This document shows positions 1 to 64,000 of a DNA stretch of 64,000 bases, in pieces. Positions within the stretch are counted from its first letter, which is position 1, and every line of letters begins with the position of its first letter. A program made the translations under genes and the position numbers. The DNA is taken from contig CP011806.1 of the NCBI GenBank assembly GCA_001664505.1, positions 3,946,815-4,010,814 on the forward strand. Direction: 5' to 3'. The notes below the pieces were generated by a model. That model was not told the origin of the DNA. It worked only from the letters and a program-made list of their open reading frames with translations, and ran no database searches. This stretch comes from Acidobacteria bacterium Mor1 (GTDB lineage: Bacteria > Acidobacteriota > Polarisedimenticolia > Polarisedimenticolales > Polarisedimenticolaceae).

Positions 1-785
1 AGCCGCTGGACGAGGATCGACTGCGGCGGCTCCACGCCATCGTCTCGGGAGCCAGTCCCGACTCCGGCCCGAGCCCCTGGCGGGACAAGGTCTCCCAGCC
101 CGAGGCCTTCGGTCCCGACGGCAAGGCGCTGGGCCGGGTGTTCACCACCCTGCCGCCGCGGCTGATCGTGGCCAAGCTCGACAAGCTCCTCGGCTGGCAC
201 GAACTGGAGGTCCGTTCCGGCGAGACCCACCCGGTGCTGGCCGCCGGCGTGTTCACCCTGGGCTTTCTCTCGGCCAGTCCGTTCAACGGCGGCAACGGTA
301 GGATGGCGCGGCTACTGGCGGTGCGGCTCCTCGAGCGTGCCGGCTACGCCCACGTGCGCTACTCCAGTCTCGAGCGGGTCTTCGAGGAGACCCAGCTCGA
401 GTTCCTCGACGCGCAAGATGCCTCGACGACCCGGCTCTGGTCCGGCGACGCCCAGTTGAAGCCCTGGCTCGACTACTTCCTGCAGTCGCTGGAGCTCCAG
501 CTGGAACGGGTCGAGCGGGTCATCGACCGGGAACGCCAGGCGGTGCGGCTCTCACCGCTCCAGCGTTTGATCCTCGACATCGTCGGCGAACACGGTGAGG
601 CGGAAACGGCGCTCCTGCTCGAGGCCACCGGCGCCAACCGCAACACGTTGAAGGACAACATGCGCAAGCTGGTCGACGCCGGCTTGGTCGAACGCCTGGG
701 GCAGCGCCGCGGGACCCGCTACCGCCTGGCGTCGTCGCTGATGACCGACCCCTTCGACGCCGGCAGTGCCGGCGCCGAGCACTGA
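1..785 (+). CDS. Fic-domain protein with C-terminal winged helix (5' truncated by window)
   Basis: The frame is open from base 3 to the TGA at 783-785, so the start lies upstream of the window. Fic enzymes transfer AMP or related groups from nucleotides to protein hydroxyls, using the motif HxFx(D/E)GNGRxxR. Here the motif reads SPFNGGNGRMAR (about bases 276-311): the GNGR anion hole and the second Arg are kept, but Ser replaces the catalytic His and Gly the acidic residue. The following helix and the C-terminal 60 residues (LSPLQRLILDIV onward) look like the Fic/winged-helix architecture of COG3177-type proteins, which suggests DNA binding or autoregulation. It is convergent with the downstream gene, 9 bp apart. 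Family assignment is firm; catalytic activity is doubtful. Confidence 0.85.
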   Translation, partial: PLDEDRLRRLHAIVSGASPDSGPSPWRDKVSQPEAFGPDGKALGRVFTTLPPRLIVAKLDKLLGWHELEVRSGETHPVLAAGVFTLGFLSASPFNGGNGRMARLLAVRLLERAGYAHVRYSSLERVFEETQLEFLDAQDASTTRLWSGDAQLKPWLDYFLQSLELQLERVERVIDRERQAVRLSPLQRLILDIVGEHGEAETALLLEATGANRNTLKDNMRKLVDAGLVERLGQRRGTRYRLASSLMTDPFDAGSAGAEH

Positions 786-794
786 GGCGTTCGT

Positions 795-2462
795 CTAGAG
801 CTTCTGCTCGACCACCTGGCGGATGACTTCGGCCTGGGCCCGCGCCTCGGCGATGAGCTTCTCGGTCTCATCCTTCATCGCCGTGGCAACCGAGGCGTCA
901 CCGATGCTGCCCAGGTTGATGCGCACGTTGAGCGCCGCACCCTCGGCCGCCGCCAACGCACACGCACCCGCCACGCCGGCGTCGGTGACCGAGGCCGGGT
1001 TGCCGTGAGCCGCGGCGATACGCGCCGGTTCCATGCAGGCCACGGCGTTGCGCAGCACCTGGAGCGGCACCTCGGCGGCAAGTTGGTTGGCCGATTCCAT
1101 CGCGGCTTCCCTGGCCGCGATCTCCTCGTCGGTCTTCTTGGGCAACCGCATGGCGGCCAGCACGTCGTTGAAGGCGTCGGTGTCCCGGTCGATGGCGTCG
1201 ACGAACCAGGCCTTGAGTTCCTGGGCGCTGTCGCCGATCTCCTTCATCTGCGGCCGGGCGTCCTGCATGCCCTTCTTCGACCAGGTCAGCGACGCGACCA
1301 TGGCCGAGAGCGCCGCCGAAAGCGCACCGCAGAGCGCCGCGACGCTGCCGCCGCCGGGGGCCGGTGAATCCGACGAGAGTTCGTCGGCGAAGCCGTGGAG
1401 GGTCATGGCTTTCAGCCCTTCAGGCGCACCCTGGTACTTGAGTTCGATGATCTTCTCGCCGGCCTCGAAGGGGTAGAGCTCCGACAGGCCCAGGGAGAGG
1501 TTGGCGGCGTGGAGTTTTTCTTCGACGGGGACGCCGGTGGTCTGCCCCTGCTTGGTCAGGTAGTGGGTGCCGGCGGCCAGCATGGCGTCCATCGGGATCA
1601 AGCCGACCAGCTCACTGCCGGTGACCCGGGCGCCGAACTGGGGCGCTACCTCGCAGGCGGCGTCGAACACGTCGTGGACCGAGGTCACCTTGTAGTTGGT
1701 GAAGTTGAAGGAGAGCTGGGCCCGGCCGAATTCCTCGATGTACCAGCCGATGCCCCGCAGCTCCTTGAAGCGGCCGGGTACCCAGACCAGCTTGCCCTTG
1801 TCGTCCCGCACCGGCTTGCCGTCGGCGCCCCGCTTGAGCTTGCCCATCTCCCGCAGCTCCATGGCGATCTTCTTGGCGATCTTCTTGTCCCGGGAGTTGA
1901 TGTTGATGTTGTAGGCGATCAGGAACTCACGGGCGCCGATGACCGTGGCGCCGTGGCGGGGCTTGAAGGCGGCGGGGCCGAAGTCCGGGGCGAAGTCCGG
2001 ATCCTGCAGCTTCTGGGGCAGCGCCTCGTACTCCCCCTTGCGGATCTCGGCCAGGGAGCGCCGCTCCGGTTTGGTGGCGGCGTGCTCGTAGAGAAAGACC
2101 GGGATGTCCAGCTCTTCGCCGACCCGCTCGCCCAGCCGTTTGGCCACCTCGATGCAGTCCTCCATGGTGGCGCCCTGGACCGGGACCAGCGGGCAGACAT
2201 CGGTGGCGCCCATCCGGGCGTGGGCCCCGGAGTGCTTGGACATGTCGATCAGCTGGGCCGCCTTGGAGATGGCCCGGAAGGCGGCCTCTTCCACCGCTTC
2301 AGGCGGGCCGATGAAGGTGACCACCGTGCGGTTGGTCGCCGCGCCGGGGTCGACATCGAGGAGCATCGCCCCTTCCACCGCCTCGATCTCGGCGGTGATC
2401 GCGTCGATCACGCCGCGGTCCCTTCCCTCGCTGAAGTTCGGCACGCACTCGATGAGCTTCAT
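795..2462 (-). CDS. ftcD: Bifunctional glutamate formimidoyltransferase / formimidoyl-THF cyclodeaminase
   Basis: This 555-aa protein has the two-domain layout of FTCD. Residues 1 to about 300 are the formiminotransferase (start MKLIECVPNFSEGRD, with the conserved KHSGAHARMGATD segment). Residues from about 352 to the end are the helical cyclodeaminase (DSPAPGGGSVAAL). By family knowledge the first domain moves the formimino group of N-formimino-glutamate, from histidine breakdown, to tetrahydrofolate; the second releases ammonia to give 5,10-methenyl-THF. Fusion in one polypeptide is known in animals and in several bacterial phyla. The ATG at 2462 is preceded by AGGAGAG. No other hut genes are in the window, so it is transcribed alone or last in its unit. 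Confidence 0.95.
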   Translation of the reverse strand: MKLIECVPNFSEGRDRGVIDAITAEIEAVEGAMLLDVDPGAATNRTVVTFIGPPEAVEEAAFRAISKAAQLIDMSKHSGAHARMGATDVCPLVPVQGATMEDCIEVAKRLGERVGEELDIPVFLYEHAATKPERRSLAEIRKGEYEALPQKLQDPDFAPDFGPAAFKPRHGATVIGAREFLIAYNININSRDKKIAKKIAMELREMGKLKRGADGKPVRDDKGKLVWVPGRFKELRGIGWYIEEFGRAQLSFNFTNYKVTSVHDVFDAACEVAPQFGARVTGSELVGLIPMDAMLAAGTHYLTKQGQTTGVPVEEKLHAANLSLGLSELYPFEAGEKIIELKYQGAPEGLKAMTLHGFADELSSDSPAPGGGSVAALCGALSAALSAMVASLTWSKKGMQDARPQMKEIGDSAQELKAWFVDAIDRDTDAFNDVLAAMRLPKKTDEEIAAREAAMESANQLAAEVPLQVLRNAVACMEPARIAAAHGNPASVTDAGVAGACALAAAEGAALNVRINLGSIGDASVATAMKDETEKLIAEARAQAEVIRQVVEQKL

Positions 2463-2811
2463 CGGACTCTCTCCTGGATTGTTTCGGTGTGTTGCGGGAC
2501 CCGGTCGCGGGGGATTTTACACGAGGCGAGCCCCGCCGGGAGGGTTCGGGAAACGCCCCGATTTCCTCCGGAATTTGCGCCTTTTTCCCCGACGAGACGG
2601 CAAGCCGCCCGGCTGGCAACATGTAGCTGTAAGCACGGGGCGGGTCGGCCCGTATGTATCGGGGAGCACGGAACGAGGACACGGCCGGCGGCGCCTTCGA
2701 GGGCGCCGATGGAACTTCCCGGAGACCTCGTCCGTACCGATTAGTGGCAAGCGGCGGGAGCACCCCGCCCGAAGAATTCAAGGCATCGACATTCCGCCCC
2801 TGGAGGCACTC
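2463..2811. other. Intergenic region between divergent ftcD and RND operon
   Basis: These 349 bp separate two divergent genes and should hold both promoters. No convincing ORF or clear -35/-10 pair was found. There are inverted repeats, for example GGCGCC TTCGAG GGCGCC around 2690-2708, and a GC-rich imperfect hairpin around 2535-2575, which may be leader structures. The efflux gene has a clear GGAGG at 2802-2806, five bases before its GTG. Confidence 0.5.
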
Positions 2812-3999
2812 GTGAACACGCGCACCAAGCTCTGGACCCTGATGATTCTCGTCGCGTTGCTGACCCTTTCCGTCGCCTGCAGTACGGCCGACGGCGCGTC
2901 CGACGACAAGAAGGAAGGCGCGGCCCTGGCCTCGGACTCCGAGAAGTCCGACAAGAAGGGCAAGGACAAGGACGGCAAGGACGGCGAGGACAAGAAGAAG
3001 GAAGAGCAGGCCGTTCCCGTCGAGGTGGAGACCCTCGCCGCCGGCGCCATCGAGTCGGTGCTGAAGTACTCCTCGACCCTCGAGGCCGAGCGCGAGGTCA
3101 AGGTCTTCGCCGAGGCCGCCCGGCTCGTCCGCGAGCTCAAGGTCGAAGAGGGCCACCGGGTGCGCAAGGGCCAGGTGCTGATTCGCCTGCAGGACGAAGA
3201 GCAGCGCAACGCCCTGACCAAGGTCGAGAACGAACTGGCCAAGGCGGAGCGGGAGTACAAGCGCCAGGAGCGGCTCTACTCCGAGAGCCTGATCTCCGAG
3301 GAAGTGTTCAACAACGCGACCTACGAGCTGGATCAGCTGCGGATCAACCGGGACGACGCCCTGCGTCAGCTCTCCTACACCGAGGTGCGGGCGCCGATCT
3401 CCGGCACCATCACCCAGCGCATGGTCAAGCTGGGGGACCAGATCACCGTCGGCCAGCACCTGTTCGACATCATCGACTTCAACTCGCTGGTCGCCCGGGT
3501 CTACGTGCCCGAAAAGAACCTGCCCCAGCTCAGCCGCGGCCTGCAGGCCCGGCTTTCGGCCCGCGCCACCGGCGGCCGGGACTACAAGGGCAAGATCGAG
3601 CGGATCGCGCCGATCGTCGACGCCCGCACCGGCACGGTCAAGGTCACCATCGAGGTCGGCGGTCAGCCGGGTCTGCTGCCCGGCATGTACGTCGATGTCG
3701 ACCTGGTCACCGCCGAGCGCCAGGACGCGGTGCTGATTCCCAAGCGCGCGCTGATCTACGACAACGACCAGATGTACGTCTTCCGCCTGGGTGACGAGCG
3801 CCGGGTCGAGCGGGTCTTCGTCGAGGCCAAGGTCACCGACAAGAACTTCATCGAGCCGATCGACGGCGTCGCCGCCGGCGACCAGATCGTCGTGGCCGGC
3901 CAGGCCGGTCTCAAGGACGGCGCCCTGGTCAAGCTGCCCGGTGACGAGGACAAGGCCGAGAACGAGGACGACGCCGTCGTCGAGCGGGCCAGCCTGTGA
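2812..3999 (+). CDS. RND efflux periplasmic adaptor (HlyD/MFP family lipoprotein)
   Basis: This 395-aa membrane-fusion subunit would link inner-membrane RND pumps to an outer-membrane channel. The N-terminus is a lipoprotein signal with the lipobox LSVAC at about residues 20-24. A very Lys/Asp/Glu-rich linker of about 40 residues follows, then the usual MFP order: half-lipoyl domain (EAARLVRELKVEEGHRVRKG), coiled-coil hairpin (ALTKVENELAKAEREY), second lipoyl half (APISGTITQRMVKLGD), beta-barrel and membrane-proximal domain. The GTG start at 2812 is chosen for its GGAGG at 2802 and the signal peptide; the frame is open much further upstream but looks non-coding there. The stop overlaps the next gene's start as GTGA, implying translational coupling. 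Confidence 0.93.
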   Translation: MNTRTKLWTLMILVALLTLSVACSTADGASDDKKEGAALASDSEKSDKKGKDKDGKDGEDKKKEEQAVPVEVETLAAGAIESVLKYSSTLEAEREVKVFAEAARLVRELKVEEGHRVRKGQVLIRLQDEEQRNALTKVENELAKAEREYKRQERLYSESLISEEVFNNATYELDQLRINRDDALRQLSYTEVRAPISGTITQRMVKLGDQITVGQHLFDIIDFNSLVARVYVPEKNLPQLSRGLQARLSARATGGRDYKGKIERIAPIVDARTGTVKVTIEVGGQPGLLPGMYVDVDLVTAERQDAVLIPKRALIYDNDQMYVFRLGDERRVERVFVEAKVTDKNFIEPIDGVAAGDQIVVAGQAGLKDGALVKLPGDEDKAENEDDAVVERASL

Positions 4000-6900
4000 G
4001 TTCCCCGATCAAGAGCTTCGTGACCTCGCGCCCGGTCGGGGTGCTGATGGTCTTCCTGGCGGCGCTGGTCTTCGGCTACCTGTCGCTGGGCCGGCTGCCG
4101 GTGCAGCTGATGCCGGAGCTGACCTACCCGACCATCACCGTGCGCACCGAGTACCCCGGCGCCGCGCCGGAAGAGGTCGAGAACGACATCGGCCGGCCGA
4201 TCGAAGAGGCCCTGGGTGTCGTCGGCGGCCTGAACAAGATCAGCAGCATCAACCGTGCCGGCATCAGCGACGTGGTCCTGGAGTTCGTCTGGGGCACCGA
4301 GATGCACGACGCGGCCCAGGACGTGCTCGAAAAGCTCGACCGGGTGTTCCTGCCCACCGACGCCGAACGCCCGCTGATCCTGCACTACGATCCCTCTCTC
4401 GACCCGATCATGGAGCTGAGTCTCTCGGGCCAGGGGGAACGCTTCGAAGGTGAGCAGGGCCTGCGCCGTCTGCGGCGGCTGGCCGAGCTCCAGGTCAAGC
4501 GTGAGTTGGAACCGGTCACCGGCGTGGCTGCCGTGCGTGTGCGCGGCGGACTCGAAGAGCAGATCCACGTCTTGATCGAGGAGGAGGCGCTGCGGCGCAC
4601 CAACGTCTCGATCCAGGACGTGATCAACCGGGTGTCTCAGGAGAACATCAACGTCGCCGGCGGCACCCTGAAGGAAGGCCGCATCGAGTACCTGGTGCGG
4701 ACCCTCAACGAGTACGAGGATCTGCAGCAGATCGAGGACACCATCGTGACCCGCTTCGAGGGTCGCGACGTACGGGTCAAGGACCTGGGCGTGGTGGCCT
4801 GGGCCCAGAAGGAGCGGGAGATCCTGACCCGCACCGACGGCGGCGAGTCGGTCCAGATCGACATCTACAAGGAAGCCGACGCCAACATCGTGGCGGTGGC
4901 CGACCGCATCGTCGCGGCGATGGGGGAGTTCGACCCCGACGCCAAGGAAGAGGACGCCGCGGCCAAGGGCGGCATCTCCTTCGGTCCGCCCAAGCCCAAG
5001 GGACTGCTGGCCTCGAGCGGCATGACCGAGCGGCTGTACAAGGACGAGGGCGCGCTGCTTCAGGTGGTCGCCGACCGGTCCGAGTTCATCGAGAGCTCGA
5101 TCAATGACGTGCGGGATAGCGCGATCCTCGGCGGCATCCTGGCGATCTTCGTGCTGTACCTGTTCCTGCGCAACGTCAAGAGCACGGTGATCGTCGCCGT
5201 CTCGATCCCGATGGCGCTGCTGGTCACCTTTGCGCCGATGAATCTGCTCGGCGTGTCGCTGAACATCATGTCCCTGGGCGGTCTCGCTCTGGGGATCGGC
5301 ATGCTCGTCGACTCCTCCATTGTGGTGTTGGAGTCGATCTACCGCTGCCGCGAGGAAGGGGACGACACCGAGCAGGCGGCCAACCGGGGCACCCAGGAGG
5401 TGCGCTCGGCGGTCTTCGCCTCGACGCTCACTTCGATCGCGGTGTTCTTCCCGATGGTCTTCGTCGAGGGGCTGGCCGGCCAGGCCTTCGGCGATCTCGG
5501 CCTCGCGGTGGTCTTCTCGCTGCTGGCCGCCGCCGCGGTGGCGCTCTGGTTCATTCCGATGGTTTCCGCGCGCACCGGTCTCGGCCTGGGCGTCGTATTG
5601 CTGGTGCTCAGTGCTCTCGGCCTCAGCCAGGCCGGCCCGATGGCCGCCGGGGCCGTGGCGGGACTGGTGGTGCTGATGCTGGCCATCGGGTTCCTGACCA
5701 TCCTGATCATGGCCGCGACCGGCCGGTTGGAGATGGACGACTACAGCCGTCGCAGCATGGGACTGTGGCGCTGGAAGTTCCTCCAGGACTTCAAGGGCGG
5801 ATTGCGCACGCCGCTCAACGGCTTCAAGACGTCGGCTTCCGGCATCTGGAGAGTGCTGCGCCAGGCGATCGTGATCCCGACCAGCATCCTCTGGGTCCCT
5901 CTGGCCTACGTTTACCTGCTGCTGCGCTTCATCGTCGGCAGCATCGGTGAGTGGGTGATCGGCAAGCCGATCCTGCTCGGCTTCCTCGGCGCCGTCGTCG
6001 TGGTGCGCCGGGTTGTCGTGCCGCTGGTCGCCTTCCTGTTCGGTCTTGTTGCCTTCATCCCCACGCGGATCGTCGGCTGGGTCCTGGACCGGATCAACAA
6101 CGTCTACCCCCGGATCGTCCGGGCGGCGGTGGCGCATCCCTTCGTGATGGTGCTGCTGACCGTGGCCTGCCTCGGCTTGACCTGGCAGGTCGGCAGCAGC
6201 CTGGACTCGGAGCTCTTGCCCGAGGTCTACCAGGGTGAGTTCACCGTCGAGGTGGCCTTGCCGGTCGGAACGCCGATCGAGGAGACCGAGTCGGTCATCG
6301 CGCCGATCGAGCAGGCGATCCTCACCGAGAAGGACAACATCCGCTCGCTGGCGTTGACCGTCGGCTTCGACGCCGAGAACACCCAGCGTTCCGACGAGGG
6401 GGAGCACACCGCTCGTTTCAAGGTGATGCTCGACGAGGACAGCCGCGGCCCCGAGCAGGAGCAGGCGGTGATCGACCGGCTGCGCAACAAGTTCGTCGAT
6501 GTGCCCGATCTCGAAGCCCGCGTGGTGCGTCCGGTGCTGTTCAGCTCCAAGACGCCGATCGAGGTCGAGGTCAGCGGCCAGGACCTGGACAAGGTCAAGC
6601 TGCTGGGCGACCAGGCCGCCGAGGCCATGGCCGCGCTGCCGGAACTGGCCGACGTCGAGTCGACCCTCCAGGCGGGCGCTCCTGAGGTGCAGATCCTCTA
6701 CGACCGGGAACGGCTGAGCCGCTACGGCCTCAACATCGGCCAGGTGGCGCGGTTGGTCCGGGACAAGGTCAAGGGTAACGAAGCCACCCGCTTCAACCTC
6801 AAGGACCGGCGGGTGCCGATCCTGGTGCGGCTGGCCATGGACGACCGCGAGACCGTCGAAGACGTGCGGGCGACCATCGTCAACCCCGGCGGCGAGCGGC

Positions 6901-7700
6901 CGATTCCGCTCTCGGCGGTGGCCGACGTGTCCTTGGGCGAAGGCCCCAGCGAAGTGCGCCGCATCGAGGGCCGCCGGGTGGCGCTGATTCGCGCCAACCT
7001 GGCCGAGGGTTCCCTCAGCCAGGCGGCCCTGGCCATCGACAACGCCCTGGGGCGCAACGTCGAGTGGCCCGCCGACGTGACCTACTTCATCTCCGGTCAG
7101 AACGAGGAGTGGGAACGCAGCGAGCGCAGCCTGTATCTGGCGCTGGCTCTCTCGATGTTCCTGGTCTACGTGATCATGGCGGCCCAGTTCGAGTCGTTGA
7201 CCCACCCGCTGGTGATCATGCTCACGATTCCGTTGGCCTTCGTCGGCACGGTGCTGGCGCTGAAACTGCTGGGCCTCAATCTGTCGATCGTGGTCTTCCT
7301 CGGGATGATCATGTTGGCCGGCATCGTGGTGAACAACGCCATCGTGCTGGTCGACTACATCAACACCCTGCGCAAGCGGGACATGTCCCGGGATGAAGCC
7401 ATCGTCCAGGCGGGTTCGGTGCGGCTGCGCCCGATCCTGATGACCACCGCCACCACGGTGCTCGGCCTGCTGCCGCTGGCTCTCGGCCTCGGCGACGCCG
7501 CCGAGATTCGCGCGCCGATGGCGATCGCCGTGATCAGCGGCCTGATCACCTCGACGCTTCTGACGCTGATCGTGATCCCGTCGTTCTACGCCCTGATGGA
7601 CTCGGCGGTAAGCGCCCTGCGGCCCACCCGGGTCAAGGTCGGAACCCCCGGTGCCCTCGATGCGCTCAAGGGCAGCGGTTCCGAAGGAGTGACGCCGTGA
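3996..7700 (+). CDS. RND efflux permease (HAE1/AcrB-like) with extra central membrane insertion
   Basis: This inner-membrane, proton-driven drug/metabolite pump subunit has 1234 aa, against about 1030-1060 for typical AcrB-family proteins. It keeps the RND layout: TM1 near the start (SRPVGVLMVFLAAL), porter domains, TM2-6 from about residue 373, the TM4 segment GIGMLVDSSIVVLE carrying the conserved Asp of the proton relay (DS rather than DD), then a second repeat with TM7-12. Two insertions explain the length: an Asp/Glu/Lys/Pro-rich segment near residues 309-345, and about 170 residues (roughly 528-698, bases 5580-6090) rich in Leu/Val/Ile with several potential TM helices between the two halves. 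It starts at GTG 3996 inside the adaptor's stop (GTGA) and ends in another GTGA overlap with the second permease. Confidence 0.93.
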   Translation: MSSPIKSFVTSRPVGVLMVFLAALVFGYLSLGRLPVQLMPELTYPTITVRTEYPGAAPEEVENDIGRPIEEALGVVGGLNKISSINRAGISDVVLEFVWGTEMHDAAQDVLEKLDRVFLPTDAERPLILHYDPSLDPIMELSLSGQGERFEGEQGLRRLRRLAELQVKRELEPVTGVAAVRVRGGLEEQIHVLIEEEALRRTNVSIQDVINRVSQENINVAGGTLKEGRIEYLVRTLNEYEDLQQIEDTIVTRFEGRDVRVKDLGVVAWAQKEREILTRTDGGESVQIDIYKEADANIVAVADRIVAAMGEFDPDAKEEDAAAKGGISFGPPKPKGLLASSGMTERLYKDEGALLQVVADRSEFIESSINDVRDSAILGGILAIFVLYLFLRNVKSTVIVAVSIPMALLVTFAPMNLLGVSLNIMSLGGLALGIGMLVDSSIVVLESIYRCREEGDDTEQAANRGTQEVRSAVFASTLTSIAVFFPMVFVEGLAGQAFGDLGLAVVFSLLAAAAVALWFIPMVSARTGLGLGVVLLVLSALGLSQAGPMAAGAVAGLVVLMLAIGFLTILIMAATGRLEMDDYSRRSMGLWRWKFLQDFKGGLRTPLNGFKTSASGIWRVLRQAIVIPTSILWVPLAYVYLLLRFIVGSIGEWVIGKPILLGFLGAVVVVRRVVVPLVAFLFGLVAFIPTRIVGWVLDRINNVYPRIVRAAVAHPFVMVLLTVACLGLTWQVGSSLDSELLPEVYQGEFTVEVALPVGTPIEETESVIAPIEQAILTEKDNIRSLALTVGFDAENTQRSDEGEHTARFKVMLDEDSRGPEQEQAVIDRLRNKFVDVPDLEARVVRPVLFSSKTPIEVEVSGQDLDKVKLLGDQAAEAMAALPELADVESTLQAGAPEVQILYDRERLSRYGLNIGQVARLVRDKVKGNEATRFNLKDRRVPILVRLAMDDRETVEDVRATIVNPGGERPIPLSAVADVSLGEGPSEVRRIEGRRVALIRANLAEGSLSQAALAIDNALGRNVEWPADVTYFISGQNEEWERSERSLYLALALSMFLVYVIMAAQFESLTHPLVIMLTIPLAFVGTVLALKLLGLNLSIVVFLGMIMLAGIVVNNAIVLVDYINTLRKRDMSRDEAIVQAGSVRLRPILMTTATTVLGLLPLALGLGDAAEIRAPMAIAVISGLITSTLLTLIVIPSFYALMDSAVSALRPTRVKVGTPGALDALKGSGSEGVTP

Positions 7701-10700
7701 GTCCTCGTGAGGTGAAAGAGGGTCGGCTGCCGTCGTTCTCGCTCAACCGGCGGATCACGGTCCTGGTGCTGTTCATGACCCTGAGCGTGGTCGGCCTGGT
7801 CGCCACCTCGGGCATTCCGGCGGAACTGTTCCCCTCGGGGTTCAGTGCGCCGTCGATGTTCGTCTCCACGCCGTGGCAGGACGCCCCGGCCCGTGAGGTG
7901 TTGGACAAGATCACGATTCCTCTCGAGGAGGAGTTCGGCACGATCAAGGGGGTCAAGCGGGTCACCAGTGTTTCGATGACCGGCATGTCCCGGGTGTTCC
8001 TCAGCTTCAAGACCTCGGCGGACATGGACGTGGCCTATCGCGAGGTCCGCGACCGGGTCGAGCGGGCCCGCACCCTGTTCCCCAGCGACGTCGACCGGGT
8101 CTATCTGAACAAGCAGGACCTGTCCGAGATCCCGGTCTACATGCTGGGAATCGCCATCGATCCCGACCTGCAGAACGCCTACGACCTGATCAAGAACCAG
8201 GTCATGGTGCAGCTCGAGCGGGTCGAGGGCGTGGCCAAGATCAACGCCTTCGGCCTCGAGGAGAAGGAGATCCTGATCGACGTCGACCGGGAGCGGACCG
8301 ACGCCGCCGGGCTCAACATCTACGAGCTGGCCCAGGAGCTGAGCGACGACAACTTCACCCTGGCCAGCGGCACCGTCTACAGCGGTTCCCGCAAGCTGCT
8401 GCTGCGCTCGGTGGCCGAGTACGCCGACGTCGAGGCGCTGCGCAACCGGGTGATCCGCGATTCGATTCGCCTGCGGGACATCGCCACGGTGCGCTACGCC
8501 GAGCCCGATCAGTTTTACCGGGCCCGGGTCGATTCCAAGCCTGCGGTAGCACTCCAGATCCTCAAGGAAGGGGACGCCAACACCCGCGAGGTGACCCGCA
8601 ACCTGGACGCCGCCTTCGAGAAACTGGATGAGAACCCTCGGCTGGCCGGTCTGGACATGGCCAACTTCTTCGACCAGGGGGACGTGATCGACGAATCCCT
8701 GTTCACCATGCGGGACAGCGGCCTGATCGGCGGCGTGATCGCCGCCTGCGTGCTGCTGTTCTTCATGCGCCGGCTGCGGCTGACCCTGATCGTCGCCCTG
8801 GCCATTCCCTTCAGCCTGATCATCGGCATCTCGGTGATGTTCTTCGCCGGGGAGACCCTCAACGTCTTCACCCTGGTGGGGCTGATGGTCTGCGTCGGGT
8901 TGCTTGTCGATAACTCCGTCGTGGTGGCCGAGAATATCCACCGCTGGCACCGGGAGGGGCACACCCGCCGGGACTCCTGCGTCAAGGGCGCGGGCGAGGT
9001 GGCCCTGGCCATCGTGATGTCGACCCTGACCACCATCGTGGTCTTCGCCCCCTCGGCGCTGGTCGACGGGCCGGCACAGTTCTTCTTGCTGCGGCTGGCC
9101 ATCCCGATCGCCGTTTCGGTGGCGGCCTCGCTGTTCGTCGCGCTGATCTTCATTCCGCTCTGCGTCTACCTGACCCTGCCGACCAAGCCGGAGACCGAAA
9201 CCGAGACCCTGACCCAGCGCAACCAGAACCGCCTGCGCAACGTGCTGCGCATCGCCTACGACGCGACCTTCGCGCCGCTCAACCGCGGCTACAACAAGGT
9301 TCTGGCCTTCTTCCTGCAGCGTCGCTTCGACCTGGTCGTGGTGATGCTGATCGTCTTCGGCGTGACCATGAGCTTCTTCGGCCAGAACGTGAAGTTCGTC
9401 GGCCAGCAGGAGGAAGAGCAATCGGTGTTCAACATCGAGGTGGACATGCCCGAGAGCACCACCTTCGAGGAAGCGGTCGCGTGGGTCGACGAGGCCGAGG
9501 CGGTGGTCGCCCAGTACGTCGACGAATGGGGTATGGACGGTTACTTCACCTTCCACGACAAGACCAGCGCCCAGATCCAGGGTTGGTTCAACCCCGACCG
9601 GGAAGCCACGATCACCGTCAAGCAGGCGCTCGAGGTGCTGACCAAGGAGATTCCGGTCAAGCCCGGTATGGAACTGTTCACCGGAAACGACCGGGAAGCC
9701 GACGAGGAAGGCCTGCAGGTCTACACCGCCTTCGTGCGCGGCGAGGATCCCGACGCCCTGGACGATGTGGCCGAGGATCTCGAGAAGCTGTTCCTGCAGG
9801 TCGACGGTGTCGTCGGCATGCGCAAGTCCGGCTCTTCCCAGCCGCCGGAGCTGGGGCTGGTGGTCGACCGGGAGAAGGCCCAGCACTTCAACGTCAATCC
9901 CCAGGTGATCGCCGGCGTCGTCGGCTACGCCCTGCGGGGGCAGGAGCTGCCCAAGTACCAGGCCGAGGGCCGCGAGATTCCGGTGCGGGTCCGCTTCGAG
10001 GAGGCGGACCGGGAGAGCCTGGCCGAGCTCCAGAGCTTCTACGTTCCCACCGAAGGCGACGACTTCCTGCCGGTGTCGGCGCTGACCACGACCAAGCGGC
10101 TCGACTCGTCCCAGGTGATCGTGCGCCGGGACAAGATGATCGGCCGCACGGTGACCGTCGAACTGGAAGACGGCCGCGAGGAAGAGACCCGCGAGGCGCT
10201 GATGGCGCTTCAGGCCGGAATGGACCTGCCCGAGGGCATGGACTTCGGCGCCGACCGCAAGGCGCAGGCCCAGGACGAGGACCTGGCGACGCTGCAGTTC
10301 GCTTTCCTGCTCTCGATCATCTTCATCTACCTGTTGATGGGTTTCCTGTTCGAGAGCTTCGTCTTACCGCTCTCGATCATCCTGACCATTCCGCTGTCGT
10401 TCATCGGCGTGGCCTGGGGGCACCTCTTCGCCCAGAAGGATATCGACTTCCTCGGCGCGGTCGGGGTGATCCTGCTGGTCGGCGTCGTGGTCAACAACGG
10501 CATCGTGCTGATCGACTACGTCAACCGATTGCGGGAAGAGGGTGTGGCACGTACCGACGCGCTATTGCGCGCGGCGAGCCTGCGCTTCCGTCCGATCATG
10601 ATGACCGCGATCACTACCATCGGCGGCCTGGTGCCGCTGGCGCTGGCCGGCGCCAACAGCATCGGCATCAGCTACACCAGCTTCTCGCTGACCTTGATCG

Positions 10701-10894
10701 GCGGGATGCTGACGGCAACTCTGCTGACGCTGCTGGTCGTGCCGGTGTTCTACGCCTTCTTCGACGACGCCCGGGAAGCCATGGGTGCGGCGCTCAAGCG
10801 GGGCATGACTCGCTACGAGCCGCCGGTGGAGTCCGACGAGGAGTTGGGCGATCCGGTGTTGCCCGTCGAGGGTGGAGAGCCCGCCGCCGGCTAG
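7697..10894 (+). CDS. Second RND efflux permease (AcrB-like)
   Basis: This 1065-aa protein has the normal RND length and fold. TM1 lies at about residues 20-38, the TM4 motif is CVGLLVDNSVVVAENI, and the second-half TM10 motif is VGVVVNNGIVLIDYVN. It is translationally coupled to the preceding permease by a GTGA overlap at 7697-7700. One adaptor followed by two different permeases recalls heteromeric pumps such as MdtABC, so the active pump may be a mixed trimer; this is inference. No outer-membrane TolC-like gene is present, so the channel must be encoded elsewhere. A GC-rich hairpin just after the stop probably ends the operon. Confidence 0.93.
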   Translation: MSPREVKEGRLPSFSLNRRITVLVLFMTLSVVGLVATSGIPAELFPSGFSAPSMFVSTPWQDAPAREVLDKITIPLEEEFGTIKGVKRVTSVSMTGMSRVFLSFKTSADMDVAYREVRDRVERARTLFPSDVDRVYLNKQDLSEIPVYMLGIAIDPDLQNAYDLIKNQVMVQLERVEGVAKINAFGLEEKEILIDVDRERTDAAGLNIYELAQELSDDNFTLASGTVYSGSRKLLLRSVAEYADVEALRNRVIRDSIRLRDIATVRYAEPDQFYRARVDSKPAVALQILKEGDANTREVTRNLDAAFEKLDENPRLAGLDMANFFDQGDVIDESLFTMRDSGLIGGVIAACVLLFFMRRLRLTLIVALAIPFSLIIGISVMFFAGETLNVFTLVGLMVCVGLLVDNSVVVAENIHRWHREGHTRRDSCVKGAGEVALAIVMSTLTTIVVFAPSALVDGPAQFFLLRLAIPIAVSVAASLFVALIFIPLCVYLTLPTKPETETETLTQRNQNRLRNVLRIAYDATFAPLNRGYNKVLAFFLQRRFDLVVVMLIVFGVTMSFFGQNVKFVGQQEEEQSVFNIEVDMPESTTFEEAVAWVDEAEAVVAQYVDEWGMDGYFTFHDKTSAQIQGWFNPDREATITVKQALEVLTKEIPVKPGMELFTGNDREADEEGLQVYTAFVRGEDPDALDDVAEDLEKLFLQVDGVVGMRKSGSSQPPELGLVVDREKAQHFNVNPQVIAGVVGYALRGQELPKYQAEGREIPVRVRFEEADRESLAELQSFYVPTEGDDFLPVSALTTTKRLDSSQVIVRRDKMIGRTVTVELEDGREEETREALMALQAGMDLPEGMDFGADRKAQAQDEDLATLQFAFLLSIIFIYLLMGFLFESFVLPLSIILTIPLSFIGVAWGHLFAQKDIDFLGAVGVILLVGVVVNNGIVLIDYVNRLREEGVARTDALLRAASLRFRPIMMTAITTIGGLVPLALAGANSIGISYTSFSLTLIGGMLTATLLTLLVVPVFYAFFDDAREAMGAALKRGMTRYEPPVESDEELGDPVLPVEGGEPAAG

Positions 10895-10906
10895 CCCGGC
10901 GCTCTT

Positions 10907-10930
10907 GCCGGGGAGGGTCCCCGGCTTCCT
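10907..10930 (+). terminator. Probable terminator of the RND operon
   Basis: A 7-bp perfect GC stem (GCCGGGG / CCCCGGC, loop AGGGT) lies 12 bp after the stop of the second permease. It is followed by only a weak T-rich stretch (TTCCTAT), so intrinsic termination is likely but not certain. Confidence 0.5.
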
Positions 10931-10938
10931 ATCGATCA

Positions 10939-10995
10939 GGGACGGATCAACCGTCGCGAGCCCGGCAGGCCAGGTGGCCTGCCGGTCACCGTCCC
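10939..10995. other. Nested inverted repeats (possible structured RNA)
   Basis: An outer pair GGGACGG (10939-10945) / CCGTCCC (10989-10995) encloses a perfect 10-bp stem with an AGGT loop at 10962-10985. A small hairpin GACGG/CCGTC (10941-10955) competes with the outer stem. It lies in the 241-bp gap before the 119-aa gene. No T-run follows, so it is not an obvious terminator. It could be an untranslated-leader structure; the function is unknown. Confidence 0.4.
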
Positions 10996-11135
10996 GCTGC
11001 ACGGAGTTGCGGCATCGCGCGGCGGAACGGGCCTGACGCATCTCGCTCGCGTAGCTTCGCGGCGGTTGGTCCGTCCCTGGTCGATACGGCTGAGGGGCTG
11101 TTAAGGTTCCCGGAGTTCAACCGGGAGGCCCTCCA

Positions 11136-11495
11136 ATGGCAGATTCCATCGACGATCAACTGGCAGCCCTGCAGAAGATCAAGACAGCCATCAGTTTCCC
11201 GGGATCGGGCTGGCCGATTCTCGACCATATCCAACGCCAACTCGAGCGGGCCTTGGGGGAGGGGAACTACCCGAAGCCGTTGGTCGGGGATCTCGCGGAG
11301 CTCCGCTCCGAGCTGCTCGACCTGTCGATAAGGCTCGAGCGCCTGATGACCGGGGAACCGTTCACCAAGGACGAGATGGAAACCTTCCTCCACACGTTTC
11401 GCTCAGCCTGGACGCTCGGAGGGGTCGGCGGGATTCGGCAAACCTTCGAGGACGTCTGCACGGGAATCGACGAAACGATCGGCCCGGATGACTGA
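11136..11495 (+). CDS. Hypothetical protein, 119 aa
   Basis: This is a small, soluble, mostly helical protein without a signal peptide or recognisable domain. The ATG at 11136 follows a GGGAGG about 10 bases upstream, and composition resembles its neighbours, so it looks like a real gene. Charged amphipathic segments (RLERLMTGEPFTKDEMETF) suggest a helical bundle. It lies alone between the RND operon and a secreted protease gene, with gaps on both sides, so context gives no functional hint. Confidence 0.7.
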   Translation: MADSIDDQLAALQKIKTAISFPGSGWPILDHIQRQLERALGEGNYPKPLVGDLAELRSELLDLSIRLERLMTGEPFTKDEMETFLHTFRSAWTLGGVGGIRQTFEDVCTGIDETIGPDD

Positions 11496-11622
11496 GTCCG
11501 TCTTCGCCTGATTATCGCCCTGGTTGTCTCTTTCGCATTAACGACGTATAAACCGCGCGCCGGCTGGCGAGCTTCGAGCCTCGCTACACATTCGCTCGTT
11601 TCGCGCTCTCGGGGGGCTATCC

Positions 11623-13572
11623 GTGCGCCATTTCCGCCTGATCTGCTGTCTCGTCGCCATCTTCCTGCCGCTCTGCGCCGCCGCCGACTCCGTCGACGGC
11701 AACCTGCGTGACGATGTCCCGATCATCCATCAGGTCGATCCCGGCATGAGCGATGCCGAGGCCCGGGCAGAGATCGTGGCCGCCATGAGCACGATCTACA
11801 TCCACGGTGTCGACGACGGCTTCGCCGCCCGCATGCGGGAGAAGCTGGGGCCGCGAATGGCGCCGGTACTCCGCGAGCTGCTCCACGACCCGCAGTTCCC
11901 TCACCGGGACCAGATCGTCGCCTTCCTGGCCTACCAGCCGGGGATTGACATCACCGGAGACATGCTGGCGCTGCTGGCCGAGCCGCGCGGCCCCTGGAGC
12001 GTGCCCGAGGAAGAGCGGGCGATGATCATGGCTCCCTGGGCGCTGGGCAACGCCGCCCGTCTCGGCAACGAGCGGGCCGAGCGGGCGCTGCTGGATCTGA
12101 CCGACCCCGAGTTGGGGCCGGGACAGATGCGGGGAGCGGTGCTGCAGAGCAGCGACCCGCGCCGGGCGACCCAGGTGTTGTTCGACGCGGCGCTGAGCGG
12201 TCTGGCCTACGCCGGAAGCGACCTCGCCCGCGACACGCTGATCGACTACGCCCAGGACCGGATGCACTTCCCCGGCACCGGGGCGTCCGCCTCCCCGGCG
12301 GCGATGACCGCGCTGGAACTGATGGACGACGTCACCGCCTGGTACGGCGGAACGCCCCGATCGGGCGCGAGTGCCGCGTCGGACGGGAACGATCCGGCTC
12401 CCACGGCCGGCAACGGCTCCGATGAAGCGGGTCATCTCGACGTGCTCCCCGGCGACGAGGGTGGCGTTTCGATCGACGCCTTCGATACCCAGTCCCGGGA
12501 AACCGACAACGCCCTGACCTATTCGAACCATGTCAATGTCGCCTCGCCCATGGGCAACAGCCGGCTGGATCAGGTGCTCGACGACGCCAACCTCCGCGCC
12601 GGCCGGGCCGACAGCGGATCCGACGTCGCCTGCTGCATCACCCTCAGCCGTCAGGGCAACGCCAACAGCTGGGGCAGCCCCACCGACGGCCTCGACGTGA
12701 TCACCAACAACAGCGAGTTGAGCCAGGCGATCGGCAACAATTCGGGACGCTTCAAGGTCGTGACCAGCATCGGCTGGTGCGGCGGCCCCGGCGGCGGCAT
12801 CGTCGGCTGCGCCAACACACCGGGAAGCGGCATCGTGGTGGTGCGCCTGAGCAACCTGGGCAACGAAGGGATCCTCTGGATCCACGAGTACGGCCACAAC
12901 ACCCGGCTCGGCCACGCCAGCGGCTTCTCGCGGATCATGTTCGGTTCGATCACCGGCGTGAACAACTCGCTGATCCAGAGCGAGTGCGACTCGTACCACG
13001 CGCCCTTTTTCACCACCAACGCGATCCTCAGCGACACCGGCGCCTGTGAAGATCCCGACGGCGACGAGGTGCAGAGCGGTATCGACAACTGCGTCAACGC
13101 TTCCAACGGCAACCAGGCCGACGGCGACGGGGACGGGTTCGGCGACGTCTGCGACAACTGCTCCAGCATCCCCAACGCCGATCAGCTCGATTTCGACCTG
13201 GACGGCAGCGGCGACGCCTGTGACAACGACGACGACAACGACGGCGTGACCGACGGCGCCGACTGCGCGCCCTTCAACGCCGCCGTCAGCTCCGAGGCGG
13301 GGCCGCCCAGCGACCTGGCCTGGAGCGCCGTGGACACCCTGGGTTGGACTCCCGGCAGCGAGAACGAGGAAGCCAACGTCTACCGGGGCGGCCTGAGCCC
13401 CTCCTGGACCTGCTTCGTCGACGGCGTCGCAGGGTCCAGCATCACCGACGCTTCGATCCCCGCCGTGGGCGAGGCCTTCACCTACCTGGTGACCGGCGCC
13501 AACGTGTGCGGCGAATCCGGTGCCGGCGACGACAGCGGCGGCTCGCCGCGTACGGTGACCGCCTGTCCCTAG
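11623..13572 (+). CDS. Secreted metzincin-like zinc protease with thrombospondin type 3 repeats
   Basis: This 649-aa exported protein has a signal peptide (residues 1-22), a helical HEAT-like region to about 230, a protease domain, calcium-binding thrombospondin-3 repeats (about 475-550; DGDGDGFGDVCDNC type) and a C-terminal domain of about 100 residues seen in many acidobacterial secreted proteins. The zinc site is HEYGHNTRLGH at residues 421-431: His421, Glu422, His425 and His431 match HExxHxxGxxH, except that Arg replaces the usual Gly. A Met-turn (IMFG, Met439) follows, supporting a metzincin fold. The GTG at 11623 is preceded by GGGGGG at 11611 and gives a clean signal peptide. An intrinsic terminator lies 75 bp after the stop. 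Substrate unknown. Confidence 0.8.
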   Translation: MRHFRLICCLVAIFLPLCAAADSVDGNLRDDVPIIHQVDPGMSDAEARAEIVAAMSTIYIHGVDDGFAARMREKLGPRMAPVLRELLHDPQFPHRDQIVAFLAYQPGIDITGDMLALLAEPRGPWSVPEEERAMIMAPWALGNAARLGNERAERALLDLTDPELGPGQMRGAVLQSSDPRRATQVLFDAALSGLAYAGSDLARDTLIDYAQDRMHFPGTGASASPAAMTALELMDDVTAWYGGTPRSGASAASDGNDPAPTAGNGSDEAGHLDVLPGDEGGVSIDAFDTQSRETDNALTYSNHVNVASPMGNSRLDQVLDDANLRAGRADSGSDVACCITLSRQGNANSWGSPTDGLDVITNNSELSQAIGNNSGRFKVVTSIGWCGGPGGGIVGCANTPGSGIVVVRLSNLGNEGILWIHEYGHNTRLGHASGFSRIMFGSITGVNNSLIQSECDSYHAPFFTTNAILSDTGACEDPDGDEVQSGIDNCVNASNGNQADGDGDGFGDVCDNCSSIPNADQLDFDLDGSGDACDNDDDNDGVTDGADCAPFNAAVSSEAGPPSDLAWSAVDTLGWTPGSENEEANVYRGGLSPSWTCFVDGVAGSSITDASIPAVGEAFTYLVTGANVCGESGAGDDSGGSPRTVTACP

Positions 13573-13646
13573 AACACCGCTGAAACGGCGCCTTCGGGCC
13601 CTGCGGGTATCCGGGGCGTCGTTGCAGTAAGGTGGTGTGTGTTACG

Positions 13647-13675
13647 AAGCCCGGCCTGGCCGGGCTTCTTCTTTG
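13647..13675 (+). terminator. Intrinsic terminator after the metzincin gene
   Basis: A perfect 9-bp stem AAGCCCGGC / GCCGGGCTT with a 3-nt loop is followed by TTCTTCTTT. It lies inside the longest possible upstream extension of the next gene, which argues that the next gene starts after it, at 13693. Confidence 0.85.
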
Positions 13676-13692
13676 TCGGCGCGAGGGAGACG

Positions 13693-15189
13693 ATGCAGAG
13701 CGAGCCGATCGGGCGCGAGGTGTTGATCGAGGACCGACTTGCGGTCCACGTATTCGAGCAGCGGTTCGCCACACCTGCGGGCAACGTCGACACCTGGGTA
13801 TACCTCAGCGCGGGCCTCGGTCGGGTCGGCCAGAAGGAGCTGATGCTGGTGGCCCGCCGCCCCGAGGGCGCCGAAGCGGGCGAGTACCCCAGGGAGCTTC
13901 TCGAGCCCTACCAGCAGCTCTTCGCTCGCGCCGAGAACAAGCGCTTCTCCGACGTGGGTAGCTGCATGCCGTTCCAGGAAGGCGCGCCGATGAACTTCGG
14001 CGGCAACACCTTCGCCGGTCTGCTGTTCACGCTGCCCCAGCGGCTACCGGGCCGGATGATCGTGCCGCCCCATCTGCTGGGCGTGCCGCTGACCGCCGAG
14101 GAGATCGAGGCGGCCCGGCAGTTCGGGGTCGTGCGCTTGATGACCCACTTCGCCCGGCACCATCGCTTCTATCCGACGACCCCGTGGATCGAGGACAACC
14201 GCCCGGAGCTACCCGACGACGGGAACCAGAGTCTGCTGGCCCGCACTCGCCGCGCCCATCTACGGGGTGCCGTGGCCTATCTCCACGGCTGGGTTCGCGG
14301 CCCTCAGGCCGATGGGCCGGTGGGCCTGGCCGGCCAGCGGGTCGTGCTGCAGCTCCATCCCCAGGTGCGGGACGCGCTGCTGCAGCAGACCGAGGGCATG
14401 GAGCCGGGTCAGCCGCGGGTGTTGTTTACCGATCCCGATCCCCGGTCTCACGCCGCGCTGCACCCTGCCTCGGGGCGCAAGGGACTGCACTCGGTGGGTG
14501 CCGGCGCCCAGGACACGGTGCGCATCGCCGCCAACTTCCTGTTGATCTCCGTGGGCGAACCCCAGGACCGCGCCGGGATCGCCGAGGACGGGTTGGCGCT
14601 GGCCCTGCAGGCGCAAACCTGGGAGCGCCTGCGCCAGGCGATCGCCGCGGGGCAGCCGCTCCGCGCCGAGCCGGACCAGGGGCAGGGGCTGGGGTTCGAG
14701 TTGATGTGGCTGCACGAGGCCTGGAACGATCCGGTGCGCGGTCTGCCGCTGCCGCCTGCGGGGCAGGAGCCGAGTGCCTCCGGCGGCATCGAGTCGGTCG
14801 CCGGCGAAACTCAGATCACCGACGGGCTGCCCGGCATCGGCTTCTCCCGCTTCTCGGGGATCCAGTTCATCACCCCTGAATCCGAGGTGCCCCATCGTCT
14901 CGATCGCGCTGCGCTGGATGCCTTCACGGCGAAGGTCGCCGCAGCCGTCGAGAACTGGACCGCCCACACGGCGTCGGAAGGGGGCGCCGACCTGGCTCTC
15001 GAGTACGAGCTGCGTCTCGACGGCCGGGTGGACGTGACGGCGCGCTATCGTCCGACCCCCGACGAGAAGAACCTGGAGCGGTTGAAGCAGCAGCTCGTGC
15101 GGCTTCCACCTCCCAAGGTCACCCTGGGCCCGGTGCGTTTCCGCTTGCTGTTCGCGCTCTGGGGTGGAACCGGCGCCAAGCTCGACTGA
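13693..15189 (+). CDS. Uncharacterised soluble protein, 498 aa
   Basis: No domain is recognised with confidence. It has no signal peptide or TM segment. The first third contains a pattern (WVYLSAGLGRVGQKELMLV, then FAGLLFTLP and GVPLTAEEIEAARQFG) that weakly recalls suppressor-of-fused (SUFU)-type or related domains; this is from memory and needs a profile search. The rest is an alpha/beta protein with repeated ELxL strands. The ATG at 13693 is preferred over the upstream alternative at 13639 because a terminator occupies 13647-13675 and a GAGGGAG precedes 13693. It is convergent with a glycosyltransferase gene only 10 bp away, and has its own promoter or reads through from upstream. Confidence 0.75.
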   Translation: MQSEPIGREVLIEDRLAVHVFEQRFATPAGNVDTWVYLSAGLGRVGQKELMLVARRPEGAEAGEYPRELLEPYQQLFARAENKRFSDVGSCMPFQEGAPMNFGGNTFAGLLFTLPQRLPGRMIVPPHLLGVPLTAEEIEAARQFGVVRLMTHFARHHRFYPTTPWIEDNRPELPDDGNQSLLARTRRAHLRGAVAYLHGWVRGPQADGPVGLAGQRVVLQLHPQVRDALLQQTEGMEPGQPRVLFTDPDPRSHAALHPASGRKGLHSVGAGAQDTVRIAANFLLISVGEPQDRAGIAEDGLALALQAQTWERLRQAIAAGQPLRAEPDQGQGLGFELMWLHEAWNDPVRGLPLPPAGQEPSASGGIESVAGETQITDGLPGIGFSRFSGIQFITPESEVPHRLDRAALDAFTAKVAAAVENWTAHTASEGGADLALEYELRLDGRVDVTARYRPTPDEKNLERLKQQLVRLPPPKVTLGPVRFRLLFALWGGTGAKLD

Positions 15190-15199
15190 GCAGGTCCGT

Positions 15200-16834
15200 T
15201 CAGTCGCCGGTGATCCGGTCGATCCGCCAAAGTTCGAAGGTCACGATCGGCTCCGACGAGTAGGCCCAGGGCAAGAGCCCCCATTGGTTGGAGTAGAAGC
15301 CGGCGCCGCCGGACATCAAGCGCCCACCGGGGTGGCCCAGGGGAACCAGTTCGACCAGCGTGCGGTTCTCTTCGGGAACGTGGAAGTCGAGCTGGTTGCG
15401 TCCCGCAGCCAGCGGGTCGAGCAACACCAGGTCGCCCGGTTCGAACTCGTCGGTCAGCGGCTCCACCCCGGCCTCTTCGGCGTACCACTGAAACCCCCAG
15501 TGTCCGGCGAAGTAGATCGTCTGCCCCTGTTCCAGGCGCGGCGTGAGCTGTTGTTCCACTGCCTGGCGCTGCACACCCGCCAGGTTTGCGTCGGCGCGTA
15601 GGATCAACACGCCGAGCAGTACGCCGTAAACCAGGGTCGCGATGCGGAGCCGCGGCGAGCGCACCTCGGCGACGAAGAGCAGCGCGAAGGCGGGGGCGGA
15701 GAGCACCAGGTACTTGGCGGGAAGCTGGAGGTAGACCGCCACCGGGGCAGCGACGAACAACCACACGATCAACGCGGAGCGAGCGAGACCGTCCAACGGT
15801 CCGGGCTCGCTCGGCGCGGCTCGCTGTTTCCAGCCGTCGATCACCAGGTGCAGCAGCACGGCGAAGCCCAGCCCCGCCAGGGGCGCCAGCGCCCACCACT
15901 CACTGAGTCGCCGGGAGGCATCCAGGGCGTGAACAGCCAACAGGGTGCCGCCGAGCACCGTGCCCCAGTGGACGCGGCTGCGTCGCGCCAACCAAAGCGG
16001 CACCACCAGGGGCAGCGCCAGCACGTAGTGGGTGACGAAGGAGAACAGGTTCAGCCGCAGCACGTCGAGGGTGAAGAAGCCGCCGACGGCGTCGTCGACC
16101 CCGGCGCCGCCTGCAGGATCCCGCGTCAGCATGAACACGGCGAAGGCCAGGAAGGGCACGGGCAGCAACAGCGACAGCCGTTGCAAGACCCGCGGTCGCT
16201 GCAGGCCGTCGCGAGAACGCAGGATCAACAGCGCCGCGACTCCCAGCAGCAACAGGCCGTGACTCCGGGCCAGGATCGAGAGGCTAAGACAGATCAACCC
16301 GGGTAACAGCCGCGACCACGGGTGGATCGACTGCGACGACTCTTCCCGAGACCGGCCGAACCACGCCGCCAGGCGCTCGAGACCGAGCACGCCGAAGGTC
16401 ATCGCCGCGACGTCGGGCATACAGGTTCCGGCCATGCCCAGCACCGCTGGCGTCGCTGCCAGCAGCAAACCGCCGAAGCGGGCGGCGTTGTCGTCGAGTC
16501 CGAGCCGGCGGCCGAGGGAGACCGTGGCCAGGATGCCGATCAGCAGCAGCAACAGCGTGACGCCGTGGCCGGCCCATTCGGCGCCCCCCAGCATCACCGC
16601 CGGCGTCAGCAGCCACGCACCCACCGGCCCGCTGGGCATGATCGTCGAAACACGCTGGGGATAGACGTCCCACAGGTAGTCGAAGGCGGTGGGGTGCAAC
16701 GGTTCGACCAGCGCCTGCTCGGCCATGCGCAAGAACAGGGTGTCGTCGATGGTGAAGGGTTTCTGCAGGAACGGCACCAGGACCGCGAGGGCCAGCAGCA
16801 AGCCGGGCGCCGCCAGGCGCAGGGTGACCGTCAT
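15200..16834 (-). CDS. GT-C fold membrane glycosyltransferase (GT39/ArnT-like)
   Basis: This 544-aa polytopic protein has about a dozen hydrophobic segments and a soluble C-terminal portion. The first outside loop carries the acidic pair TIDDTLFLRMAEQ (residues about 28-40), where GT39/GT83 enzymes hold the catalytic Asp. Such enzymes move sugars from polyprenyl-phosphate donors to lipids or proteins on the periplasmic side. It is the last gene of a minus-strand run, with a 3-bp gap to the DUF697 gene and a GGAG within that gene's end. The acceptor is not evident; linkage to an AmpG-like transporter and DUF697 protein suggests envelope work, which is inference. Confidence 0.82.
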   Translation of the reverse strand: MTVTLRLAAPGLLLALAVLVPFLQKPFTIDDTLFLRMAEQALVEPLHPTAFDYLWDVYPQRVSTIMPSGPVGAWLLTPAVMLGGAEWAGHGVTLLLLLIGILATVSLGRRLGLDDNAARFGGLLLAATPAVLGMAGTCMPDVAAMTFGVLGLERLAAWFGRSREESSQSIHPWSRLLPGLICLSLSILARSHGLLLLGVAALLILRSRDGLQRPRVLQRLSLLLPVPFLAFAVFMLTRDPAGGAGVDDAVGGFFTLDVLRLNLFSFVTHYVLALPLVVPLWLARRSRVHWGTVLGGTLLAVHALDASRRLSEWWALAPLAGLGFAVLLHLVIDGWKQRAAPSEPGPLDGLARSALIVWLFVAAPVAVYLQLPAKYLVLSAPAFALLFVAEVRSPRLRIATLVYGVLLGVLILRADANLAGVQRQAVEQQLTPRLEQGQTIYFAGHWGFQWYAEEAGVEPLTDEFEPGDLVLLDPLAAGRNQLDFHVPEENRTLVELVPLGHPGGRLMSGGAGFYSNQWGLLPWAYSSEPIVTFELWRIDRITGD

Positions 16835-16837
16835 CGG

Positions 16838-18031
16838 CTACTCCAGCAGGTCGCTGTCGAGCAGCGGGTCGACCCCTTCGTCGACCACCTCGGCGGGAAC
16901 CGCACCACTGCGGCCCTTGCGGCGGAAGACCCGCTTCCACCAGGGCTCCTTCGGCGGCGGAGCCGGCACCAGCGCCTGATCCCCCTCGCCACCGGGACCC
17001 TCTTCGGTGCGGCCGAGCCAGCGTGCGATCGGCGAGGTGAAGGCGGGGCCGACCTCTTCGTTCATCCAGTCGAGCAGGCGACGCACCGCCTTGCGATAGT
17101 CCCGCATGCGCCAGAAGGTCCAGGGCACCCGGCGGGAGTGCAGGCTGCGGCAGCGGGTGCGGGCCGCGGCTCCGAGCCGCATGGTCACCACGCCGTTGAC
17201 CGCCCCCTGGCCCAGGGGGCCCAGCAGGCGAGAGGACCAGCTTCCGGTGACCTCCGCAGCGACCGAGGTGACCTGGTCGGTGATCGCTTCCAGGGCACCG
17301 GCGGCGACTGCCGCGCCGATCACGTCCCGCACGACTCGCAGCGAGCCGATCAGTCCCGGCCGGCCGTAGTAGAGGTCGGCCAGCTTGGTGATCATGTTCA
17401 CGTTGCGGTTGAGGGTGATCAGGCTGTCCAGCAGGATGCTGGGAGAGACGGCGGTGGCCACCGAGACCTCGACGGCGGTGCGGCGGATCATGCGGCCCGC
17501 GGTATCGTCCAGCGAGGCGATGATCTCGCCGATGGCGGGCTCGACCTGCTCGACCAGCTTGTGGGCCGCCTCGATCTGATCGTCGGGCCACTCCTCGGCG
17601 CGCCGCTGGATCTCGACGATGGTCTCCGGGATCCGCGCCTTGGCCTCGTCGTCCAGGTGCGGGTTGCGGGCCTGGCGCTCCAGATACTTGACCGCGAAGC
17701 GCCGGTAGGTCTCCTGCTGTTCCGGATTCCAGCCGACCTTGAGCGACGGCAGCTCCGGCGGGGTCAATACCCTGGGGACCCGCAGGTACATGATCAGCGT
17801 GCGCAGGGTGCCGAACAGCAGCACCGCGAGCAACAGCCCGCTGACGCTCCAGGCCAGCCATGGATGCACCCGGGCCAGTAACTCGTGGAGGTGGATCGCC
17901 TCCAGCACCACGATTGCCGAGAGGGCGAACAGCGCGATCCAGAAGGCGCGCTTGCCCCAGGTCCAGACCCTGGACAGAAGCGCCGGGAAGTCCTGCAGGG
18001 TGGTGGTGGTCACACTGGGCATCGAGCTCAC
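16838..18031 (-). CDS. DUF697 (YcjF-like) inner-membrane protein
   Basis: This 397-aa protein has two N-terminal TM segments (about residues 27-80), a soluble helical part, then a DUF697-like region (about 200-290; VSVATAVSPSILLDSLITLN and IGAAVAAGALEAITDQV) with hydrophobic helices, and a basic/acidic low-complexity tail. DUF697 proteins, such as E. coli YcjF and GTPase-associated homologues, are membrane proteins of unclear function, often near stress-response GTPases; no GTPase is present here. The GTG start overlaps the AmpG-like gene's TGA (18028-18031), and a second possible ATG lies three codons on. It is transcribed between that transporter and a GT-C glycosyltransferase. Confidence 0.8.
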   Translation of the reverse strand: MSSMPSVTTTTLQDFPALLSRVWTWGKRAFWIALFALSAIVVLEAIHLHELLARVHPWLAWSVSGLLLAVLLFGTLRTLIMYLRVPRVLTPPELPSLKVGWNPEQQETYRRFAVKYLERQARNPHLDDEAKARIPETIVEIQRRAEEWPDDQIEAAHKLVEQVEPAIGEIIASLDDTAGRMIRRTAVEVSVATAVSPSILLDSLITLNRNVNMITKLADLYYGRPGLIGSLRVVRDVIGAAVAAGALEAITDQVTSVAAEVTGSWSSRLLGPLGQGAVNGVVTMRLGAAARTRCRSLHSRRVPWTFWRMRDYRKAVRRLLDWMNEEVGPAFTSPIARWLGRTEEGPGGEGDQALVPAPPPKEPWWKRVFRRKGRSGAVPAEVVDEGVDPLLDSDLLE

Positions 18032-19584
18032 GACTCCGTGTTCGCGCTGCGGGCGGCGAAGACCGCCGCCGTCATCAGCCCCAGGATAACCCCGGTGATG
18101 ACCAGAGCCAGGAGTTGGAGCGCGCCCCCGGCGTTCTGAGGCTGCAGGATCGTTGAAAGTGCGGCCGGCAGGTCGAAGGCGCCACCCTCGGCACGGACCG
18201 CCTTGGCCGCCTGAAGGGTGCTCCAGAGCAGGGTGCTCAGCAGGAAGCCGACTATCCCGCCGGCGATGCCGCGGAGCAGTAGACCGCTCCTGGAGTAGCT
18301 GCGGGAGGTCGTGGCCGCCTCGATCTCGAAGCGTGGTTCCCGCTCACCGATTGGCGCGAAGCGTTGCAGGAACAGCAGCCCCGGAACGCCCGCCGCGATG
18401 GTGATCCAGAAGAAGGTGCGCCAGCCCAGTGCGTCGACCGCGAAGCCGGTCGCCGGGCCCGCCAGGATCCGCGGCAAGCCGAAGAGGCTGGAGAACAGGG
18501 CGTACTGGGTCGCCGAGAACCGCTTTTGGGTCAGACGCAGCAGGAAGACGCCGAAGGCACCCATCCCCAGGCCGGTCGCGAAGACCTCGAAGGACATCGC
18601 CGCGTACATCAGCGGGCGGTTCCCCGGATCGTAGGTGATCAGCACGTAACCGATGTTGGAGAAGATCTGGAGTCCGCCGAAGATCCACAGGGCGCGCCCG
18701 AGGCCCAGCGGCGTGCAGGCGATACCCCCGATGAAGGTGCCGGCCAGCGTGACCAGGAAGCCGATCGTGGAGAAGGCGAATCCACGATCGAAGGCGCTGT
18801 AGCCCATGTTCTCGAGAAACGGGCGCAACAGCGCCTGGGAGAGATTGTCGGCCAGCTTGTAGAGCACGACGAAGGCCAGGATTTCGAGGGCCCGGTGCCG
18901 GCGCAGGGCGCCGACGAAGGGGAGCCATACCGCCTCGCGAAGTGACCGGGGCGGCGCATGGTCCCGCGGTGGCTCCGGCGCCTTCCACGTGACCGACAGC
19001 ATCGGCAGATAGCAGAGCGCCAGGCCGGCGCAGACGAACTGCCAGGAGAACTCTGCGGCAAGGCTGATGGCGTAGCCGCCGGCGAGCAACATCGCCGCCC
19101 GGTAGACGGCGGTGCGGGCGCCGACGGCGATGCCCTGCTCCTCCTTGCGGAGCACCTCGACGGCGTAGGCATCGATGGCGATGTCGTGACTTGCGGCCGC
19201 GAAGCCAATGGCCAGGGCGAGAGCGGCGATGACCCACGCCGCATCGGGATGACCACCGACTCCGCCGACGGCGAAGATCAGCACCGCCATGGCGATCTGG
19301 GTGAGCGAGGCCCAGCCCCTGCGCCGGCCCCACCAGGGTGGCGTGTAGCGGTCCATCAGCGGTGACCAGAGGAACTTGAACGACCAGGGTGCTTGAGCCA
19401 GGCTCAGCGCGCCAACCACCCGGATGTCCACCCCGACCGAGTTCATCCAGTCGGGGATGGCGATCCAGACCAGACCCAGCGGAATGCCCGCCGCAAACGA
19501 CAGCAGGCTGACCGACACAGTGCGCCAGGTGACGGCGCGAAGCAGGCTATCGATGGTGCCGGGGCGGCCCGAAGATTCGCTCAA
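18028..19584 (-). CDS. MFS transporter, AmpG-like
   Basis: This 518-aa transporter has 12-14 hydrophobic segments. N-terminal features match the AmpG/acetyl-CoA-transporter branch of MFS: FAAGIPLGLVWIAIPDWM, then QAPWSFKFLWSPLMDRY and the loop GRRRGWASLTQ after TM2. E. coli AmpG imports GlcNAc-anhydro-muropeptides for cell-wall recycling; whether this one has the same substrate cannot be read from sequence. It starts at TTG 19584 without a strong Shine-Dalgarno, 60 bp after the EAL-HDOD gene, and overlaps the DUF697 gene by four bases, so all four minus-strand genes may be one transcript. Confidence 0.85.
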   Translation of the reverse strand: MSESSGRPGTIDSLLRAVTWRTVSVSLLSFAAGIPLGLVWIAIPDWMNSVGVDIRVVGALSLAQAPWSFKFLWSPLMDRYTPPWWGRRRGWASLTQIAMAVLIFAVGGVGGHPDAAWVIAALALAIGFAAASHDIAIDAYAVEVLRKEEQGIAVGARTAVYRAAMLLAGGYAISLAAEFSWQFVCAGLALCYLPMLSVTWKAPEPPRDHAPPRSLREAVWLPFVGALRRHRALEILAFVVLYKLADNLSQALLRPFLENMGYSAFDRGFAFSTIGFLVTLAGTFIGGIACTPLGLGRALWIFGGLQIFSNIGYVLITYDPGNRPLMYAAMSFEVFATGLGMGAFGVFLLRLTQKRFSATQYALFSSLFGLPRILAGPATGFAVDALGWRTFFWITIAAGVPGLLFLQRFAPIGEREPRFEIEAATTSRSYSRSGLLLRGIAGGIVGFLLSTLLWSTLQAAKAVRAEGGAFDLPAALSTILQPQNAGGALQLLALVITGVILGLMTAAVFAARSANTES

Positions 19585-19644
19585 CGGCAGCGGCTCTCGG
19601 CAGGGGGCGTGCGATCGTTGGAGGGAGGCGCCTTGGGCGTGGGG

Positions 19645-20853
19645 CTAGCCTTCGCCCTTTCCGGCAAACTCGACCGCTTCTTGATAGAGCGTGGCGATCT
19701 CTTCTTCTTCTGCGCACAACGCGTCTGTCGCCGCGTCGATGATGTTCCAGTCCGCTCGTTCATAGGCCTGGATGTAATCGTACACCGGACGCAGCGGACT
19801 CTCGCCGCCGAGGAGTGTGTTTTTGATCTCTTCGGCGATGGGCAAGTCTTGCAGCAGTTCCTCGAGGGGCCGGTCCATCATCGCGTCGAGCCGTGAGAAC
19901 AGGCCGAGCATGAACAGGCTTTCGGCCCGGTCGTCGATGGCGAAGGCGGGCGCCAGGTTCTCGGCAAAGCGAGCTCGCAGCGTGACGTGGCGGATCAGCT
20001 CGTCAGGCCGGCCGGCGCCGAGTTCCGACATGATCAGGAACGTCGCCCACTTACGGATCTCCGCTTCGCCCAGAATGATCAACGCCCGGCGGATCGAATC
20101 CACCGGCGTGCGCAACGAGAAGAACGCCGAGTTGACGTACTTGAGCAGCCGGTAGCAAAGCGATGCTTCCTGGCGCAGGATCCGCTCCATGCTGCCGAAG
20201 TCCAGCTCGGGCTCGTGAATCTTGTGCAGCAGCTGGAAGTAGTGGCTGCGCTGGGGCGCCAGGTTCTGGGTGGAGACCATCTTGGGCCGGCCGAAGAAGT
20301 ATCCCTGGAACAGGCTGAAGCCGGCGTCGATCGCCTTCTCGTATTGTTCCTGGTTCTCGATCTTCTCGGCCAGCAGCTGGGCGTCGGTGCGCCGCAGCCG
20401 GTCGCAGAGCTCCTCCATCTCGGCTTCATCGGTGTCGAGAAAGTCGACCTTGACCACGTGGACCAGCTTGAGCAATCGATCGAAGCTCTCGTTGTAGTGA
20501 AAGTCGTCGAGGGCCAGACGGTAGCCCGAGGAGCGCAACTTGGCGCAGGCGCTCACCACCTCGTCGTCGGGCTCGATGGACTCCAGCAACTCGCAGACCA
20601 CCTTGTGACGGGGCAGCACGTGGGCGTAGCCGTCGGTCAACCCCTTGCGAGTCAGGTTGATGAAGGCTCGCTTGTTGTCGGTCAGCTCGTCGAGGCCGTG
20701 GAGCACGACCGAGTCGGCCATGACCTGGGCCGAGGCGGCGTCCGGATCGGAGGCGTCGAAGTAGTTCTCCTCGCCGGAGCGATAGAGCAGCTCGTACGCG
20801 ACCACCCGGCCGCGCACGTCCAGAATCGGCTGTCTTGCAACGAATCGACGCAC
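19645..20853 (-). CDS. EAL-HDOD signalling protein (YuxH-like)
   Basis: This 402-aa protein has an N-terminal EAL-type domain (residues 1 to about 200) and a C-terminal HDOD domain (about 205-390). The EAL signature is degenerate: YELLYR replaces the ExLxR signature context, and the later DDF motif (LALDDFHYNES) is kept. Proteins of this YuxH-like architecture usually lack c-di-GMP phosphodiesterase activity and act as regulators. The HDOD part has the helical pattern LCYRLLKYVNSAFFSL without catalytic HD pairs. The GTG at 20853 gives the usual family N-terminus (FVARQPILD). It is first in the minus-strand run ahead of the AmpG-like gene. Confidence 0.9.
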   Translation of the reverse strand: MRRFVARQPILDVRGRVVAYELLYRSGEENYFDASDPDAASAQVMADSVVLHGLDELTDNKRAFINLTRKGLTDGYAHVLPRHKVVCELLESIEPDDEVVSACAKLRSSGYRLALDDFHYNESFDRLLKLVHVVKVDFLDTDEAEMEELCDRLRRTDAQLLAEKIENQEQYEKAIDAGFSLFQGYFFGRPKMVSTQNLAPQRSHYFQLLHKIHEPELDFGSMERILRQEASLCYRLLKYVNSAFFSLRTPVDSIRRALIILGEAEIRKWATFLIMSELGAGRPDELIRHVTLRARFAENLAPAFAIDDRAESLFMLGLFSRLDAMMDRPLEELLQDLPIAEEIKNTLLGGESPLRPVYDYIQAYERADWNIIDAATDALCAEEEEIATLYQEAVEFAGKGEG

Positions 20854-20905
20854 CGGGAAAATGTAGGAATCCGCCCGGCCCAGGTCAAATTACTTGAAAT
20901 AGCGA

Positions 20906-21511
20906 CTATTTCTCGGTGTAGATGATCTCCATCATCTTCATCTCGTTGCCCTCTCGGTCCGGCCCGAACATCTCCATCACCTCGCCGGACTCGGTCTGCC
21001 GGGTCACCATGCGGGCGGTGGTCGGCTTGCCGGTCATGGGATCGTTCCAGCCGCCCATGAAGGTGCAGGTGCCGTCGTCGCCGCAGCTCCCCTCGCTGAC
21101 CATCAGGCCGGTGGACATGTTGTCGGTCCAGGTCGCCCAGAACTTACCCGAGACGTTGTCGAAGCCCTGGGTCCCTCGGCCCTCGTAGGGCATGCCCATC
21201 ATCGAGGTGCTCATCTCTTCGACCAGGACCCGGCCGCCCAGCGTCATCTCGCGGGTCGCGGTCCCTTCGGAGACCATCGGCGGTGTCCCCGGCTCCATCC
21301 AGCTCTTGACCACTACGCTGAACTCACCGACGCTCTCGGCCATGAACGCGTGAGGTTCTCCCGGCGTGCCCGCCGCCACGAAGGCCTGCATCTCGGCCTG
21401 CTGTTCGGGAGTCATCTCGGGCATGCCTTCCTGGGCCCAGGTGCCGGCGATCGCCGCCGTCATCACCACGGCTGCGAGGCCGCCACGCAAAAACACCGAT
21501 CTCTTCATCAT
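20906..21511 (-). CDS. DUF1579 family exported protein
   Basis: This 201-aa protein has a signal peptide (MMKRSVFLRGGLAAVVMTA, cleavage near WAQE). The mature part matches the DUF1579 pattern: conserved Trp near KSWMEPG, the strand pair GGRVLVEEM and GRGTQGFDNVSGKF, and a C-terminal GNEMKMMEIIYT. The family is common in Acidobacteriota and Planctomycetota and has no established function; the fold is probably a lipocalin-like barrel. The start at 21511 follows GGAGGGG with a 6-nt spacer, which rejects the longer upstream GTG/ATG. It is divergent from the FG-GAP protein gene across about 246 bp. Confidence 0.85.
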   Translation of the reverse strand: MMKRSVFLRGGLAAVVMTAAIAGTWAQEGMPEMTPEQQAEMQAFVAAGTPGEPHAFMAESVGEFSVVVKSWMEPGTPPMVSEGTATREMTLGGRVLVEEMSTSMMGMPYEGRGTQGFDNVSGKFWATWTDNMSTGLMVSEGSCGDDGTCTFMGGWNDPMTGKPTTARMVTRQTESGEVMEMFGPDREGNEMKMMEIIYTEK

Positions 21512-21757
21512 TTTGGTCCCCTCCGTGCAAACGGCTCCCACCCACGGTGCCGATAGATCCCCCGATCATACCGGAACACCTTCCGAGCCCGGTCACGGCG
21601 AACAGGGGAGAGACCGACTTCCGAAAAAAAGTGCACGTGAAGTGTGAAACCGGCCTCGTCAGGTTTCTGGACCCTGGCAACGAGCGCCGGATCCTGCCGC
21701 CGCTCGTCAGAACGCGGGCCCGGCCCGCTCCCACAAAGGCGACTAGGAGAGATGACG

Positions 21758-23785
21758 ATGCACGGTTTCAAGACCTTCCTGGGTGTGTTCGGCCTGATGG
21801 CCGCCACCCTGATCCAGAGCCCCGCCATGGCGGACGGTGGCGTCCGCTTCGAGCCGTTGGCCGATGCGGCGGTCGAGGACTACCGCCGCGCGCCATCGAG
21901 CGGCGCGGCGCTGATCGACGCCTGGCATCAGGCGGCCGACGCAGCACACCCGGTTTCGATGGCGGAGCTGATCGAGCTGCCGATGATGGCTCACGGTTTG
22001 CCCGGGATCGCGATCTTCGATTTCGATGGAGACGGGGACCTCGATGTCTACGCGACCAACGGCCCTGACGCGGCCAACGTGCTGCTGTCCAACCAGCTCG
22101 AGGAAACCGGCGCGATCGGTTTCGTCGACGTGGCCCGGGCCGCAGGCGTCGATGCCGTCGACCAGGACAGCTTCGGTACCTGCGCCGGCGATATCGACAA
22201 CGACGGCGATACCGATTTGATCGTCCTCGGACGCAACGAGCCGAACCGGCTGTTCGAGAACCAGGGGAACGGCACCTTCAGTGAGCCGGCGGGGCACGGC
22301 CTGGGCGGGGGAGATCTCTCCTCGTCGAGCTGCAGCCTCGGTGATTTCGATGCGGACGGCCTGCTCGACGTGGTGATCGCCAACGCCTTCGACCAGGACT
22401 ATTCCCATCCGATCTTCGTCGAGCCCTACGACCTGAACCAGCACAACCAGCTGTTCTTCAATGCCGGCGGCAATCGCTTCGACGATGTCAGCGCGGTCTC
22501 CGGCATTCGCGACAACGGGGCGTTCTACGCGGGCCGGCCGGGAATCACCTGGGCGGTCGGCGCCGTCGATATCGACGCCGACGGCGATACCGACATCGTC
22601 TTCGCCGACGATCAGGCGGCGATCATGCCCCAGCGTGTCTGCGACGCCGGGATTCCCGCCAAGTGCGAGGACCGGGCCTTGCTGCACGCGTTCCTCAATG
22701 ACGGCAGCGGACAGTTCACCGATCATCCGTTGACCGCCGGACCGGCAGCGGCCAGCGAGTGGATGGGGTTGGCATTCGGCGACCTGAACTGCGATCGGCA
22801 TGTCGACCTGTTCGCGACCTCCTTCGGCGACTACGGCATGGGCGTCATGGGGATGCCCTATGTCGGCGGAAGCTCCAGCCGCTGGTGGCTGGGCGACGGC
22901 AGCGGCGAATTCTCCGATCCCGGCGTCGGCGCTCTCGAAGCGACCCCCTTCGGCTGGGGCGCGGCGATCTTCGACTACGACAACGACGGCGACCTGGACG
23001 TGCACTTCCACGGTGGGCTGCACACCGGGATGGGAACGATCAGCGACAATCCCGGTGCGATGCTGCGCAACGTCGACTGCAGCGGCCGGTTCGTGGCGGA
23101 CACCGATGCCCTGGTGACCGATCACACCGATCGCAGCGTTCGGGCCCTGGCGGTCGGGGATCTCAATCGCGATGGTTTCGTCGACTTGGTCTCCGCAGCC
23201 AGCGTGCGGCTCAACCCGGCGACGCCGCTGGTGCCGACGACGCTCAGCTACGGCTCCGCCTACGATCAGAGCGCCTACTTCGCGCCGTTGATGGTGCCGG
23301 TCACCCCTCCCGGAGATCCCGATCCGCGCTTCGCCTGGATGGGTCTCGAGGCGGAGCAGGGGGACCTGATGGTCGAACTGAGCAGCGGCGACAACGGCAA
23401 CGGATCGGTGCGGGTCACCCTGCAGGGGAATGCCGGCCTGATCCCCGGCGCGGTGGTCAACCGTGAGGGGATCGGCGCGTTGGTTTCCTTCACCCCGCAG
23501 GGCGGAAAGACCGTGACCCTGCCGGTGGTCGCCGGTTCCAGCCACGCGTCGCAGCACGCGCTGGAACGTGTGTTCGGGTTGGGTGGCGCGTCGACCGGTA
23601 CGCTCGAGGTGCTGTGGCCCGGTGGACGGCGCACGGTGCTGCACGGCGTTCCCGCCGGTCCGCTCACGCTGCCGGAGGTGCCCTGCGACGTCGAGATCGA
23701 TCTGGCCGACTTTGGGGCCGAGCTTTCCTGTGAAGGGGAGCCGCGTCCGGGAGCCGGCGCCGGCGGGGCCCTGCTGCGGCCCTAG
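21758..23785 (+). CDS. Secreted FG-GAP/VCBS repeat protein with ASPIC/UnbV C-terminus
   Basis: This 675-aa exported protein has a signal peptide (cleavage near SPAMADGG). It carries at least seven calcium-binding FG-GAP/VCBS blades of the type FDFDGDGDLDVYATNG, forming an integrin-like propeller from about residue 80 to 500. The C-terminal ASPIC/UnbV-type domain (ERVFGLGGASTGTLEVLWPG) is like that in animal CRTAC1. These proteins are abundant in Acidobacteriota and Planctomycetota and are thought to bind surfaces or ligands; no enzyme activity is established. AGGAGAG at 21745 favours ATG 21758 over ATG 21752. Unlike the homologue at 51881-54277, it has no internal stop. Confidence 0.9.
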   Translation: MHGFKTFLGVFGLMAATLIQSPAMADGGVRFEPLADAAVEDYRRAPSSGAALIDAWHQAADAAHPVSMAELIELPMMAHGLPGIAIFDFDGDGDLDVYATNGPDAANVLLSNQLEETGAIGFVDVARAAGVDAVDQDSFGTCAGDIDNDGDTDLIVLGRNEPNRLFENQGNGTFSEPAGHGLGGGDLSSSSCSLGDFDADGLLDVVIANAFDQDYSHPIFVEPYDLNQHNQLFFNAGGNRFDDVSAVSGIRDNGAFYAGRPGITWAVGAVDIDADGDTDIVFADDQAAIMPQRVCDAGIPAKCEDRALLHAFLNDGSGQFTDHPLTAGPAAASEWMGLAFGDLNCDRHVDLFATSFGDYGMGVMGMPYVGGSSSRWWLGDGSGEFSDPGVGALEATPFGWGAAIFDYDNDGDLDVHFHGGLHTGMGTISDNPGAMLRNVDCSGRFVADTDALVTDHTDRSVRALAVGDLNRDGFVDLVSAASVRLNPATPLVPTTLSYGSAYDQSAYFAPLMVPVTPPGDPDPRFAWMGLEAEQGDLMVELSSGDNGNGSVRVTLQGNAGLIPGAVVNREGIGALVSFTPQGGKTVTLPVVAGSSHASQHALERVFGLGGASTGTLEVLWPGGRRTVLHGVPAGPLTLPEVPCDVEIDLADFGAELSCEGEPRPGAGAGGALLRP

Positions 23786-23807
23786 CCGTCGAGAGCCATC
23801 CGGCGGG

Positions 23808-24452
23808 TCAGGCGTCCGGGGAAACCAGCCCGACCCGAACGGCGAAACGAACCAGACCCGCCAGGTCGTGGATGTCGAGGCGGTCCATCAACTGGGCCCG
23901 GTGTGTCTCGACGGTCTTGACGCTGACCCCCAGCGTCTCCGCGATCTGGCGGGTCGAGTGCCCTTCGGCGATCATCTGCAGCGTTTCCCGCTGCCGGGCG
24001 GTCAGCCCCGCCAGCGGGTCGGCAGCGGGCTCCGACGCCCGCAGGAAACCGTCGACGACCTGGGTCGAGATGGCGGGGCTGAGATAGCGGTCGCCCCGGG
24101 CGATCGCCCGGATGGCGATCTCCAGTTCGGCGGCCGCCGCATCCTTCAGCAGGTAACCCGCTACGCCGACCCGCAGCGCGCGAGCGACGTACTCCTCGCC
24201 GGCGTGCATCGAGAGCACCAGGGTGCGGGTCGACGGCGAGCTCTTTCGCGCCCGTTCGGCGACCTCCAGTCCGTTGAGGCCGGGCATGGTCACATCGAGC
24301 AGGGCCAGCTCCGGGCGGTACTTCTCGATCAGCTCCAGCGCCCCGTGGCCATCGCTGGCCTCGGCAACCACAGCCACCTCGGGAATCGCCTCGAGCAGCG
24401 AACGGATGCCCGCACGGACGAGGGTGTGGTCGTCGGCGAGAATCAACCGCAT
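23808..24452 (-). CDS. NarL/LuxR-family response regulator
   Basis: This 214-aa regulator has a receiver domain at residues 1-120 with acidic pocket Asp7/Asp8, phospho-acceptor Asp53 (LALLDVTMPG) and Lys in GYLLKD. A LuxR-type helix-turn-helix follows at about 145-205 (LTARQRETLQMIAEGHSTRQ and VKTVETHRAQLMDRL). It is surely the partner of the upstream histidine kinase: the kinase TGA and this ATG share one base (TGATG at 24450-24454), so the two are translationally coupled. Targets are unknown; the palindromes upstream of the kinase at 27710-27746 are candidate sites for autoregulation. Confidence 0.95.
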   Translation of the reverse strand: MRLILADDHTLVRAGIRSLLEAIPEVAVVAEASDGHGALELIEKYRPELALLDVTMPGLNGLEVAERARKSSPSTRTLVLSMHAGEEYVARALRVGVAGYLLKDAAAAELEIAIRAIARGDRYLSPAISTQVVDGFLRASEPAADPLAGLTARQRETLQMIAEGHSTRQIAETLGVSVKTVETHRAQLMDRLDIHDLAGLVRFAVRVGLVSPDA

Positions 24453-27400
24453 CAGGAAGCCACCGGTTGAATCGGGACCCGCACTTCCAGGCAGGTCCCG
24501 TCGCCGCAGGTGGAGCGAATGTCGACGACGCCGCCCAGCCCTTCGACCCGTTCCCGGATACCGAGCAGACCGAGGTGGTGTCCGGCGCTTCCTCGTTCCA
24601 GGGCGCGAGAGACATCGAAGCCGCGTCCGTCGTCGCGAATGCTGGTGCGCACGCTGCCGTTCTTGCGGTTCAACCGCACCGTGACCGTCTCTGCCCCGGC
24701 GTGACGAACGATGTTGGTCAAGCCCTCCTGCACCACCCGGAACAGGGTGATGGCGGTTGCCGGATCCAGTTCGTGCAGGTCTCCGTCGATCTCCGAGCGC
24801 ACGTCGAGGCCGCTCCGTTGAGACTGTCCTTCGAGGAAGCTGCGCAACGCGGCCTCCAGGCCGAGCTCGTCGAACAGCGGCGGCCGCAGGTCGAGGGAGA
24901 GTGTCCGCACGTGGCGAATCATCTCGTCCATCAAACGCACCGTGTCCTGCAGCCGGACCGCCGCCTCGCCTCCTCCGGGATCGCGCTGCAGCAACTCGAG
25001 GTTGATCTTGGCCGCGGTCAGCCCCTGCCCCATCTCATCGTGGAGCTCCCGGGCGATCCGTTTGCGCTCGTCCTCCTTGGCCATCTCGAGCCGGCGGGTC
25101 AGTCGACGCAGCCGCGCGTAGCCCGCTTCCGCCTCGGCGACCGCCTGTTCGCGCTGGTCCTTGAGGCGCGAGAGCTCGAAGTTGCGTCGCTTCAGCGCCG
25201 AGGTGCGCCGCCGGTGAATGAAGAACGCGCCGCCGAGGATTCCGAGCACCACGGCGGCGCGGAACCAGGAGGTCATCCAGAAGGGAGGCACGACCTCGAT
25301 CTCGATCGGCGGCGAGGAACTCCAGACGCCGTTCCCGTTGCGACCGCGGGCGGTCAACACGTAGTTGCCGGGCCGCAGGTCGGTAAAGGTCACCTCACGG
25401 CCGTGGCGAACGTCGACCCAGCCCTCACGCCTGCCTTCCAGGCGGTAGGCGTAGCGGTGTTGGGCCGGGGAGCCGAAATCCAGGACCGCGAACTGTAGCG
25501 ACAGGAGGTCACCGTAGCCCAGGGTGATCCGGGAGTTGCGGGACTCCGTGGGAAAGGCGGCAGGGTCGCCCGACGGGGTCCGTACCGAGGTGATCGTCGT
25601 CGGAGACGGGCCGGGCGGACTGAAGTCGGTGCCGCGAGGAGCGATGACCACTCCCCGGGAGGAGCCGAAGTAGAGTGAGGTCTCGCCGCGAAAGCCTGCC
25701 CGGGAGTTGAACTGCCCCGAGGGCAGGCCGTCCGCTTCTTCGAACTGCCGTAGCGCCGCCCGGCCGGGATCGAACCGCGACAGCCCTCGCATGGAAGAGA
25801 GCCACAGGCTGCCGTCGTCGTCGGGTACGACCGACATGATGTTGTCGTCGTTCAGCCCTCTGCTGCGGGTATAGCGCTCGAAGCGCAGCGCCTCGCCTTG
25901 ATCCCCGGGGGTGTCGGCCGCCTGGGCGAGCACCCGGTTCAATCCGCCGCCGACGGTCCCGATCCAGGTCGTGCCTTCTGCATCCCGGGTGATCGCGGAT
26001 ACGAAGTGATGACTCAGTGAGTTCTCATCGGCCGGGTCGGGCAGGTGTCGCCGGACCCTGCCGGTTTCACGATCGAAGGTGTTCAGGCCGCCTGAGCGGG
26101 TTCCGACCCAGAGTTCTCCGGCGTCGTGCTCGTAGAGCGCCGAGATGTAGTCGTCGCTCAGACTGAGCGGATTGTCCGGCGCGTGGCGGTAGTGCTCGAA
26201 TCTTCCGTCGCCGAGCCAACGACTCAGTCCGCCGCCGCCGACACCGATCCAGAGTTCGCCGTTGCGGGAGACCAGCAGCGAGGTGACGTAGCCCCTCCCC
26301 AGGCTGTGGGGAGCGGCGGGGTCGTGGCCGTAGGTCTTGACCGCCCCGGACTTCGGATCGACGCGATGGAGGCCGAGCATGCTTCCGGCCCAGATCACGC
26401 CGTCGGGATCCTCCGCCAGGGAGAACACGCTCTGGATCTCGCCGCCGAAGTTCCTGACCTTGCGCCGGTCCCGGTCGTAGAGGTCCAGGCCCCGGCCCCA
26501 GGTGCCGACCCACAGGCGTCCGGCCCGGTCTTCCATCAGCGAGGTCGAATCCGGATGGCTCAGGGCATCGGGCGAGCCGTCGGCGAGCAACAGGTCGAAG
26601 CTTCCCTGGCGGCGATCTCGAAACAGTCCGTCGGACCAGGACCCGACCCAGAGTCCGCGTTCCCGGTCGACCAGTACCGCGGTAAAGCGGTCGTCTCCGG
26701 GGCTGCCGCGGGTGCGCCGCGCCAGCATGGTTCCGTCCCGTCCGTCGATCTCCAGTACGCCGCCGCCCCAGGTCGTCGCCCAGAGCCGGCCCTGGCCGTC
26801 GGCCCGTAACAGCGTGATCGTCTCCCGGGGTGCGAGTCGATCCAGCTCGCCGTCGGGCATCAGCCGGTCGAGTCCACGGTCGCCGCCGATCCAGAGCGAG
26901 CCGTCGGGTCCTAGTTCGAGGGCGAAGACCTTGTCCGAGCTGATCGAAGAGGGATCCTCGGGGTCGTGACGGAACACCTCGAAGTGTCCGCTTTGAGGGT
27001 CGAGCCGATGCAGGCCGCCGCCGACGGTTCCGATCCAGAGCGAGCCGTCGGGGTGTTCGGCCAGCGCGTCGACGTAGTCGTTGGTCAACCCGCCGGGCTC
27101 GGCGTGGTCGGCCAGATAGCGTTGAAAGCGCCCGGTCTCCCGGTCCAGTCGATTGAGGCCGATCTGGGTGCCGATCCAGAGGTCGCCGCCCCGATCCTCG
27201 AGAATCGCGTAGACGCTGTCGTGACTCAACGTTTCGATGTCGGAAGAGTCGTGGCGGTAGCGCACGAATCGATTGGTTGCCGGATCGAAGCGGTTCAACC
27301 CGCCGGTGTTGGTGCCGACCCACAGAGTGCCCCGGCTGTCCTCGTAGATCGTGCGGATCGTGTTGCCGGAGATCGAGGTCGGATCGGCCACGTCATGATC

Positions 27401-27652
27401 GAACACGGTCATGGTGTAGCCGTCGTAGCGCAGGAGACCTTCGCGGGAACCCACCCAGATGAAACCTGAACGGTCCTGGAGCAGCGCCGTGATCGAGTCG
27501 GGGGCGCGTCCGACGGGCTCGCCGAGGGGTAGACGGGGTTCGGCAGGAGGCGTGGCGGCCGACGCGCAGAGGGAGATCAGCAACGCCGCTGGAATTGGCG
27601 CTACGGCATAGCGTCGTCGCTTTCGTCGATTCACCATCCCCACCCCGCACAT
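24452..27652 (-). CDS. Two-component sensor kinase with periplasmic beta-propeller, Y_Y_Y and HisKA_3 domains
   Basis: This 1066-aa membrane kinase starts with a signal peptide. Many reg_propeller repeats follow (about residues 50-680, with recurring GxLWIGTxGGGLxxxD), then a Y_Y_Y domain (about 705-780), one TM helix (about 793-812), a coiled coil, HisKA_3 dimerisation domain (RIARELHDEMGQGLTAAK, phospho-His near 870) and HATPase_c (N box about 979, DDGRGFD about 1011). This is the hybrid-less propeller-kinase architecture used for sensing extracellular carbohydrates or other ligands; the ligand here is unknown. The ATG at 27652 has GGAGG at 27661-27665 with an 8-nt spacer; a longer frame to 28018 runs antisense through the receiver gene and is rejected. 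It is coupled to the NarL-type regulator. Confidence 0.93.
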   Translation of the reverse strand: MCGVGMVNRRKRRRYAVAPIPAALLISLCASAATPPAEPRLPLGEPVGRAPDSITALLQDRSGFIWVGSREGLLRYDGYTMTVFDHDVADPTSISGNTIRTIYEDSRGTLWVGTNTGGLNRFDPATNRFVRYRHDSSDIETLSHDSVYAILEDRGGDLWIGTQIGLNRLDRETGRFQRYLADHAEPGGLTNDYVDALAEHPDGSLWIGTVGGGLHRLDPQSGHFEVFRHDPEDPSSISSDKVFALELGPDGSLWIGGDRGLDRLMPDGELDRLAPRETITLLRADGQGRLWATTWGGGVLEIDGRDGTMLARRTRGSPGDDRFTAVLVDRERGLWVGSWSDGLFRDRRQGSFDLLLADGSPDALSHPDSTSLMEDRAGRLWVGTWGRGLDLYDRDRRKVRNFGGEIQSVFSLAEDPDGVIWAGSMLGLHRVDPKSGAVKTYGHDPAAPHSLGRGYVTSLLVSRNGELWIGVGGGGLSRWLGDGRFEHYRHAPDNPLSLSDDYISALYEHDAGELWVGTRSGGLNTFDRETGRVRRHLPDPADENSLSHHFVSAITRDAEGTTWIGTVGGGLNRVLAQAADTPGDQGEALRFERYTRSRGLNDDNIMSVVPDDDGSLWLSSMRGLSRFDPGRAALRQFEEADGLPSGQFNSRAGFRGETSLYFGSSRGVVIAPRGTDFSPPGPSPTTITSVRTPSGDPAAFPTESRNSRITLGYGDLLSLQFAVLDFGSPAQHRYAYRLEGRREGWVDVRHGREVTFTDLRPGNYVLTARGRNGNGVWSSSPPIEIEVVPPFWMTSWFRAAVVLGILGGAFFIHRRRTSALKRRNFELSRLKDQREQAVAEAEAGYARLRRLTRRLEMAKEDERKRIARELHDEMGQGLTAAKINLELLQRDPGGGEAAVRLQDTVRLMDEMIRHVRTLSLDLRPPLFDELGLEAALRSFLEGQSQRSGLDVRSEIDGDLHELDPATAITLFRVVQEGLTNIVRHAGAETVTVRLNRKNGSVRTSIRDDGRGFDVSRALERGSAGHHLGLLGIRERVEGLGGVVDIRSTCGDGTCLEVRVPIQPVAS

Positions 27653-27709
27653 CAAGTGTACCTCCGGGCCTCCGATCCCGGCGCCGGGAATCCGCAAACT
27701 CAGGGATCT

Positions 27710-27746
27710 CCCCGAATCACCTCGGGGTTTCCCCGATAGGCCGGGG
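27710..27746. promoter_or_regulatory. Tandem palindromes in divergent promoter region
   Basis: CCCCGA-N6-TCGGGG (27710-27727) is followed by CCCCG-N6-CGGGG (27731-27746). The two left arms are exactly 21 bp apart, two helical turns, as expected for cooperative binding of a dimeric regulator. They lie between the sensor-kinase start (27652) and the receiver-protein start (27774), so one factor could control both directions. Binding is inference; they could also form RNA hairpins in the receiver gene's leader. Confidence 0.5.
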
Positions 27747-27773
27747 CATGGGTGTTCCCGCACACTCCTGGTC

Positions 27774-28157
27774 ATGGAGACAGAGGCAATCCAGGTACTC
27801 GTCGTCGATGACAACGAAGCATTTCTCGACGCGGTGTGCGCCTGGATCGCCGAGCAACCGGGACTGGCGCTCAGGGGAACGGCGCGGAACGGTGCCGACG
27901 CGGTCGAGGCCGCCGAGCGGCTGCGGCCGGACCTGGTGTTGATGGACGCGTTCATGCCCGACATGGACGGGTTCGAGGCGACACGCCAGGTCAAGGCGGT
28001 ATCCGGCGCGCCCCGCATCGTGATGGTCAGTCTCTACGACGACGACGCCGTACGGCAACAGAGCCGCGCGGTAGGCGCCGACGGCTTCGTGCCGAAGACG
28101 GTGTTGACCGAGCGATTGCCCGAGTTGCTGGGGCTCCTGGATGAATCGGCGGGATAA
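27774..28157 (+). CDS. Stand-alone response-regulator receiver protein
   Basis: This 127-aa protein is a single CheY-like receiver domain without an output domain. The acidic pair is Asp12/Asp13, the phospho-acceptor is Asp58 (LVLMDAFMPDMDG), the conserved hydroxyl residue is Ser86 and Lys108 completes the pocket. It is divergent from the propeller kinase and lies directly before an exported HAF-repeat protein gene (62-bp gap). It may act as a phosphate sink or as a partner of the kinase; that is inference. The start has only a weak Shine-Dalgarno, but the domain begins within ten residues of this ATG, which fixes it. Confidence 0.9.
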   Translation: METEAIQVLVVDDNEAFLDAVCAWIAEQPGLALRGTARNGADAVEAAERLRPDLVLMDAFMPDMDGFEATRQVKAVSGAPRIVMVSLYDDDAVRQQSRAVGADGFVPKTVLTERLPELLGLLDESAG

Positions 28158-28219
28158 AGGCAAGAAAGCCAAGGGATGTATTCAGACCGCCCGGTGCGGT
28201 TGAACAAAAGGGGGAAACC

Positions 28220-29299
28220 ATGAACATGAGACGTTTCGTCATTACGTTGACGGCGCTGGCGCTGGCGGCGGGACCGGCGCTGGCCGGCGGGACCTTCACC
28301 CGGATGGGGACGCCGGACACGCTGGCAATCGGAATCTCCGATGACGGCAATACGGTCGTCGGCCAGTTGTTCTTCGGTCCGAACTTCGTGTGGACACGGG
28401 GCGAGGGTGTCGAGGTCATCGGCGGGGGCTGCAGTTCCGGCCAGGTCGCGGTCTCCGGTGACGGCAACACCATCGTCGGCTGCAACGTCGACTCCGAGGG
28501 ACGCTGGAATGCGGCCCTCTATCTCGGCGACAGCGACTGGCAGGATCTCGGTTCCGTGCCCGGAGCCGAGCGTTGCGACGCGTTCCTCAGTGGCGCCTGG
28601 GATCTGACCACCGACGGGACCGAGATGGTCGGTCTGGCCTGGCTCGGCGGCGAACAGCGCTGCCGCGCCCACGGCGGCCTGTGGGATCTGGTCGCCGGCG
28701 GCCCGGCGACGGATCTGGGCAGTCTGGTCGAAGGGCGTTCCTCCCGGGCCAACGGGATCTCCGGCGACGGTGAAGTCATCGTCGGTTGGAGCGATTCCCA
28801 GTTCGGCAGCCGCCTGGGCGCCAAGTGGATCAACGGTGTGCCCGAGTACATCATGACCGAGGACGGCAAGTTCGTCGGCGAAGCCGAAGCGGTCAACAGT
28901 GACGGCACCGTGATCGTCGGACAGAACTTCGAGTTCGGCGACAGCCGCTTCAGCTGGCGCTGGCGGGAAGGTGAAGGCTTCACCAAGTTCGGTGCGACCG
29001 AGACGGTCAACGCTACCGGCGGGCTGGCGATCACCGGCACCTTCGCCGGGGATATGAGTGAGGACGGTTCGGTCGTCGTCGGCTTCACGTTCATCCAGAA
29101 CAGCCGCCGCTCGATGATCTACACCGATGAGAACGGCCAGGAGACCTTCGGCGGCTTCCTCAAGCGCAACGGTATCTACGACGCGCTGGACTGGGATATC
29201 CAGGCGGTCAGCGGCGTGACCCCCGACGGAAAGACCTTCACCGGCTACGGCGTCAACCCCGATGGCTTCTTCGAGGGATTCGTCGTCGACCTCGACTGA
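28220..29299 (+). CDS. Exported HAF-repeat protein
   Basis: This 359-aa protein has a signal peptide (cleavage near GPALAGG). Six or more repeats of the type GISDDGNTVVGQ, AVSGDGNTIVG, ISGDGEVIVG, AVNSDGTVIVG and DMSEDGSVVVG are spread along its length, the pattern of HAF-repeat proteins, which form beta-propeller-like structures and occur in secreted or surface proteins, some with PEP-CTERM tails. No sorting tail is present here. A GGGGGAAA sequence precedes the ATG, and a strong terminator follows 25 bp after the stop. The biological role is unknown. Its place next to the two-component genes suggests it could be a target, which is inference. Confidence 0.82.
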   Translation: MNMRRFVITLTALALAAGPALAGGTFTRMGTPDTLAIGISDDGNTVVGQLFFGPNFVWTRGEGVEVIGGGCSSGQVAVSGDGNTIVGCNVDSEGRWNAALYLGDSDWQDLGSVPGAERCDAFLSGAWDLTTDGTEMVGLAWLGGEQRCRAHGGLWDLVAGGPATDLGSLVEGRSSRANGISGDGEVIVGWSDSQFGSRLGAKWINGVPEYIMTEDGKFVGEAEAVNSDGTVIVGQNFEFGDSRFSWRWREGEGFTKFGATETVNATGGLAITGTFAGDMSEDGSVVVGFTFIQNSRRSMIYTDENGQETFGGFLKRNGIYDALDWDIQAVSGVTPDGKTFTGYGVNPDGFFEGFVVDLD

Positions 29300-29323
29300 T
29301 CTCTACCGCGAGTCCATCACGCG

Positions 29324-29353
29324 AACGGGGAGCCTTCGGGCTCCCCGTTTTTG
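29324..29353 (+). terminator. Intrinsic terminator with UUCG tetraloop
   Basis: An 11-bp stem AACGGGGAGCC / GGCTCCCCGTT closed by TTCG runs into a TTTTT tract. It ends the HAF-repeat gene and may also insulate it from the convergent SGNH gene. Confidence 0.9.
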
Positions 29354-29404
29354 TTGGCCTCGTGGCCGAACCCGGTCGTCCACGCCAAGGGTGCACCAGG
29401 GGTT

Positions 29405-30625
29405 CTAGCGCTGCAGCAGCGGGGCGTAGGTCTCGACCAGCAGGTTGGTGAAGGCCACGTTCCCCTCGTAGGGGGATAGATGGGTCGTGTCGTGGAAGTG
29501 CTGCGGCGTGATCTCCGGTGAGTCCTCGAAGCTGCGTACCGTGGCGCCGGTCTCCCGTTCGATCCGCTCCAGCACCGCCTCGAGCCGCTGCCAGGCTTCG
29601 GGCCCGCGCTGGATCCAGTCGTGGTTCCGCGGCAGCAGCACGACCTCCACCCGGTCGGAGAACTCCTGGAAGTTCTTCACGGTGCGGATGAAGCCGGCAA
29701 CCAGCTCCTCCTCGAAGTCCAGCTCCTCGATGTCGCAGCACTGGATGCGCCAGAGTCGATCGTCGGCCATGCGCTGCTCGCTGCGCCGGGCTTCCCAGTA
29801 CTGGCGGAACCATTCCAGGGTCTCGGGCTTGCGCTGTTCGCGCATCAACGTGCCCCCCTGTCGGGCCCAGCACCAGTCGCAGTCCTCGTCGTCGGGGAAC
29901 TCATCCTCGTAGGCCTGGACCAGCTTCGGTACCAGCTCATCTTCCAGGGCGTCCTTCTCCTCGTCGGGGGGAATGCCGGCGGAGGGGCGGGAGCGTTCGC
30001 TGAACATCTCGCTGCCGAGGTAGAAGGTGACCATCTCGGCGGAGACCTCGTTGCGCAGGTACTTGATCACGGCCATCCGCGAGCCCCGGGTCAGATCTTC
30101 CTTGGCGACATCCCAGATGTCGCTGCCGTCTCCCAGCATCGCGACGTAGGAGTCGACCACCGGCTGAGCCCCTTTCCAACGGGCCTTGGTGTTCTGGAGC
30201 GGCGTGAACTCGATCATCGCCAGCTCGAGGCGTTTGTCCTTGGCCTGGAACGCATCGCGGATGCGGCGAGAGAGGTAGTCCTGAAAGTAGGGGTTCAATC
30301 CGCCGAATCCGAAGTTGTAGGACTTGACCTCGATTCCCCGGGCCGCCATGTCCCGGTCGAACATCGTCGACAGGAAGCCGGCGTCGGTCATCGAGGAACC
30401 GAAGGCCATGACCACCGGCTTCTCTTCCTCGGCGATCTGCGGCAGGTAGGAGCGCGCCTCGGTGACCCGCTCGAGGATGTTTGCCGCGTTGGCTCTGGCG
30501 AAGTAGCCGAAGGTCAGCAAGAGCGCGAGGGCGCCGCCCATCCCGAGCAGCATCACCGCCAGCACCTTGACGTAGGGCCCGCGGGGAGCGATCTCGCCGC
30601 TAGAACTGGAAGTAGATGAACTCAT
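29405..30625 (-). CDS. SGNH/GDSL-like membrane-anchored hydrolase, MBOAT partner
   Basis: This 406-aa protein has one N-terminal TM helix (about residues 18-43) and an extracytoplasmic domain. Block I of SGNH enzymes appears as FGSSMTDAGF (Ser in GSS), and a late DTTHLSPYEG segment fits the catalytic Asp/His block. The gene overlaps the end of the MBOAT gene by 26 bp, so both are co-translated. MBOAT plus SGNH-type pairs such as AlgI with AlgJ/AlgX O-acetylate exopolysaccharides, or otherwise modify envelope polymers. The likely job is transfer or removal of acyl groups on a surface glycan; the polymer is not identifiable from the window. Confidence 0.8.
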   Translation of the reverse strand: MSSSTSSSSGEIAPRGPYVKVLAVMLLGMGGALALLLTFGYFARANAANILERVTEARSYLPQIAEEEKPVVMAFGSSMTDAGFLSTMFDRDMAARGIEVKSYNFGFGGLNPYFQDYLSRRIRDAFQAKDKRLELAMIEFTPLQNTKARWKGAQPVVDSYVAMLGDGSDIWDVAKEDLTRGSRMAVIKYLRNEVSAEMVTFYLGSEMFSERSRPSAGIPPDEEKDALEDELVPKLVQAYEDEFPDDEDCDWCWARQGGTLMREQRKPETLEWFRQYWEARRSEQRMADDRLWRIQCCDIEELDFEEELVAGFIRTVKNFQEFSDRVEVVLLPRNHDWIQRGPEAWQRLEAVLERIERETGATVRSFEDSPEITPQHFHDTTHLSPYEGNVAFTNLLVETYAPLLQR

Positions 30626-32066
30626 CGCTCGGCTCTCCCATCATCAGACAAAGGCCCTGGACGAAGGCCAACAGGAACCAGAACAGGCCGACCCGCACCA
30701 GGTTGCCGGTCCAGACCCGTCCGCTTACCTCGCCCCGAGGCGCGATGCGGCGAATCAACCAGTCACCCTTCTTCAGCACCAGCAGGTCGATCAGGTGCAT
30801 CACGAAGAAGACCGCGATGCAGGTGAGGAAGATCAACATGGCTTTGCCGCCGGATTCCGCGGCCGGCCCGAATCCGTGCATCTGAGCCAGCACGTCACCG
30901 GCACGGTTGAGGCTCGTGGCACGGAACAGCACCCAGCCGATCATCACCAGATACAGCGTCGCCGCCCACTTGAGCGGGGAGATCCACTTCGACCGGCCGT
31001 CGTGGAACAGCGCCAGGCTCTTGATCTGGGTCAGCGCGTGGGTCACCACGATCAGGATGCCGTGGAACGCTCCCCAGACGACGAAGGTCCAGGCCGCACC
31101 GTGCCACAGTCCGCCGAGCAACATGGTGATCATCACGTTGCGGGTGCGGTGCCCGGTGCGGTTGCCGCCCAGGGAGATGTAGAGATAGTCCCGCAGCCAG
31201 GTCGAGAGCGAGATGTGCCAGCGGTGCCAGAAGTCCACCGGCGAAACGGCGAAGTAGGGCACCCGGAAGTTGAGTGGGACCTTGAATCCGAGCAGCAGCG
31301 CGATGCCGATGGCCATGTCGGTGTAGCCGGCGAAGTCGCCGTAGATCTGGCCGGCGAAGGCGATCACGCCGGTCCAGGTCTCGAGCAGGCTCACCGGGCC
31401 TTCGGCGTCGAAGGCGGCCGCCACCGGAATGGCTAGCAAGTCGGCCAACGTCTTCTTGAACACACCGGCGGTGATCAGCAGGGCACCGTACTTGATGTTG
31501 TCCCAGGTCGGCACCGGGATCGAGTGCATCTGCGGCAGGATCTGCCGCGCACGCAGGATCGGACCGGCGACCAGCTGCGGGAAGAACGAAAGCGCCGCCA
31601 GGAACTCCATCAACCCCTTCCGCGGCTCCATGTCGCCGCGGTAGACGTCGATGGTGTAGCTCATGCTCTGGAAGGTGTAGAAGGAGATGCCCACGGGAAG
31701 GACGAAGGCCAGGGTGCCGAGGCTGACCTCCATGCCGAGCATGCCGAGGAAGCCGGAAACCGATTCAATGGCGAAGTCGGCGTACTTGAACAGGCCCAAC
31801 ACGCCGAGGTTGATCCCGATCGAGAGCATCAACCAGCGCTTGCATATCGATCTTTCCGAGGCCGCGGCGATACGTTGGGCGATCAGATAGTCCGCAAGAC
31901 CGCTTCCGACCAACAGCGGAATGAAGTTGTAGTTCCAGGCCCCGTAGAACACGAGGCTCGCCGCGACGATCAGCCAGACCCGTGGTCGTCGATGAACGAA
32001 GACCAGCCCGTACAGCAGCAAAAACGCCAGAAAGAAGAAGAAAAAGATCGGCGTATTGAAAATCAA
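30600..32066 (-). CDS. MBOAT family O-acyltransferase (AlgI-like)
   Basis: This 488-aa integral membrane protein has around 10-12 TM helices. Family signatures are FYTFQSMSYTIDVYRG, FFPQLVAGPILRA, the DFWHRWHISLSTWLRDYLYI segment and the catalytic-His region GGLWHGAAWTFVVWGAFHG. AlgI/PatA/DltB-like proteins carry acyl groups across the membrane to polymers on the outside. The TTG start at 32066 follows a GGGGGG with a suitable spacer. It is the first gene of a pair with the SGNH protein. Nothing upstream or downstream encodes an obvious exopolysaccharide synthase, so the pair may act on a glycan made elsewhere. Confidence 0.92.
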   Translation of the reverse strand: MIFNTPIFFFFFLAFLLLYGLVFVHRRPRVWLIVAASLVFYGAWNYNFIPLLVGSGLADYLIAQRIAAASERSICKRWLMLSIGINLGVLGLFKYADFAIESVSGFLGMLGMEVSLGTLAFVLPVGISFYTFQSMSYTIDVYRGDMEPRKGLMEFLAALSFFPQLVAGPILRARQILPQMHSIPVPTWDNIKYGALLITAGVFKKTLADLLAIPVAAAFDAEGPVSLLETWTGVIAFAGQIYGDFAGYTDMAIGIALLLGFKVPLNFRVPYFAVSPVDFWHRWHISLSTWLRDYLYISLGGNRTGHRTRNVMITMLLGGLWHGAAWTFVVWGAFHGILIVVTHALTQIKSLALFHDGRSKWISPLKWAATLYLVMIGWVLFRATSLNRAGDVLAQMHGFGPAAESGGKAMLIFLTCIAVFFVMHLIDLLVLKKGDWLIRRIAPRGEVSGRVWTGNLVRVGLFWFLLAFVQGLCLMMGEPSDEFIYFQF

Positions 32067-32090
32067 GCCAGCCCCCCGAACCCGGTCGCT

Positions 32091-32163
32091 CCTCCTCGAT
32101 CGAAACTACAACGTTCGAGGAGGGCAAAGGGTTGCGCTCGGGAGCGCATTTCTGCGCTCCCGA
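32091..32163. repeat. Two hairpins in the MBOAT-S9 peptidase gap
   Basis: CCTCCTCGA (32091-32099) pairs with TCGAGGAGG (32115-32123) around a 15-nt loop, and TCGGGAGCGC (32138-32147) pairs perfectly with GCGCTCCCGA (32154-32163) around a 6-nt loop. Both lie in the 183-bp gap after the S9 peptidase gene and before the MBOAT gene on the minus strand. Neither is followed by a T-run, so factor-independent termination is not clear; they may be leader or 3'-end structures. Confidence 0.4.
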
Positions 32164-32249
32164 TAGGTGGGGCAGGGCGTGCTGCTGGGGGCGGCGCGCG
32201 GTGGACAGGTGTCCGGCGGAGCAGGAGCGAGGCAGCGGCTCCTGCCTCC

Positions 32250-34316
32250 CTACTTCACTCCGGCGCCCAGGTACTTGTCGAACCAGCCGTGGACTTCCCG
32301 CCACCAGATCACCGCTCCTTGCGGACGCAGGATCCAGTGGTTCTCCTTGGGGTAGACCACCAGCCGCGAGGGGACGCCCTTGCCGGTCAACACGCCGTGG
32401 AGGTTCAGCCCCTGGGTGTAGGGCACCCGGTAGTCCTTCTCGCCGTGGATGATCAGCGTCGGCGTGTTGAAGTCCTTGGCGAAGCGGCTGGGGGAGTAGC
32501 GATCGATGCGTTCGGGGTCGGTCCAGGGGGAGGCGCCGTAGTTGTTGGAACGGCCCCAGGTGAAGTCCGAGGCGAACTGTCCCATCAGGTCGTAGACCCC
32601 GGCGTGGTTGACCAGCGCCTTGAAGCGGTCGGTGTGGCCGAGGATCCACGAAACCATGTAGCCGCCGTAGGAGCCGCCGGCGGCGCCCATGCGGTTCTCG
32701 TCGATGTAGCCGGTGGCGATCATGTGGTCGGTGCCCTTCATGATGTCCTCGAAGGGCTTGTCCGCATGATTGCCGAGGATCGATTCGGCGAAGGCCTGCC
32801 CGCGCCCGGTGGACCCGTGGAAGTTGATGCCGGTGACCACGTAGCCCGGCGCGGCGAACAGCGCCGCGTTCCAGCGGTAGTGGAACCGGTCGGTCCACGA
32901 ACCGTGGGGGCCGCCGTGAACCATGTGCACCAGCGGCCACTTCTTCTTCGGGTCGAAGCCCGGCGGCAGCACGACCCACATCTGCACGTCGTCGCCGTCG
33001 GCACCCTTGAAGGTCACGTCCTCGACAGTGCCCATGTCGATCCCGGCGACCCGCTCGGCGTTGACCTTCGTCAGCGCCCGGGTGTTCTTGGAACCGACCT
33101 TGCCGATCATCAGTTCGGCGGGGGAGGTGATCGACTCCAGGGTGAAGACGAAGACGCCGTCCTGTCCGGTGTCGACGCCGCCGGCGGTACCGCCGCGTAC
33201 TTCGAGCTTCGGCGTGCCGCCGGCCACCGGCAACGAGTAGACGTTGTTGCGGCCCGAGTCGGTGGCGCTGAATACCAGCGTCTTGCCGTCGGGGGTCAGC
33301 GACCAGCCGCCTGGTTGGCCGTCCCAGTCCTTCGTGATGTCGCTGGTCTTCTTCGCCTTGCGGTCGTAGCGGGCGAAGCGGCTGAACTCCGGCGCGATCT
33401 CGGGACGCAGATCCCGGGTGTAGATCAGGTAGCGTCCGTCGGCGGTATAGCGGGGCGATCCGTCGCCGGCAGGGTTGTCCGCGGTGATGTTGACCGGCTT
33501 CGCGTCCTTGCCGCGCAGATCCAACGTCCAGATGTCGAAGTTGAGCTTCCGATACGGCGGCTCGGTGTTGTTGGCGGTAAACGCCAGTTCCGATCCGTCG
33601 GGGGAGATGTCCCAACTTCCCGAGGCACCCCAGAAGGGCATCAACCCGTCGAAGCCGTCGAGCAGGTCGACCACCTCGCCGGATTCGACGTCGACAGTGA
33701 AGACGTGGGGCGTGGTGTCGCTGACGTAGTGGTCCCAGTAGCGCACCAACCGGTTGTCGCTGATCTTGACGCCGACCTTGTCGTCCTTGCGTTCCTTGAC
33801 CCGCTTCTCGGTCGCTTCCCAGTCGGTACCCAGGTCGGTCCAGATCGAGGCGAGGAAGGCGACGCGCTTGCCGTCCTTCAGCCAGCGGGGGTTGCTGACG
33901 CCGACGGGCAGCTCGGTCACCGGCCGCGCTTCGCCGCCGCTCAAGGGCAGCAGGTAGAGCTGGCTCGGTCCGTCACCCCGTTTCGAGACGAAGGCGATGT
34001 GGGTGCCGTCGGGACTCCAGGCCGGACTGGAATCCGACCCCTTGTTCCAGGTCAGTTGCCGCGGTTCGCCGCCGGAGGTCGGGACCATCCACAGGTTGGT
34101 GTCCCCCTTGTTGTCGTCCATCGAGTAGGTCGACAGGGTGAAGACGACCCGGGAGCCGTCGGGAGACAGGGCGGGGCTGCCGACCCGCTGCATGGCCCAC
34201 AGGTCTTCGACGGTCAGCGGCCGCCGCTCGTCGGCAGCGGCCGGCGTGGGCAGCAGCGCGACGAGCAGCAGCGTGGTGAGCAAGGCGGTCAGCGGGGCGG
34301 GGCGTCGAGTCGACAT
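32250..34316 (-). CDS. S9 family serine peptidase (acylaminoacyl/dipeptidyl-peptidase type)
   Basis: This 688-aa exported peptidase has a signal peptide (cleavage near PAAADE), a WD40/DPP-like beta-propeller (about residues 30-430, e.g. GSPALSPDGSRVVF) and a C-terminal alpha/beta-hydrolase domain. The catalytic triad is Ser549 (GGSYGGY), Asp628 (GEKDYRVP) and His660 (KENHWI), all intact. Such enzymes cleave short peptides, the propeller limiting access. The ATG at 34316 follows a TGGAG with a 7-nt spacer; the ATG at 34346 is less likely. It is divergent from a carboxypeptidase-regulatory-like protein gene. Likely role is peptide scavenging in the periplasm. Confidence 0.95.
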   Translation of the reverse strand: MSTRRPAPLTALLTTLLLVALLPTPAAADERRPLTVEDLWAMQRVGSPALSPDGSRVVFTLSTYSMDDNKGDTNLWMVPTSGGEPRQLTWNKGSDSSPAWSPDGTHIAFVSKRGDGPSQLYLLPLSGGEARPVTELPVGVSNPRWLKDGKRVAFLASIWTDLGTDWEATEKRVKERKDDKVGVKISDNRLVRYWDHYVSDTTPHVFTVDVESGEVVDLLDGFDGLMPFWGASGSWDISPDGSELAFTANNTEPPYRKLNFDIWTLDLRGKDAKPVNITADNPAGDGSPRYTADGRYLIYTRDLRPEIAPEFSRFARYDRKAKKTSDITKDWDGQPGGWSLTPDGKTLVFSATDSGRNNVYSLPVAGGTPKLEVRGGTAGGVDTGQDGVFVFTLESITSPAELMIGKVGSKNTRALTKVNAERVAGIDMGTVEDVTFKGADGDDVQMWVVLPPGFDPKKKWPLVHMVHGGPHGSWTDRFHYRWNAALFAAPGYVVTGINFHGSTGRGQAFAESILGNHADKPFEDIMKGTDHMIATGYIDENRMGAAGGSYGGYMVSWILGHTDRFKALVNHAGVYDLMGQFASDFTWGRSNNYGASPWTDPERIDRYSPSRFAKDFNTPTLIIHGEKDYRVPYTQGLNLHGVLTGKGVPSRLVVYPKENHWILRPQGAVIWWREVHGWFDKYLGAGVK

Positions 34317-34421
34317 GAGAACTCCAGAAAACAACGACCATTTCAAGGGGTACCAGGCGGGTATTCTAGCTCCGCCAAAACTGACTTGCTTTCACCCCTG
34401 GATGGTCGAATCTTCACAGTT

Positions 34422-35084
34422 ATGGGTACTCAGGTGTCATTCGCTCGATTCCGTACCATGGTTCGGACCGCCGCGGCGTTGTTGCTGCTGACGACGGTCC
34501 TCCCCGTCTGGGCCAGCGATTCCGCGGATATTCGTTCGAGCCGAGTCCAGGGGGTGGTCCGCGATGCCGCCGGGCAGCCGGTCGCCGGCGTGTCGGTCTC
34601 GTTCCAGTGGCGTTTCGACGCCAAGGGAGCGACGCCGCTGTTCGACGAGGCGGTGACCGACAAGGAAGGCCGCTTTTCCGTGGCGGTGGTCTTCCCGCTG
34701 GGCAAGCGGCCGGTGGCGCTGCTGGCGCTCGACCGGGATCGCAAGCGAGGCTCGCTGGTCGAGGCCTACTCCGGCCGTCCGGTCGAGATGACCCTGGAGC
34801 CCCTGCGCACTGTGACCGCCACGTTGGTCGGCACCGAGACCGGCGAGAAGGTATCCGCCGAGATCGCCGTCTACAGCGGTGAGGCCAAGCCTCGCTTCGC
34901 CTGGATCCTGGCGCCGAAGGGCGACGTCCGCGTCGCGCTCCCCAGCGGGGACATGTGGTACGGCGTCAAGAGCGACGGCCGTGTCGAGGTGCGGGCGTTG
35001 CTCAACCTGGAAAGCGCCGACACTCCCTACGCCATCGGATCGATTCCCCTCGATCCTGTCGGTAGCGACTTCTCGGGCAACTAG
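34422..35084 (+). CDS. Exported protein with carboxypeptidase-regulatory-like domain
   Basis: This 220-aa protein has a signal peptide (TAAALLLLTTVLPVWAS) followed by an Ig-like beta-sandwich typical of CarboxypepD_reg domains: QGVVRDAAGQPVAGVSVSF and DKEGRFSVAVVFPLG, then a second similar half. No enzyme motif is present. The start is uncertain: ATG 34422, GTG 34434 and ATG 34458 are all in frame and none has a strong Shine-Dalgarno; even the last leaves a usable signal peptide. The frame stays open far upstream, antisense to the S9 peptidase, but that part is non-coding. Function unknown; probably periplasmic or surface-attached. Confidence 0.75.
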   Translation: MGTQVSFARFRTMVRTAAALLLLTTVLPVWASDSADIRSSRVQGVVRDAAGQPVAGVSVSFQWRFDAKGATPLFDEAVTDKEGRFSVAVVFPLGKRPVALLALDRDRKRGSLVEAYSGRPVEMTLEPLRTVTATLVGTETGEKVSAEIAVYSGEAKPRFAWILAPKGDVRVALPSGDMWYGVKSDGRVEVRALLNLESADTPYAIGSIPLDPVGSDFSGN

Positions 35085-35221
35085 ACTCCCGAAGCAGACC
35101 GGCGTTCCAGCTACGCAACCCGGTGCTGCGGCGCTCGTGCTGAATTGTCTTGTCTTTCCGACTCGCTCAGCGTATCGCTTTAGACCCCCTCGTTTTACTA
35201 CCCCATGTGAGGCTCCAAGCG

Positions 35222-36892
35222 ATGCATGTGTTCGGTTTGCGCCTGCCCGCCGTTCGTCTGGTGATGTTCATGGTTGCGACAGTCTGTGTCGCACCCTTGT
35301 TCGCCGGAGGCACCCTGAACCTCCCGGTGACCGACGCTTTCGGCGACCCGATCGACGTCGGCTTCATGGTCGTCGGGCATAGCACCAGTGAACAGGGTGA
35401 CTGGCCGGCCAAGTTCGTCGAGACGGTCAACGGCGACCCCAACGACGGCCGCAACTACGTCAAGTTCCCGATGATCAAGAACGGGGACGGGGGCTTCCTC
35501 TGGACCCAGGTCAGCTTCCTGCCCACCGATCTGCAGTACGACCGGGTGCTCTCGTCGGCGGACAACGGCAACCAGCACTGCGAGGACAGCGCCGGGGTGC
35601 GCTGGTCCTGCCGCCGCATGCGGCTCGAGCGCGCGCTGACCGGCCAGGAGCCCGCCAGCCCCGATTGCGCACCACCCAACAACACCTGCACGCCGCGTCC
35701 CGTCGACTGCGTCTGGCACGAGAACGGGCAACAGTTCGACGAACCCCTCGGCTTCTTCCAGTGCTGGGAGAAGATGGATGTGCGCCTCGCCGCCATCCAG
35801 GACAGCAGTAACCGCAGCCTGCCCGTCGACGACAACGACCGCGACGGCGACCTGGACGGCGCCGACGGTTTCCTTGCCTCGGACGTGCCCTCTCCGGCAT
35901 GGCCGTGCAACGGAACCTCCGGCGTGATCGGCGACTTCCTCGATTGGGATTGCGACGGCCAGTACACCGCCAACGATTCCAGCCGCAAGAACTACGCCGA
36001 CTGGCTCGAGTCCCTGGCCGACGATCTACTCAACGACTTCGGTCAGTACAGCGTCGACCACGTGTTCGTCAGCCAGAAGCCGTGCACGATGTTCGCCTGC
36101 GGTTACTTCGAGGGTGAGCCGCAGTGCGACGACCACGTGATCCGCGAGCCGACACCGGCGCGCCCCTACGATCACTACTGGCGACCCACCGCGTACTGGG
36201 AGCACGCCGTCGTCGACGAGATGTTCAGCCGTTCGACGCGGGATCCCCGGGTCCATCGCGCGACGCCGGACAACGTGCTCGAGCTCTGGGAGCAGACGGC
36301 ACATTGTTACCGCTCCGGCTTCAGCGGAACCGATTGGCACATTCCGGACACGTGGACCTCGCGCCCTGCGGTGGTGCTCGCCGACGATACCGAGGACGAT
36401 GAGGTCAACTCCGAGGACATCGGCTGCTACCGCTTCGACCATCGGCACCACACGCCCCAGGGCGGCTGGGTCCAGGCCGACGTCTGGTACGCCGGTTTGC
36501 GTCCTTACCTCCAGGACTTCAATCCGCCGGTCGCCGCCGCGTCCGATCCGTCGGTGGGCCTGGCGCCGATGACCGTCGCCGGCTTCGACAAGATGACCGG
36601 CGAGGTGACCCTGAGCTACCAGCCGGCCTGCAAGGCCACCGACCATGCGGTGCACTCCGGCCCGTTGGCGGCGGTAGGCAGCTACGGCTACGACGCCATG
36701 AGCTGCGGCTTCGGCACCAGCGGGTCGATGACCTTCGATCCCGGCACCGGCGACCGCTTCTTCCTGCTGGCCGGCCGTGACGGCTACAGCGAGGGTTCGC
36801 TGGGGGCCGGTGCGAGTGGTGAGCGTCCGGCTCCGGCAGCAGGCCCTGGTGTCTGCTATCTGCCCCAGGTGCTCGGCGGGACCTGTCCTTAG
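35222..36892 (+). CDS. Exported Cys- and Asp-rich protein of unknown function
   Basis: This 556-aa protein has a long signal peptide (to about residue 32, CVAPLFAGG). The mature part contains many cysteines, probably disulphide bonded, and acidic calcium-loop-like stretches (DDNDRDGDLDGADG; DWDCDGQYTANDS) like those in EF-hand or dockerin-type repeats. No catalytic motif is recognised. The ATG at 35222 is preceded by GTGAGG and places the signal peptide correctly; an upstream in-frame start at 35150 is less likely. It ends just before the inverted-repeat element at 36902 and is followed by a convergent sigma-54 activator gene. Confidence 0.7.
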   Translation: MHVFGLRLPAVRLVMFMVATVCVAPLFAGGTLNLPVTDAFGDPIDVGFMVVGHSTSEQGDWPAKFVETVNGDPNDGRNYVKFPMIKNGDGGFLWTQVSFLPTDLQYDRVLSSADNGNQHCEDSAGVRWSCRRMRLERALTGQEPASPDCAPPNNTCTPRPVDCVWHENGQQFDEPLGFFQCWEKMDVRLAAIQDSSNRSLPVDDNDRDGDLDGADGFLASDVPSPAWPCNGTSGVIGDFLDWDCDGQYTANDSSRKNYADWLESLADDLLNDFGQYSVDHVFVSQKPCTMFACGYFEGEPQCDDHVIREPTPARPYDHYWRPTAYWEHAVVDEMFSRSTRDPRVHRATPDNVLELWEQTAHCYRSGFSGTDWHIPDTWTSRPAVVLADDTEDDEVNSEDIGCYRFDHRHHTPQGGWVQADVWYAGLRPYLQDFNPPVAAASDPSVGLAPMTVAGFDKMTGEVTLSYQPACKATDHAVHSGPLAAVGSYGYDAMSCGFGTSGSMTFDPGTGDRFFLLAGRDGYSEGSLGAGASGERPAPAAGPGVCYLPQVLGGTCP

Positions 36893-36901
36893 TGATCGGG
36901 C

Positions 36902-37055
36902 GGGTCGGGCCGGGGCGGTCGCCTACGGGCTCCGACGAACTCGCTCTTTCGGCGGTTTGGGTTTGCGGGGTGTTTGCGCCTCGGCGGTGCCGGGTCTCAG
37001 TGTGAGTTTGGGGCTTGTTCGAAGTCGCCCTACGGCCACCGCCCCGGCCCGACCC
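36902..37055. repeat. 154-bp element bounded by 18-bp perfect inverted repeats
   Basis: The ends are perfect 18-bp inverted repeats (36902-36919 and 37038-37055; GGGTCGGGCCGGGGCGGT and its reverse complement). The symmetry continues imperfectly inward for another 20 or so bases. The interior is G/T-rich and has no ORF. It lies in the 204-bp gap between a secreted-protein gene and the 3' end of a sigma-54 activator gene. It resembles a dispersed intergenic palindromic repeat or a miniature inverted-repeat element, and could form a very stable hairpin acting as a bidirectional terminator. No target-site duplication was identified and no second copy was seen in the window. Confidence 0.6.
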
Positions 37056-37096
37056 TTGCGCTTCTAAGGGCAGGGAGCCTCGCGGGTGGGAGGCAG

Positions 37097-38626
37097 CTAG
37101 GTCAGGCCGTGGGTCTTTAGTTTTTGGTAGAGGGTGGTTTCGCTGATCTTCAGGCGGTCGGCGAGGGCCTTGCGGGAGAGGTCGGGGTATTGGGCGAGGG
37201 CGCGTTGTAGCCACTGGCGTTCGGTCCGGCGCATGAGTTCGGGGAGGCCCTTGTCCAGATGGTCGCTCTCGCTCGACTCTGGTGTGGTGGGAGCGTCTTC
37301 CTTTACATCGAGCACGTTGCGCAGGGTGGGCCAGTCCAGCGGGCCGGTGTGGTCTTCGATGCTGAGTCGGGCGGCAATCTGTTCGATCTCGCGAACGTTG
37401 CCGGGCCAGAGATGATCCAGGGAGGCCAGTGTCTCCGCCACGTCCTGGTTCCAGTCGATCCAGCGGCCGCCGTCGATCCGGTCGAGGGCGTCGCGGAGCA
37501 AGAGCGGGATGTCCTCCGGGCGCTCCCGTAGGGCGGGGGAACGCAGCGGCAGAAAGTTCAGCCGCTCGAACAGGTCGCGGCGGAAACGGCCCTGCTCGAT
37601 CTCCTGTTCAAGATCCCGATGGGTCGCCGCGACGATGCGCACGTCGGCGGTGCGCTCCCGGGTCTCGCCGACCCGCTCGTAGGTCTTCTCCTGTAGCAGG
37701 CGTAGTAGTTTCGGCTGGACGTAGGCCGGCAGTTCGCCGATCTCGTCGAGAAATAGCGTGCCTCCCTCGGCTGCGGCGAGCTTGCCCTGGCGATCCTGAT
37801 CGGCTCCGGTGAACGCGCCGCGGACATGGCCGAAGAGTTCTGATTCGATCAGCCCCTTCTCGAGAGACGGACAGAAAACGGTGACGAAGGGCCCGTTTGC
37901 GGTTGCTCCCTGGTGGTGCAGGACCCGGGCGATGATGCCCTTGCCGGTGCCGGTCTCTCCGGTGATCAACACCGGGAAGCGGCTGCGGGCAGCCTTCTGC
38001 ACCTGTTCTTCCAGCTTGCGCACCACGGGAGCGCGACCGACGAACCGGGTAAATGTCCAGACGTTTCCGGCGTCACACCGTTCCTGTTCCAGAGAGGAGC
38101 GCAAGGCGTCACGCTCTTCGAGCACGGCGCTGCCGGCGCGAAGCGCTCCGTAGGCCGGCCCGGCGGCCTCCAGCATCGCCTCGACGAGGCTCTTGTGCTC
38201 TCCGGTGAAATGCCCCGGGGTGGTGCTCTCCAGGTGCACGATGCCGCCGACCTGATCGCCCGTCTCGAGCGGTACGCAGAGAATCGAGATCAGCCGCAGG
38301 GCGCGTACCGATTCGACGTCGGCGTAGCGCTCGGTCTCCGCGGCGTTGTCCAGCAGGACCGCCCGTTTGTGGCGGATCACGTCCCGGAAGATGCTGCGGG
38401 AGAAATCGCCGGTGGGGCCGGTCATCGACTCCGGCTTCATCCGGTGCCAGACGCGGAAATCCAGCGCTTCATCCGGGGCGACCTCGACGAACACCCCCCG
38501 GTTGGCGCCGGTCTGTTCCACGGCGGCGTCGAGGATCAGGCGCAGCATCTCGGCAGGGTCGGAGCCGCCGGCGAGCACCGCACGCAACGCGGGGATCAGT
38601 TGAGGGAGCCATCCGGGTTTTGACAA
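37097..38626 (-). CDS. GAF-domain sigma-54-dependent transcriptional activator
   Basis: This protein of about 509 aa has an N-terminal GAF sensor domain (about residues 20-165), a central AAA+ domain with Walker A GETGTGKG, the sigma-54 contact loop GAFTGA, Walker B GGTLFLDEIGELP and an Arg-rich sensor region, and a C-terminal Fis-type helix-turn-helix (RKALADRLKISETTLYQKL). It drives transcription from sigma-54 promoters when its GAF domain or a partner signals. The start is uncertain: TTG 38626 is used here because the ATG at 38683 would overlap the divergent kinase start at 38655. A functional link with that TPR kinase, as in other GAF/sigma-54 and kinase pairs, is inference. Confidence 0.9.
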   Translation of the reverse strand: MSKPGWLPQLIPALRAVLAGGSDPAEMLRLILDAAVEQTGANRGVFVEVAPDEALDFRVWHRMKPESMTGPTGDFSRSIFRDVIRHKRAVLLDNAAETERYADVESVRALRLISILCVPLETGDQVGGIVHLESTTPGHFTGEHKSLVEAMLEAAGPAYGALRAGSAVLEERDALRSSLEQERCDAGNVWTFTRFVGRAPVVRKLEEQVQKAARSRFPVLITGETGTGKGIIARVLHHQGATANGPFVTVFCPSLEKGLIESELFGHVRGAFTGADQDRQGKLAAAEGGTLFLDEIGELPAYVQPKLLRLLQEKTYERVGETRERTADVRIVAATHRDLEQEIEQGRFRRDLFERLNFLPLRSPALRERPEDIPLLLRDALDRIDGGRWIDWNQDVAETLASLDHLWPGNVREIEQIAARLSIEDHTGPLDWPTLRNVLDVKEDAPTTPESSESDHLDKGLPELMRRTERQWLQRALAQYPDLSRKALADRLKISETTLYQKLKTHGLT

Positions 38627-38654
38627 GGTCGCACCACCGACGATAATCCGCCCG

Positions 38655-40964
38655 ATGCTGGAGCAGATCGGACCGTACCGCATTCTACAGAGTCTCGGAC
38701 GAGGCGCCTACGGCGAGGTGTACCTCGCCGAACAGGCCGAGCCTACCCGTCCGGTGGCGCTCAAGGTGCTGCGCTCCGAGGCGGCCGACGCCGACGCCCG
38801 GGCGCGGTTGGTTCACGAGGCGCGGACGCTGGCGCGGTTGGAGCACGACGGAATCGCCCGGGTCTACGAGGCGGGACGGTTCGATCCTGCCGGCGGCCGG
38901 GTCCTCGATGTGGACGAGCCGGGAGGCGAGCCGTTCATCGCGATGCAGTACGTCGAAGGGACGAGCATCGTCGATCATACCGGGGAGCGTGGACTCTCCA
39001 TCAGGGAGCGGCTCCAGCTCGTGGCTCGTGTCGCTGAAGCGGTGCAGCATGCCCATCAGCGAGGGGTTCTTCACCGGGACCTCAAGCCGGCCAACATCCT
39101 GGTCGACGGCAACGGCCGACCTGTCGTCGTTGACTTCGGAATTGCTCGCTGGGTTGATCCGGAACTCCAGGTGACCCGCCGCACCGAGGTCGGAGAGCTG
39201 CTGGGCACCCTGCCCTACATGAGCCCTGAGCAGGTGCGTGCCGATCCCGAAGCGCTGGATACCCGTTCCGACGTCTACTCCCTGGGTGTTGTGCTCTACG
39301 AGCTGCTCGCAGGCGAACTGCCCCACTCCTTCGAGCGCACCAGCATCCCGGAGATGCTGCGCCGCATCGCCGAGGAGGTGCCGCAGCCGCTCTCTCGCAA
39401 GGTCGCAAGCCTCGACGACGACATCGAGCGGATCGTGGCCAAGGCCCTGGCCAAGGACAAGGGAGAGCGCTACGAAGGCATGAACGAGTTCGCCGGGGAC
39501 CTGCGCCGGTTTCTCGCCGGGGAGCCGATTCAGGCTCGTCCGCCTTCCGTGCGCTACCTGTTGGTTCGCTACGCGGCGACCCATCGCCCGTTGGTCGCGG
39601 CGGTCGCCGCCGGGTTGGTGGCGCTCCTGATAGGCCTGGCCGGTACGACCTACTGGGCGGTTCGCGCACAGCGGGCCCAGGCCCGGGCGGAGCAGCAGGC
39701 AGCAGCCCGCAGCGAGGTTGCCGAGTTCCTGGTGGAGCTCTTCGCCGCCGCACGACCGGAGAACGCCCAGGGAGAGTCGGTCAGTGCCCGCACCCTGCTG
39801 GACCGTGGGCAGGAGCGCATCGAGCAGGAACTCGCCGGACAGCCCGAGGTGCGGGCCAGCCTGCAGGACGCCATGGGGCGCGCCTACTGGAAGCTCGGCC
39901 TGCCCGGCGAAGCGCTGCCGCTGGTCGAAGAGGCGTTCGCTCAACGTCTTGAACGATTCGGTCACGACCATCCGGACACACTCGAGGCGCGGAGCTCTGT
40001 CGGTGTGATGCTGTGGGAGAGCGGCGATTACGAGGGCGCCGAGCCGGTATTGACCGAAGTGCTGGCGGCCCGTCGTCGGGTTCTCGGATCCCGGCACCCC
40101 GACACTCTGAGTTCACTCAATAACCTGGGCCTGATGCACATGGCCCGCGGACGCCACGATGATGCGCGAGATGTTTTCGATGAGAGCCTGCGCTTGCGCC
40201 GGGAGGTCTTCGACGCCGACGCACCCGAGGTGCTGCTGGCCATGGACAATCTGGCCAATGCTCAACTGGCTCGCAGTGAGTTGAAACCCGCGGAGTCGCT
40301 CTATGTCGATGTGCTCGCCGCCCGGCGGCGGGTGCTCGGCGAGGATCACCCGGACACGCTGCGTTCGATGAACAACCTGGCCGCGCTTCAGTACCGCAAG
40401 CAAGAATTCGCCGCCGCAGCCGAGACCTATGCTGCCTGTCTCGAGTCTCAGAGCAGGGTGGTCGGTGAAGATCACCCGGACACGATCCGCACAGCGGGCA
40501 ATCTGGCCGAGATCTACCGGCAACTCGGCAAGGCGGAACAGGCAGAGCCGCTGTTCGCGCGGGTGCTGGACTTTCAACGCCGGGAGCTGGGCGTTCGCCA
40601 CCAGGACACCCTGGTCACGATGAACAACCTTGCCGAACTCTACCGGGGTATGGAGCGCTGGCATCCGGCCGAGGCACTGTTCGTCGAAACCATCGCGATC
40701 AAGACCGAGCTGTACGGCGCCGATCATCCGGATACCGCGTTCACTACTCATAACCTGGCCTGCTTGCGGCGGGACACCGGAGCCCTCGAGGAAGCCCGGC
40801 GGTTGTTCCAGCGGGCTCAGGATTCTCTGGAGGGGGCCTTCGGCGCCGACCATCCCTACGTCGCGATCAACCTCGAGGAGTACGCCCTCCTGATGCGGAG
40901 GCTCGGAGATTCGGCGACCGCCGAAGTCTACGAAAAGCGGGTCGCGGCGATCCGCGCAAACTGA
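38655..40964 (+). CDS. Transmembrane Ser/Thr protein kinase with kinesin-light-chain-type TPRs
   Basis: This 769-aa protein has an N-terminal Hanks-type kinase: glycine loop Gly15-Gly17-Gly20, Lys37, catalytic HRDLKPANIL (His140), and DFG at about 160, all intact, so it should be active. One TM helix follows (about 312-335), then about eight 42-residue TPR_10/12 repeats with the recurring DHPDTLxxxxNLA pattern (about 400-760). The TPR part would be extracytoplasmic. This architecture is common in Acidobacteriota and Planctomycetota. The kinase domain starts at residue 8, supporting ATG 38655, although no Shine-Dalgarno is visible; the mRNA may be leaderless. It is divergent from the sigma-54 activator, with only 28 bp between the start codons. 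Confidence 0.95.
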   Translation: MLEQIGPYRILQSLGRGAYGEVYLAEQAEPTRPVALKVLRSEAADADARARLVHEARTLARLEHDGIARVYEAGRFDPAGGRVLDVDEPGGEPFIAMQYVEGTSIVDHTGERGLSIRERLQLVARVAEAVQHAHQRGVLHRDLKPANILVDGNGRPVVVDFGIARWVDPELQVTRRTEVGELLGTLPYMSPEQVRADPEALDTRSDVYSLGVVLYELLAGELPHSFERTSIPEMLRRIAEEVPQPLSRKVASLDDDIERIVAKALAKDKGERYEGMNEFAGDLRRFLAGEPIQARPPSVRYLLVRYAATHRPLVAAVAAGLVALLIGLAGTTYWAVRAQRAQARAEQQAAARSEVAEFLVELFAAARPENAQGESVSARTLLDRGQERIEQELAGQPEVRASLQDAMGRAYWKLGLPGEALPLVEEAFAQRLERFGHDHPDTLEARSSVGVMLWESGDYEGAEPVLTEVLAARRRVLGSRHPDTLSSLNNLGLMHMARGRHDDARDVFDESLRLRREVFDADAPEVLLAMDNLANAQLARSELKPAESLYVDVLAARRRVLGEDHPDTLRSMNNLAALQYRKQEFAAAAETYAACLESQSRVVGEDHPDTIRTAGNLAEIYRQLGKAEQAEPLFARVLDFQRRELGVRHQDTLVTMNNLAELYRGMERWHPAEALFVETIAIKTELYGADHPDTAFTTHNLACLRRDTGALEEARRLFQRAQDSLEGAFGADHPYVAINLEEYALLMRRLGDSATAEVYEKRVAAIRAN

Positions 40965-41061
40965 GGGGCGGCGCGATCTCCGCTCGACTCCGGGTTTCCG
41001 CAGTCCGGCCGCCGGCGAACTCCGGAAAGCCGCAGCCCGCGAACGGGGACCGCCGGAGAAC

Positions 41062-41087
41062 GCGCCGAAACAGGCGGTTTCGGGCGC
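41062..41087 (+). terminator. Possible terminator hairpin after the kinase gene
   Basis: GCGCCGAAAC pairs with GTTTC-G-GGCGC (one bulged G) around a short loop, about 100 bp after the kinase stop. No T-run follows, so this is a weak call. The rest of the 230-bp gap holds no ORF that looks coding. Confidence 0.3.
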
Positions 41088-41194
41088 CACGCCGGTTGGC
41101 ATTCATCTTGTTCTAGCTCTTCTCCGACCATCGGTTCGGCAACGTGGGGATGGCCTCGCCGCAACCGGCCGATTCGCATCGAGGAGAGAGCGCG

Positions 41195-42199
41195 ATGAAA
41201 CGATGGATGCATCTGACGTTGACCCTGTCGCTGTTGATCGGGACGGGAGGCGTTGCCGAAGCCGGACTGCTCAAGAAGCTGGGCAAGCTGGGGAAGAAAG
41301 GGGGCTGCAGCGTCGACTGGAGCGGCGACGATCGTTCGATCGCCAAGGCCGGCAAGAAATGCGGCTTCTTCATCAACAACCAGGGCATCGGCCGCAAGGA
41401 GCCGATGCCGACCCGGGTCGCCATCGGCAACTTCCAGTTGAGGTTCGACAAGACCTCCAACGAGGCGGTGACCAGCGTGCGCCACATGGCTGACTCGGGA
41501 TATCGCAAGGATTGCGGCGATGACGATCGCCGGGCGGACGGGAGCTTCCCCGAGGAGTGCTGGATCTGGGAGCACCGCTGGTGGAAGGAGACCGAGACCT
41601 CCCAGGCAACCTTCACCCTGGGGAACGACGACATCTACCAGTTCATCGTCGACGCGGTCTATGACCGCTACGTCTCGATGCTTACCGAGCGGGGCTACGA
41701 GGTGGTCCCGGTAGACACAGTCAAGAACACCGAGCTATACGGCATGCTCAAGGGGGATCCCAAGGCGAACGCGAAGAAGGGCAAGATCCGCGTCTCGGCC
41801 TATGGCCTCAAGAACCTCAAGGTGCAGGGCGCGATGGCCACCAACAAGCTGCCGGGCCTGAACAAGGAGTTGGGCACCGACGCGGTGATCGACTTCTTCG
41901 CCACCGTCGGACTCGATCTGGACAAGAGCGGCCGGGTCTCGGTTTGCCTCGGCTCATCCAAGGTGGGCCTGGGCAACGGACTCGACATGCAGTTCTTCGC
42001 CGGAGTCAAGGAGACCCGTTCACCGACCAAGGCGATCTATCTGCCGAAGGCGTCGGCGCAAGTCGGGGTGAAGAGCATGGGGTGCTTCCCGATCGAAGGC
42101 GCCCAGTCGGCGGCGCGCTACATCGAGGGCGGGGCGGATTTGATCGTCAACGCGGCGGCACTCGGCACCGTGATGCTCGAACAGGCCGCTGCTCGGTAG
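41195..42199 (+). CDS. Exported protein of unknown function, 334 aa
   Basis: The protein has a signal peptide (MKRWMHLTLTLSLLIGTGG, cleavage near AEAGL), then a short Lys-rich stretch (LLKKLGKLGKKGG) and a mature alpha/beta domain with paired cysteines. Segments such as YDRYVSMLTERGYEVVP resemble periplasmic proteins that take part in outer-membrane trafficking, but no family could be named. The ATG at 41195 follows GAGGAGAG with a 6-nt spacer. It is convergent with the P450 gene (36-bp gap) and separated from the upstream kinase by 230 bp, so it is probably monocistronic. Confidence 0.75.
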   Translation: MKRWMHLTLTLSLLIGTGGVAEAGLLKKLGKLGKKGGCSVDWSGDDRSIAKAGKKCGFFINNQGIGRKEPMPTRVAIGNFQLRFDKTSNEAVTSVRHMADSGYRKDCGDDDRRADGSFPEECWIWEHRWWKETETSQATFTLGNDDIYQFIVDAVYDRYVSMLTERGYEVVPVDTVKNTELYGMLKGDPKANAKKGKIRVSAYGLKNLKVQGAMATNKLPGLNKELGTDAVIDFFATVGLDLDKSGRVSVCLGSSKVGLGNGLDMQFFAGVKETRSPTKAIYLPKASAQVGVKSMGCFPIEGAQSAARYIEGGADLIVNAAALGTVMLEQAAAR

Positions 42200-42235
42200 A
42201 AGCGGGGGGCGGGTCGTGAGGAGGGGCGTTGGTTT

Positions 42236-43708
42236 CTAGAGGATGTGGCCTCTTACTTGTAGGTCGACCAGGACGCCGTCTGCGGGTTTGGTCGAGACGC
42301 CGGCTTTGGGTTGGAGTCGGTGGTTCGGGGCGGTGAAGCGGAAGATCTTGACGAAGGCGCCGACGACGAGCCCGACCTCGAGCAGGCCGAGGAACTTGCC
42401 GGGGCAGACTCTCGGGCCGTAGCCGAATCCGAAGTGAAGGATGTCTTTGGGTGAATAGCCGCGGGCGGCGAGCTCGACCCAGCGCTCGGGCGCGAAGGCT
42501 TCGGCCGGGGCTCCGGATACCTCTTCGCCCCAGAAGTCCTCGCAGCGGTTGGCGTGCCACACATCCAGGACGACGTGGGTGCCCCGGGGAATCCGCAGCC
42601 GGCGTCCATCCTTGGTTTCGACCCAGGTGTCGACGGAAGCGCGCCTGGGAAGGAAGTACAGCGACGGCGTGAGTCGCAGGGTCTCCTCCAGCACCCGGCC
42701 CAGGGTGGCTGCCTGGGCCAGGTTGTCGGGATCGTAGACGTTGATGCCGCGCACCTCTTCGAAGATCCGGTCCTGGATCTCCGGCGCCCGGGCGAGATGG
42801 GACAGCGCCCAGCTCGCGAATGAGGTGGTCGCTTCGAGCGCCCCGGCCAGGAACACGCGGATGTTGCTGCGGAGTTTCTCGTCCGACGCGTCGGACTTGA
42901 ACTGGGCCCACAGGCCGAGCCCATCGCTGCGGCCGGCGAGGGCGATGTCGGTCAACTCCTCGAAATCGGCCCGGGCCTGTCGAAGCTTCGCCGCCCGGCC
43001 GCTGAGCACGTGGAACGGCCGGCGCAGGCGGTGGGCGATGGTGTCCCGCACCATGTGATCGATCAGCAGAAGCATCGACGGGACGTAGCGATCGCGCAGT
43101 TCCTCGTAGCGTGTGTTCCCTCCGAAGAAATTGTTGATCAGCATCTCGAGCATGACGACGCTGATCTCGGGCTCGAGGGCGATTCGCGAGACCACCTCGC
43201 CGGTTTCGGCCTGGCGCTCGCGGAGCAGGTCCAATCGATCGGAGACCGTCTTGCGGAAGGTCTGTTCGAACTCGTGGAATTTCTCGGGCTGAAACAGGCT
43301 CGAGTGGCTGAAGGAAGGCGCGGCGAGTTTCTTCTGCTGCCGCCACAGCGGGCCGTTGGCGTACAGCAGAGAGTCCTCTCCGGTGGCCCGTGCGATCCCG
43401 GCGGAGGGGGAGGTGTCCCGGTCGAACTGGCCGTCCTTGTCGCCGGTGTCGGAAAGCACCGACCGGATCACCGCGGGCTCGCGGGTCACCAGCACCAGCG
43501 GGAAACCGGGTACGTCCAGGTAGCGGTTGTGGCGCGCGGAGCCGGCCAACGCGTCGGTGCGCCAGAAGAAGGTGTCGAGGATCCGGATCGGCTCGCGGTA
43601 GTTCAGGAAGTGCGGGAACGGAAGAGACGGCCGCCCGAAGCGGAACAGCGGTACCCGGCTGGGCCGAATGTCCCCCTCGAACGTGCGGTTGCCGGAGGCT
43701 CTGTTCAT
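42236..43708 (-). CDS. Cytochrome P450
   Basis: This 490-aa P450 has the I-helix oxygen-activating motif (AGALEATTS), the K-helix ExxR (EETLR) and the haem-thiolate loop FGYGPRVCPG with Cys435. It would hydroxylate a hydrophobic compound using electrons from a ferredoxin/reductase pair, which is not encoded nearby. Its neighbours are not biosynthetic genes, so a secondary-metabolite role is not supported; lipid or xenobiotic oxidation is as likely. The ATG at 43708 follows GGGAGA with a 6-7-nt spacer; the longer frame to 43897 lacks support. It is divergent from an M1 peptidase gene across 204 bp. Confidence 0.93.
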   Translation of the reverse strand: MNRASGNRTFEGDIRPSRVPLFRFGRPSLPFPHFLNYREPIRILDTFFWRTDALAGSARHNRYLDVPGFPLVLVTREPAVIRSVLSDTGDKDGQFDRDTSPSAGIARATGEDSLLYANGPLWRQQKKLAAPSFSHSSLFQPEKFHEFEQTFRKTVSDRLDLLRERQAETGEVVSRIALEPEISVVMLEMLINNFFGGNTRYEELRDRYVPSMLLLIDHMVRDTIAHRLRRPFHVLSGRAAKLRQARADFEELTDIALAGRSDGLGLWAQFKSDASDEKLRSNIRVFLAGALEATTSFASWALSHLARAPEIQDRIFEEVRGINVYDPDNLAQAATLGRVLEETLRLTPSLYFLPRRASVDTWVETKDGRRLRIPRGTHVVLDVWHANRCEDFWGEEVSGAPAEAFAPERWVELAARGYSPKDILHFGFGYGPRVCPGKFLGLLEVGLVVGAFVKIFRFTAPNHRLQPKAGVSTKPADGVLVDLQVRGHIL

Positions 43709-43912
43709 CCACTGTCTCCCTGCTGCCGAGGGAACGATCGCGAAGCTTCGAATCAGCCTAACCCTGGTCCCGAGACGGTGCAATTGAGGCAATCCGTCGC
43801 GGGTTCCGGGCATTCCCGCCCGCGGGCCCGGGCGCAGAGAGGAATCAGGTTGCCGTAGTCGGCGGTTGGTGCTTGAATCCGAGGGTTCGGGGATCAATCA
43901 CGGAGATCGAGC

Positions 43913-45766
43913 ATGCGTTACGCGTCCTGGATTCTGGTTCTGGTGTTGACGGCAATGGCGGTGGGCTGCGGCGGGTCGATCACGATCGAGCCGGGGCCGG
44001 ATCCGCACTCATATGCCCGTCCCGATGAAGTCGTGGTCGACCACATGGATCTCGACCTCACCGTCGACTTCGACGCCAAGACGATCTCCGGACGAGCTTC
44101 CCTGCACATCAAGAATCAGTCGGGTGCGGACAAGCTCTGGCTCGATACCGATGAGTTGACCATCGAGAAGGTGACCCTCGGTTCCGCCGAAGCCGAAACC
44201 ACCTGGACCCTCGGCGAAGATCGGGAGTACCTGGGCGCCGCGCTGGTGGTCGACATCGAATCGGATACCGAGGTGGTTCACGTCGACTACGTGAGCGACC
44301 CCGGGGCAACCGCGCTTGCCTGGGTCGCGCCGCAGCAGACCGCAGGGGGCAAGCACCCGTTCTTGCTGACTCAGTCCCAGACGGTGTTCGCCCGTACCTG
44401 GATTCCCTGCCAGGATTCACCGGCAGTGCGCACCAGCTACAACGCCACGGTGCGGGTGCCGGTCGAGTTGATGGCGCTGATGAGCGCCGAGAACCCGATG
44501 ATCAAGGCCGACGACGGGGTCTATCGCTTCAGCATGCCGCAGCGCATTCCGGCCTACCTGCTGGCGCTGGCGGTCGGCGACGTGGAGTTCCGTTCTCTCG
44601 GACCGCGTAGCGGCGTCTATGCCGAGCCGCCGCTGGCCGACGCCGCCGAGTACGAGTTCGGTGACGTGGAGCAGATGATGGTCGAGGCGGAATCGCTCTA
44701 CGGCCCCTACCGTTGGGACCGCTACGACATGATCGTGCTGCCGCCGAGCTTCCCCTTCGGAGGAATGGAGAACCCGCGGCTGACCTTCCTGACGCCGACG
44801 GTGATCGCCGGCGATCGTTCCAACAACTCGCTGATCGCTCACGAACTGGCCCATTCCTGGTCGGGCAACCTGGTGACCAACGCGACCTGGGCGGACTTCT
44901 GGCTCAACGAAGGATTCACCACCTACTTCGAGGCGCGGATCGTCGAACGGGTCTACGGCAAGGACTTCGCCGAGGCCCGGGTCAAGCTGGATGTCTACGA
45001 CCTGCTCGAAGATCTCGAGAGCATGGGAGAGGACAACCCGGATACCCGGCTGCGTCCCGAGCTCGCCGGCCGGGACCCCGAGGCGATTCCCAGCGGGCCG
45101 CCCTACACCAAGGGCTACCTGTTCCTGCGCACCCTGGAAGAGGCCGCCGGCCGGGACGCCTTCGACCCGTTCCTCGCCGGCTACTTCGACAAGTTCGCCT
45201 TCCAGTCGATGACCACCGAGAAGTTCCTCGACTACATGAACACCGAGCTGATCGCCAAGGATCCGTCGATCGCGGAGAAGGTCGATGTCGACGCCTGGGT
45301 CTACGGGCCGGGGCTGCCCTCGATGCCCGAGATCAACACCGCCGCCCTGGATGCGGTGCAGGCGGCCCTCGACGGCTGGCTCGCCGGGGAGATTGCCACC
45401 TCTGCTCTGCCGATTCCCGACTGGCCGGCGCTCCAGACCCTGAAGTTCATTCGCGACCTGCCGGCGGATATCCCGGCCGAGCGGTTGGCCGAACTGGACG
45501 CGGCTTTCGGCTTCACCGACGCGGGCAACCCGCACATCCGCTTCCGCTGGTACGAGCGGGCGATCAAGTCGAACTATCAGCCGGCCTACCCCAAGATCGA
45601 GGCCTTCCTGCTGGAGGTCGGCCGGGCCTGGTACCTGCGCACCCTGTACGGCGCCCTGGTGAAGACCGACGAGGGCAAGGCGTTCGCCGACAAGATCTAC
45701 GACCAGGCCCGTGAGCGGTATCACCCGCTCTCCCAGGACGCGATCGACAAGCTGTTGGAGCGCTGA
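43913..45766 (+). CDS. M1 family aminopeptidase, leukotriene-A4-hydrolase-like lipoprotein
   Basis: This 617-aa zinc metallopeptidase has a lipoprotein signal (lipobox AVGC, residues 16-19). An N-terminal beta domain, the GGMEN substrate motif (residues 283-287), the zinc site HELAH (His310, Glu311, His314) with downstream Glu333 (WLNEGFTTYFE), and a C-terminal helical LTA4-hydrolase-type domain follow in order. All catalytic residues are intact. It should remove N-terminal residues from peptides outside the inner membrane. ACGGAG precedes the ATG by 8 nt. The P450 gene is divergent and a PilZ gene follows. Confidence 0.95.
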   Translation: MRYASWILVLVLTAMAVGCGGSITIEPGPDPHSYARPDEVVVDHMDLDLTVDFDAKTISGRASLHIKNQSGADKLWLDTDELTIEKVTLGSAEAETTWTLGEDREYLGAALVVDIESDTEVVHVDYVSDPGATALAWVAPQQTAGGKHPFLLTQSQTVFARTWIPCQDSPAVRTSYNATVRVPVELMALMSAENPMIKADDGVYRFSMPQRIPAYLLALAVGDVEFRSLGPRSGVYAEPPLADAAEYEFGDVEQMMVEAESLYGPYRWDRYDMIVLPPSFPFGGMENPRLTFLTPTVIAGDRSNNSLIAHELAHSWSGNLVTNATWADFWLNEGFTTYFEARIVERVYGKDFAEARVKLDVYDLLEDLESMGEDNPDTRLRPELAGRDPEAIPSGPPYTKGYLFLRTLEEAAGRDAFDPFLAGYFDKFAFQSMTTEKFLDYMNTELIAKDPSIAEKVDVDAWVYGPGLPSMPEINTAALDAVQAALDGWLAGEIATSALPIPDWPALQTLKFIRDLPADIPAERLAELDAAFGFTDAGNPHIRFRWYERAIKSNYQPAYPKIEAFLLEVGRAWYLRTLYGALVKTDEGKAFADKIYDQARERYHPLSQDAIDKLLER

Positions 45767-45924
45767 ATCAGGGCTCGGAACCGGCCCGGATTCGCGAAAA
45801 ACGACTGGAATAACGGAAAAAGTGGCCAGTTTCGCGGCCCTTTCCGGGTTGTCGGCTTGTGCCTGCGTGCCTCCCTGTTACCCGGGCCCCATATTGCGTC
45901 CAGGGACACGACGGAGAGTACGAG

Positions 45925-46275
45925 ATGCAGCCAGCACCCAAGGAACGCCGCCAGCACCCCCGCTTCGAGTTCGATGCGTCCGAGGCCTGGATCGAGTTCG
46001 GCTATCCGCGTCCCTGTGATCACCAGTGCCGGATGCGTGTCCGCGACGTCAGCGTCGGCGGAATCTCCTTCGAGCTGGAACACGAGCTGCCCGGCCTGGG
46101 TATCGGCACCAACCTGGACAACGTGGTGCTGCGCATCGGCAACCTGGCGATCAAGGGAGATGTGGTCGTGATGCGCCTCACCACCCAGAGCGACACCACG
46201 GTCTGCGGCGGCATCTTCTACCCCCAGAGCGACAACGACTCGGTCAAGCTCGACCAGATGATGACCAGCCACTGA
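45925..46275 (+). CDS. PilZ-domain protein
   Basis: This 116-aa single-domain protein has both parts of the c-di-GMP binding signature: RRQHPRF (RxxxR) near residue 8 and DVSVGGISFE (DxSxxG) near 35-44. It likely binds c-di-GMP and passes the signal to a partner. The ATG at 45925 follows ACGGAGAG with a 6-nt spacer, which is better than the GTG/ATG options upstream. It could respond to c-di-GMP changes made by other proteins; the EAL-HDOD protein in this window is degenerate and far away, so no direct link is claimed. Confidence 0.92.
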   Translation: MQPAPKERRQHPRFEFDASEAWIEFGYPRPCDHQCRMRVRDVSVGGISFELEHELPGLGIGTNLDNVVLRIGNLAIKGDVVVMRLTTQSDTTVCGGIFYPQSDNDSVKLDQMMTSH

Positions 46276-46347
46276 TTGCTGTTCCCGACCCCTTCGGGAC
46301 CCCCCCCGGCTTGAAGCTCCGAGGCCCGGCGGCGTAGACTGCCAGCC

Positions 46348-46932
46348 TTGAACGAACACACGCCAACTCCGCCTGAAGAGACCGCTCCCGCCTTGGATCC
46401 CGCAGCGGCGGCAGCCGGCGCGACTCTGCCCGGCGTCCTCGACGGTGAGGACCACAAGCTCGATCCCCGCGCGATTCCCGCCTGGCGCATCGGTACGGCG
46501 ATCACCGCCGGCGTGTTCTCCCTGATCAGCTTCATCGTGGTGATCTCGTTGATTTTCGGCGGCGCCACGCCCGGGCTGTGGAGCCTGCTGCCCCCGGGGA
46601 TCTGGCTCGGCTTCGTCTTGCTGCTCGGCGTGTGGGCCTTCGCCTGGCCCAGGCTGCGCTACCGCCACACCTTCTTCCGGGTCGACGACGACCGCATCGA
46701 GATCCGCCGGGGCGTGGTCTGGCGCTCGGTGATGCAGGTGCCGCGTTCCCGGGTGCAGCACACCGACGTCAATCGCGGGCCGATCGAACGCAGCTACGGC
46801 ATCGCGACCCTGGTGATCTACACCGCCGGCACCGAGCACGCGTCGATCTCCCTATCGGGGTTGACCGAGAAGGACGCCTACGCGATTCGCGATCACCTGA
46901 TCGCCGAGGGAGGCGGCGGCGATGCCGTCTGA
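46348..46932 (+). CDS. bPH2-domain membrane protein (YdbS-like)
   Basis: This 194-aa protein has a Pro/Ala-rich N-terminus, two TM helices (about residues 50-105), and a C-terminal bPH2 (DUF304) domain that begins YRHTFFRVDDDRIEIRRG and includes the VPRSRVQHTDV strand typical of the family. It starts at TTG 46348. The stop overlaps the start of the next gene by 11 bp, so the two are co-translated; the YdbS/YdbT pair in Bacillus subtilis is arranged in the same way and contributes to envelope-stress or antimicrobial resistance. The role here is inferred from that pair. Confidence 0.88.
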   Translation: MNEHTPTPPEETAPALDPAAAAAGATLPGVLDGEDHKLDPRAIPAWRIGTAITAGVFSLISFIVVISLIFGGATPGLWSLLPPGIWLGFVLLLGVWAFAWPRLRYRHTFFRVDDDRIEIRRGVVWRSVMQVPRSRVQHTDVNRGPIERSYGIATLVIYTAGTEHASISLSGLTEKDAYAIRDHLIAEGGGGDAV

Positions 46933-48598
46933 GTCCCTACCCGAAGGATCGGGACGGCGGCTGCACATCCTCTCGCCGCTGCTGGCGGCGCTCTCGGCGG
47001 TCTGGCGCCTGCTGGTTCCCGCCATCCTCGTGTTGTTCCTTTCGCGGGGGAACAACTACGAGGCGTTGTTCGGCATCTTCGTCGTGCCGGTCATCGCCAT
47101 GTCGTTGGTTCGCTTCTTCACCTTCCGCTACTGGATGGGGGAGCATGAGCTGGTGATTCGCGAGGGGGTGCTGACCCGCAATGAACGCCACGTGCCCTAC
47201 ACCCGTATCCAGAACATCGACACCTCGCAGAACCCGATCCATCGCCTGTTCCGGGTCGCCGAGGTGCGGATCGAGACCGCCGGCGGGCAGGAGCCGGAAG
47301 CAAACATGAAGGTGCTCTCTCTCGATGCGGTCGAGGAACTGCGGGGGCAGGTGTTCCGCCAGAAGCGGCTGGCGGTGCTGGAGGGCGCCCCGGATGCCGC
47401 GGGTGTAGACGCTTCAGCGGGTCTCGAGACCGCCACGATCCCGGGCTTCGATGCAGCGGCATCGATGCCGGGCATGGGCCCGGCCGGGTCGCCGGCCGAC
47501 GCCCCGGGAGCCTCGCTGGAAGGGGAGAGCCGCCACGACGTGCTGGCCCTCGGGCTCAAGGACCTGGCGGTCTACGGTTTCATCTCCAACCGGGGCATGG
47601 CACTGGTCGCCGCCGCCTTCGGCCTGTGGTGGCAGGCGAGTTACATGGGGCTCGTGCCCGGGCCCTGGTCCTACGCTCAGGACTCCTGGAGCGACGTGGC
47701 GCGCTGGTCCCAGGATCTCAGCCGCGATCTCCTCACACGGGTGATGCCCGACCATCTGGCGTCGCCGGCCGTGATGATCAGCTCCTGGATCGGGCTGATC
47801 GTCGCGGCCCTGACCTTGCTGCGGATCTTCTCGGTCGCCTGGGCGGTGATCAAGTTCTACGGCTTCACCCTGACCCGGGCGGGGGACGACCTGCGGACCT
47901 CCTACGGCCTGTTCACCCGCATCTCGGCGACGGTGCCGCGCAACCGGGTGCAGTTGATCCAGATTCGCCGTTCGCTGCTGCACCGGTGGTTCGGCCGGGC
48001 GGAGGTGCGGGTCGAAACCGCCGGGGCCGGCGGGTCCGAGGAGGATGGCGAGGGCCCCGATGTCAACCGCCAGCTCATCGCGCCGCTGGTGCGCATGGAC
48101 CAGCTTCCGGCGGTCCTGCGGGAGATCCAGCCGGAGATCGAGCTCGAAGGCTTGGACTGGCAAGCGCTGGCCCCCAAGGGACTACGCCGGGTGATGCGCC
48201 GCCGCTTCTTCGTGTCGCTGCTGCCGCTGGCTCCGGCGATCTACGGTCTGGGTTGGCCGGCGGTTCCGCTGTGGGCCGCCCTGGTCGTGCTGCTGCTGGG
48301 GACCGCGCCGCCGGCGTACCGGCGCATGAACTGGGCGGTGGGAGAGCAGTTCGTGGCCTATCGCAGCGGTTGGTGGAGTCGCCGGGTGCTGGCGGCCCGC
48401 TTCTCCAAGGTCCAGGTGGTCGAGCTGACCCAGAGCCCGATCGACCGCCGCTACCGGATGGCCGCCCTGCGGGTCGACACCGCCGGAGGCTCCCAGACCG
48501 GCCGGAAAATCCGGATTCCCTACCTGCTCTCGGAGAGCGCCCGCAGCCTGTTCGAGCGGCTCTCCCTGGCCACCGCCCGCACCGAGTTCCGCTGGTAG
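46922..48598 (+). CDS. bPH2-domain membrane protein (YdbT-like)
   Basis: This 558-aa protein has paired TM helices alternating with three bPH2 domains: about residues 70-150 (MGEHELVIREGVLTRNERH), about 310-400 (FTLTRAGDDLRTSYGLFTRI) and about 475-555. Each has the RxRVQxI-type strand. A Gly/Ala/Pro-rich linker of about 50 residues (AGVDASAGLETAT onward) follows the first domain. Together with the upstream single-domain YdbS-like protein it forms the common YdbS-YdbT pair. GAGGGAGG lies just before ATG 46922. A ClpX-like ATPase gene follows 78 bp later on the same strand. Confidence 0.88.
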   Translation: MPSESLPEGSGRRLHILSPLLAALSAVWRLLVPAILVLFLSRGNNYEALFGIFVVPVIAMSLVRFFTFRYWMGEHELVIREGVLTRNERHVPYTRIQNIDTSQNPIHRLFRVAEVRIETAGGQEPEANMKVLSLDAVEELRGQVFRQKRLAVLEGAPDAAGVDASAGLETATIPGFDAAASMPGMGPAGSPADAPGASLEGESRHDVLALGLKDLAVYGFISNRGMALVAAAFGLWWQASYMGLVPGPWSYAQDSWSDVARWSQDLSRDLLTRVMPDHLASPAVMISSWIGLIVAALTLLRIFSVAWAVIKFYGFTLTRAGDDLRTSYGLFTRISATVPRNRVQLIQIRRSLLHRWFGRAEVRVETAGAGGSEEDGEGPDVNRQLIAPLVRMDQLPAVLREIQPEIELEGLDWQALAPKGLRRVMRRRFFVSLLPLAPAIYGLGWPAVPLWAALVVLLLGTAPPAYRRMNWAVGEQFVAYRSGWWSRRVLAARFSKVQVVELTQSPIDRRYRMAALRVDTAGGSQTGRKIRIPYLLSESARSLFERLSLATARTEFRW

Positions 48599-48676
48599 CC
48601 GGGCCACGGCGCCCGGCGCCGGAAGTGGCTATAATCGACGGTTCACGGCTGTCGACCATTCACAAGCGGGAATCCC

Positions 48677-49777
48677 ATGAAACCGACCGAGATCAACGAC
48701 TTCATGAAGCAGTCCGTCATCGGCCAGGAGGAAGCGCTGCGCTTCGTCTCGGTGGCGATCTACAAGCACCTCTGCGGCGAGCCCTACGGCAACCTGATGC
48801 TGATCGGGAACTCGGGTACCGGCAAGACCACGATCATGCGGGCGATGGAGAAGTACTACGCCTCGCTGACCGACAACCCGCAGTACCGGGTCGTCGTCGT
48901 GATGAACGCCAACACCTTCGCCACCGAAGAGGGCAGCGTCGACACCAGCCTGATGCTCAAGCGCCTGGAGGAACGGTCGCGGCAAATCCTGGGAGATGAC
49001 GCCAGCGCCGAGGATCTCAAGGAGCACATGGAAAACGCCACCGTCTGCCTCGACGAGATCGACAAGGTCTCGGGCATCGTCGGCGGCAAGCCCTACGTCA
49101 TGGGCATCAACATCCAGCAGGCGCTCCTAACCCTGATCGAGGGTGAGAAGGTCCTCTGGCCGATGACCATCTACAAGGACAAGACTCCGGAGCGGGTCGC
49201 CGTGACCATCGACACCGGCAAGATGCTGTTCCTCTGCGCAGGCGCCTTCGAGAAGCTATACGACCAGGTCTACGAGCGGGTCACCGCGCCGACCAGCAAG
49301 GTCAAACTGCCGACCGAGACCTTCTTCGTCGACGGCGAGGTGCAGATCCGCGAGTACTTCACCCTGCGCCATCACTTCAAACAGGAAGATCTGTTCGACT
49401 ACGGCATGCAGCCGCAGTTCCTCTCCCGGTTCGACAACGAGTTGATCCTGCAGGATCTCAACCCGGTGATGCTCAAGCAGATCTTCATGAACACCGACGA
49501 CAGCGTGTTCAAGGCCTCCCAGAACTTCTTCAAGAGCTACGGGATCGATCTGCAGATCACCGATGGGGCCGTGCAGAAGATCTCCGAGGAAGCGGCCGCC
49601 AACAGCCGTATCGGTGCCCGTGCGTTGAAGGCGGTCTACGGCCGCATCATCAAGCCCTACGAGTACGATCCCTTCACCCAGGAAGACGTCAAGCAGGTCG
49701 GCGACGGTCATCAGCTGACGATCGACGAGGACCTGGTCAAGCGCGCGCTCAACCCCGACACCCACGGCGTGGCGTGA
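48677..49777 (+). CDS. AAA+ ATPase of the ClpX/HslU branch, lacking zinc domain and aromatic pore residue
   Basis: This 366-aa ATPase has Walker A GNSGTGKT (residues 44-51, Lys50), Walker B VCLDEIDK (Asp126, Glu127), an Arg finger in PQFLSRFD and sensor-2 GARALKAV, matching ClpX in order and spacing. It lacks the N-terminal zinc-binding domain of ClpX. The aromatic pore loop that grips substrate (GYVG in ClpX) aligns with EGSV here, so threading of proteins is doubtful, and no ClpP-docking IGF loop was recognised. It is followed by a small membrane protein with a GTGA overlap and preceded by the bPH2 pair. The function may be remodelling rather than degradation; that is inference. Confidence 0.85.
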   Translation: MKPTEINDFMKQSVIGQEEALRFVSVAIYKHLCGEPYGNLMLIGNSGTGKTTIMRAMEKYYASLTDNPQYRVVVVMNANTFATEEGSVDTSLMLKRLEERSRQILGDDASAEDLKEHMENATVCLDEIDKVSGIVGGKPYVMGINIQQALLTLIEGEKVLWPMTIYKDKTPERVAVTIDTGKMLFLCAGAFEKLYDQVYERVTAPTSKVKLPTETFFVDGEVQIREYFTLRHHFKQEDLFDYGMQPQFLSRFDNELILQDLNPVMLKQIFMNTDDSVFKASQNFFKSYGIDLQITDGAVQKISEEAAANSRIGARALKAVYGRIIKPYEYDPFTQEDVKQVGDGHQLTIDEDLVKRALNPDTHGVA

Positions 49778-50415
49778 CCGCAGGCGGGTTCGTCGCGTTT
49801 CTCGTCCGCTTCGTCGCGGGCTGGGCGGGAGCACTGCTGTTCGGAGGCATGGTCTTCGGCCGGGCAGTCTTCCAGGCCGGCAACCCTGCATTCCGCTGCA
49901 TGATGATCGGCGGGCTGTGTGCGGCCATCTTCGCCGGCACGCGCTCCAGCAACAAGCGTACGGCCCTGGCGGTCATCGCCGGCTACGGTAGCTGGCAGTT
50001 CGTACTGGCCAGAGAAGCGGGGGTTCAACTTCAGCTCACCAGCTCCGCGTCCCAGATCGCTCTGGGGCTCGGAATCTTCCTGGTCGCGCTGATCTACGAT
50101 GCTCTCGCCGTCGAGGGCTGGCGGGTCGGCAAGTTCCTGGTCGCCGGTCCGGCGCTGGCCGGTGTCTACCTGGCGTTGTCGCCGCTGAAGTTCTTCGGCG
50201 GCCTGCCCCACAGCCCGCTTCAGGTCGACATCGCCCTGGCGTTCTTGATCGGCAATGGGGTGGCGTTCGGGATCGAGATGGCGGAGCTGTATCCAGCGCT
50301 CTCGCCCGAGGATCGGGCGGAACTCGAAGAGGGCGAGCCGGCGGAGCCGTCAGAGGAACCGGAGGCGCTCGAGGAAGAGGCCTCTCCTCAGGCCGGCCGG
50401 GAAGTTTCCTCCTGA
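49774..50415 (+). CDS. Hypothetical membrane protein, 213 aa
   Basis: This protein has about five to six hydrophobic segments (residues 5-170) and a Glu/Pro-rich acidic cytosolic tail of about 40 residues. No family was recognised. Its GTG start overlaps the ATPase stop (GTGA at 49774-49777), so the two are translationally coupled and probably work together, with the acidic tail a possible docking site for the ATPase. The 3' end overlaps the convergent sulfatase gene by 28 bp. Confidence 0.75.
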   Translation: MTAGGFVAFLVRFVAGWAGALLFGGMVFGRAVFQAGNPAFRCMMIGGLCAAIFAGTRSSNKRTALAVIAGYGSWQFVLAREAGVQLQLTSSASQIALGLGIFLVALIYDALAVEGWRVGKFLVAGPALAGVYLALSPLKFFGGLPHSPLQVDIALAFLIGNGVAFGIEMAELYPALSPEDRAELEEGEPAEPSEEPEALEEEASPQAGREVSS

Positions 50416-51767
50416 AGCAGATCGTGGCGGGCGCGTAGCTCCGTCAGCAGCGTCGCCGCCTCGGGGCTTTGCGCCAGGTCCCGGGTTTCCCGCGGATCCG
50501 CCTCCAGATCGAACAACGATTCGCCGGCCTGTTCGCCGTGCCAACGGATGTACTTGTAGCGGGTGCCCCGCACCGCGGTGCTGGCCGGGATGTAGCTTGC
50601 CTTCGGCTGGTAGTGATGCTCGTAGAACCAGTCGTCGCGCAGCATGGCCGCGGGATCGGTCAGCGCCTGGCGCAGGCTGCGTCCCTGCATGGCACGAGGG
50701 GCGTCGATCTCCGCCCAATCGAGTAGCGTCGGCGCCAGGTCGACGTTGAGCGCCATCTGCCGCCGCCGCTGGCGCCCGGCCAGCCGCGGGTCGTGGACGA
50801 TCAGCGGAACCCGGATCGACGGCTCGAAGGGCAGCCACTTGCCGGCCATGCCGTGCTCACCGAGAAAGAAGCCGTTGTCGCTGGTGAAGATCACGATGGT
50901 GCGGGCGCTCTCTCCGGCATTGACGATCGCCTCACGGATTCGTCCGACGGCACGGTCCAGGCCGGCGACCAACCGTAGGTAGTTGAGCCGGGTGGTGCGC
51001 AACCGCTGGTCGTCGCCGAAGCGTTCCAGGTAGCGCGTCCGCCCTTCATGCTCGCCGGCCAGCGCAGGGTGGAGCGCAGCGTAGTGTTCTGCCGTGTCGG
51101 TGGGTACTCGCTCGATGGCCGCGTCGTCGTAGAGTGACGCCAGTCCGTGGTCGGGCAGGAACGCGTTGCGCCCCTGGGCGTGGGGCGCCTTGAAGCTGAC
51201 GGTCAGAAAGAACGGCCTTCCTCTGGGCGCGCCGCGAATGAAACGTGTGGCGCTCTCGGCCAGCCGCGCGGTCAGGTGCCGCTCATCGTCGGGGCGGTAG
51301 TAATCCCCCTGGCCGCCGAAACACTCGCAGACGTGGTACGGCGTGGATGGCGGCAGCTTCCAGCCGATGCCGTACTTGCCGAGAAAGCCGGTGTGGTAGC
51401 CGGACTCGCGCAGAAGGAACGGTGCCGAGAGTTTCTCCTGCGCGGCGCTGAGGCCGGTGCCGAAGTCGGCGATGCCGTGGCGCCCCGCCCATTGACCGAG
51501 CACCAGGCTCGCCCGTGAAATCGCGCAGATCGAGGTGGTGACGAATGCGTCGGGGAAGAGGATGCCGTCACCGGCCAGGTCGTCGATCGCCGGCGTGCGG
51601 CTCACCGGATGTCCGGCGAAGGAGAACACGTCGTGGCGTAGATCGTCGGCAAGCAACAACACGACGTTGGGCCGCGTGTCGGTCGCGCCCCTGCAGCCGG
51701 TCAGGATCGACGCTCCGGCCAGTCCGGCGACTTGAAGGAAGCGGCGGCGGTTCAGGTCCGAGTTCAT
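50388..51767 (-). CDS. Sulfatase, Tat-exported
   Basis: This 459-aa enzyme belongs to the alkaline-phosphatase-like sulfatases. A twin-Arg signal with lipobox-like end (RRRFLQVAGLAGASILTGC) precedes the catalytic domain: metal site LLLADDLRHDVF, formylglycine motif ICAISRAS with Cys81, and the later SDNGFFLGEHG. The usual motif is C-x-P-x-R; here Ile replaces Pro, which occurs in some sulfatases but makes conversion by a formylglycine-generating enzyme uncertain. It would hydrolyse sulfate esters, perhaps on marine polysaccharides. No sulfatase-maturation enzyme is in the window. It is divergent from the CRTAC1-like gene (113-bp gap). Confidence 0.92.
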   Translation of the reverse strand: MNSDLNRRRFLQVAGLAGASILTGCRGATDTRPNVVLLLADDLRHDVFSFAGHPVSRTPAIDDLAGDGILFPDAFVTTSICAISRASLVLGQWAGRHGIADFGTGLSAAQEKLSAPFLLRESGYHTGFLGKYGIGWKLPPSTPYHVCECFGGQGDYYRPDDERHLTARLAESATRFIRGAPRGRPFFLTVSFKAPHAQGRNAFLPDHGLASLYDDAAIERVPTDTAEHYAALHPALAGEHEGRTRYLERFGDDQRLRTTRLNYLRLVAGLDRAVGRIREAIVNAGESARTIVIFTSDNGFFLGEHGMAGKWLPFEPSIRVPLIVHDPRLAGRQRRRQMALNVDLAPTLLDWAEIDAPRAMQGRSLRQALTDPAAMLRDDWFYEHHYQPKASYIPASTAVRGTRYKYIRWHGEQAGESLFDLEADPRETRDLAQSPEAATLLTELRARHDLLQEETSRPA

Positions 51768-51880
51768 GCCCTCACAGCATAGTCGGCGTTCGTGTTTTTC
51801 GCCTTCGACATAAAGACGTGTTCCGTACGCATCGGATTATTGCCTGGATCCCGTTCACTCCGTACGCTTCGGTCAAGAAA

Positions 51881-54277
51881 ATGAGGAGGGGGATACGAGC
51901 CGGGTGCTTTTGGGGCGCGCTCCTGGTGGGCGTCGTGGTGTGGTGCGCCGACAAGCCCGCAGCGCCATCGACCTTCGAACTGGACAAGGCCAAGCAGGAA
52001 GCGATCTGGTTGGCCGAGCATGTCACCTTCAAAATCGAGTTTCATCTGGGCAAGGTCTGGAAGCAGACCGCAAAGTCCGGAGACGCGGCCGCCTTTCGCA
52101 AGCTGTTCACGGAGGACGCGGTGCTCGGTGCCGCTGCGCCGCAATCACCTAACGCCCGTAGCAGCACCGGCATCCTCGAACATCGGCGCAACGGCAACGG
52201 TCCCACGAAAGAAACGGCGATCGATCACGTGATCGCAGGCTTCGCGCCCTTCGGCAAGATCTCCGAGTTCAAGACCCATCGGCTCAAGGTGCTTCAGGTT
52301 CAACGGATCGACGAGGCGAACTGGACGGCGACCCTGCTCCACGACGCCATCGGCGCGGACGCCGACGGCAAACCGCTGGAGATCCAGCAGATCTACTCGG
52401 CGGGGCTGCGTTTCGAGAGCGCCGATTCCATCGACGCCAAGAGCCGGGTCTTCACCCGGTTGGTGTTCGAGGAGGAGACGCTGCGGCATGCCGGCGGCTG
52501 GTTGTTCGAGGAGGCAACCGAGGCGGCCGGGCTCGACTGGTTGCCGCTTCCCGACAACTGGAAGCTGCCGGCCCGGCAGCGCCGGGAGTTCCGCCATCAG
52601 ATCGCCGTCGAGGACTTCGACCGGGACGGTTGGCTCGATCTGGCTCTGGCGACCATCGAAGGGCACCGCATGCTGCTGCGCGGCCGACCCGGCGGCAAGT
52701 TCGAACTGGCCGGCACGGCCATGGGCATTCCCTCCCGCCCCGGCTTGAAGAAGGTGCTGCGCTACTCCTTCGTCGCCTGGATCGACTACGACGACGACGG
52801 CTATCCCGATCTGATGATGGGGGAGAAGCTCTACCGCAACGAGGGGGGCAAGAAGTTCGTCGACGTCACCGCCCGGGCCGGGATCAAGATCGACCGGGTA
52901 CCCATGGGCGCCACCGTCGGTGACTACGACCGGGACGGCGACCTGGATCTGTACATCTCGTACCTCAAGCGTTTCCGCAAGGGAGTTTCGGAGTTCCGTC
53001 CCTGGGTCGGGGATGTGGATTCGGGCGGCGAGAACGCTCTGTGGCGCAACAACGGTGACGGAAGCTTCACCGAGGTGACCGTCGAGAGCGGCTCCTCGGC
53101 CTGGAAGCGCCAGACCTTTGCCTCGATCTACTTCTACTACGACGACGACCTACATCCCGACCTCTACGTGGCCAACGACTTCGGTGAGAACGTGCTGCTG
53201 CGCAACAAGGGGGACGGTACCTTCGAGGACATCACCAAGGGGCTCGGCATCGGCGACTACTCGACCAGCATGGGGGTCAGCGCCGGCGACCTGGACAACG
53301 ACGGCGAGAACGAACTCTACGTGGCCAACATGTTCTCCAAGATGGGCCGGCGGATCATCGGCCACGTCGGCGCCGAGGACTATCCCGAGGGGGTGTTCGA
53401 GCAGATCCAGGGCTCCTGCGCGGGCAACCGGCTCTACCGCAAGAGCGGCGGCAGCTTTCAGGAGCAGAGCGTGCCCGCCGGCGTCAACGAGGTCGGCTGG
53501 GCCTACGCGCCGGCGATGACCGACCTCAACGGTGACGGGTTGCTCGACCTCTACGCCACCACCGGTTTCATGAGCTACGACCCCGCCGAGCCCGACGGCT
53601 GAACCTGCCTCTGGAGGGCTGTCGTGACACAGCCCCTGGACCGCAACGCCCGGCATGAGCAGCTCGGCCCCCTCGACGAGGAGTCGGGAGAGTTTTGGGT
53701 CGAGAATCCCTTCGACATGGCCCAGCAGGGAATGAACCTGAGTTCCTACGAGCGGAACCGGGTTTACCTCAATCTCGACGGTCACGACTTCGTCGAGGCC
53801 TCCTTCGCTTCCCGGGCGGATCTCGACGCCGATTCCCGGGCGGTGATCGCCGCGGACTTCGACCGGGACGGGGCGCCGGATCTGCTGGTTAGCTCGGTCG
53901 GCGGTGGCCCGGTGCGCCTGTTCCGCAACACGGCGCCCCGTCAGGGACGCTTCGTCCGCATCGAGCTGGAAGGGACCGAGAGCAACCGCCGGGGCATCGG
54001 CGCCCGGCTGGTTCTCGAGGCGGGCGGCCGCACCATCCGCCGCGACCTCTTCCCGGTTAACCCGGGTATGGGCCAGGGGCCGGCGGAGCTCTCCGTCGGA
54101 GTCGGCGCCGTCGAGAAGATCGACAGGCTCACGGTGACCTGGCCCACCGGCAAGACCCAGCAGTTCACCGACCTGCCCGTGGACGCGAAGTTGGTGATCG
54201 AGGAGGGAGGCGAGCAGGTCCGCGTCTTCGGGATCAGCCCTTCCGCGACGGTAGCCAGCGCGACGCCGGATAGGTGA
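51881..54277 (+). CDS. CRTAC1-like FG-GAP/ASPIC-UnbV protein with one in-frame TGA (possible selenoprotein or split gene)
   Basis: Read through the TGA at 53600-53602, this gives 798 residues: an N-terminal hydrophobic signal segment, an unrecognised helical domain (about 35-215), VCBS/FG-GAP repeats (e.g. EDFDRDGWLDLALATIE, GDYDRDGDLDLYISYL, GDLDNDGENELYVANMF), the interrupted position at residue 574, another repeat (ADFDRDGAPDLLVSSV) and an ASPIC/UnbV C-terminus (GIGARLVLEAGG, DRLTVTWPTGK). Both halves are in the same frame, with sensible protein sequence on each side of the stop (TGFMSYDPAEPDG, then TCLWRAVVTQPLDRN). Alternatively the second part may be a separate protein from GTG 53624, which has GGAGGG at 53613. 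A simple nonsense mutation is also possible. The start at ATG 51881 has only a weak Shine-Dalgarno. It is convergent with the sterol desaturase-family gene, overlapping by 44 bp. Confidence 0.75.
53600..53635 (+). other. In-frame TGA with SECIS-like hairpin (candidate recoding site)
   Basis: TGA occupies 53600-53602. GGGCTGT (53616-53622) pairs perfectly with ACAGCCC (53629-53635) around the 6-nt loop CGTGAC, giving a loop 20 nt after the TGA with G at the second loop position. This agrees with the general bacterial SECIS layout: a hairpin just downstream of UGA, inside the coding sequence, with a G near the start of the apical loop. A Shine-Dalgarno-like GGAGGG (53613-53618) and GTG 53624 in the same stretch would instead allow re-initiation. 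The sequence alone does not decide between them. Confidence 0.5.
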
Positions 54278-55049
54278 TCCGGCCGATCAGGCTCTTCGGG
54301 TAGGTCTCCATCCCGGCGAAACCGAGTTGCTTCGGCATCTCCTGATCTTTCGGCCAGTAGGCGGTGCCGAACAGCCAGTCCCAGACGCTCAGCACCTGGC
54401 CGAAGTTCTGGCCCCCCTTGCCGTGGAGCTCCACGTCGTGGTGCCAGACGTGCATCTTCGGCGAGTTCAGCAGGTAGCGCAGGGGGCCCCAGGAGATCGG
54501 CAGATTGGCGTGGTTGATGTCGAGCATCAGCGTCCACAGCACGCCGATGGCCAGCATCACCCGCCAGTCGACGCCGAGGATCACCAGCGGCACGTACCCC
54601 AGGGTCTTGTAGACCAGGATCTCGCCCCAGTGGAAGCGGAAGTTCCCGATCCAGTCCAGTTCGCGGATGCTGTGATGCAGCTTGTGGAACTCCCAGAGCC
54701 AGGGCACGTTGTGCAACAGCCGGTGGATGTTCCACTCGACGAAATCCTTGACCACCAGGAGCACGAAGAACTGGGCCCACAGTGGCCAGGCGGCAACCAG
54801 CTGCAGGGTGTCGGGACCGGGCAGGCCGACGGACTTGAGCACCTGGTGGAACCAGAGCACGGTCTGCCCGGTGAAGGTGGCCAGCACCATGCCCAGGAAG
54901 TGGCCGTTGAACACCAGCCAGAACAGATCCTGGAAGAACCCCGGGCGCAGCACCTTCTGCTCGCGCCGCCAGGGTGAGAGCCGCTCGAGGGCAAAGCAGA
55001 GCAGCGAGACGCCGATCAACCAGACGTAGTACTGGGCGAAGATCTCCAC
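54234..55049 (-). CDS. Sterol desaturase / fatty-acid hydroxylase family membrane enzyme
   Basis: This 271-aa di-iron membrane enzyme has the three histidine clusters of the superfamily: HRLLH, HKLHH and HVWHH, separated by the usual TM helices, with extra His in INHAN. Members insert oxygen into lipids, sterols or carotenoids; the substrate here is unknown. It starts at GTG 55049, 21 bp after a membrane-anchored beta-rich protein gene, with which it probably forms an operon. Its 3' end overlaps the convergent CRTAC1-like gene by 44 bp. Confidence 0.93.
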   Translation of the reverse strand: MEIFAQYYVWLIGVSLLCFALERLSPWRREQKVLRPGFFQDLFWLVFNGHFLGMVLATFTGQTVLWFHQVLKSVGLPGPDTLQLVAAWPLWAQFFVLLVVKDFVEWNIHRLLHNVPWLWEFHKLHHSIRELDWIGNFRFHWGEILVYKTLGYVPLVILGVDWRVMLAIGVLWTLMLDINHANLPISWGPLRYLLNSPKMHVWHHDVELHGKGGQNFGQVLSVWDWLFGTAYWPKDQEMPKQLGFAGMETYPKSLIGRITYPASRWLPSRKG

Positions 55050-55070
55050 GCCGGGATTCTAGCGCGGCGG

Positions 55071-55874
55071 TCAGGAACTCGTGCGCAGCCCCTTGATCCG
55101 CAGGTCGATCGGATGGGGAATCCCAGCTTCGGCGGGGTCGGTCACGTCGCAGTCGCCGACGCCGCAGTCGATCTCGACCACCGCCTCAGCGCCGCGCCAG
55201 GCGCCCCGTAGATCGATACGCGCCGGACCCAGCTTCTTGCGCACCACCGTCGTCCGCGGGCTGGCGTTGCCCAGGGACTGCAATTCGAGTTCGCTGCTCG
55301 GGGCGTTGAGCGCCAGCCGGGTGAGCGGCGCGGCGGTCGGCTCCGCGAAGTCCACAGTGTATTGCCCGAGCAGCAGCTCGAGGTCCGCGCTTTCCAGCGA
55401 CATCCCTCCCAGGCTCAGCCGGCTGTGGGTGTGTTCCAGCTCCCCTTCGAGGGTCAAGGCCAGATCCGGAGGCAGCGTGATCGTCAACCGGTTGTCGTCG
55501 ATCTGTTTGCCGATCACCGGATTGACCAGCCCGCGTCCGTGGAGCCGCACCCGGTAGGTCCAGCCCGGAGCGTCGCCGTTCCCGTCGACGAAGCCGGTAA
55601 CGAGGGCCAGCCGGGCGTCGTCGTAGTCTCCCTCGACCCGGATGACCCCGGGGGCCGATCCGGCGGAGACCGTAAGCCGGGCTCCTTCGATATCGAGCAG
55701 CACCCGGCCGTGGCCCACGAGGGTCTCGGAGCGGGTGGATTCGGTCGGTCGCGCCTCGATGGAGGCCTCGTAGCCCACGATCCCGCCCAGGGCGGCGATA
55801 CCGGCCAGCAGGACCAGACCGATCCCCAGGGCGAAGAAGAACCCGTTGCCCGGCCCCTGGTTGCGGTTTGCCAT
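55071..55874 (-). CDS. Membrane-anchored beta-rich protein (DUF4097/DUF2807-like)
   Basis: This 267-aa protein has one TM helix (about residues 12-35) and an extracytoplasmic domain rich in short beta strands with regularly placed Leu/Asp, like the beta-helix folds of DUF4097 and DUF2807 proteins; exact family not certain. No catalytic residues are evident. The ATG at 55874 is the only good start. It lies 21 bp before the sterol desaturase-family gene on the same strand, and is divergent from an M23 peptidase gene (87 bp). Function unknown. Confidence 0.72.
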   Translation of the reverse strand: MANRNQGPGNGFFFALGIGLVLLAGIAALGGIVGYEASIEARPTESTRSETLVGHGRVLLDIEGARLTVSAGSAPGVIRVEGDYDDARLALVTGFVDGNGDAPGWTYRVRLHGRGLVNPVIGKQIDDNRLTITLPPDLALTLEGELEHTHSRLSLGGMSLESADLELLLGQYTVDFAEPTAAPLTRLALNAPSSELELQSLGNASPRTTVVRKKLGPARIDLRGAWRGAEAVVEIDCGVGDCDVTDPAEAGIPHPIDLRIKGLRTSS

Positions 55875-55961
55875 ACGAACAAGACGGGCGGAACCGGCGC
55901 TTGGTTACAGAAAGCGGAGGCCGGGCGAAACCCGCCCGGATGCCCTTCGTAGCAACCCCCG

Positions 55962-56672
55962 ATGCGTCCTTCGCTCACCATCGCCTTCTGTGTCACGGCC
56001 CTCGTAGCCGCTATGGGGTCATCGCTCCTGGCCGAAGGGGAGACGTCGGCCGAGCCACCGTGGGACCTGTTCGAGCCCTGCGCCTCGGCGACCTATCCCG
56101 ACCAGGCGACCTCGCTCTACGTGCTGCCGTATCCGGTGGGTGTGACCCACAACGTGCGCCAGGGCAACTGCAACCCGTTCAACAGCCACAATCAGCGCTT
56201 CAAGGAAGACTTTGCCTACGACTTCGAGATGCCGATCGGTTCGACCATCGTCGCCGCACGAGCCGGCGAGGTGTGGCTGACCCGGGATCACTTCCGCGAC
56301 GATCAGAATCGCCTCGAGCAGGGTAACTTCGTCGTGATCCTCCACGACGACGGCAGCTACGCGATGTACGGCCACCTGACCGAGGGGGGCGCGCTGGTGG
56401 AGAAGGGGGAGGCGGTGGTCGCGGGCCAGCCGATTGCTCGTTCGGGCAACAGCGGCCTTTCCAAGGGCCCGCACCTGCACTTCTCGGTCAAGGTTTGTCC
56501 CGAGGGGGAATCGCTCCGCTCCCGGGAGTGCGAATCGGTGCCGGTCACCTTCCGCAACACCCGGCCTCATCCCAAGGGGCTGATCGGTTCGCCTGCCTCG
56601 AAGATCGGCGGCGGCCAGCGCTACGAGGCCCTGCCGTTCGAGGAAACGCCGCCCGAGCAAGAGGGGTCGTAG
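55962..56672 (+). CDS. M23 family metallopeptidase (peptidoglycan endopeptidase-like)
   Basis: This 236-aa exported protein has a signal peptide (residues 1-24) and an M23/LytM domain. The core reads DFAYDFEMPIGSTIVAARAG, with the metal Asp in YDF, YGHL His and the HLHF motif (GPHLHFSV); the first metal His is offset upstream (NSHNQRF), as in the M23 branch with the VDFxMPxGTP pattern. It likely cleaves peptidoglycan cross-links or, if metal binding is weak, activates amidases. Three cysteines could form a disulphide. The gene stop meets the FAD enzyme gene stop (convergent, no gap). Confidence 0.85.
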   Translation: MRPSLTIAFCVTALVAAMGSSLLAEGETSAEPPWDLFEPCASATYPDQATSLYVLPYPVGVTHNVRQGNCNPFNSHNQRFKEDFAYDFEMPIGSTIVAARAGEVWLTRDHFRDDQNRLEQGNFVVILHDDGSYAMYGHLTEGGALVEKGEAVVAGQPIARSGNSGLSKGPHLHFSVKVCPEGESLRSRECESVPVTFRNTRPHPKGLIGSPASKIGGGQRYEALPFEETPPEQEGS

Positions 56673-58049
56673 TCAGACCGCCCGGCTGGCTTCGGGCCTG
56701 ATTGCCGGATGTCGCTCCAGCCGCTCCGCCACCATCTTTCCCGCCTCCCGGCCCATGCGCACCGCGTAGTTGGTACCCCGGTCCTCGGGGTAGACCTGGG
56801 CCATGGTCGCCAGGCTGACGTTTTCCAGCGGCGTCTGCATCGGCGGCATGATCTCGCTGTAGTGCTTGCAAACCACCGGCTGGGCGTAGCGGGCGCGCCA
56901 GACGTGGTGGTCGCGGATCCAGCTGCGGTCGAAGGCGGGGAACATGCGCTGCACGTGGGGAAGCGCGAAGTCCAGCACGTCGGCGTCGTCCATCCGGTAG
57001 AGCTCCGCCGTCGGCGGCAGGTACTTGGACAGGTACACGATGTGCCGGCCGCCGTAGGATTCCGGCGGCTCGAAGCAGGTGTGCTCGATGATGCCGACGA
57101 AGGGGAAGCTGGGGTCCGCGACGTTGAGCCAGTAGGTGTCCGACAGGCTGCGGTCGAGTTGGAGTACCAGGCAGATGTTGGCCAGGTACTCGATGCGATC
57201 CATCCGTTCCAGGTAGTCCGCCGGGACGTGGCCGTCGAGCAGGCCCGAGGCGATCGGCGTGGCGGTGGTGACGATCACCTCGGCCGCCTCGATCCGTTCG
57301 CCGTTGTCCAGGGTCACGCCGGAGACCCGGTCGCCCTCGCGAACGAAGCCGGTGACCGAGCGTCCCAGCCGGAAGGTCCCGCCGTTGTCCTCGATGGTCT
57401 CGCGCACCTGTTGAGCCAGCGCGGCGAAGCCTCCCCGGTAGTAGGCCAGCTCTTCCTTGTGCCCCTTGCCGCGGCTTCCTCCGCGCAGCACCAGCTTGTT
57501 CCAGAACCAGACCGCCGAGACCTGCTCGGCGTACTCGCCGAACTTGCCCTTGAGCAGCGGCTCCCAGACCACCCGGTAGACCTCGGGGCCGCCCAGCTCG
57601 ATCAACCACTCCTTGGCGGTGCGGGACTCCAGCTCCCGCCAGTCGGTGACCTTGCGCGCCTTGAGCACCAGCAGGCCCAGGCGAATGCGGTCGATGAAGC
57701 TCAGGGCGCTGAAGCGCAGCACATCCAGCGGTCCGCTCAGGCGGTAGAACGACTTGGCGTGGTACATGCCGGTGACCGTCGGGCGGTAGACGATGTTGTC
57801 CTCCGCGCCCAACTCGGCGACCAGCCGATGGATGTCCACGTCGCTGCGGAACCAGTGGTGGTAGAACTTTTCCAGGGGCACGCCGTCGACGTCGAAGCTG
57901 CCGGCGAGGCCGCCGACCTCGGTGTCCGGATCGATCAGCACCGTCGGGATATTCTTCCGCGCCAGTTCGTAGGCCGCGGACAGGCCGGAGAAGCCGGCGC
58001 CGACGATGACGACCGGCGCCCGGCCGTCCTGTTCCGTCGCTTGAGTCAT
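56673..58049 (-). CDS. FAD-dependent amine-oxidoreductase-like protein in glycosylation operon
   Basis: This 458-aa flavoprotein has an N-terminal dinucleotide-binding motif (VVIVGAGFSGLSAAYELA) and the layout of protoporphyrinogen-oxidase/UDP-galactopyranose-mutase-like enzymes (GGLAGSFDVDGVPLEKFYHH near residue 55, conserved C-terminal ATMAQVYPEDRGTNYAVRMG). Such genes recur next to polyprenyl-phosphate glycosyltransferases, though the reaction is unknown. The ATG at 58049 overlaps the GT2 stop (ATGA). It is the last gene of three. A longer frame to 59012 is antisense noise. Confidence 0.9.
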   Translation of the reverse strand: MTQATEQDGRAPVVIVGAGFSGLSAAYELARKNIPTVLIDPDTEVGGLAGSFDVDGVPLEKFYHHWFRSDVDIHRLVAELGAEDNIVYRPTVTGMYHAKSFYRLSGPLDVLRFSALSFIDRIRLGLLVLKARKVTDWRELESRTAKEWLIELGGPEVYRVVWEPLLKGKFGEYAEQVSAVWFWNKLVLRGGSRGKGHKEELAYYRGGFAALAQQVRETIEDNGGTFRLGRSVTGFVREGDRVSGVTLDNGERIEAAEVIVTTATPIASGLLDGHVPADYLERMDRIEYLANICLVLQLDRSLSDTYWLNVADPSFPFVGIIEHTCFEPPESYGGRHIVYLSKYLPPTAELYRMDDADVLDFALPHVQRMFPAFDRSWIRDHHVWRARYAQPVVCKHYSEIMPPMQTPLENVSLATMAQVYPEDRGTNYAVRMGREAGKMVAERLERHPAIRPEASRAV

Positions 58050-59107
58050 CGGGTTACCTCGGCGCCGGCGTTCGCTTCGGCCCGATCCGCAGCCTGGGGG
58101 CCGCGGCCGTCGCGTCCTCTCCGGGTTTCGGAGACGATGTAGAGCGGCCGCTGCTTGACCTCGCGGTAGATCCGCCCGAGGTACTCCCCCATGATGCCCA
58201 GGCAAATCAGCTGCACGCCGCCGAGGAACAGCACCGAGACCAACGTGGTCGCCTGCCCCTCGAGTTGATGCCAGCCGGAGAGCCGCGCGAACACCGCCGC
58301 GACGATGCCGAGCATGGTGAACCCGACGCAGACTACGCCGAGCCCTGCCGCGATGCGCAGCGGGATCATGCTGAAGGAGACCATCGCGGCCAACGCGAGG
58401 CGCACGAGGTTCAGCTGGGAGTACTTGGTTTCGCCGGCGGCCCGGGGCTCCCGGTCGAACTGCAGGCAGGATTGGCGGAAGCCGACCCAGGAGACCATGC
58501 CTCGCAGGTAGCGGTCCTGTTCCGGCATCTCGGACAGCACCGAGACCACCTGGCGGTCCATCAGGCGGAAATCGCCGGTGTCCACCGGGATCTCGGTGTC
58601 GCTCATGGCGCTGATGATCCGGTAGAACAGCTTGGAGTTGAACTTCTTGCCGAAGGTCTCGCCCGCCCTGGAACGGCGTTGGCCGTAGACCACGTCGTCG
58701 CCGTCGATCCAGCGGCGAATCATCTCGGGGATGACCTCGGGCGGATCCTGCAGGTCGGCGTCGATCAGCACCACCGCCGCGCCCCGGGCGTAGTCGATGC
58801 CCGCGGTGACCGCCATCTGGTGCCCGAAGTTGCGGGAGAGGTTGACCAGGTGTGCCTCGGCGCACTGGTCGACGATCTCGTGGAGCACCTCGAGGGTCTG
58901 ATCGCGGCTGCCGTCGTTGACGTAGACCAGCTCGAAGGGGTGGCCGCTCTCCTGCATGGCTCGATAGAGCCGCCCGTGGGTCCGGGCGATCACCGCTTCC
59001 TCGTTGAAGCACGGAACCACCACCGAGACCAGGCCGCCGGCACGATCCGCGGACCCACCGACACGGGCCGGATCGTCGGGCCAGGAGCTGCGCAGATGTT
59101 TACTCAT
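58046..59107 (-). CDS. GT2 polyprenyl-phosphate glycosyltransferase (DPM1/GtrB-like)
   Basis: This 353-aa GT-A enzyme has SVVVPCFNEEAV (nucleotide-binding start), VNDGSRDQT, the DADLQDPPE metal motif, and two C-terminal TM helices (about residues 245-315). It would transfer a sugar from a nucleotide donor to polyprenyl phosphate on the cytoplasmic side. It is overlapped by ATGA at both ends: with the GT-C gene upstream (59104-59107) and the FAD gene downstream (58046-58049). It supplies the likely lipid-linked sugar for the GT-C partner. Confidence 0.95.
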   Translation of the reverse strand: MSKHLRSSWPDDPARVGGSADRAGGLVSVVVPCFNEEAVIARTHGRLYRAMQESGHPFELVYVNDGSRDQTLEVLHEIVDQCAEAHLVNLSRNFGHQMAVTAGIDYARGAAVVLIDADLQDPPEVIPEMIRRWIDGDDVVYGQRRSRAGETFGKKFNSKLFYRIISAMSDTEIPVDTGDFRLMDRQVVSVLSEMPEQDRYLRGMVSWVGFRQSCLQFDREPRAAGETKYSQLNLVRLALAAMVSFSMIPLRIAAGLGVVCVGFTMLGIVAAVFARLSGWHQLEGQATTLVSVLFLGGVQLICLGIMGEYLGRIYREVKQRPLYIVSETRRGRDGRGPQAADRAEANAGAEVTR

Positions 59108-60930
59108 CGTCCGCCCTCCGTGGCCGCGGCCACGCGAACCGGAGCGGGCCGGGGCACCCGCCACACGTAGAGGCTGTGGGCGAGCCAGGGCAGCAGAGCC
59201 ACCTGGGGAATCCAGAACGCTGCTTCGCTGAGCCGCAGCCACTCGGGTACCCGCCACAGCGACCCGACGTTGTCCGGCACCACCAGCAGCAGCGCCGTGG
59301 ACACCAGGACGAACAGCCAGCCGGTGTGCCGCTTCCAGGTCAGCGCCAGGGCGACCAGGGGAATGAACAGGTACTGCAGCGCAATCGACGGTGAGAACAT
59401 GAAGAACCCGATGAGATAGGCGGCCAGCGCCTCGGTCCAGTGCCGGCGGGCGGCGCGCATGGTGAGCAGCACCGTGCCTCCGAGCCAGAGCAGGTGGAAG
59501 GCCTTGTCCTCGAACAGGTGCTGGGCGAAGGTCGGATAGAAGATCCAGGCGGTGAGTTTCGGGATCCAGCCGTTGGGTCCCTGGGAGCCGTACTTGAAGA
59601 CCGACTCGACCATGTAGCCCCGGGCCAGCGGATCGATCAGCGCCTCGCCGAAGCCGAAGAAGAACAGCAGCGTGCTGCCGCCGGCCACCGCAATCCGCGT
59701 GCGCAGCGATCCGAGCTGCGGAATCAACAGCAGGCAAGGGGGGAAGAACAGCAGCACGTGCTTGATCGCCAGGGACGCGCCCAGCAGCAACGTGGCGCCG
59801 ATGACGTAGGCGTTGCGACGGGAGCTCGTGATGCTCGCTCTGTCGCCGGCAGCCGCGGCCAGCAGGCCGACCGCAGGAATCGCCAGCGCCAGGGCCAGCG
59901 GTTCGATCTGGGAGTGGTAACCCAGCAACAACAGGCCGGTCGGCGCCATCCAGAGCAAGAGCGCGGCGTTGCGCCCCATCACCCGGGCCAACAGTCCGCC
60001 GGCCATCACCGTCCCGCAGCAGAGCGAGGCGACGATCAACATGTGGAAGTTGCCGGCGCCCTGGATCTGCATGAAGTCCTGGAGCCGCCGGAGTGCGCCG
60101 AGCAGGTAGGCGAAGGCGACCCCGTAGTTGTAGCGAGTGGTGCCTTCGTAGATGTTCCGGCCGAGGACGTTGAGGTCGGCGACGATCTCGAAGGAGATCA
60201 GGTCGAAGTTGAAGCCGAGCCGGGCGATGGCGATGCATAGCGCGGCGTGGGCGGCCGCGGCCGCGACGAGCTCCCGGCGGTTGCGGCGGGTCACCCCGGC
60301 GCGTACGCGATAGAAGCGGTCGGCCAGCGCAAGCGCCGGCAGCAGCAACGCCACCAGGCAGAGCACCAGTACGCCGCCGTGGGAACGAGCATCCCGGCTG
60401 ACCACGATCGAGGTCAGGGTCATCTCGGCGCCGCGGGGCAGTTCGATCCGGGCCCGGCGGGTGCCTTCGGGGAGGTACCAGTTCAGTTCGAAGCCGTCGG
60501 GGTGTTCGGAGATGCGGGCGGCGCGGCCGCGACGGTGAATCGACTGGACCGAGGGGTGGCTCAGCACCGGGCGCAGCCCCAGGGCGCGCAGGCCGAAGTC
60601 GGATTCCGGACGCAGCACCATGGTGACCCGGTCGAAGCTCTCGCCGCCGGCGTCGAGCATCAGCTCTCCGCCGCGGCCTACGGGGCGCTGGCGGGGGTCG
60701 GGCCGGGGCACCACGCTGCGGATCCTGCCGCTGGATTGATCCACCTCGGGCTGGGCCGGTCCTTCGATCGGGCTCAGCCGGGCACGGGTTTCCAGCGGTT
60801 CGTCAGGCGCGGTGGCGCGCAGAGCGGCAGCCGCCACCAGCAGAACGAGCGCAATCGCGAGTGCGACAAAAAAGAGGCTGTTGTCGCGCAGGAAGCCCGC
60901 TCGGTTCGGTCCCGAATCACTAAGGTGCAT
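59104..60930 (-). CDS. GT-C fold glycosyltransferase
   Basis: This 608-aa multi-spanning protein has a TM helix at about 18-37, an extracytoplasmic domain of about 140 residues, then roughly ten further TM helices. The conserved segment FDLISFEIVADL followed by NIYEGTTRYNYG matches GT-C mannosyltransferase-like proteins, with the Asp as probable catalytic base. It would use the polyprenyl-phosphate sugar made by the next gene, with which it shares an ATGA overlap. The ATG at 60930 gives the shortest sensible cytosolic tail; an upstream extension to 61065 is less likely. Confidence 0.85.
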   Translation of the reverse strand: MHLSDSGPNRAGFLRDNSLFFVALAIALVLLVAAAALRATAPDEPLETRARLSPIEGPAQPEVDQSSGRIRSVVPRPDPRQRPVGRGGELMLDAGGESFDRVTMVLRPESDFGLRALGLRPVLSHPSVQSIHRRGRAARISEHPDGFELNWYLPEGTRRARIELPRGAEMTLTSIVVSRDARSHGGVLVLCLVALLLPALALADRFYRVRAGVTRRNRRELVAAAAAHAALCIAIARLGFNFDLISFEIVADLNVLGRNIYEGTTRYNYGVAFAYLLGALRRLQDFMQIQGAGNFHMLIVASLCCGTVMAGGLLARVMGRNAALLLWMAPTGLLLLGYHSQIEPLALALAIPAVGLLAAAAGDRASITSSRRNAYVIGATLLLGASLAIKHVLLFFPPCLLLIPQLGSLRTRIAVAGGSTLLFFFGFGEALIDPLARGYMVESVFKYGSQGPNGWIPKLTAWIFYPTFAQHLFEDKAFHLLWLGGTVLLTMRAARRHWTEALAAYLIGFFMFSPSIALQYLFIPLVALALTWKRHTGWLFVLVSTALLLVVPDNVGSLWRVPEWLRLSEAAFWIPQVALLPWLAHSLYVWRVPRPAPVRVAAATEGGR

Positions 60931-60991
60931 GACCCGGGGAACGTAGGTTCCGGGCAGCCCCACCAGCAAGGAAACCGTCGCAATCCGGCTG

Positions 60992-62290
60992 CTATTCGGC
61001 GGTTCTCCCCCGGCCGCGAACCAACGCGAAAACCAGCAGCGGCATCGTCGCCAGGGCCAGGGCACCCGATCCGGCCCACAGGGTGCCCTCGGAGAACTGT
61101 CCCCGTCCCAGCACCGCCGACAACACCTTCGAAAGCCCCAGCAGCAGGGTCACGCCGACGATCCCGAGAGACAGCAGGTTGGCCCAGAGCGGATTGAGGC
61201 CGGCATCCCCCATCAAGCGCCGGTCGTTGACGGCCAGCAGCAGGAAGATCGCCACGAAGGGGAGCAGCACTCCGTTGAGGGCCTGAGCCGCGACGATCAG
61301 TTGAGCGGGGCGGGTGGCGGCGAGGGCGAAACCCGCGCCGGTCAGGAGCACCACGAGCCACACCGCCCGGTAGCGAGGGGACGCCTCGCTCCACTCCGGG
61401 GCCTCCTCGCCGGCCGCAAACAGTCCGCGTGCCGTCAGCGCCGCAGCCAGGGGTGCCGTGATCGCCGACGTCAACCCGGCGCAGAACAGTCCGCCGGCGA
61501 ACAGGGTGCGCGCCGGCGCTCCGAGCTCCCGTGCCAGATGATCGCCCAGGGCGCCGAACGAGAACTCCGCAGCCAGGGAGCTGCCCACCACCACGATCGC
61601 CAGGGAGATCAAACCGCCCAGGCCGACCGAGACCGCCAGGCCGAAGCGCATGTCGCCGACCCGCTGCCCCCGGGCAATGCCGGAACCGAGGAACAGGTTG
61701 TAGGGCACCACCGTGGTGCCGATCAGCGCCACCACCAGCAGACCTGTGCCGTCGGGGATCCGCGGGACCAGCACGCCACGCAGCATTGCGCCGAGATCCG
61801 GCCCCACGGCGACCGCGGTGACGGCGAAGCAGAGGCCCATCAACGCGACGACGCCACCGAGGACCTTGGCCACGGTGGCGGTGCGTGCGGTCCAGAGCAG
61901 GCCGGCGGCGAAGATCGTCGCCGCTCCGATGGTCCAGGGGCCGGCGGAGTAGGCCAGCAGGGTGCTTCCCGCCGCGGCGCCGACGAGATTGCCCGCCTGA
62001 TAAGCCGCACACCCGCCGACGATGCCGCCGAGCACGAGCAACAGGACCAGGGTTCCGCCGAAGCCGGTGTGCCGCCGGCGCATCGCCTGACCCAGGTTGA
62101 GGCCGCTGACCGCGGTGATGCGCGCGCTCGCCTCCTGGAGCACGAAGCAGGCGATCGTCGAGAAGGTCACGGCCCACAGCAGGGTCAGTCCGTGGCTCGC
62201 GCCGGCGCGGGCGCAGGTGGTCACGGTGCCGGGGCCGACGAAGGCCGCGGCGATCACCGACCAGAACAGAATATGGATCAGGCGTTGCAT
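60992..62290 (-). CDS. Nramp-related transporter with altered metal-site motifs
   Basis: This 432-aa protein has 11 or so TM helices and the overall pattern of the Nramp family. In classic Nramp proteins TM1 contains DPGN and TM6 MPHN, supplying metal ligands. Here the aligned positions read GPGT (AAFVGPGTVTT) and VPYN (GTTVVPYNLFLGSG), so the Asp and Asn of TM1 and the His of TM6 are missing. Transport of divalent metals is therefore uncertain. The ATG at 62290 is only 37 bp from the divergent gene's start, so promoters must overlap. A GATAAT at 62299-62304 could be a -10 for the divergent gene. Confidence 0.87.
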   Translation of the reverse strand: MQRLIHILFWSVIAAAFVGPGTVTTCARAGASHGLTLLWAVTFSTIACFVLQEASARITAVSGLNLGQAMRRRHTGFGGTLVLLLVLGGIVGGCAAYQAGNLVGAAAGSTLLAYSAGPWTIGAATIFAAGLLWTARTATVAKVLGGVVALMGLCFAVTAVAVGPDLGAMLRGVLVPRIPDGTGLLVVALIGTTVVPYNLFLGSGIARGQRVGDMRFGLAVSVGLGGLISLAIVVVGSSLAAEFSFGALGDHLARELGAPARTLFAGGLFCAGLTSAITAPLAAALTARGLFAAGEEAPEWSEASPRYRAVWLVVLLTGAGFALAATRPAQLIVAAQALNGVLLPFVAIFLLLAVNDRRLMGDAGLNPLWANLLSLGIVGVTLLLGLSKVLSAVLGRGQFSEGTLWAGSGALALATMPLLVFALVRGRGRTAE

Positions 62291-62327
62291 AGTTCTGCGA
62301 TAATAGGGCCAAAGGTACGGGGGGCTG

Positions 62328-64000
62328 ATGAATACGCACGGGTGTACGCTCAATCTCATGATGTTGGAGACACCGTTCTCCGAGATTTCCAAGACCGCCG
62401 AGCGAATTCAGCATCACATCACGGAATTGCGTGAGCGGTACGTCGGTCCGTCGACGATTCCCTGGCTGTCCACCATGCAGCCCGGGGGCGATTGGTCGCG
62501 GATCGGTGAGTTCTACAACCCGAGAACCTACGTCTGCCTGGGAATCTTCGATCTCGTGACGATCTACCTCTCTCCCGAGATCCACCCGTTCCCGCCGGCA
62601 GACAAGTTCCCCCAGGCCGGTCACGAAGTGAACATGTGCATTCTGCCGGTGCGGGAGAGCGGTGGAGTCGACCACAACGAAGCCTTCATCAAGCAGTACA
62701 GTCAAGAGCCCGCTCCGGGTCGGCTTCCGATTCAGGAGCGCTTCACCGTTTTCGTCAAACTCAAGTTGAACCCGGCTCGCTCCTGGCCGGGCGACGCCGA
62801 AGGTTTCGAGCAGGTGCTGTCGAAAGTCTGGGAGACCTTCGACGAGTGGCACAAGCAGTACCAAGCGCCCAACGCTTGCCACTCGGCGGTCGGGGTGAGT
62901 CTGGGCTGGAGTGAGTTGATCGTCACGGCGCACGCCGACTCGATCCGCAAGCTCATCGAGCTTGTCTGGCGCCTGCGATGCCAGAGCGGGCGGACGTTCT
63001 GGTCCAGGTGCCCCGACGATGTCACCGTTGCCCACGACTTCGTGACCAGCGTGTCCCACGTGGGCTACGACTATCACGTGGACTGCGATGTCCGTGCTCT
63101 CTTTCGCCCGGACATGAAGCCTCGCGAATTGGTGGAAGCGATTGACGAGGTGGCGAAGGAGTACGACGCCTACCCGGAAGAGGGGGACTACCCCTCGATC
63201 CACATCTCGCCGACCTTCAGCTGTTATCCGGGGCATGAGGCACGACTGGTGGACCTCATGGAAGACGCGTTTGCCGAGGAAGCATGGTCCGGCGTGCACA
63301 CCCGGCCCGTAGCTAGGGCGGACTACCCGGGTCAGATGGGGCGCTACGATCTGAGTGGCCCCACCTTGCTGACGTCCCGCAAATTCGATGACACCCAGGC
63401 GCTCATCTATCTCAGCCTGCTGCAGAACTGGTTGGTCCGGGACAAGAAGGACCCGTTCGGTGAAAAGTCCGACGGCGTCATGAACTTCTTCTCGGTCTAT
63501 ACCCAGGTGGGTCTCCCCGGCTTCGAACTCAGCGACTGGGCCGGTATTCCCGAAAAGCACACCATGGAGCGGGCCGCCGACTACCCGGGCTTCAAGAACA
63601 ACCTGAACAAGCGGCTCGAGGAGGTACTCACCCGCACGCTGAAGCCGATGCGGCACCTGCAGCTTCCCTACGCCTGGACGGAACAGGTCGTGAACCTGTT
63701 GTCCAAGTTCCAGTGGAGCATTCGTCACGATGTCCTGTGGGAGGACTCGCTGTCCTTCGCGCCGTTGGTGCTGTGTCTCGCGGGGCATCTCGAGACGCTC
63801 AAGTCATGGTGGGAGACGTGGTCGCTCCAGTCCTGGAATGGGCCGCCGCGTCCCGGGTTGCCGGTCGACGGCTATCGAAGAACGGTTGCCGAGATCAAGA
63901 ATCGACTCACGACCTTCCACAAGGAAGAGTTGCCTACGCTGATGTCGGCGTTTCGCGCGAACTTCCACCATCGGCAGTTAGGCGGCTACCTGACCGATCA
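62328..64000 (+). CDS. Large unknown protein (3' truncated by window)
   Basis: An open frame of at least 557 codons starts at ATG 62328 (GGGGGG a few bases upstream; ATG 62358 and 62361 are alternatives) and runs to the window end without a stop. The protein lacks a signal peptide and TM helices and is rich in aromatic residues and histidine (e.g. WETWSLQSWNGPPRPG). No domain was recognised. Codon use is somewhat less GC-biased than its neighbours, with a TTA codon near 63978, hinting at acquisition from elsewhere; this is weak. The first 110 codons are antisense to nothing coding, so the gene looks genuine. Confidence 0.75.
   Translation, partial: MNTHGCTLNLMMLETPFSEISKTAERIQHHITELRERYVGPSTIPWLSTMQPGGDWSRIGEFYNPRTYVCLGIFDLVTIYLSPEIHPFPPADKFPQAGHEVNMCILPVRESGGVDHNEAFIKQYSQEPAPGRLPIQERFTVFVKLKLNPARSWPGDAEGFEQVLSKVWETFDEWHKQYQAPNACHSAVGVSLGWSELIVTAHADSIRKLIELVWRLRCQSGRTFWSRCPDDVTVAHDFVTSVSHVGYDYHVDCDVRALFRPDMKPRELVEAIDEVAKEYDAYPEEGDYPSIHISPTFSCYPGHEARLVDLMEDAFAEEAWSGVHTRPVARADYPGQMGRYDLSGPTLLTSRKFDDTQALIYLSLLQNWLVRDKKDPFGEKSDGVMNFFSVYTQVGLPGFELSDWAGIPEKHTMERAADYPGFKNNLNKRLEEVLTRTLKPMRHLQLPYAWTEQVVNLLSKFQWSIRHDVLWEDSLSFAPLVLCLAGHLETLKSWWETWSLQSWNGPPRPGLPVDGYRRTVAEIKNRLTTFHKEELPTLMSAFRANFHHRQLGGYLTD

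Follow-up and report, generated by a model that had tools for sequence, protein, structure and literature searches.

A probable selenocysteine codon in a CRTAC1-like beta-propeller gene of Acidobacteria bacterium Mor1 and in its relatives

Whether an in-frame UGA ends one protein, marks a damaged gene, or is a codon for selenocysteine (Sec) is the question raised by a plus-strand gene of the window, i.e., of the whole stretch of 64,000 nucleotides analysed from the contig CP011806.1 of Acidobacteria bacterium Mor1. The frame 51881–54274 contains exactly one internal stop, the TGA at 53600–53602 (residue 574), and is terminated by the TGA 54275; the read-through product has 798 residues with Sec, and its FG-GAP repeats followed by UnbV_ASPIC represent the CRTAC1-like domain order. 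The domain search of the translation placed the repeats mostly 5' of the TGA 53600 and UnbV_ASPIC 3' of it, and, together with the listing of stops, it confirmed the claim of the first-pass annotation that a VCBS/ASPIC-UnbV frame stays open through one TGA, with the UnbV_ASPIC domain beyond. When every stop of the window was examined for signs of coding on either side, five were flagged, and among these it is the TGA 53600 that homology backs. The TGA codons 30883 (plus strand) and 40113 (minus strand) are each flanked on either side by an open frame with high GC at third positions, and they may be artefacts of antisense frames or gene boundaries. A divergent sulfatase gene (50388–51767) is located upstream of the CRTAC1-like gene, and the 3' end of a minus-strand gene of the fatty-acid-hydroxylase family converges with it, with an overlap of 44 nt (54234–54277).

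The domain matches, the AlphaFold2 model (pLDDT 77.6, pTM 0.83) and the best match among solved folds, murine CRTAC1 (9etn; E 6.5e-28, TM 0.71 on target), point to an exported CRTAC1-like selenoprotein encoded in this single frame. From the N-terminus on, the model shows a hydrophobic helix, then a small alpha+beta domain, the propeller and lastly the sandwich of UnbV/ASPIC. The segment 51881–51946 was read by eye from the translation as a probable signal peptide with a possible lipobox ending VVWC, and its hydrophobic stretch (residues 5–22) is a helix in the model. The following domain of about 170 residues (36–205; 51986–52495) appears NTF2/ketosteroid-isomerase-like, with Foldseek matches to 3hx8 and 5z3r at E of about 1e-3. 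The FG-GAP/VCBS beta-propeller (residues about 240–690; 52598–53950) is supported by PF13517 (5.3e-44) and PF01839 (9e-20) besides the model, and the UnbV_ASPIC domain (residues 705–771; 53993–54193) by PF07593 (1.1e-12). The candidate Sec, residue 574, opens the helix 573–583, standing in its first turn.

The host genome carries a second family member (L002/L077, G000:C1:5841198–5842910, minus strand), with 34% identity to the protein of the window, and its sole TGA falls in the same column, the sites MKDT-U-SLFWRHVV and EPDG-U-TCLWRAVV being aligned with each other; in the window protein a Cys stands two residues past the Sec, in the U-T-C order previously proposed. At the class level (41 genomes), one TGA was found in most of the best matches that cover the site, and at the phylum level the TGA-form protein is present in at least 47 of the 396 Acidobacteriota genomes sampled. 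The scan of named genomes gave 60 more loci, assigned by annotation to Acidobacteria, Planctomycetota, Gemmatimonadota and Latescibacterota; it used the 7-row alignment A2, whose patterns favour the KDT-U-S subgroup, and the distribution beyond Acidobacteriota is therefore a lower bound. Pooled over these four phyla, 89 distinct sites have TGA at the column. The stop at this column is always TGA, and the homologues that lack it are one uninterrupted frame with A, G, N, S, D, E or Q in its place, or, once, with Cys. The latter is the planctomycetal site L192, whose sister on a quick tree, L201, has TGA; on this tree, the Sec label requires 5 changes as against 18.5 for shuffled labels.

The comparison of homologues that had been proposed as a check on the Sec reading supplied the TGA in one column and almost no Cys. 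A variable, non-Cys residue, which had been named as grounds for giving up the Sec reading, does occur in the homologues without TGA; however, these belong largely to lineages without the Sec machinery, and for this reason the variable residue reads as the probable loss of Sec and not as evidence against it. In related bacteria without the machinery, which they have lost, the residue is Ala, Gly, Ser, Asn or Gln. The TPR-type locus L074 (5289, genome G033) carries the Ser codon TCG in the Sec column and has kept much of the SECIS-like sequence (CGTCAGGTCGTGTCGC); it looks like a recent Sec-to-Ser change, and the genome still has tRNA-Sec. A divergent subgroup, L138–L143 (G054, G253, G260, G337, G385), is marked by DL-U-[LA][PA][FY]xxxAVA, has no FWRxVV motif, and contains a hairpin with a GGUC loop about 20 nt past the UGA. 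The genes of the family occur as adjacent pairs on one contig in L063 (G037; 3120 and 6013) and L139 (G385; 2976 and 5417), which suggests tandem or operon arrangements of different or similar subtypes. In L201 (Planctomycetota KW1-S15_114), the frame closes 20 codons past the Sec UGA, probably because of an assembly frameshift, or else this is a decayed copy.

The putative SECIS element of the window gene occupies 53606–53645. Its upper stem of 7 bp (GGGCUGU-CGUGAC-ACAGCCC; 53616–53622 paired with 53629–53635) encloses a loop of 6 nt (53623–53628), CGUGAC, with G at position 2, which begins 20 nt past the UGA, and the lower stem adds 5 bp (53610–53614/53636–53640). The perfect stem, loop and second-position G that were noticed at the first reading proved exact in folding and coordinates. 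The published bSECIS model demands a loop of 3–9 nt, an upper stem of 4–16 bp, G in the first two loop positions, a distance of 16–37 nt from the UGA and an MFE not above −7.5 (PMC13188914, Fig. 2 legend). The hairpin, for which scoring against such a model had been suggested, lies within all of these limits, its MFE being −19.9 kcal/mol. By itself the hairpin is modestly unusual, with a z of −2.26 for a 51-nt segment and 4 of 200 shuffles folding equally well. The Rfam scan of the site returned no known RNA family and no SECIS match, and the element was therefore assessed by geometry, shuffles and covariation.

For the family, a contiguous stem of at least 5 bp around a fitting loop, 15–21 nt past the UGA, was sought in 72 non-redundant TGA sites, and it was present in 66 of them, as against a mean of 11 and a maximum of 22 in 200 synonymous-codon shuffles with the protein fixed. 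The mean MFE was −13.9 at the TGA sites and −11.2 in such shuffles. The homologues without TGA showed no enrichment, with the stem in 3 of 21 sites and 2.9 expected. Pairing holds in 94.7% of the stem-column cells, compared with 20–70% when the partner is slid, and one stem pair, formed by third and first codon positions, is kept in all 63 of 63 members, be it as CG, TA, GT, GC or AT. The most frequent loops among the TGA sites are GGUCG, GUG, GUC and AGUUG; the divergent U-LPxxxxAVA subgroup has the loop GGUC, and the automatic stem test missed 3 of its 7 sites. Over the first 51 nt, the window sequence and L062, the nearest relative (overall identity 54%), differ at 6 positions, of which two make up a compensatory change from U-A to C-G in the stem, at the cost of a silent Ala change and of Gln to Arg. 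The hairpin in part overlaps conserved protein sequence, an overlap for which the synonymous shuffling controls. The conservation of the stem is, by this comparison, beyond what the protein sequence explains, with the apparent selection confined to the TGA members, and chance, as judged from the sequences, falls far short of accounting for a TGA column so conserved and a hairpin found throughout the family.

The host genome (5.985 Mb, one contig, 99.98% complete) encodes the whole decoding apparatus, i.e., all of the genes selA, selB, selC and selD for which a search had been advised: a single tRNA-Sec that scores 72.7 bits, which exceeds the Rfam cut-off, and is identified also by ARAGORN as tRNA-SeC with the anticodon TCA, selB (330 bits), selA (516 bits) and selD (358 bits). 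The gene selD (L030, G000:C1:2910488–2911429) has its own in-frame TGA in the context CAG-U-ASK-MGP, i.e., at a UxxK site, which is the known Sec motif of SelD (PMC13188914, Table 1). Of the 47 compared genomes with the TGA form, 42 yielded a tRNA-Sec, as against 195 of the 349 remaining ones (Fisher p 4.8e-6, the genomes being treated as independent, which they are not fully); of 18 genomes with another residue in their nearest homologue, 7 have it (p 8e-5, independence being assumed as well). Three of the five TGA-form genomes in which no tRNA-Sec was found have selB, and in the fragmented MAGs G027 and G277, both with the TGA form, neither tRNA-Sec nor selB was found. The gene selB was absent in all 8 tested genomes that combine another residue in the nearest homologue with no tRNA-Sec found. 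Such a distribution indicates that Sec is often lost along with its machinery, as expected for real Sec.

Because the frame is continuous, the TGA column conserved, the stem selected family-wide and the decoding genes present, Sec decoding is supported, and Sec is almost certainly inserted at the UGA 53600. Very probably, the window gene encodes one exported protein in which this UGA is read as Sec by means of tRNA-Sec, SelB and the downstream hairpin. The alternative of two proteins, with a stop at the UGA 53600 and re-initiation at the GTG 53624–53626 (plus strand), would yield an exported part of 573 residues and a second protein of 217 residues. This GTG, preceded by GGAGGG, does exist, as had been pointed out when this alternative was first raised, and a GTG-type Val codon is common at the position in the family; however, it is the conserved codon of Val 582 inside the apical part of the SECIS stem-loop, where the pairing explains it, since the last G of the codon is paired in all 63 of the 63 members, while as a start codon it is not strictly kept, CTG or TTG being used in 7 of 63 homologues. 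Re-initiation would also leave the second protein without a signal peptide and the propeller cut mid-way, and it does not agree with the stop being always TGA, in one column, and with the single frame of the homologues without TGA. We consider it highly improbable.

That the window genome has suffered a recent nonsense mutation or a sequencing error, the other alternative proposed at the outset, is recommended by nothing besides the presence of the stop and is refuted by the conservation of the column, which bears TGA at 89 distinct sites spread over many genomes and assemblies, two of them in the window genome itself; its probability is negligible. The UGA might also be read through otherwise, by suppression, by misreading with tRNA-Trp or in a reassigned code, with insertion of an ordinary residue, and the ordinary small or polar residues, not Cys, of the homologues without TGA would agree with that. 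But UGA terminates the same gene (54275) and other genes, the geometry of the hairpin is that of a bacterial SECIS, with selection on it only in the TGA members, and the TGA form co-occurs with tRNA-Sec and selB, which makes read-through of this kind very improbable too.

With regard to function, the reading by Sec insertion is joined to a proposed mechanism, in which tRNA-Sec and SelB would read the UGA 53600 as directed by the adjacent hairpin, with the UGA 54275 terminating, and the protein would be exported to the cell envelope. There, the selenol, which stands where a helix begins in the final portion of the beta-propeller, may perform redox chemistry. The N-terminus of a helix is a typical place of redox Sec or Cys, and in the model of the thioredoxin-fused relative L158 (pLDDT 86.1) the Sec (residue 554) is likewise the first helix position. 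The loop at the Sec site is of low confidence in the models. Most relatives have a C-terminal thioredoxin domain of the ResA/TlpA type, which suggests an envelope redox protein: the C-terminus of L158 matches AhpC-TSA (2e-18), the ResA subfamily (1.4e-21) and, by Foldseek, ResA/TlpA, and the members of its subgroup show WATWCxPC motifs in this domain. Other subgroups have either TPR repeats preceded by an AhpC-TSA match or a weak match to AhpC-TSA. The window type (the window protein and L062) has none of these, but does have a Cys two residues past the Sec. The Sec is located in the propeller, outside any thioredoxin-fold active site, and it is Cys that the fused thioredoxin domain has. In most relatives, the selenol would be reduced by the thioredoxin domain of its own chain, and in the window protein, which has no such domain, U-T-C may form a selenenylsulfide that a partner would reduce in trans.

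A thiol or peroxide redox role in the envelope is, in our judgment, evenly poised between being right and being wrong, and any particular substrate would be more doubtful still. The Cys at one site (L192) and A, G, N, S, D, E or Q elsewhere mean that a redox role of the residue is not forced and call for caution. The Sec may instead be structural or bind a metal, e.g., as a ligand in a calcium-rich propeller, the thioredoxin domain serving otherwise; this would fit the tolerance of Ala, Gly, Asn, Asp or Glu at the site while the rest of the protein, including the AhpC-TSA domain, is retained. However, the position at a helix N-terminus and the thioredoxin-fold domain in most families with Sec speak against such a role, which seems rather unlikely.

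Like CRTAC1/ASPIC and the bacterial CRTAC1-like proteins, the window protein has an FG-GAP beta-propeller followed by UnbV_ASPIC; unlike in CRTAC1/ASPIC, for which no Sec is described, its Sec-bearing segment (profile positions 465–622) is unaligned to mouse CRTAC1. With the SelB-decoded selenoproteins, such as FdhF, it shares the UGA with an immediate hairpin, the GGU/GU loop, and tRNA-Sec, SelA, SelB and SelD, but the family is uncatalogued and Sec/Cys exchange in it is nearly absent. Most relatives resemble the ResA/TlpA-like thioredoxin selenoproteins (WAxxUGC, NF041054; UGC-containing TlpA) in their C-terminus, whereas their thioredoxin domain has Cys and the Sec is in the propeller, about 260 residues further upstream. 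Among the 119 families and subfamilies of prokaryotic selenoproteins catalogued in 2026, there is no entry for FG-GAP, VCBS, CRTAC1 or UnbV (PMC13188914, Table 1). No NCBIfam family (June 2026) was found for the window protein, and its relatives have no match at the curated cut-off, the matches lying in the thioredoxin and TPR parts. The full-text literature, with subscription papers and preprints outside coverage, gave nothing linking UnbV, CRTAC1, FG-GAP or VCBS to selenoproteins. The CRTAC1-like Sec proteins are thus apparently a previously undescribed selenoprotein family with dozens of relatives in four phyla.

Many Cys homologues are a near-rule for known selenoproteins (PMC12013277), and the near absence of Cys forms together with the free replacement of Sec by small or polar residues are, on the alignments at hand, the most unusual feature of the family. 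We consider it somewhat probable that these proteins represent a widespread, unrecognised class of envelope selenoproteins built on the CRTAC1-type beta-propeller, in which Sec gives way to residues other than Cys upon the loss of the machinery. If so, the class would have been overlooked because surveys depend on Sec/Cys pairs, and Sec chemistry would be found where Cys is no useful substitute. Since Cys almost never replaces Sec, the methods based on such pairs would overlook the family, which suggests that more families of this kind remain. It is probable that the Sec codon divides many public gene models into two. The Sec machinery of many environmental bacteria would gain a function, and the family would offer a defined test of the role of selenium outside the thioredoxin-fold enzymes.
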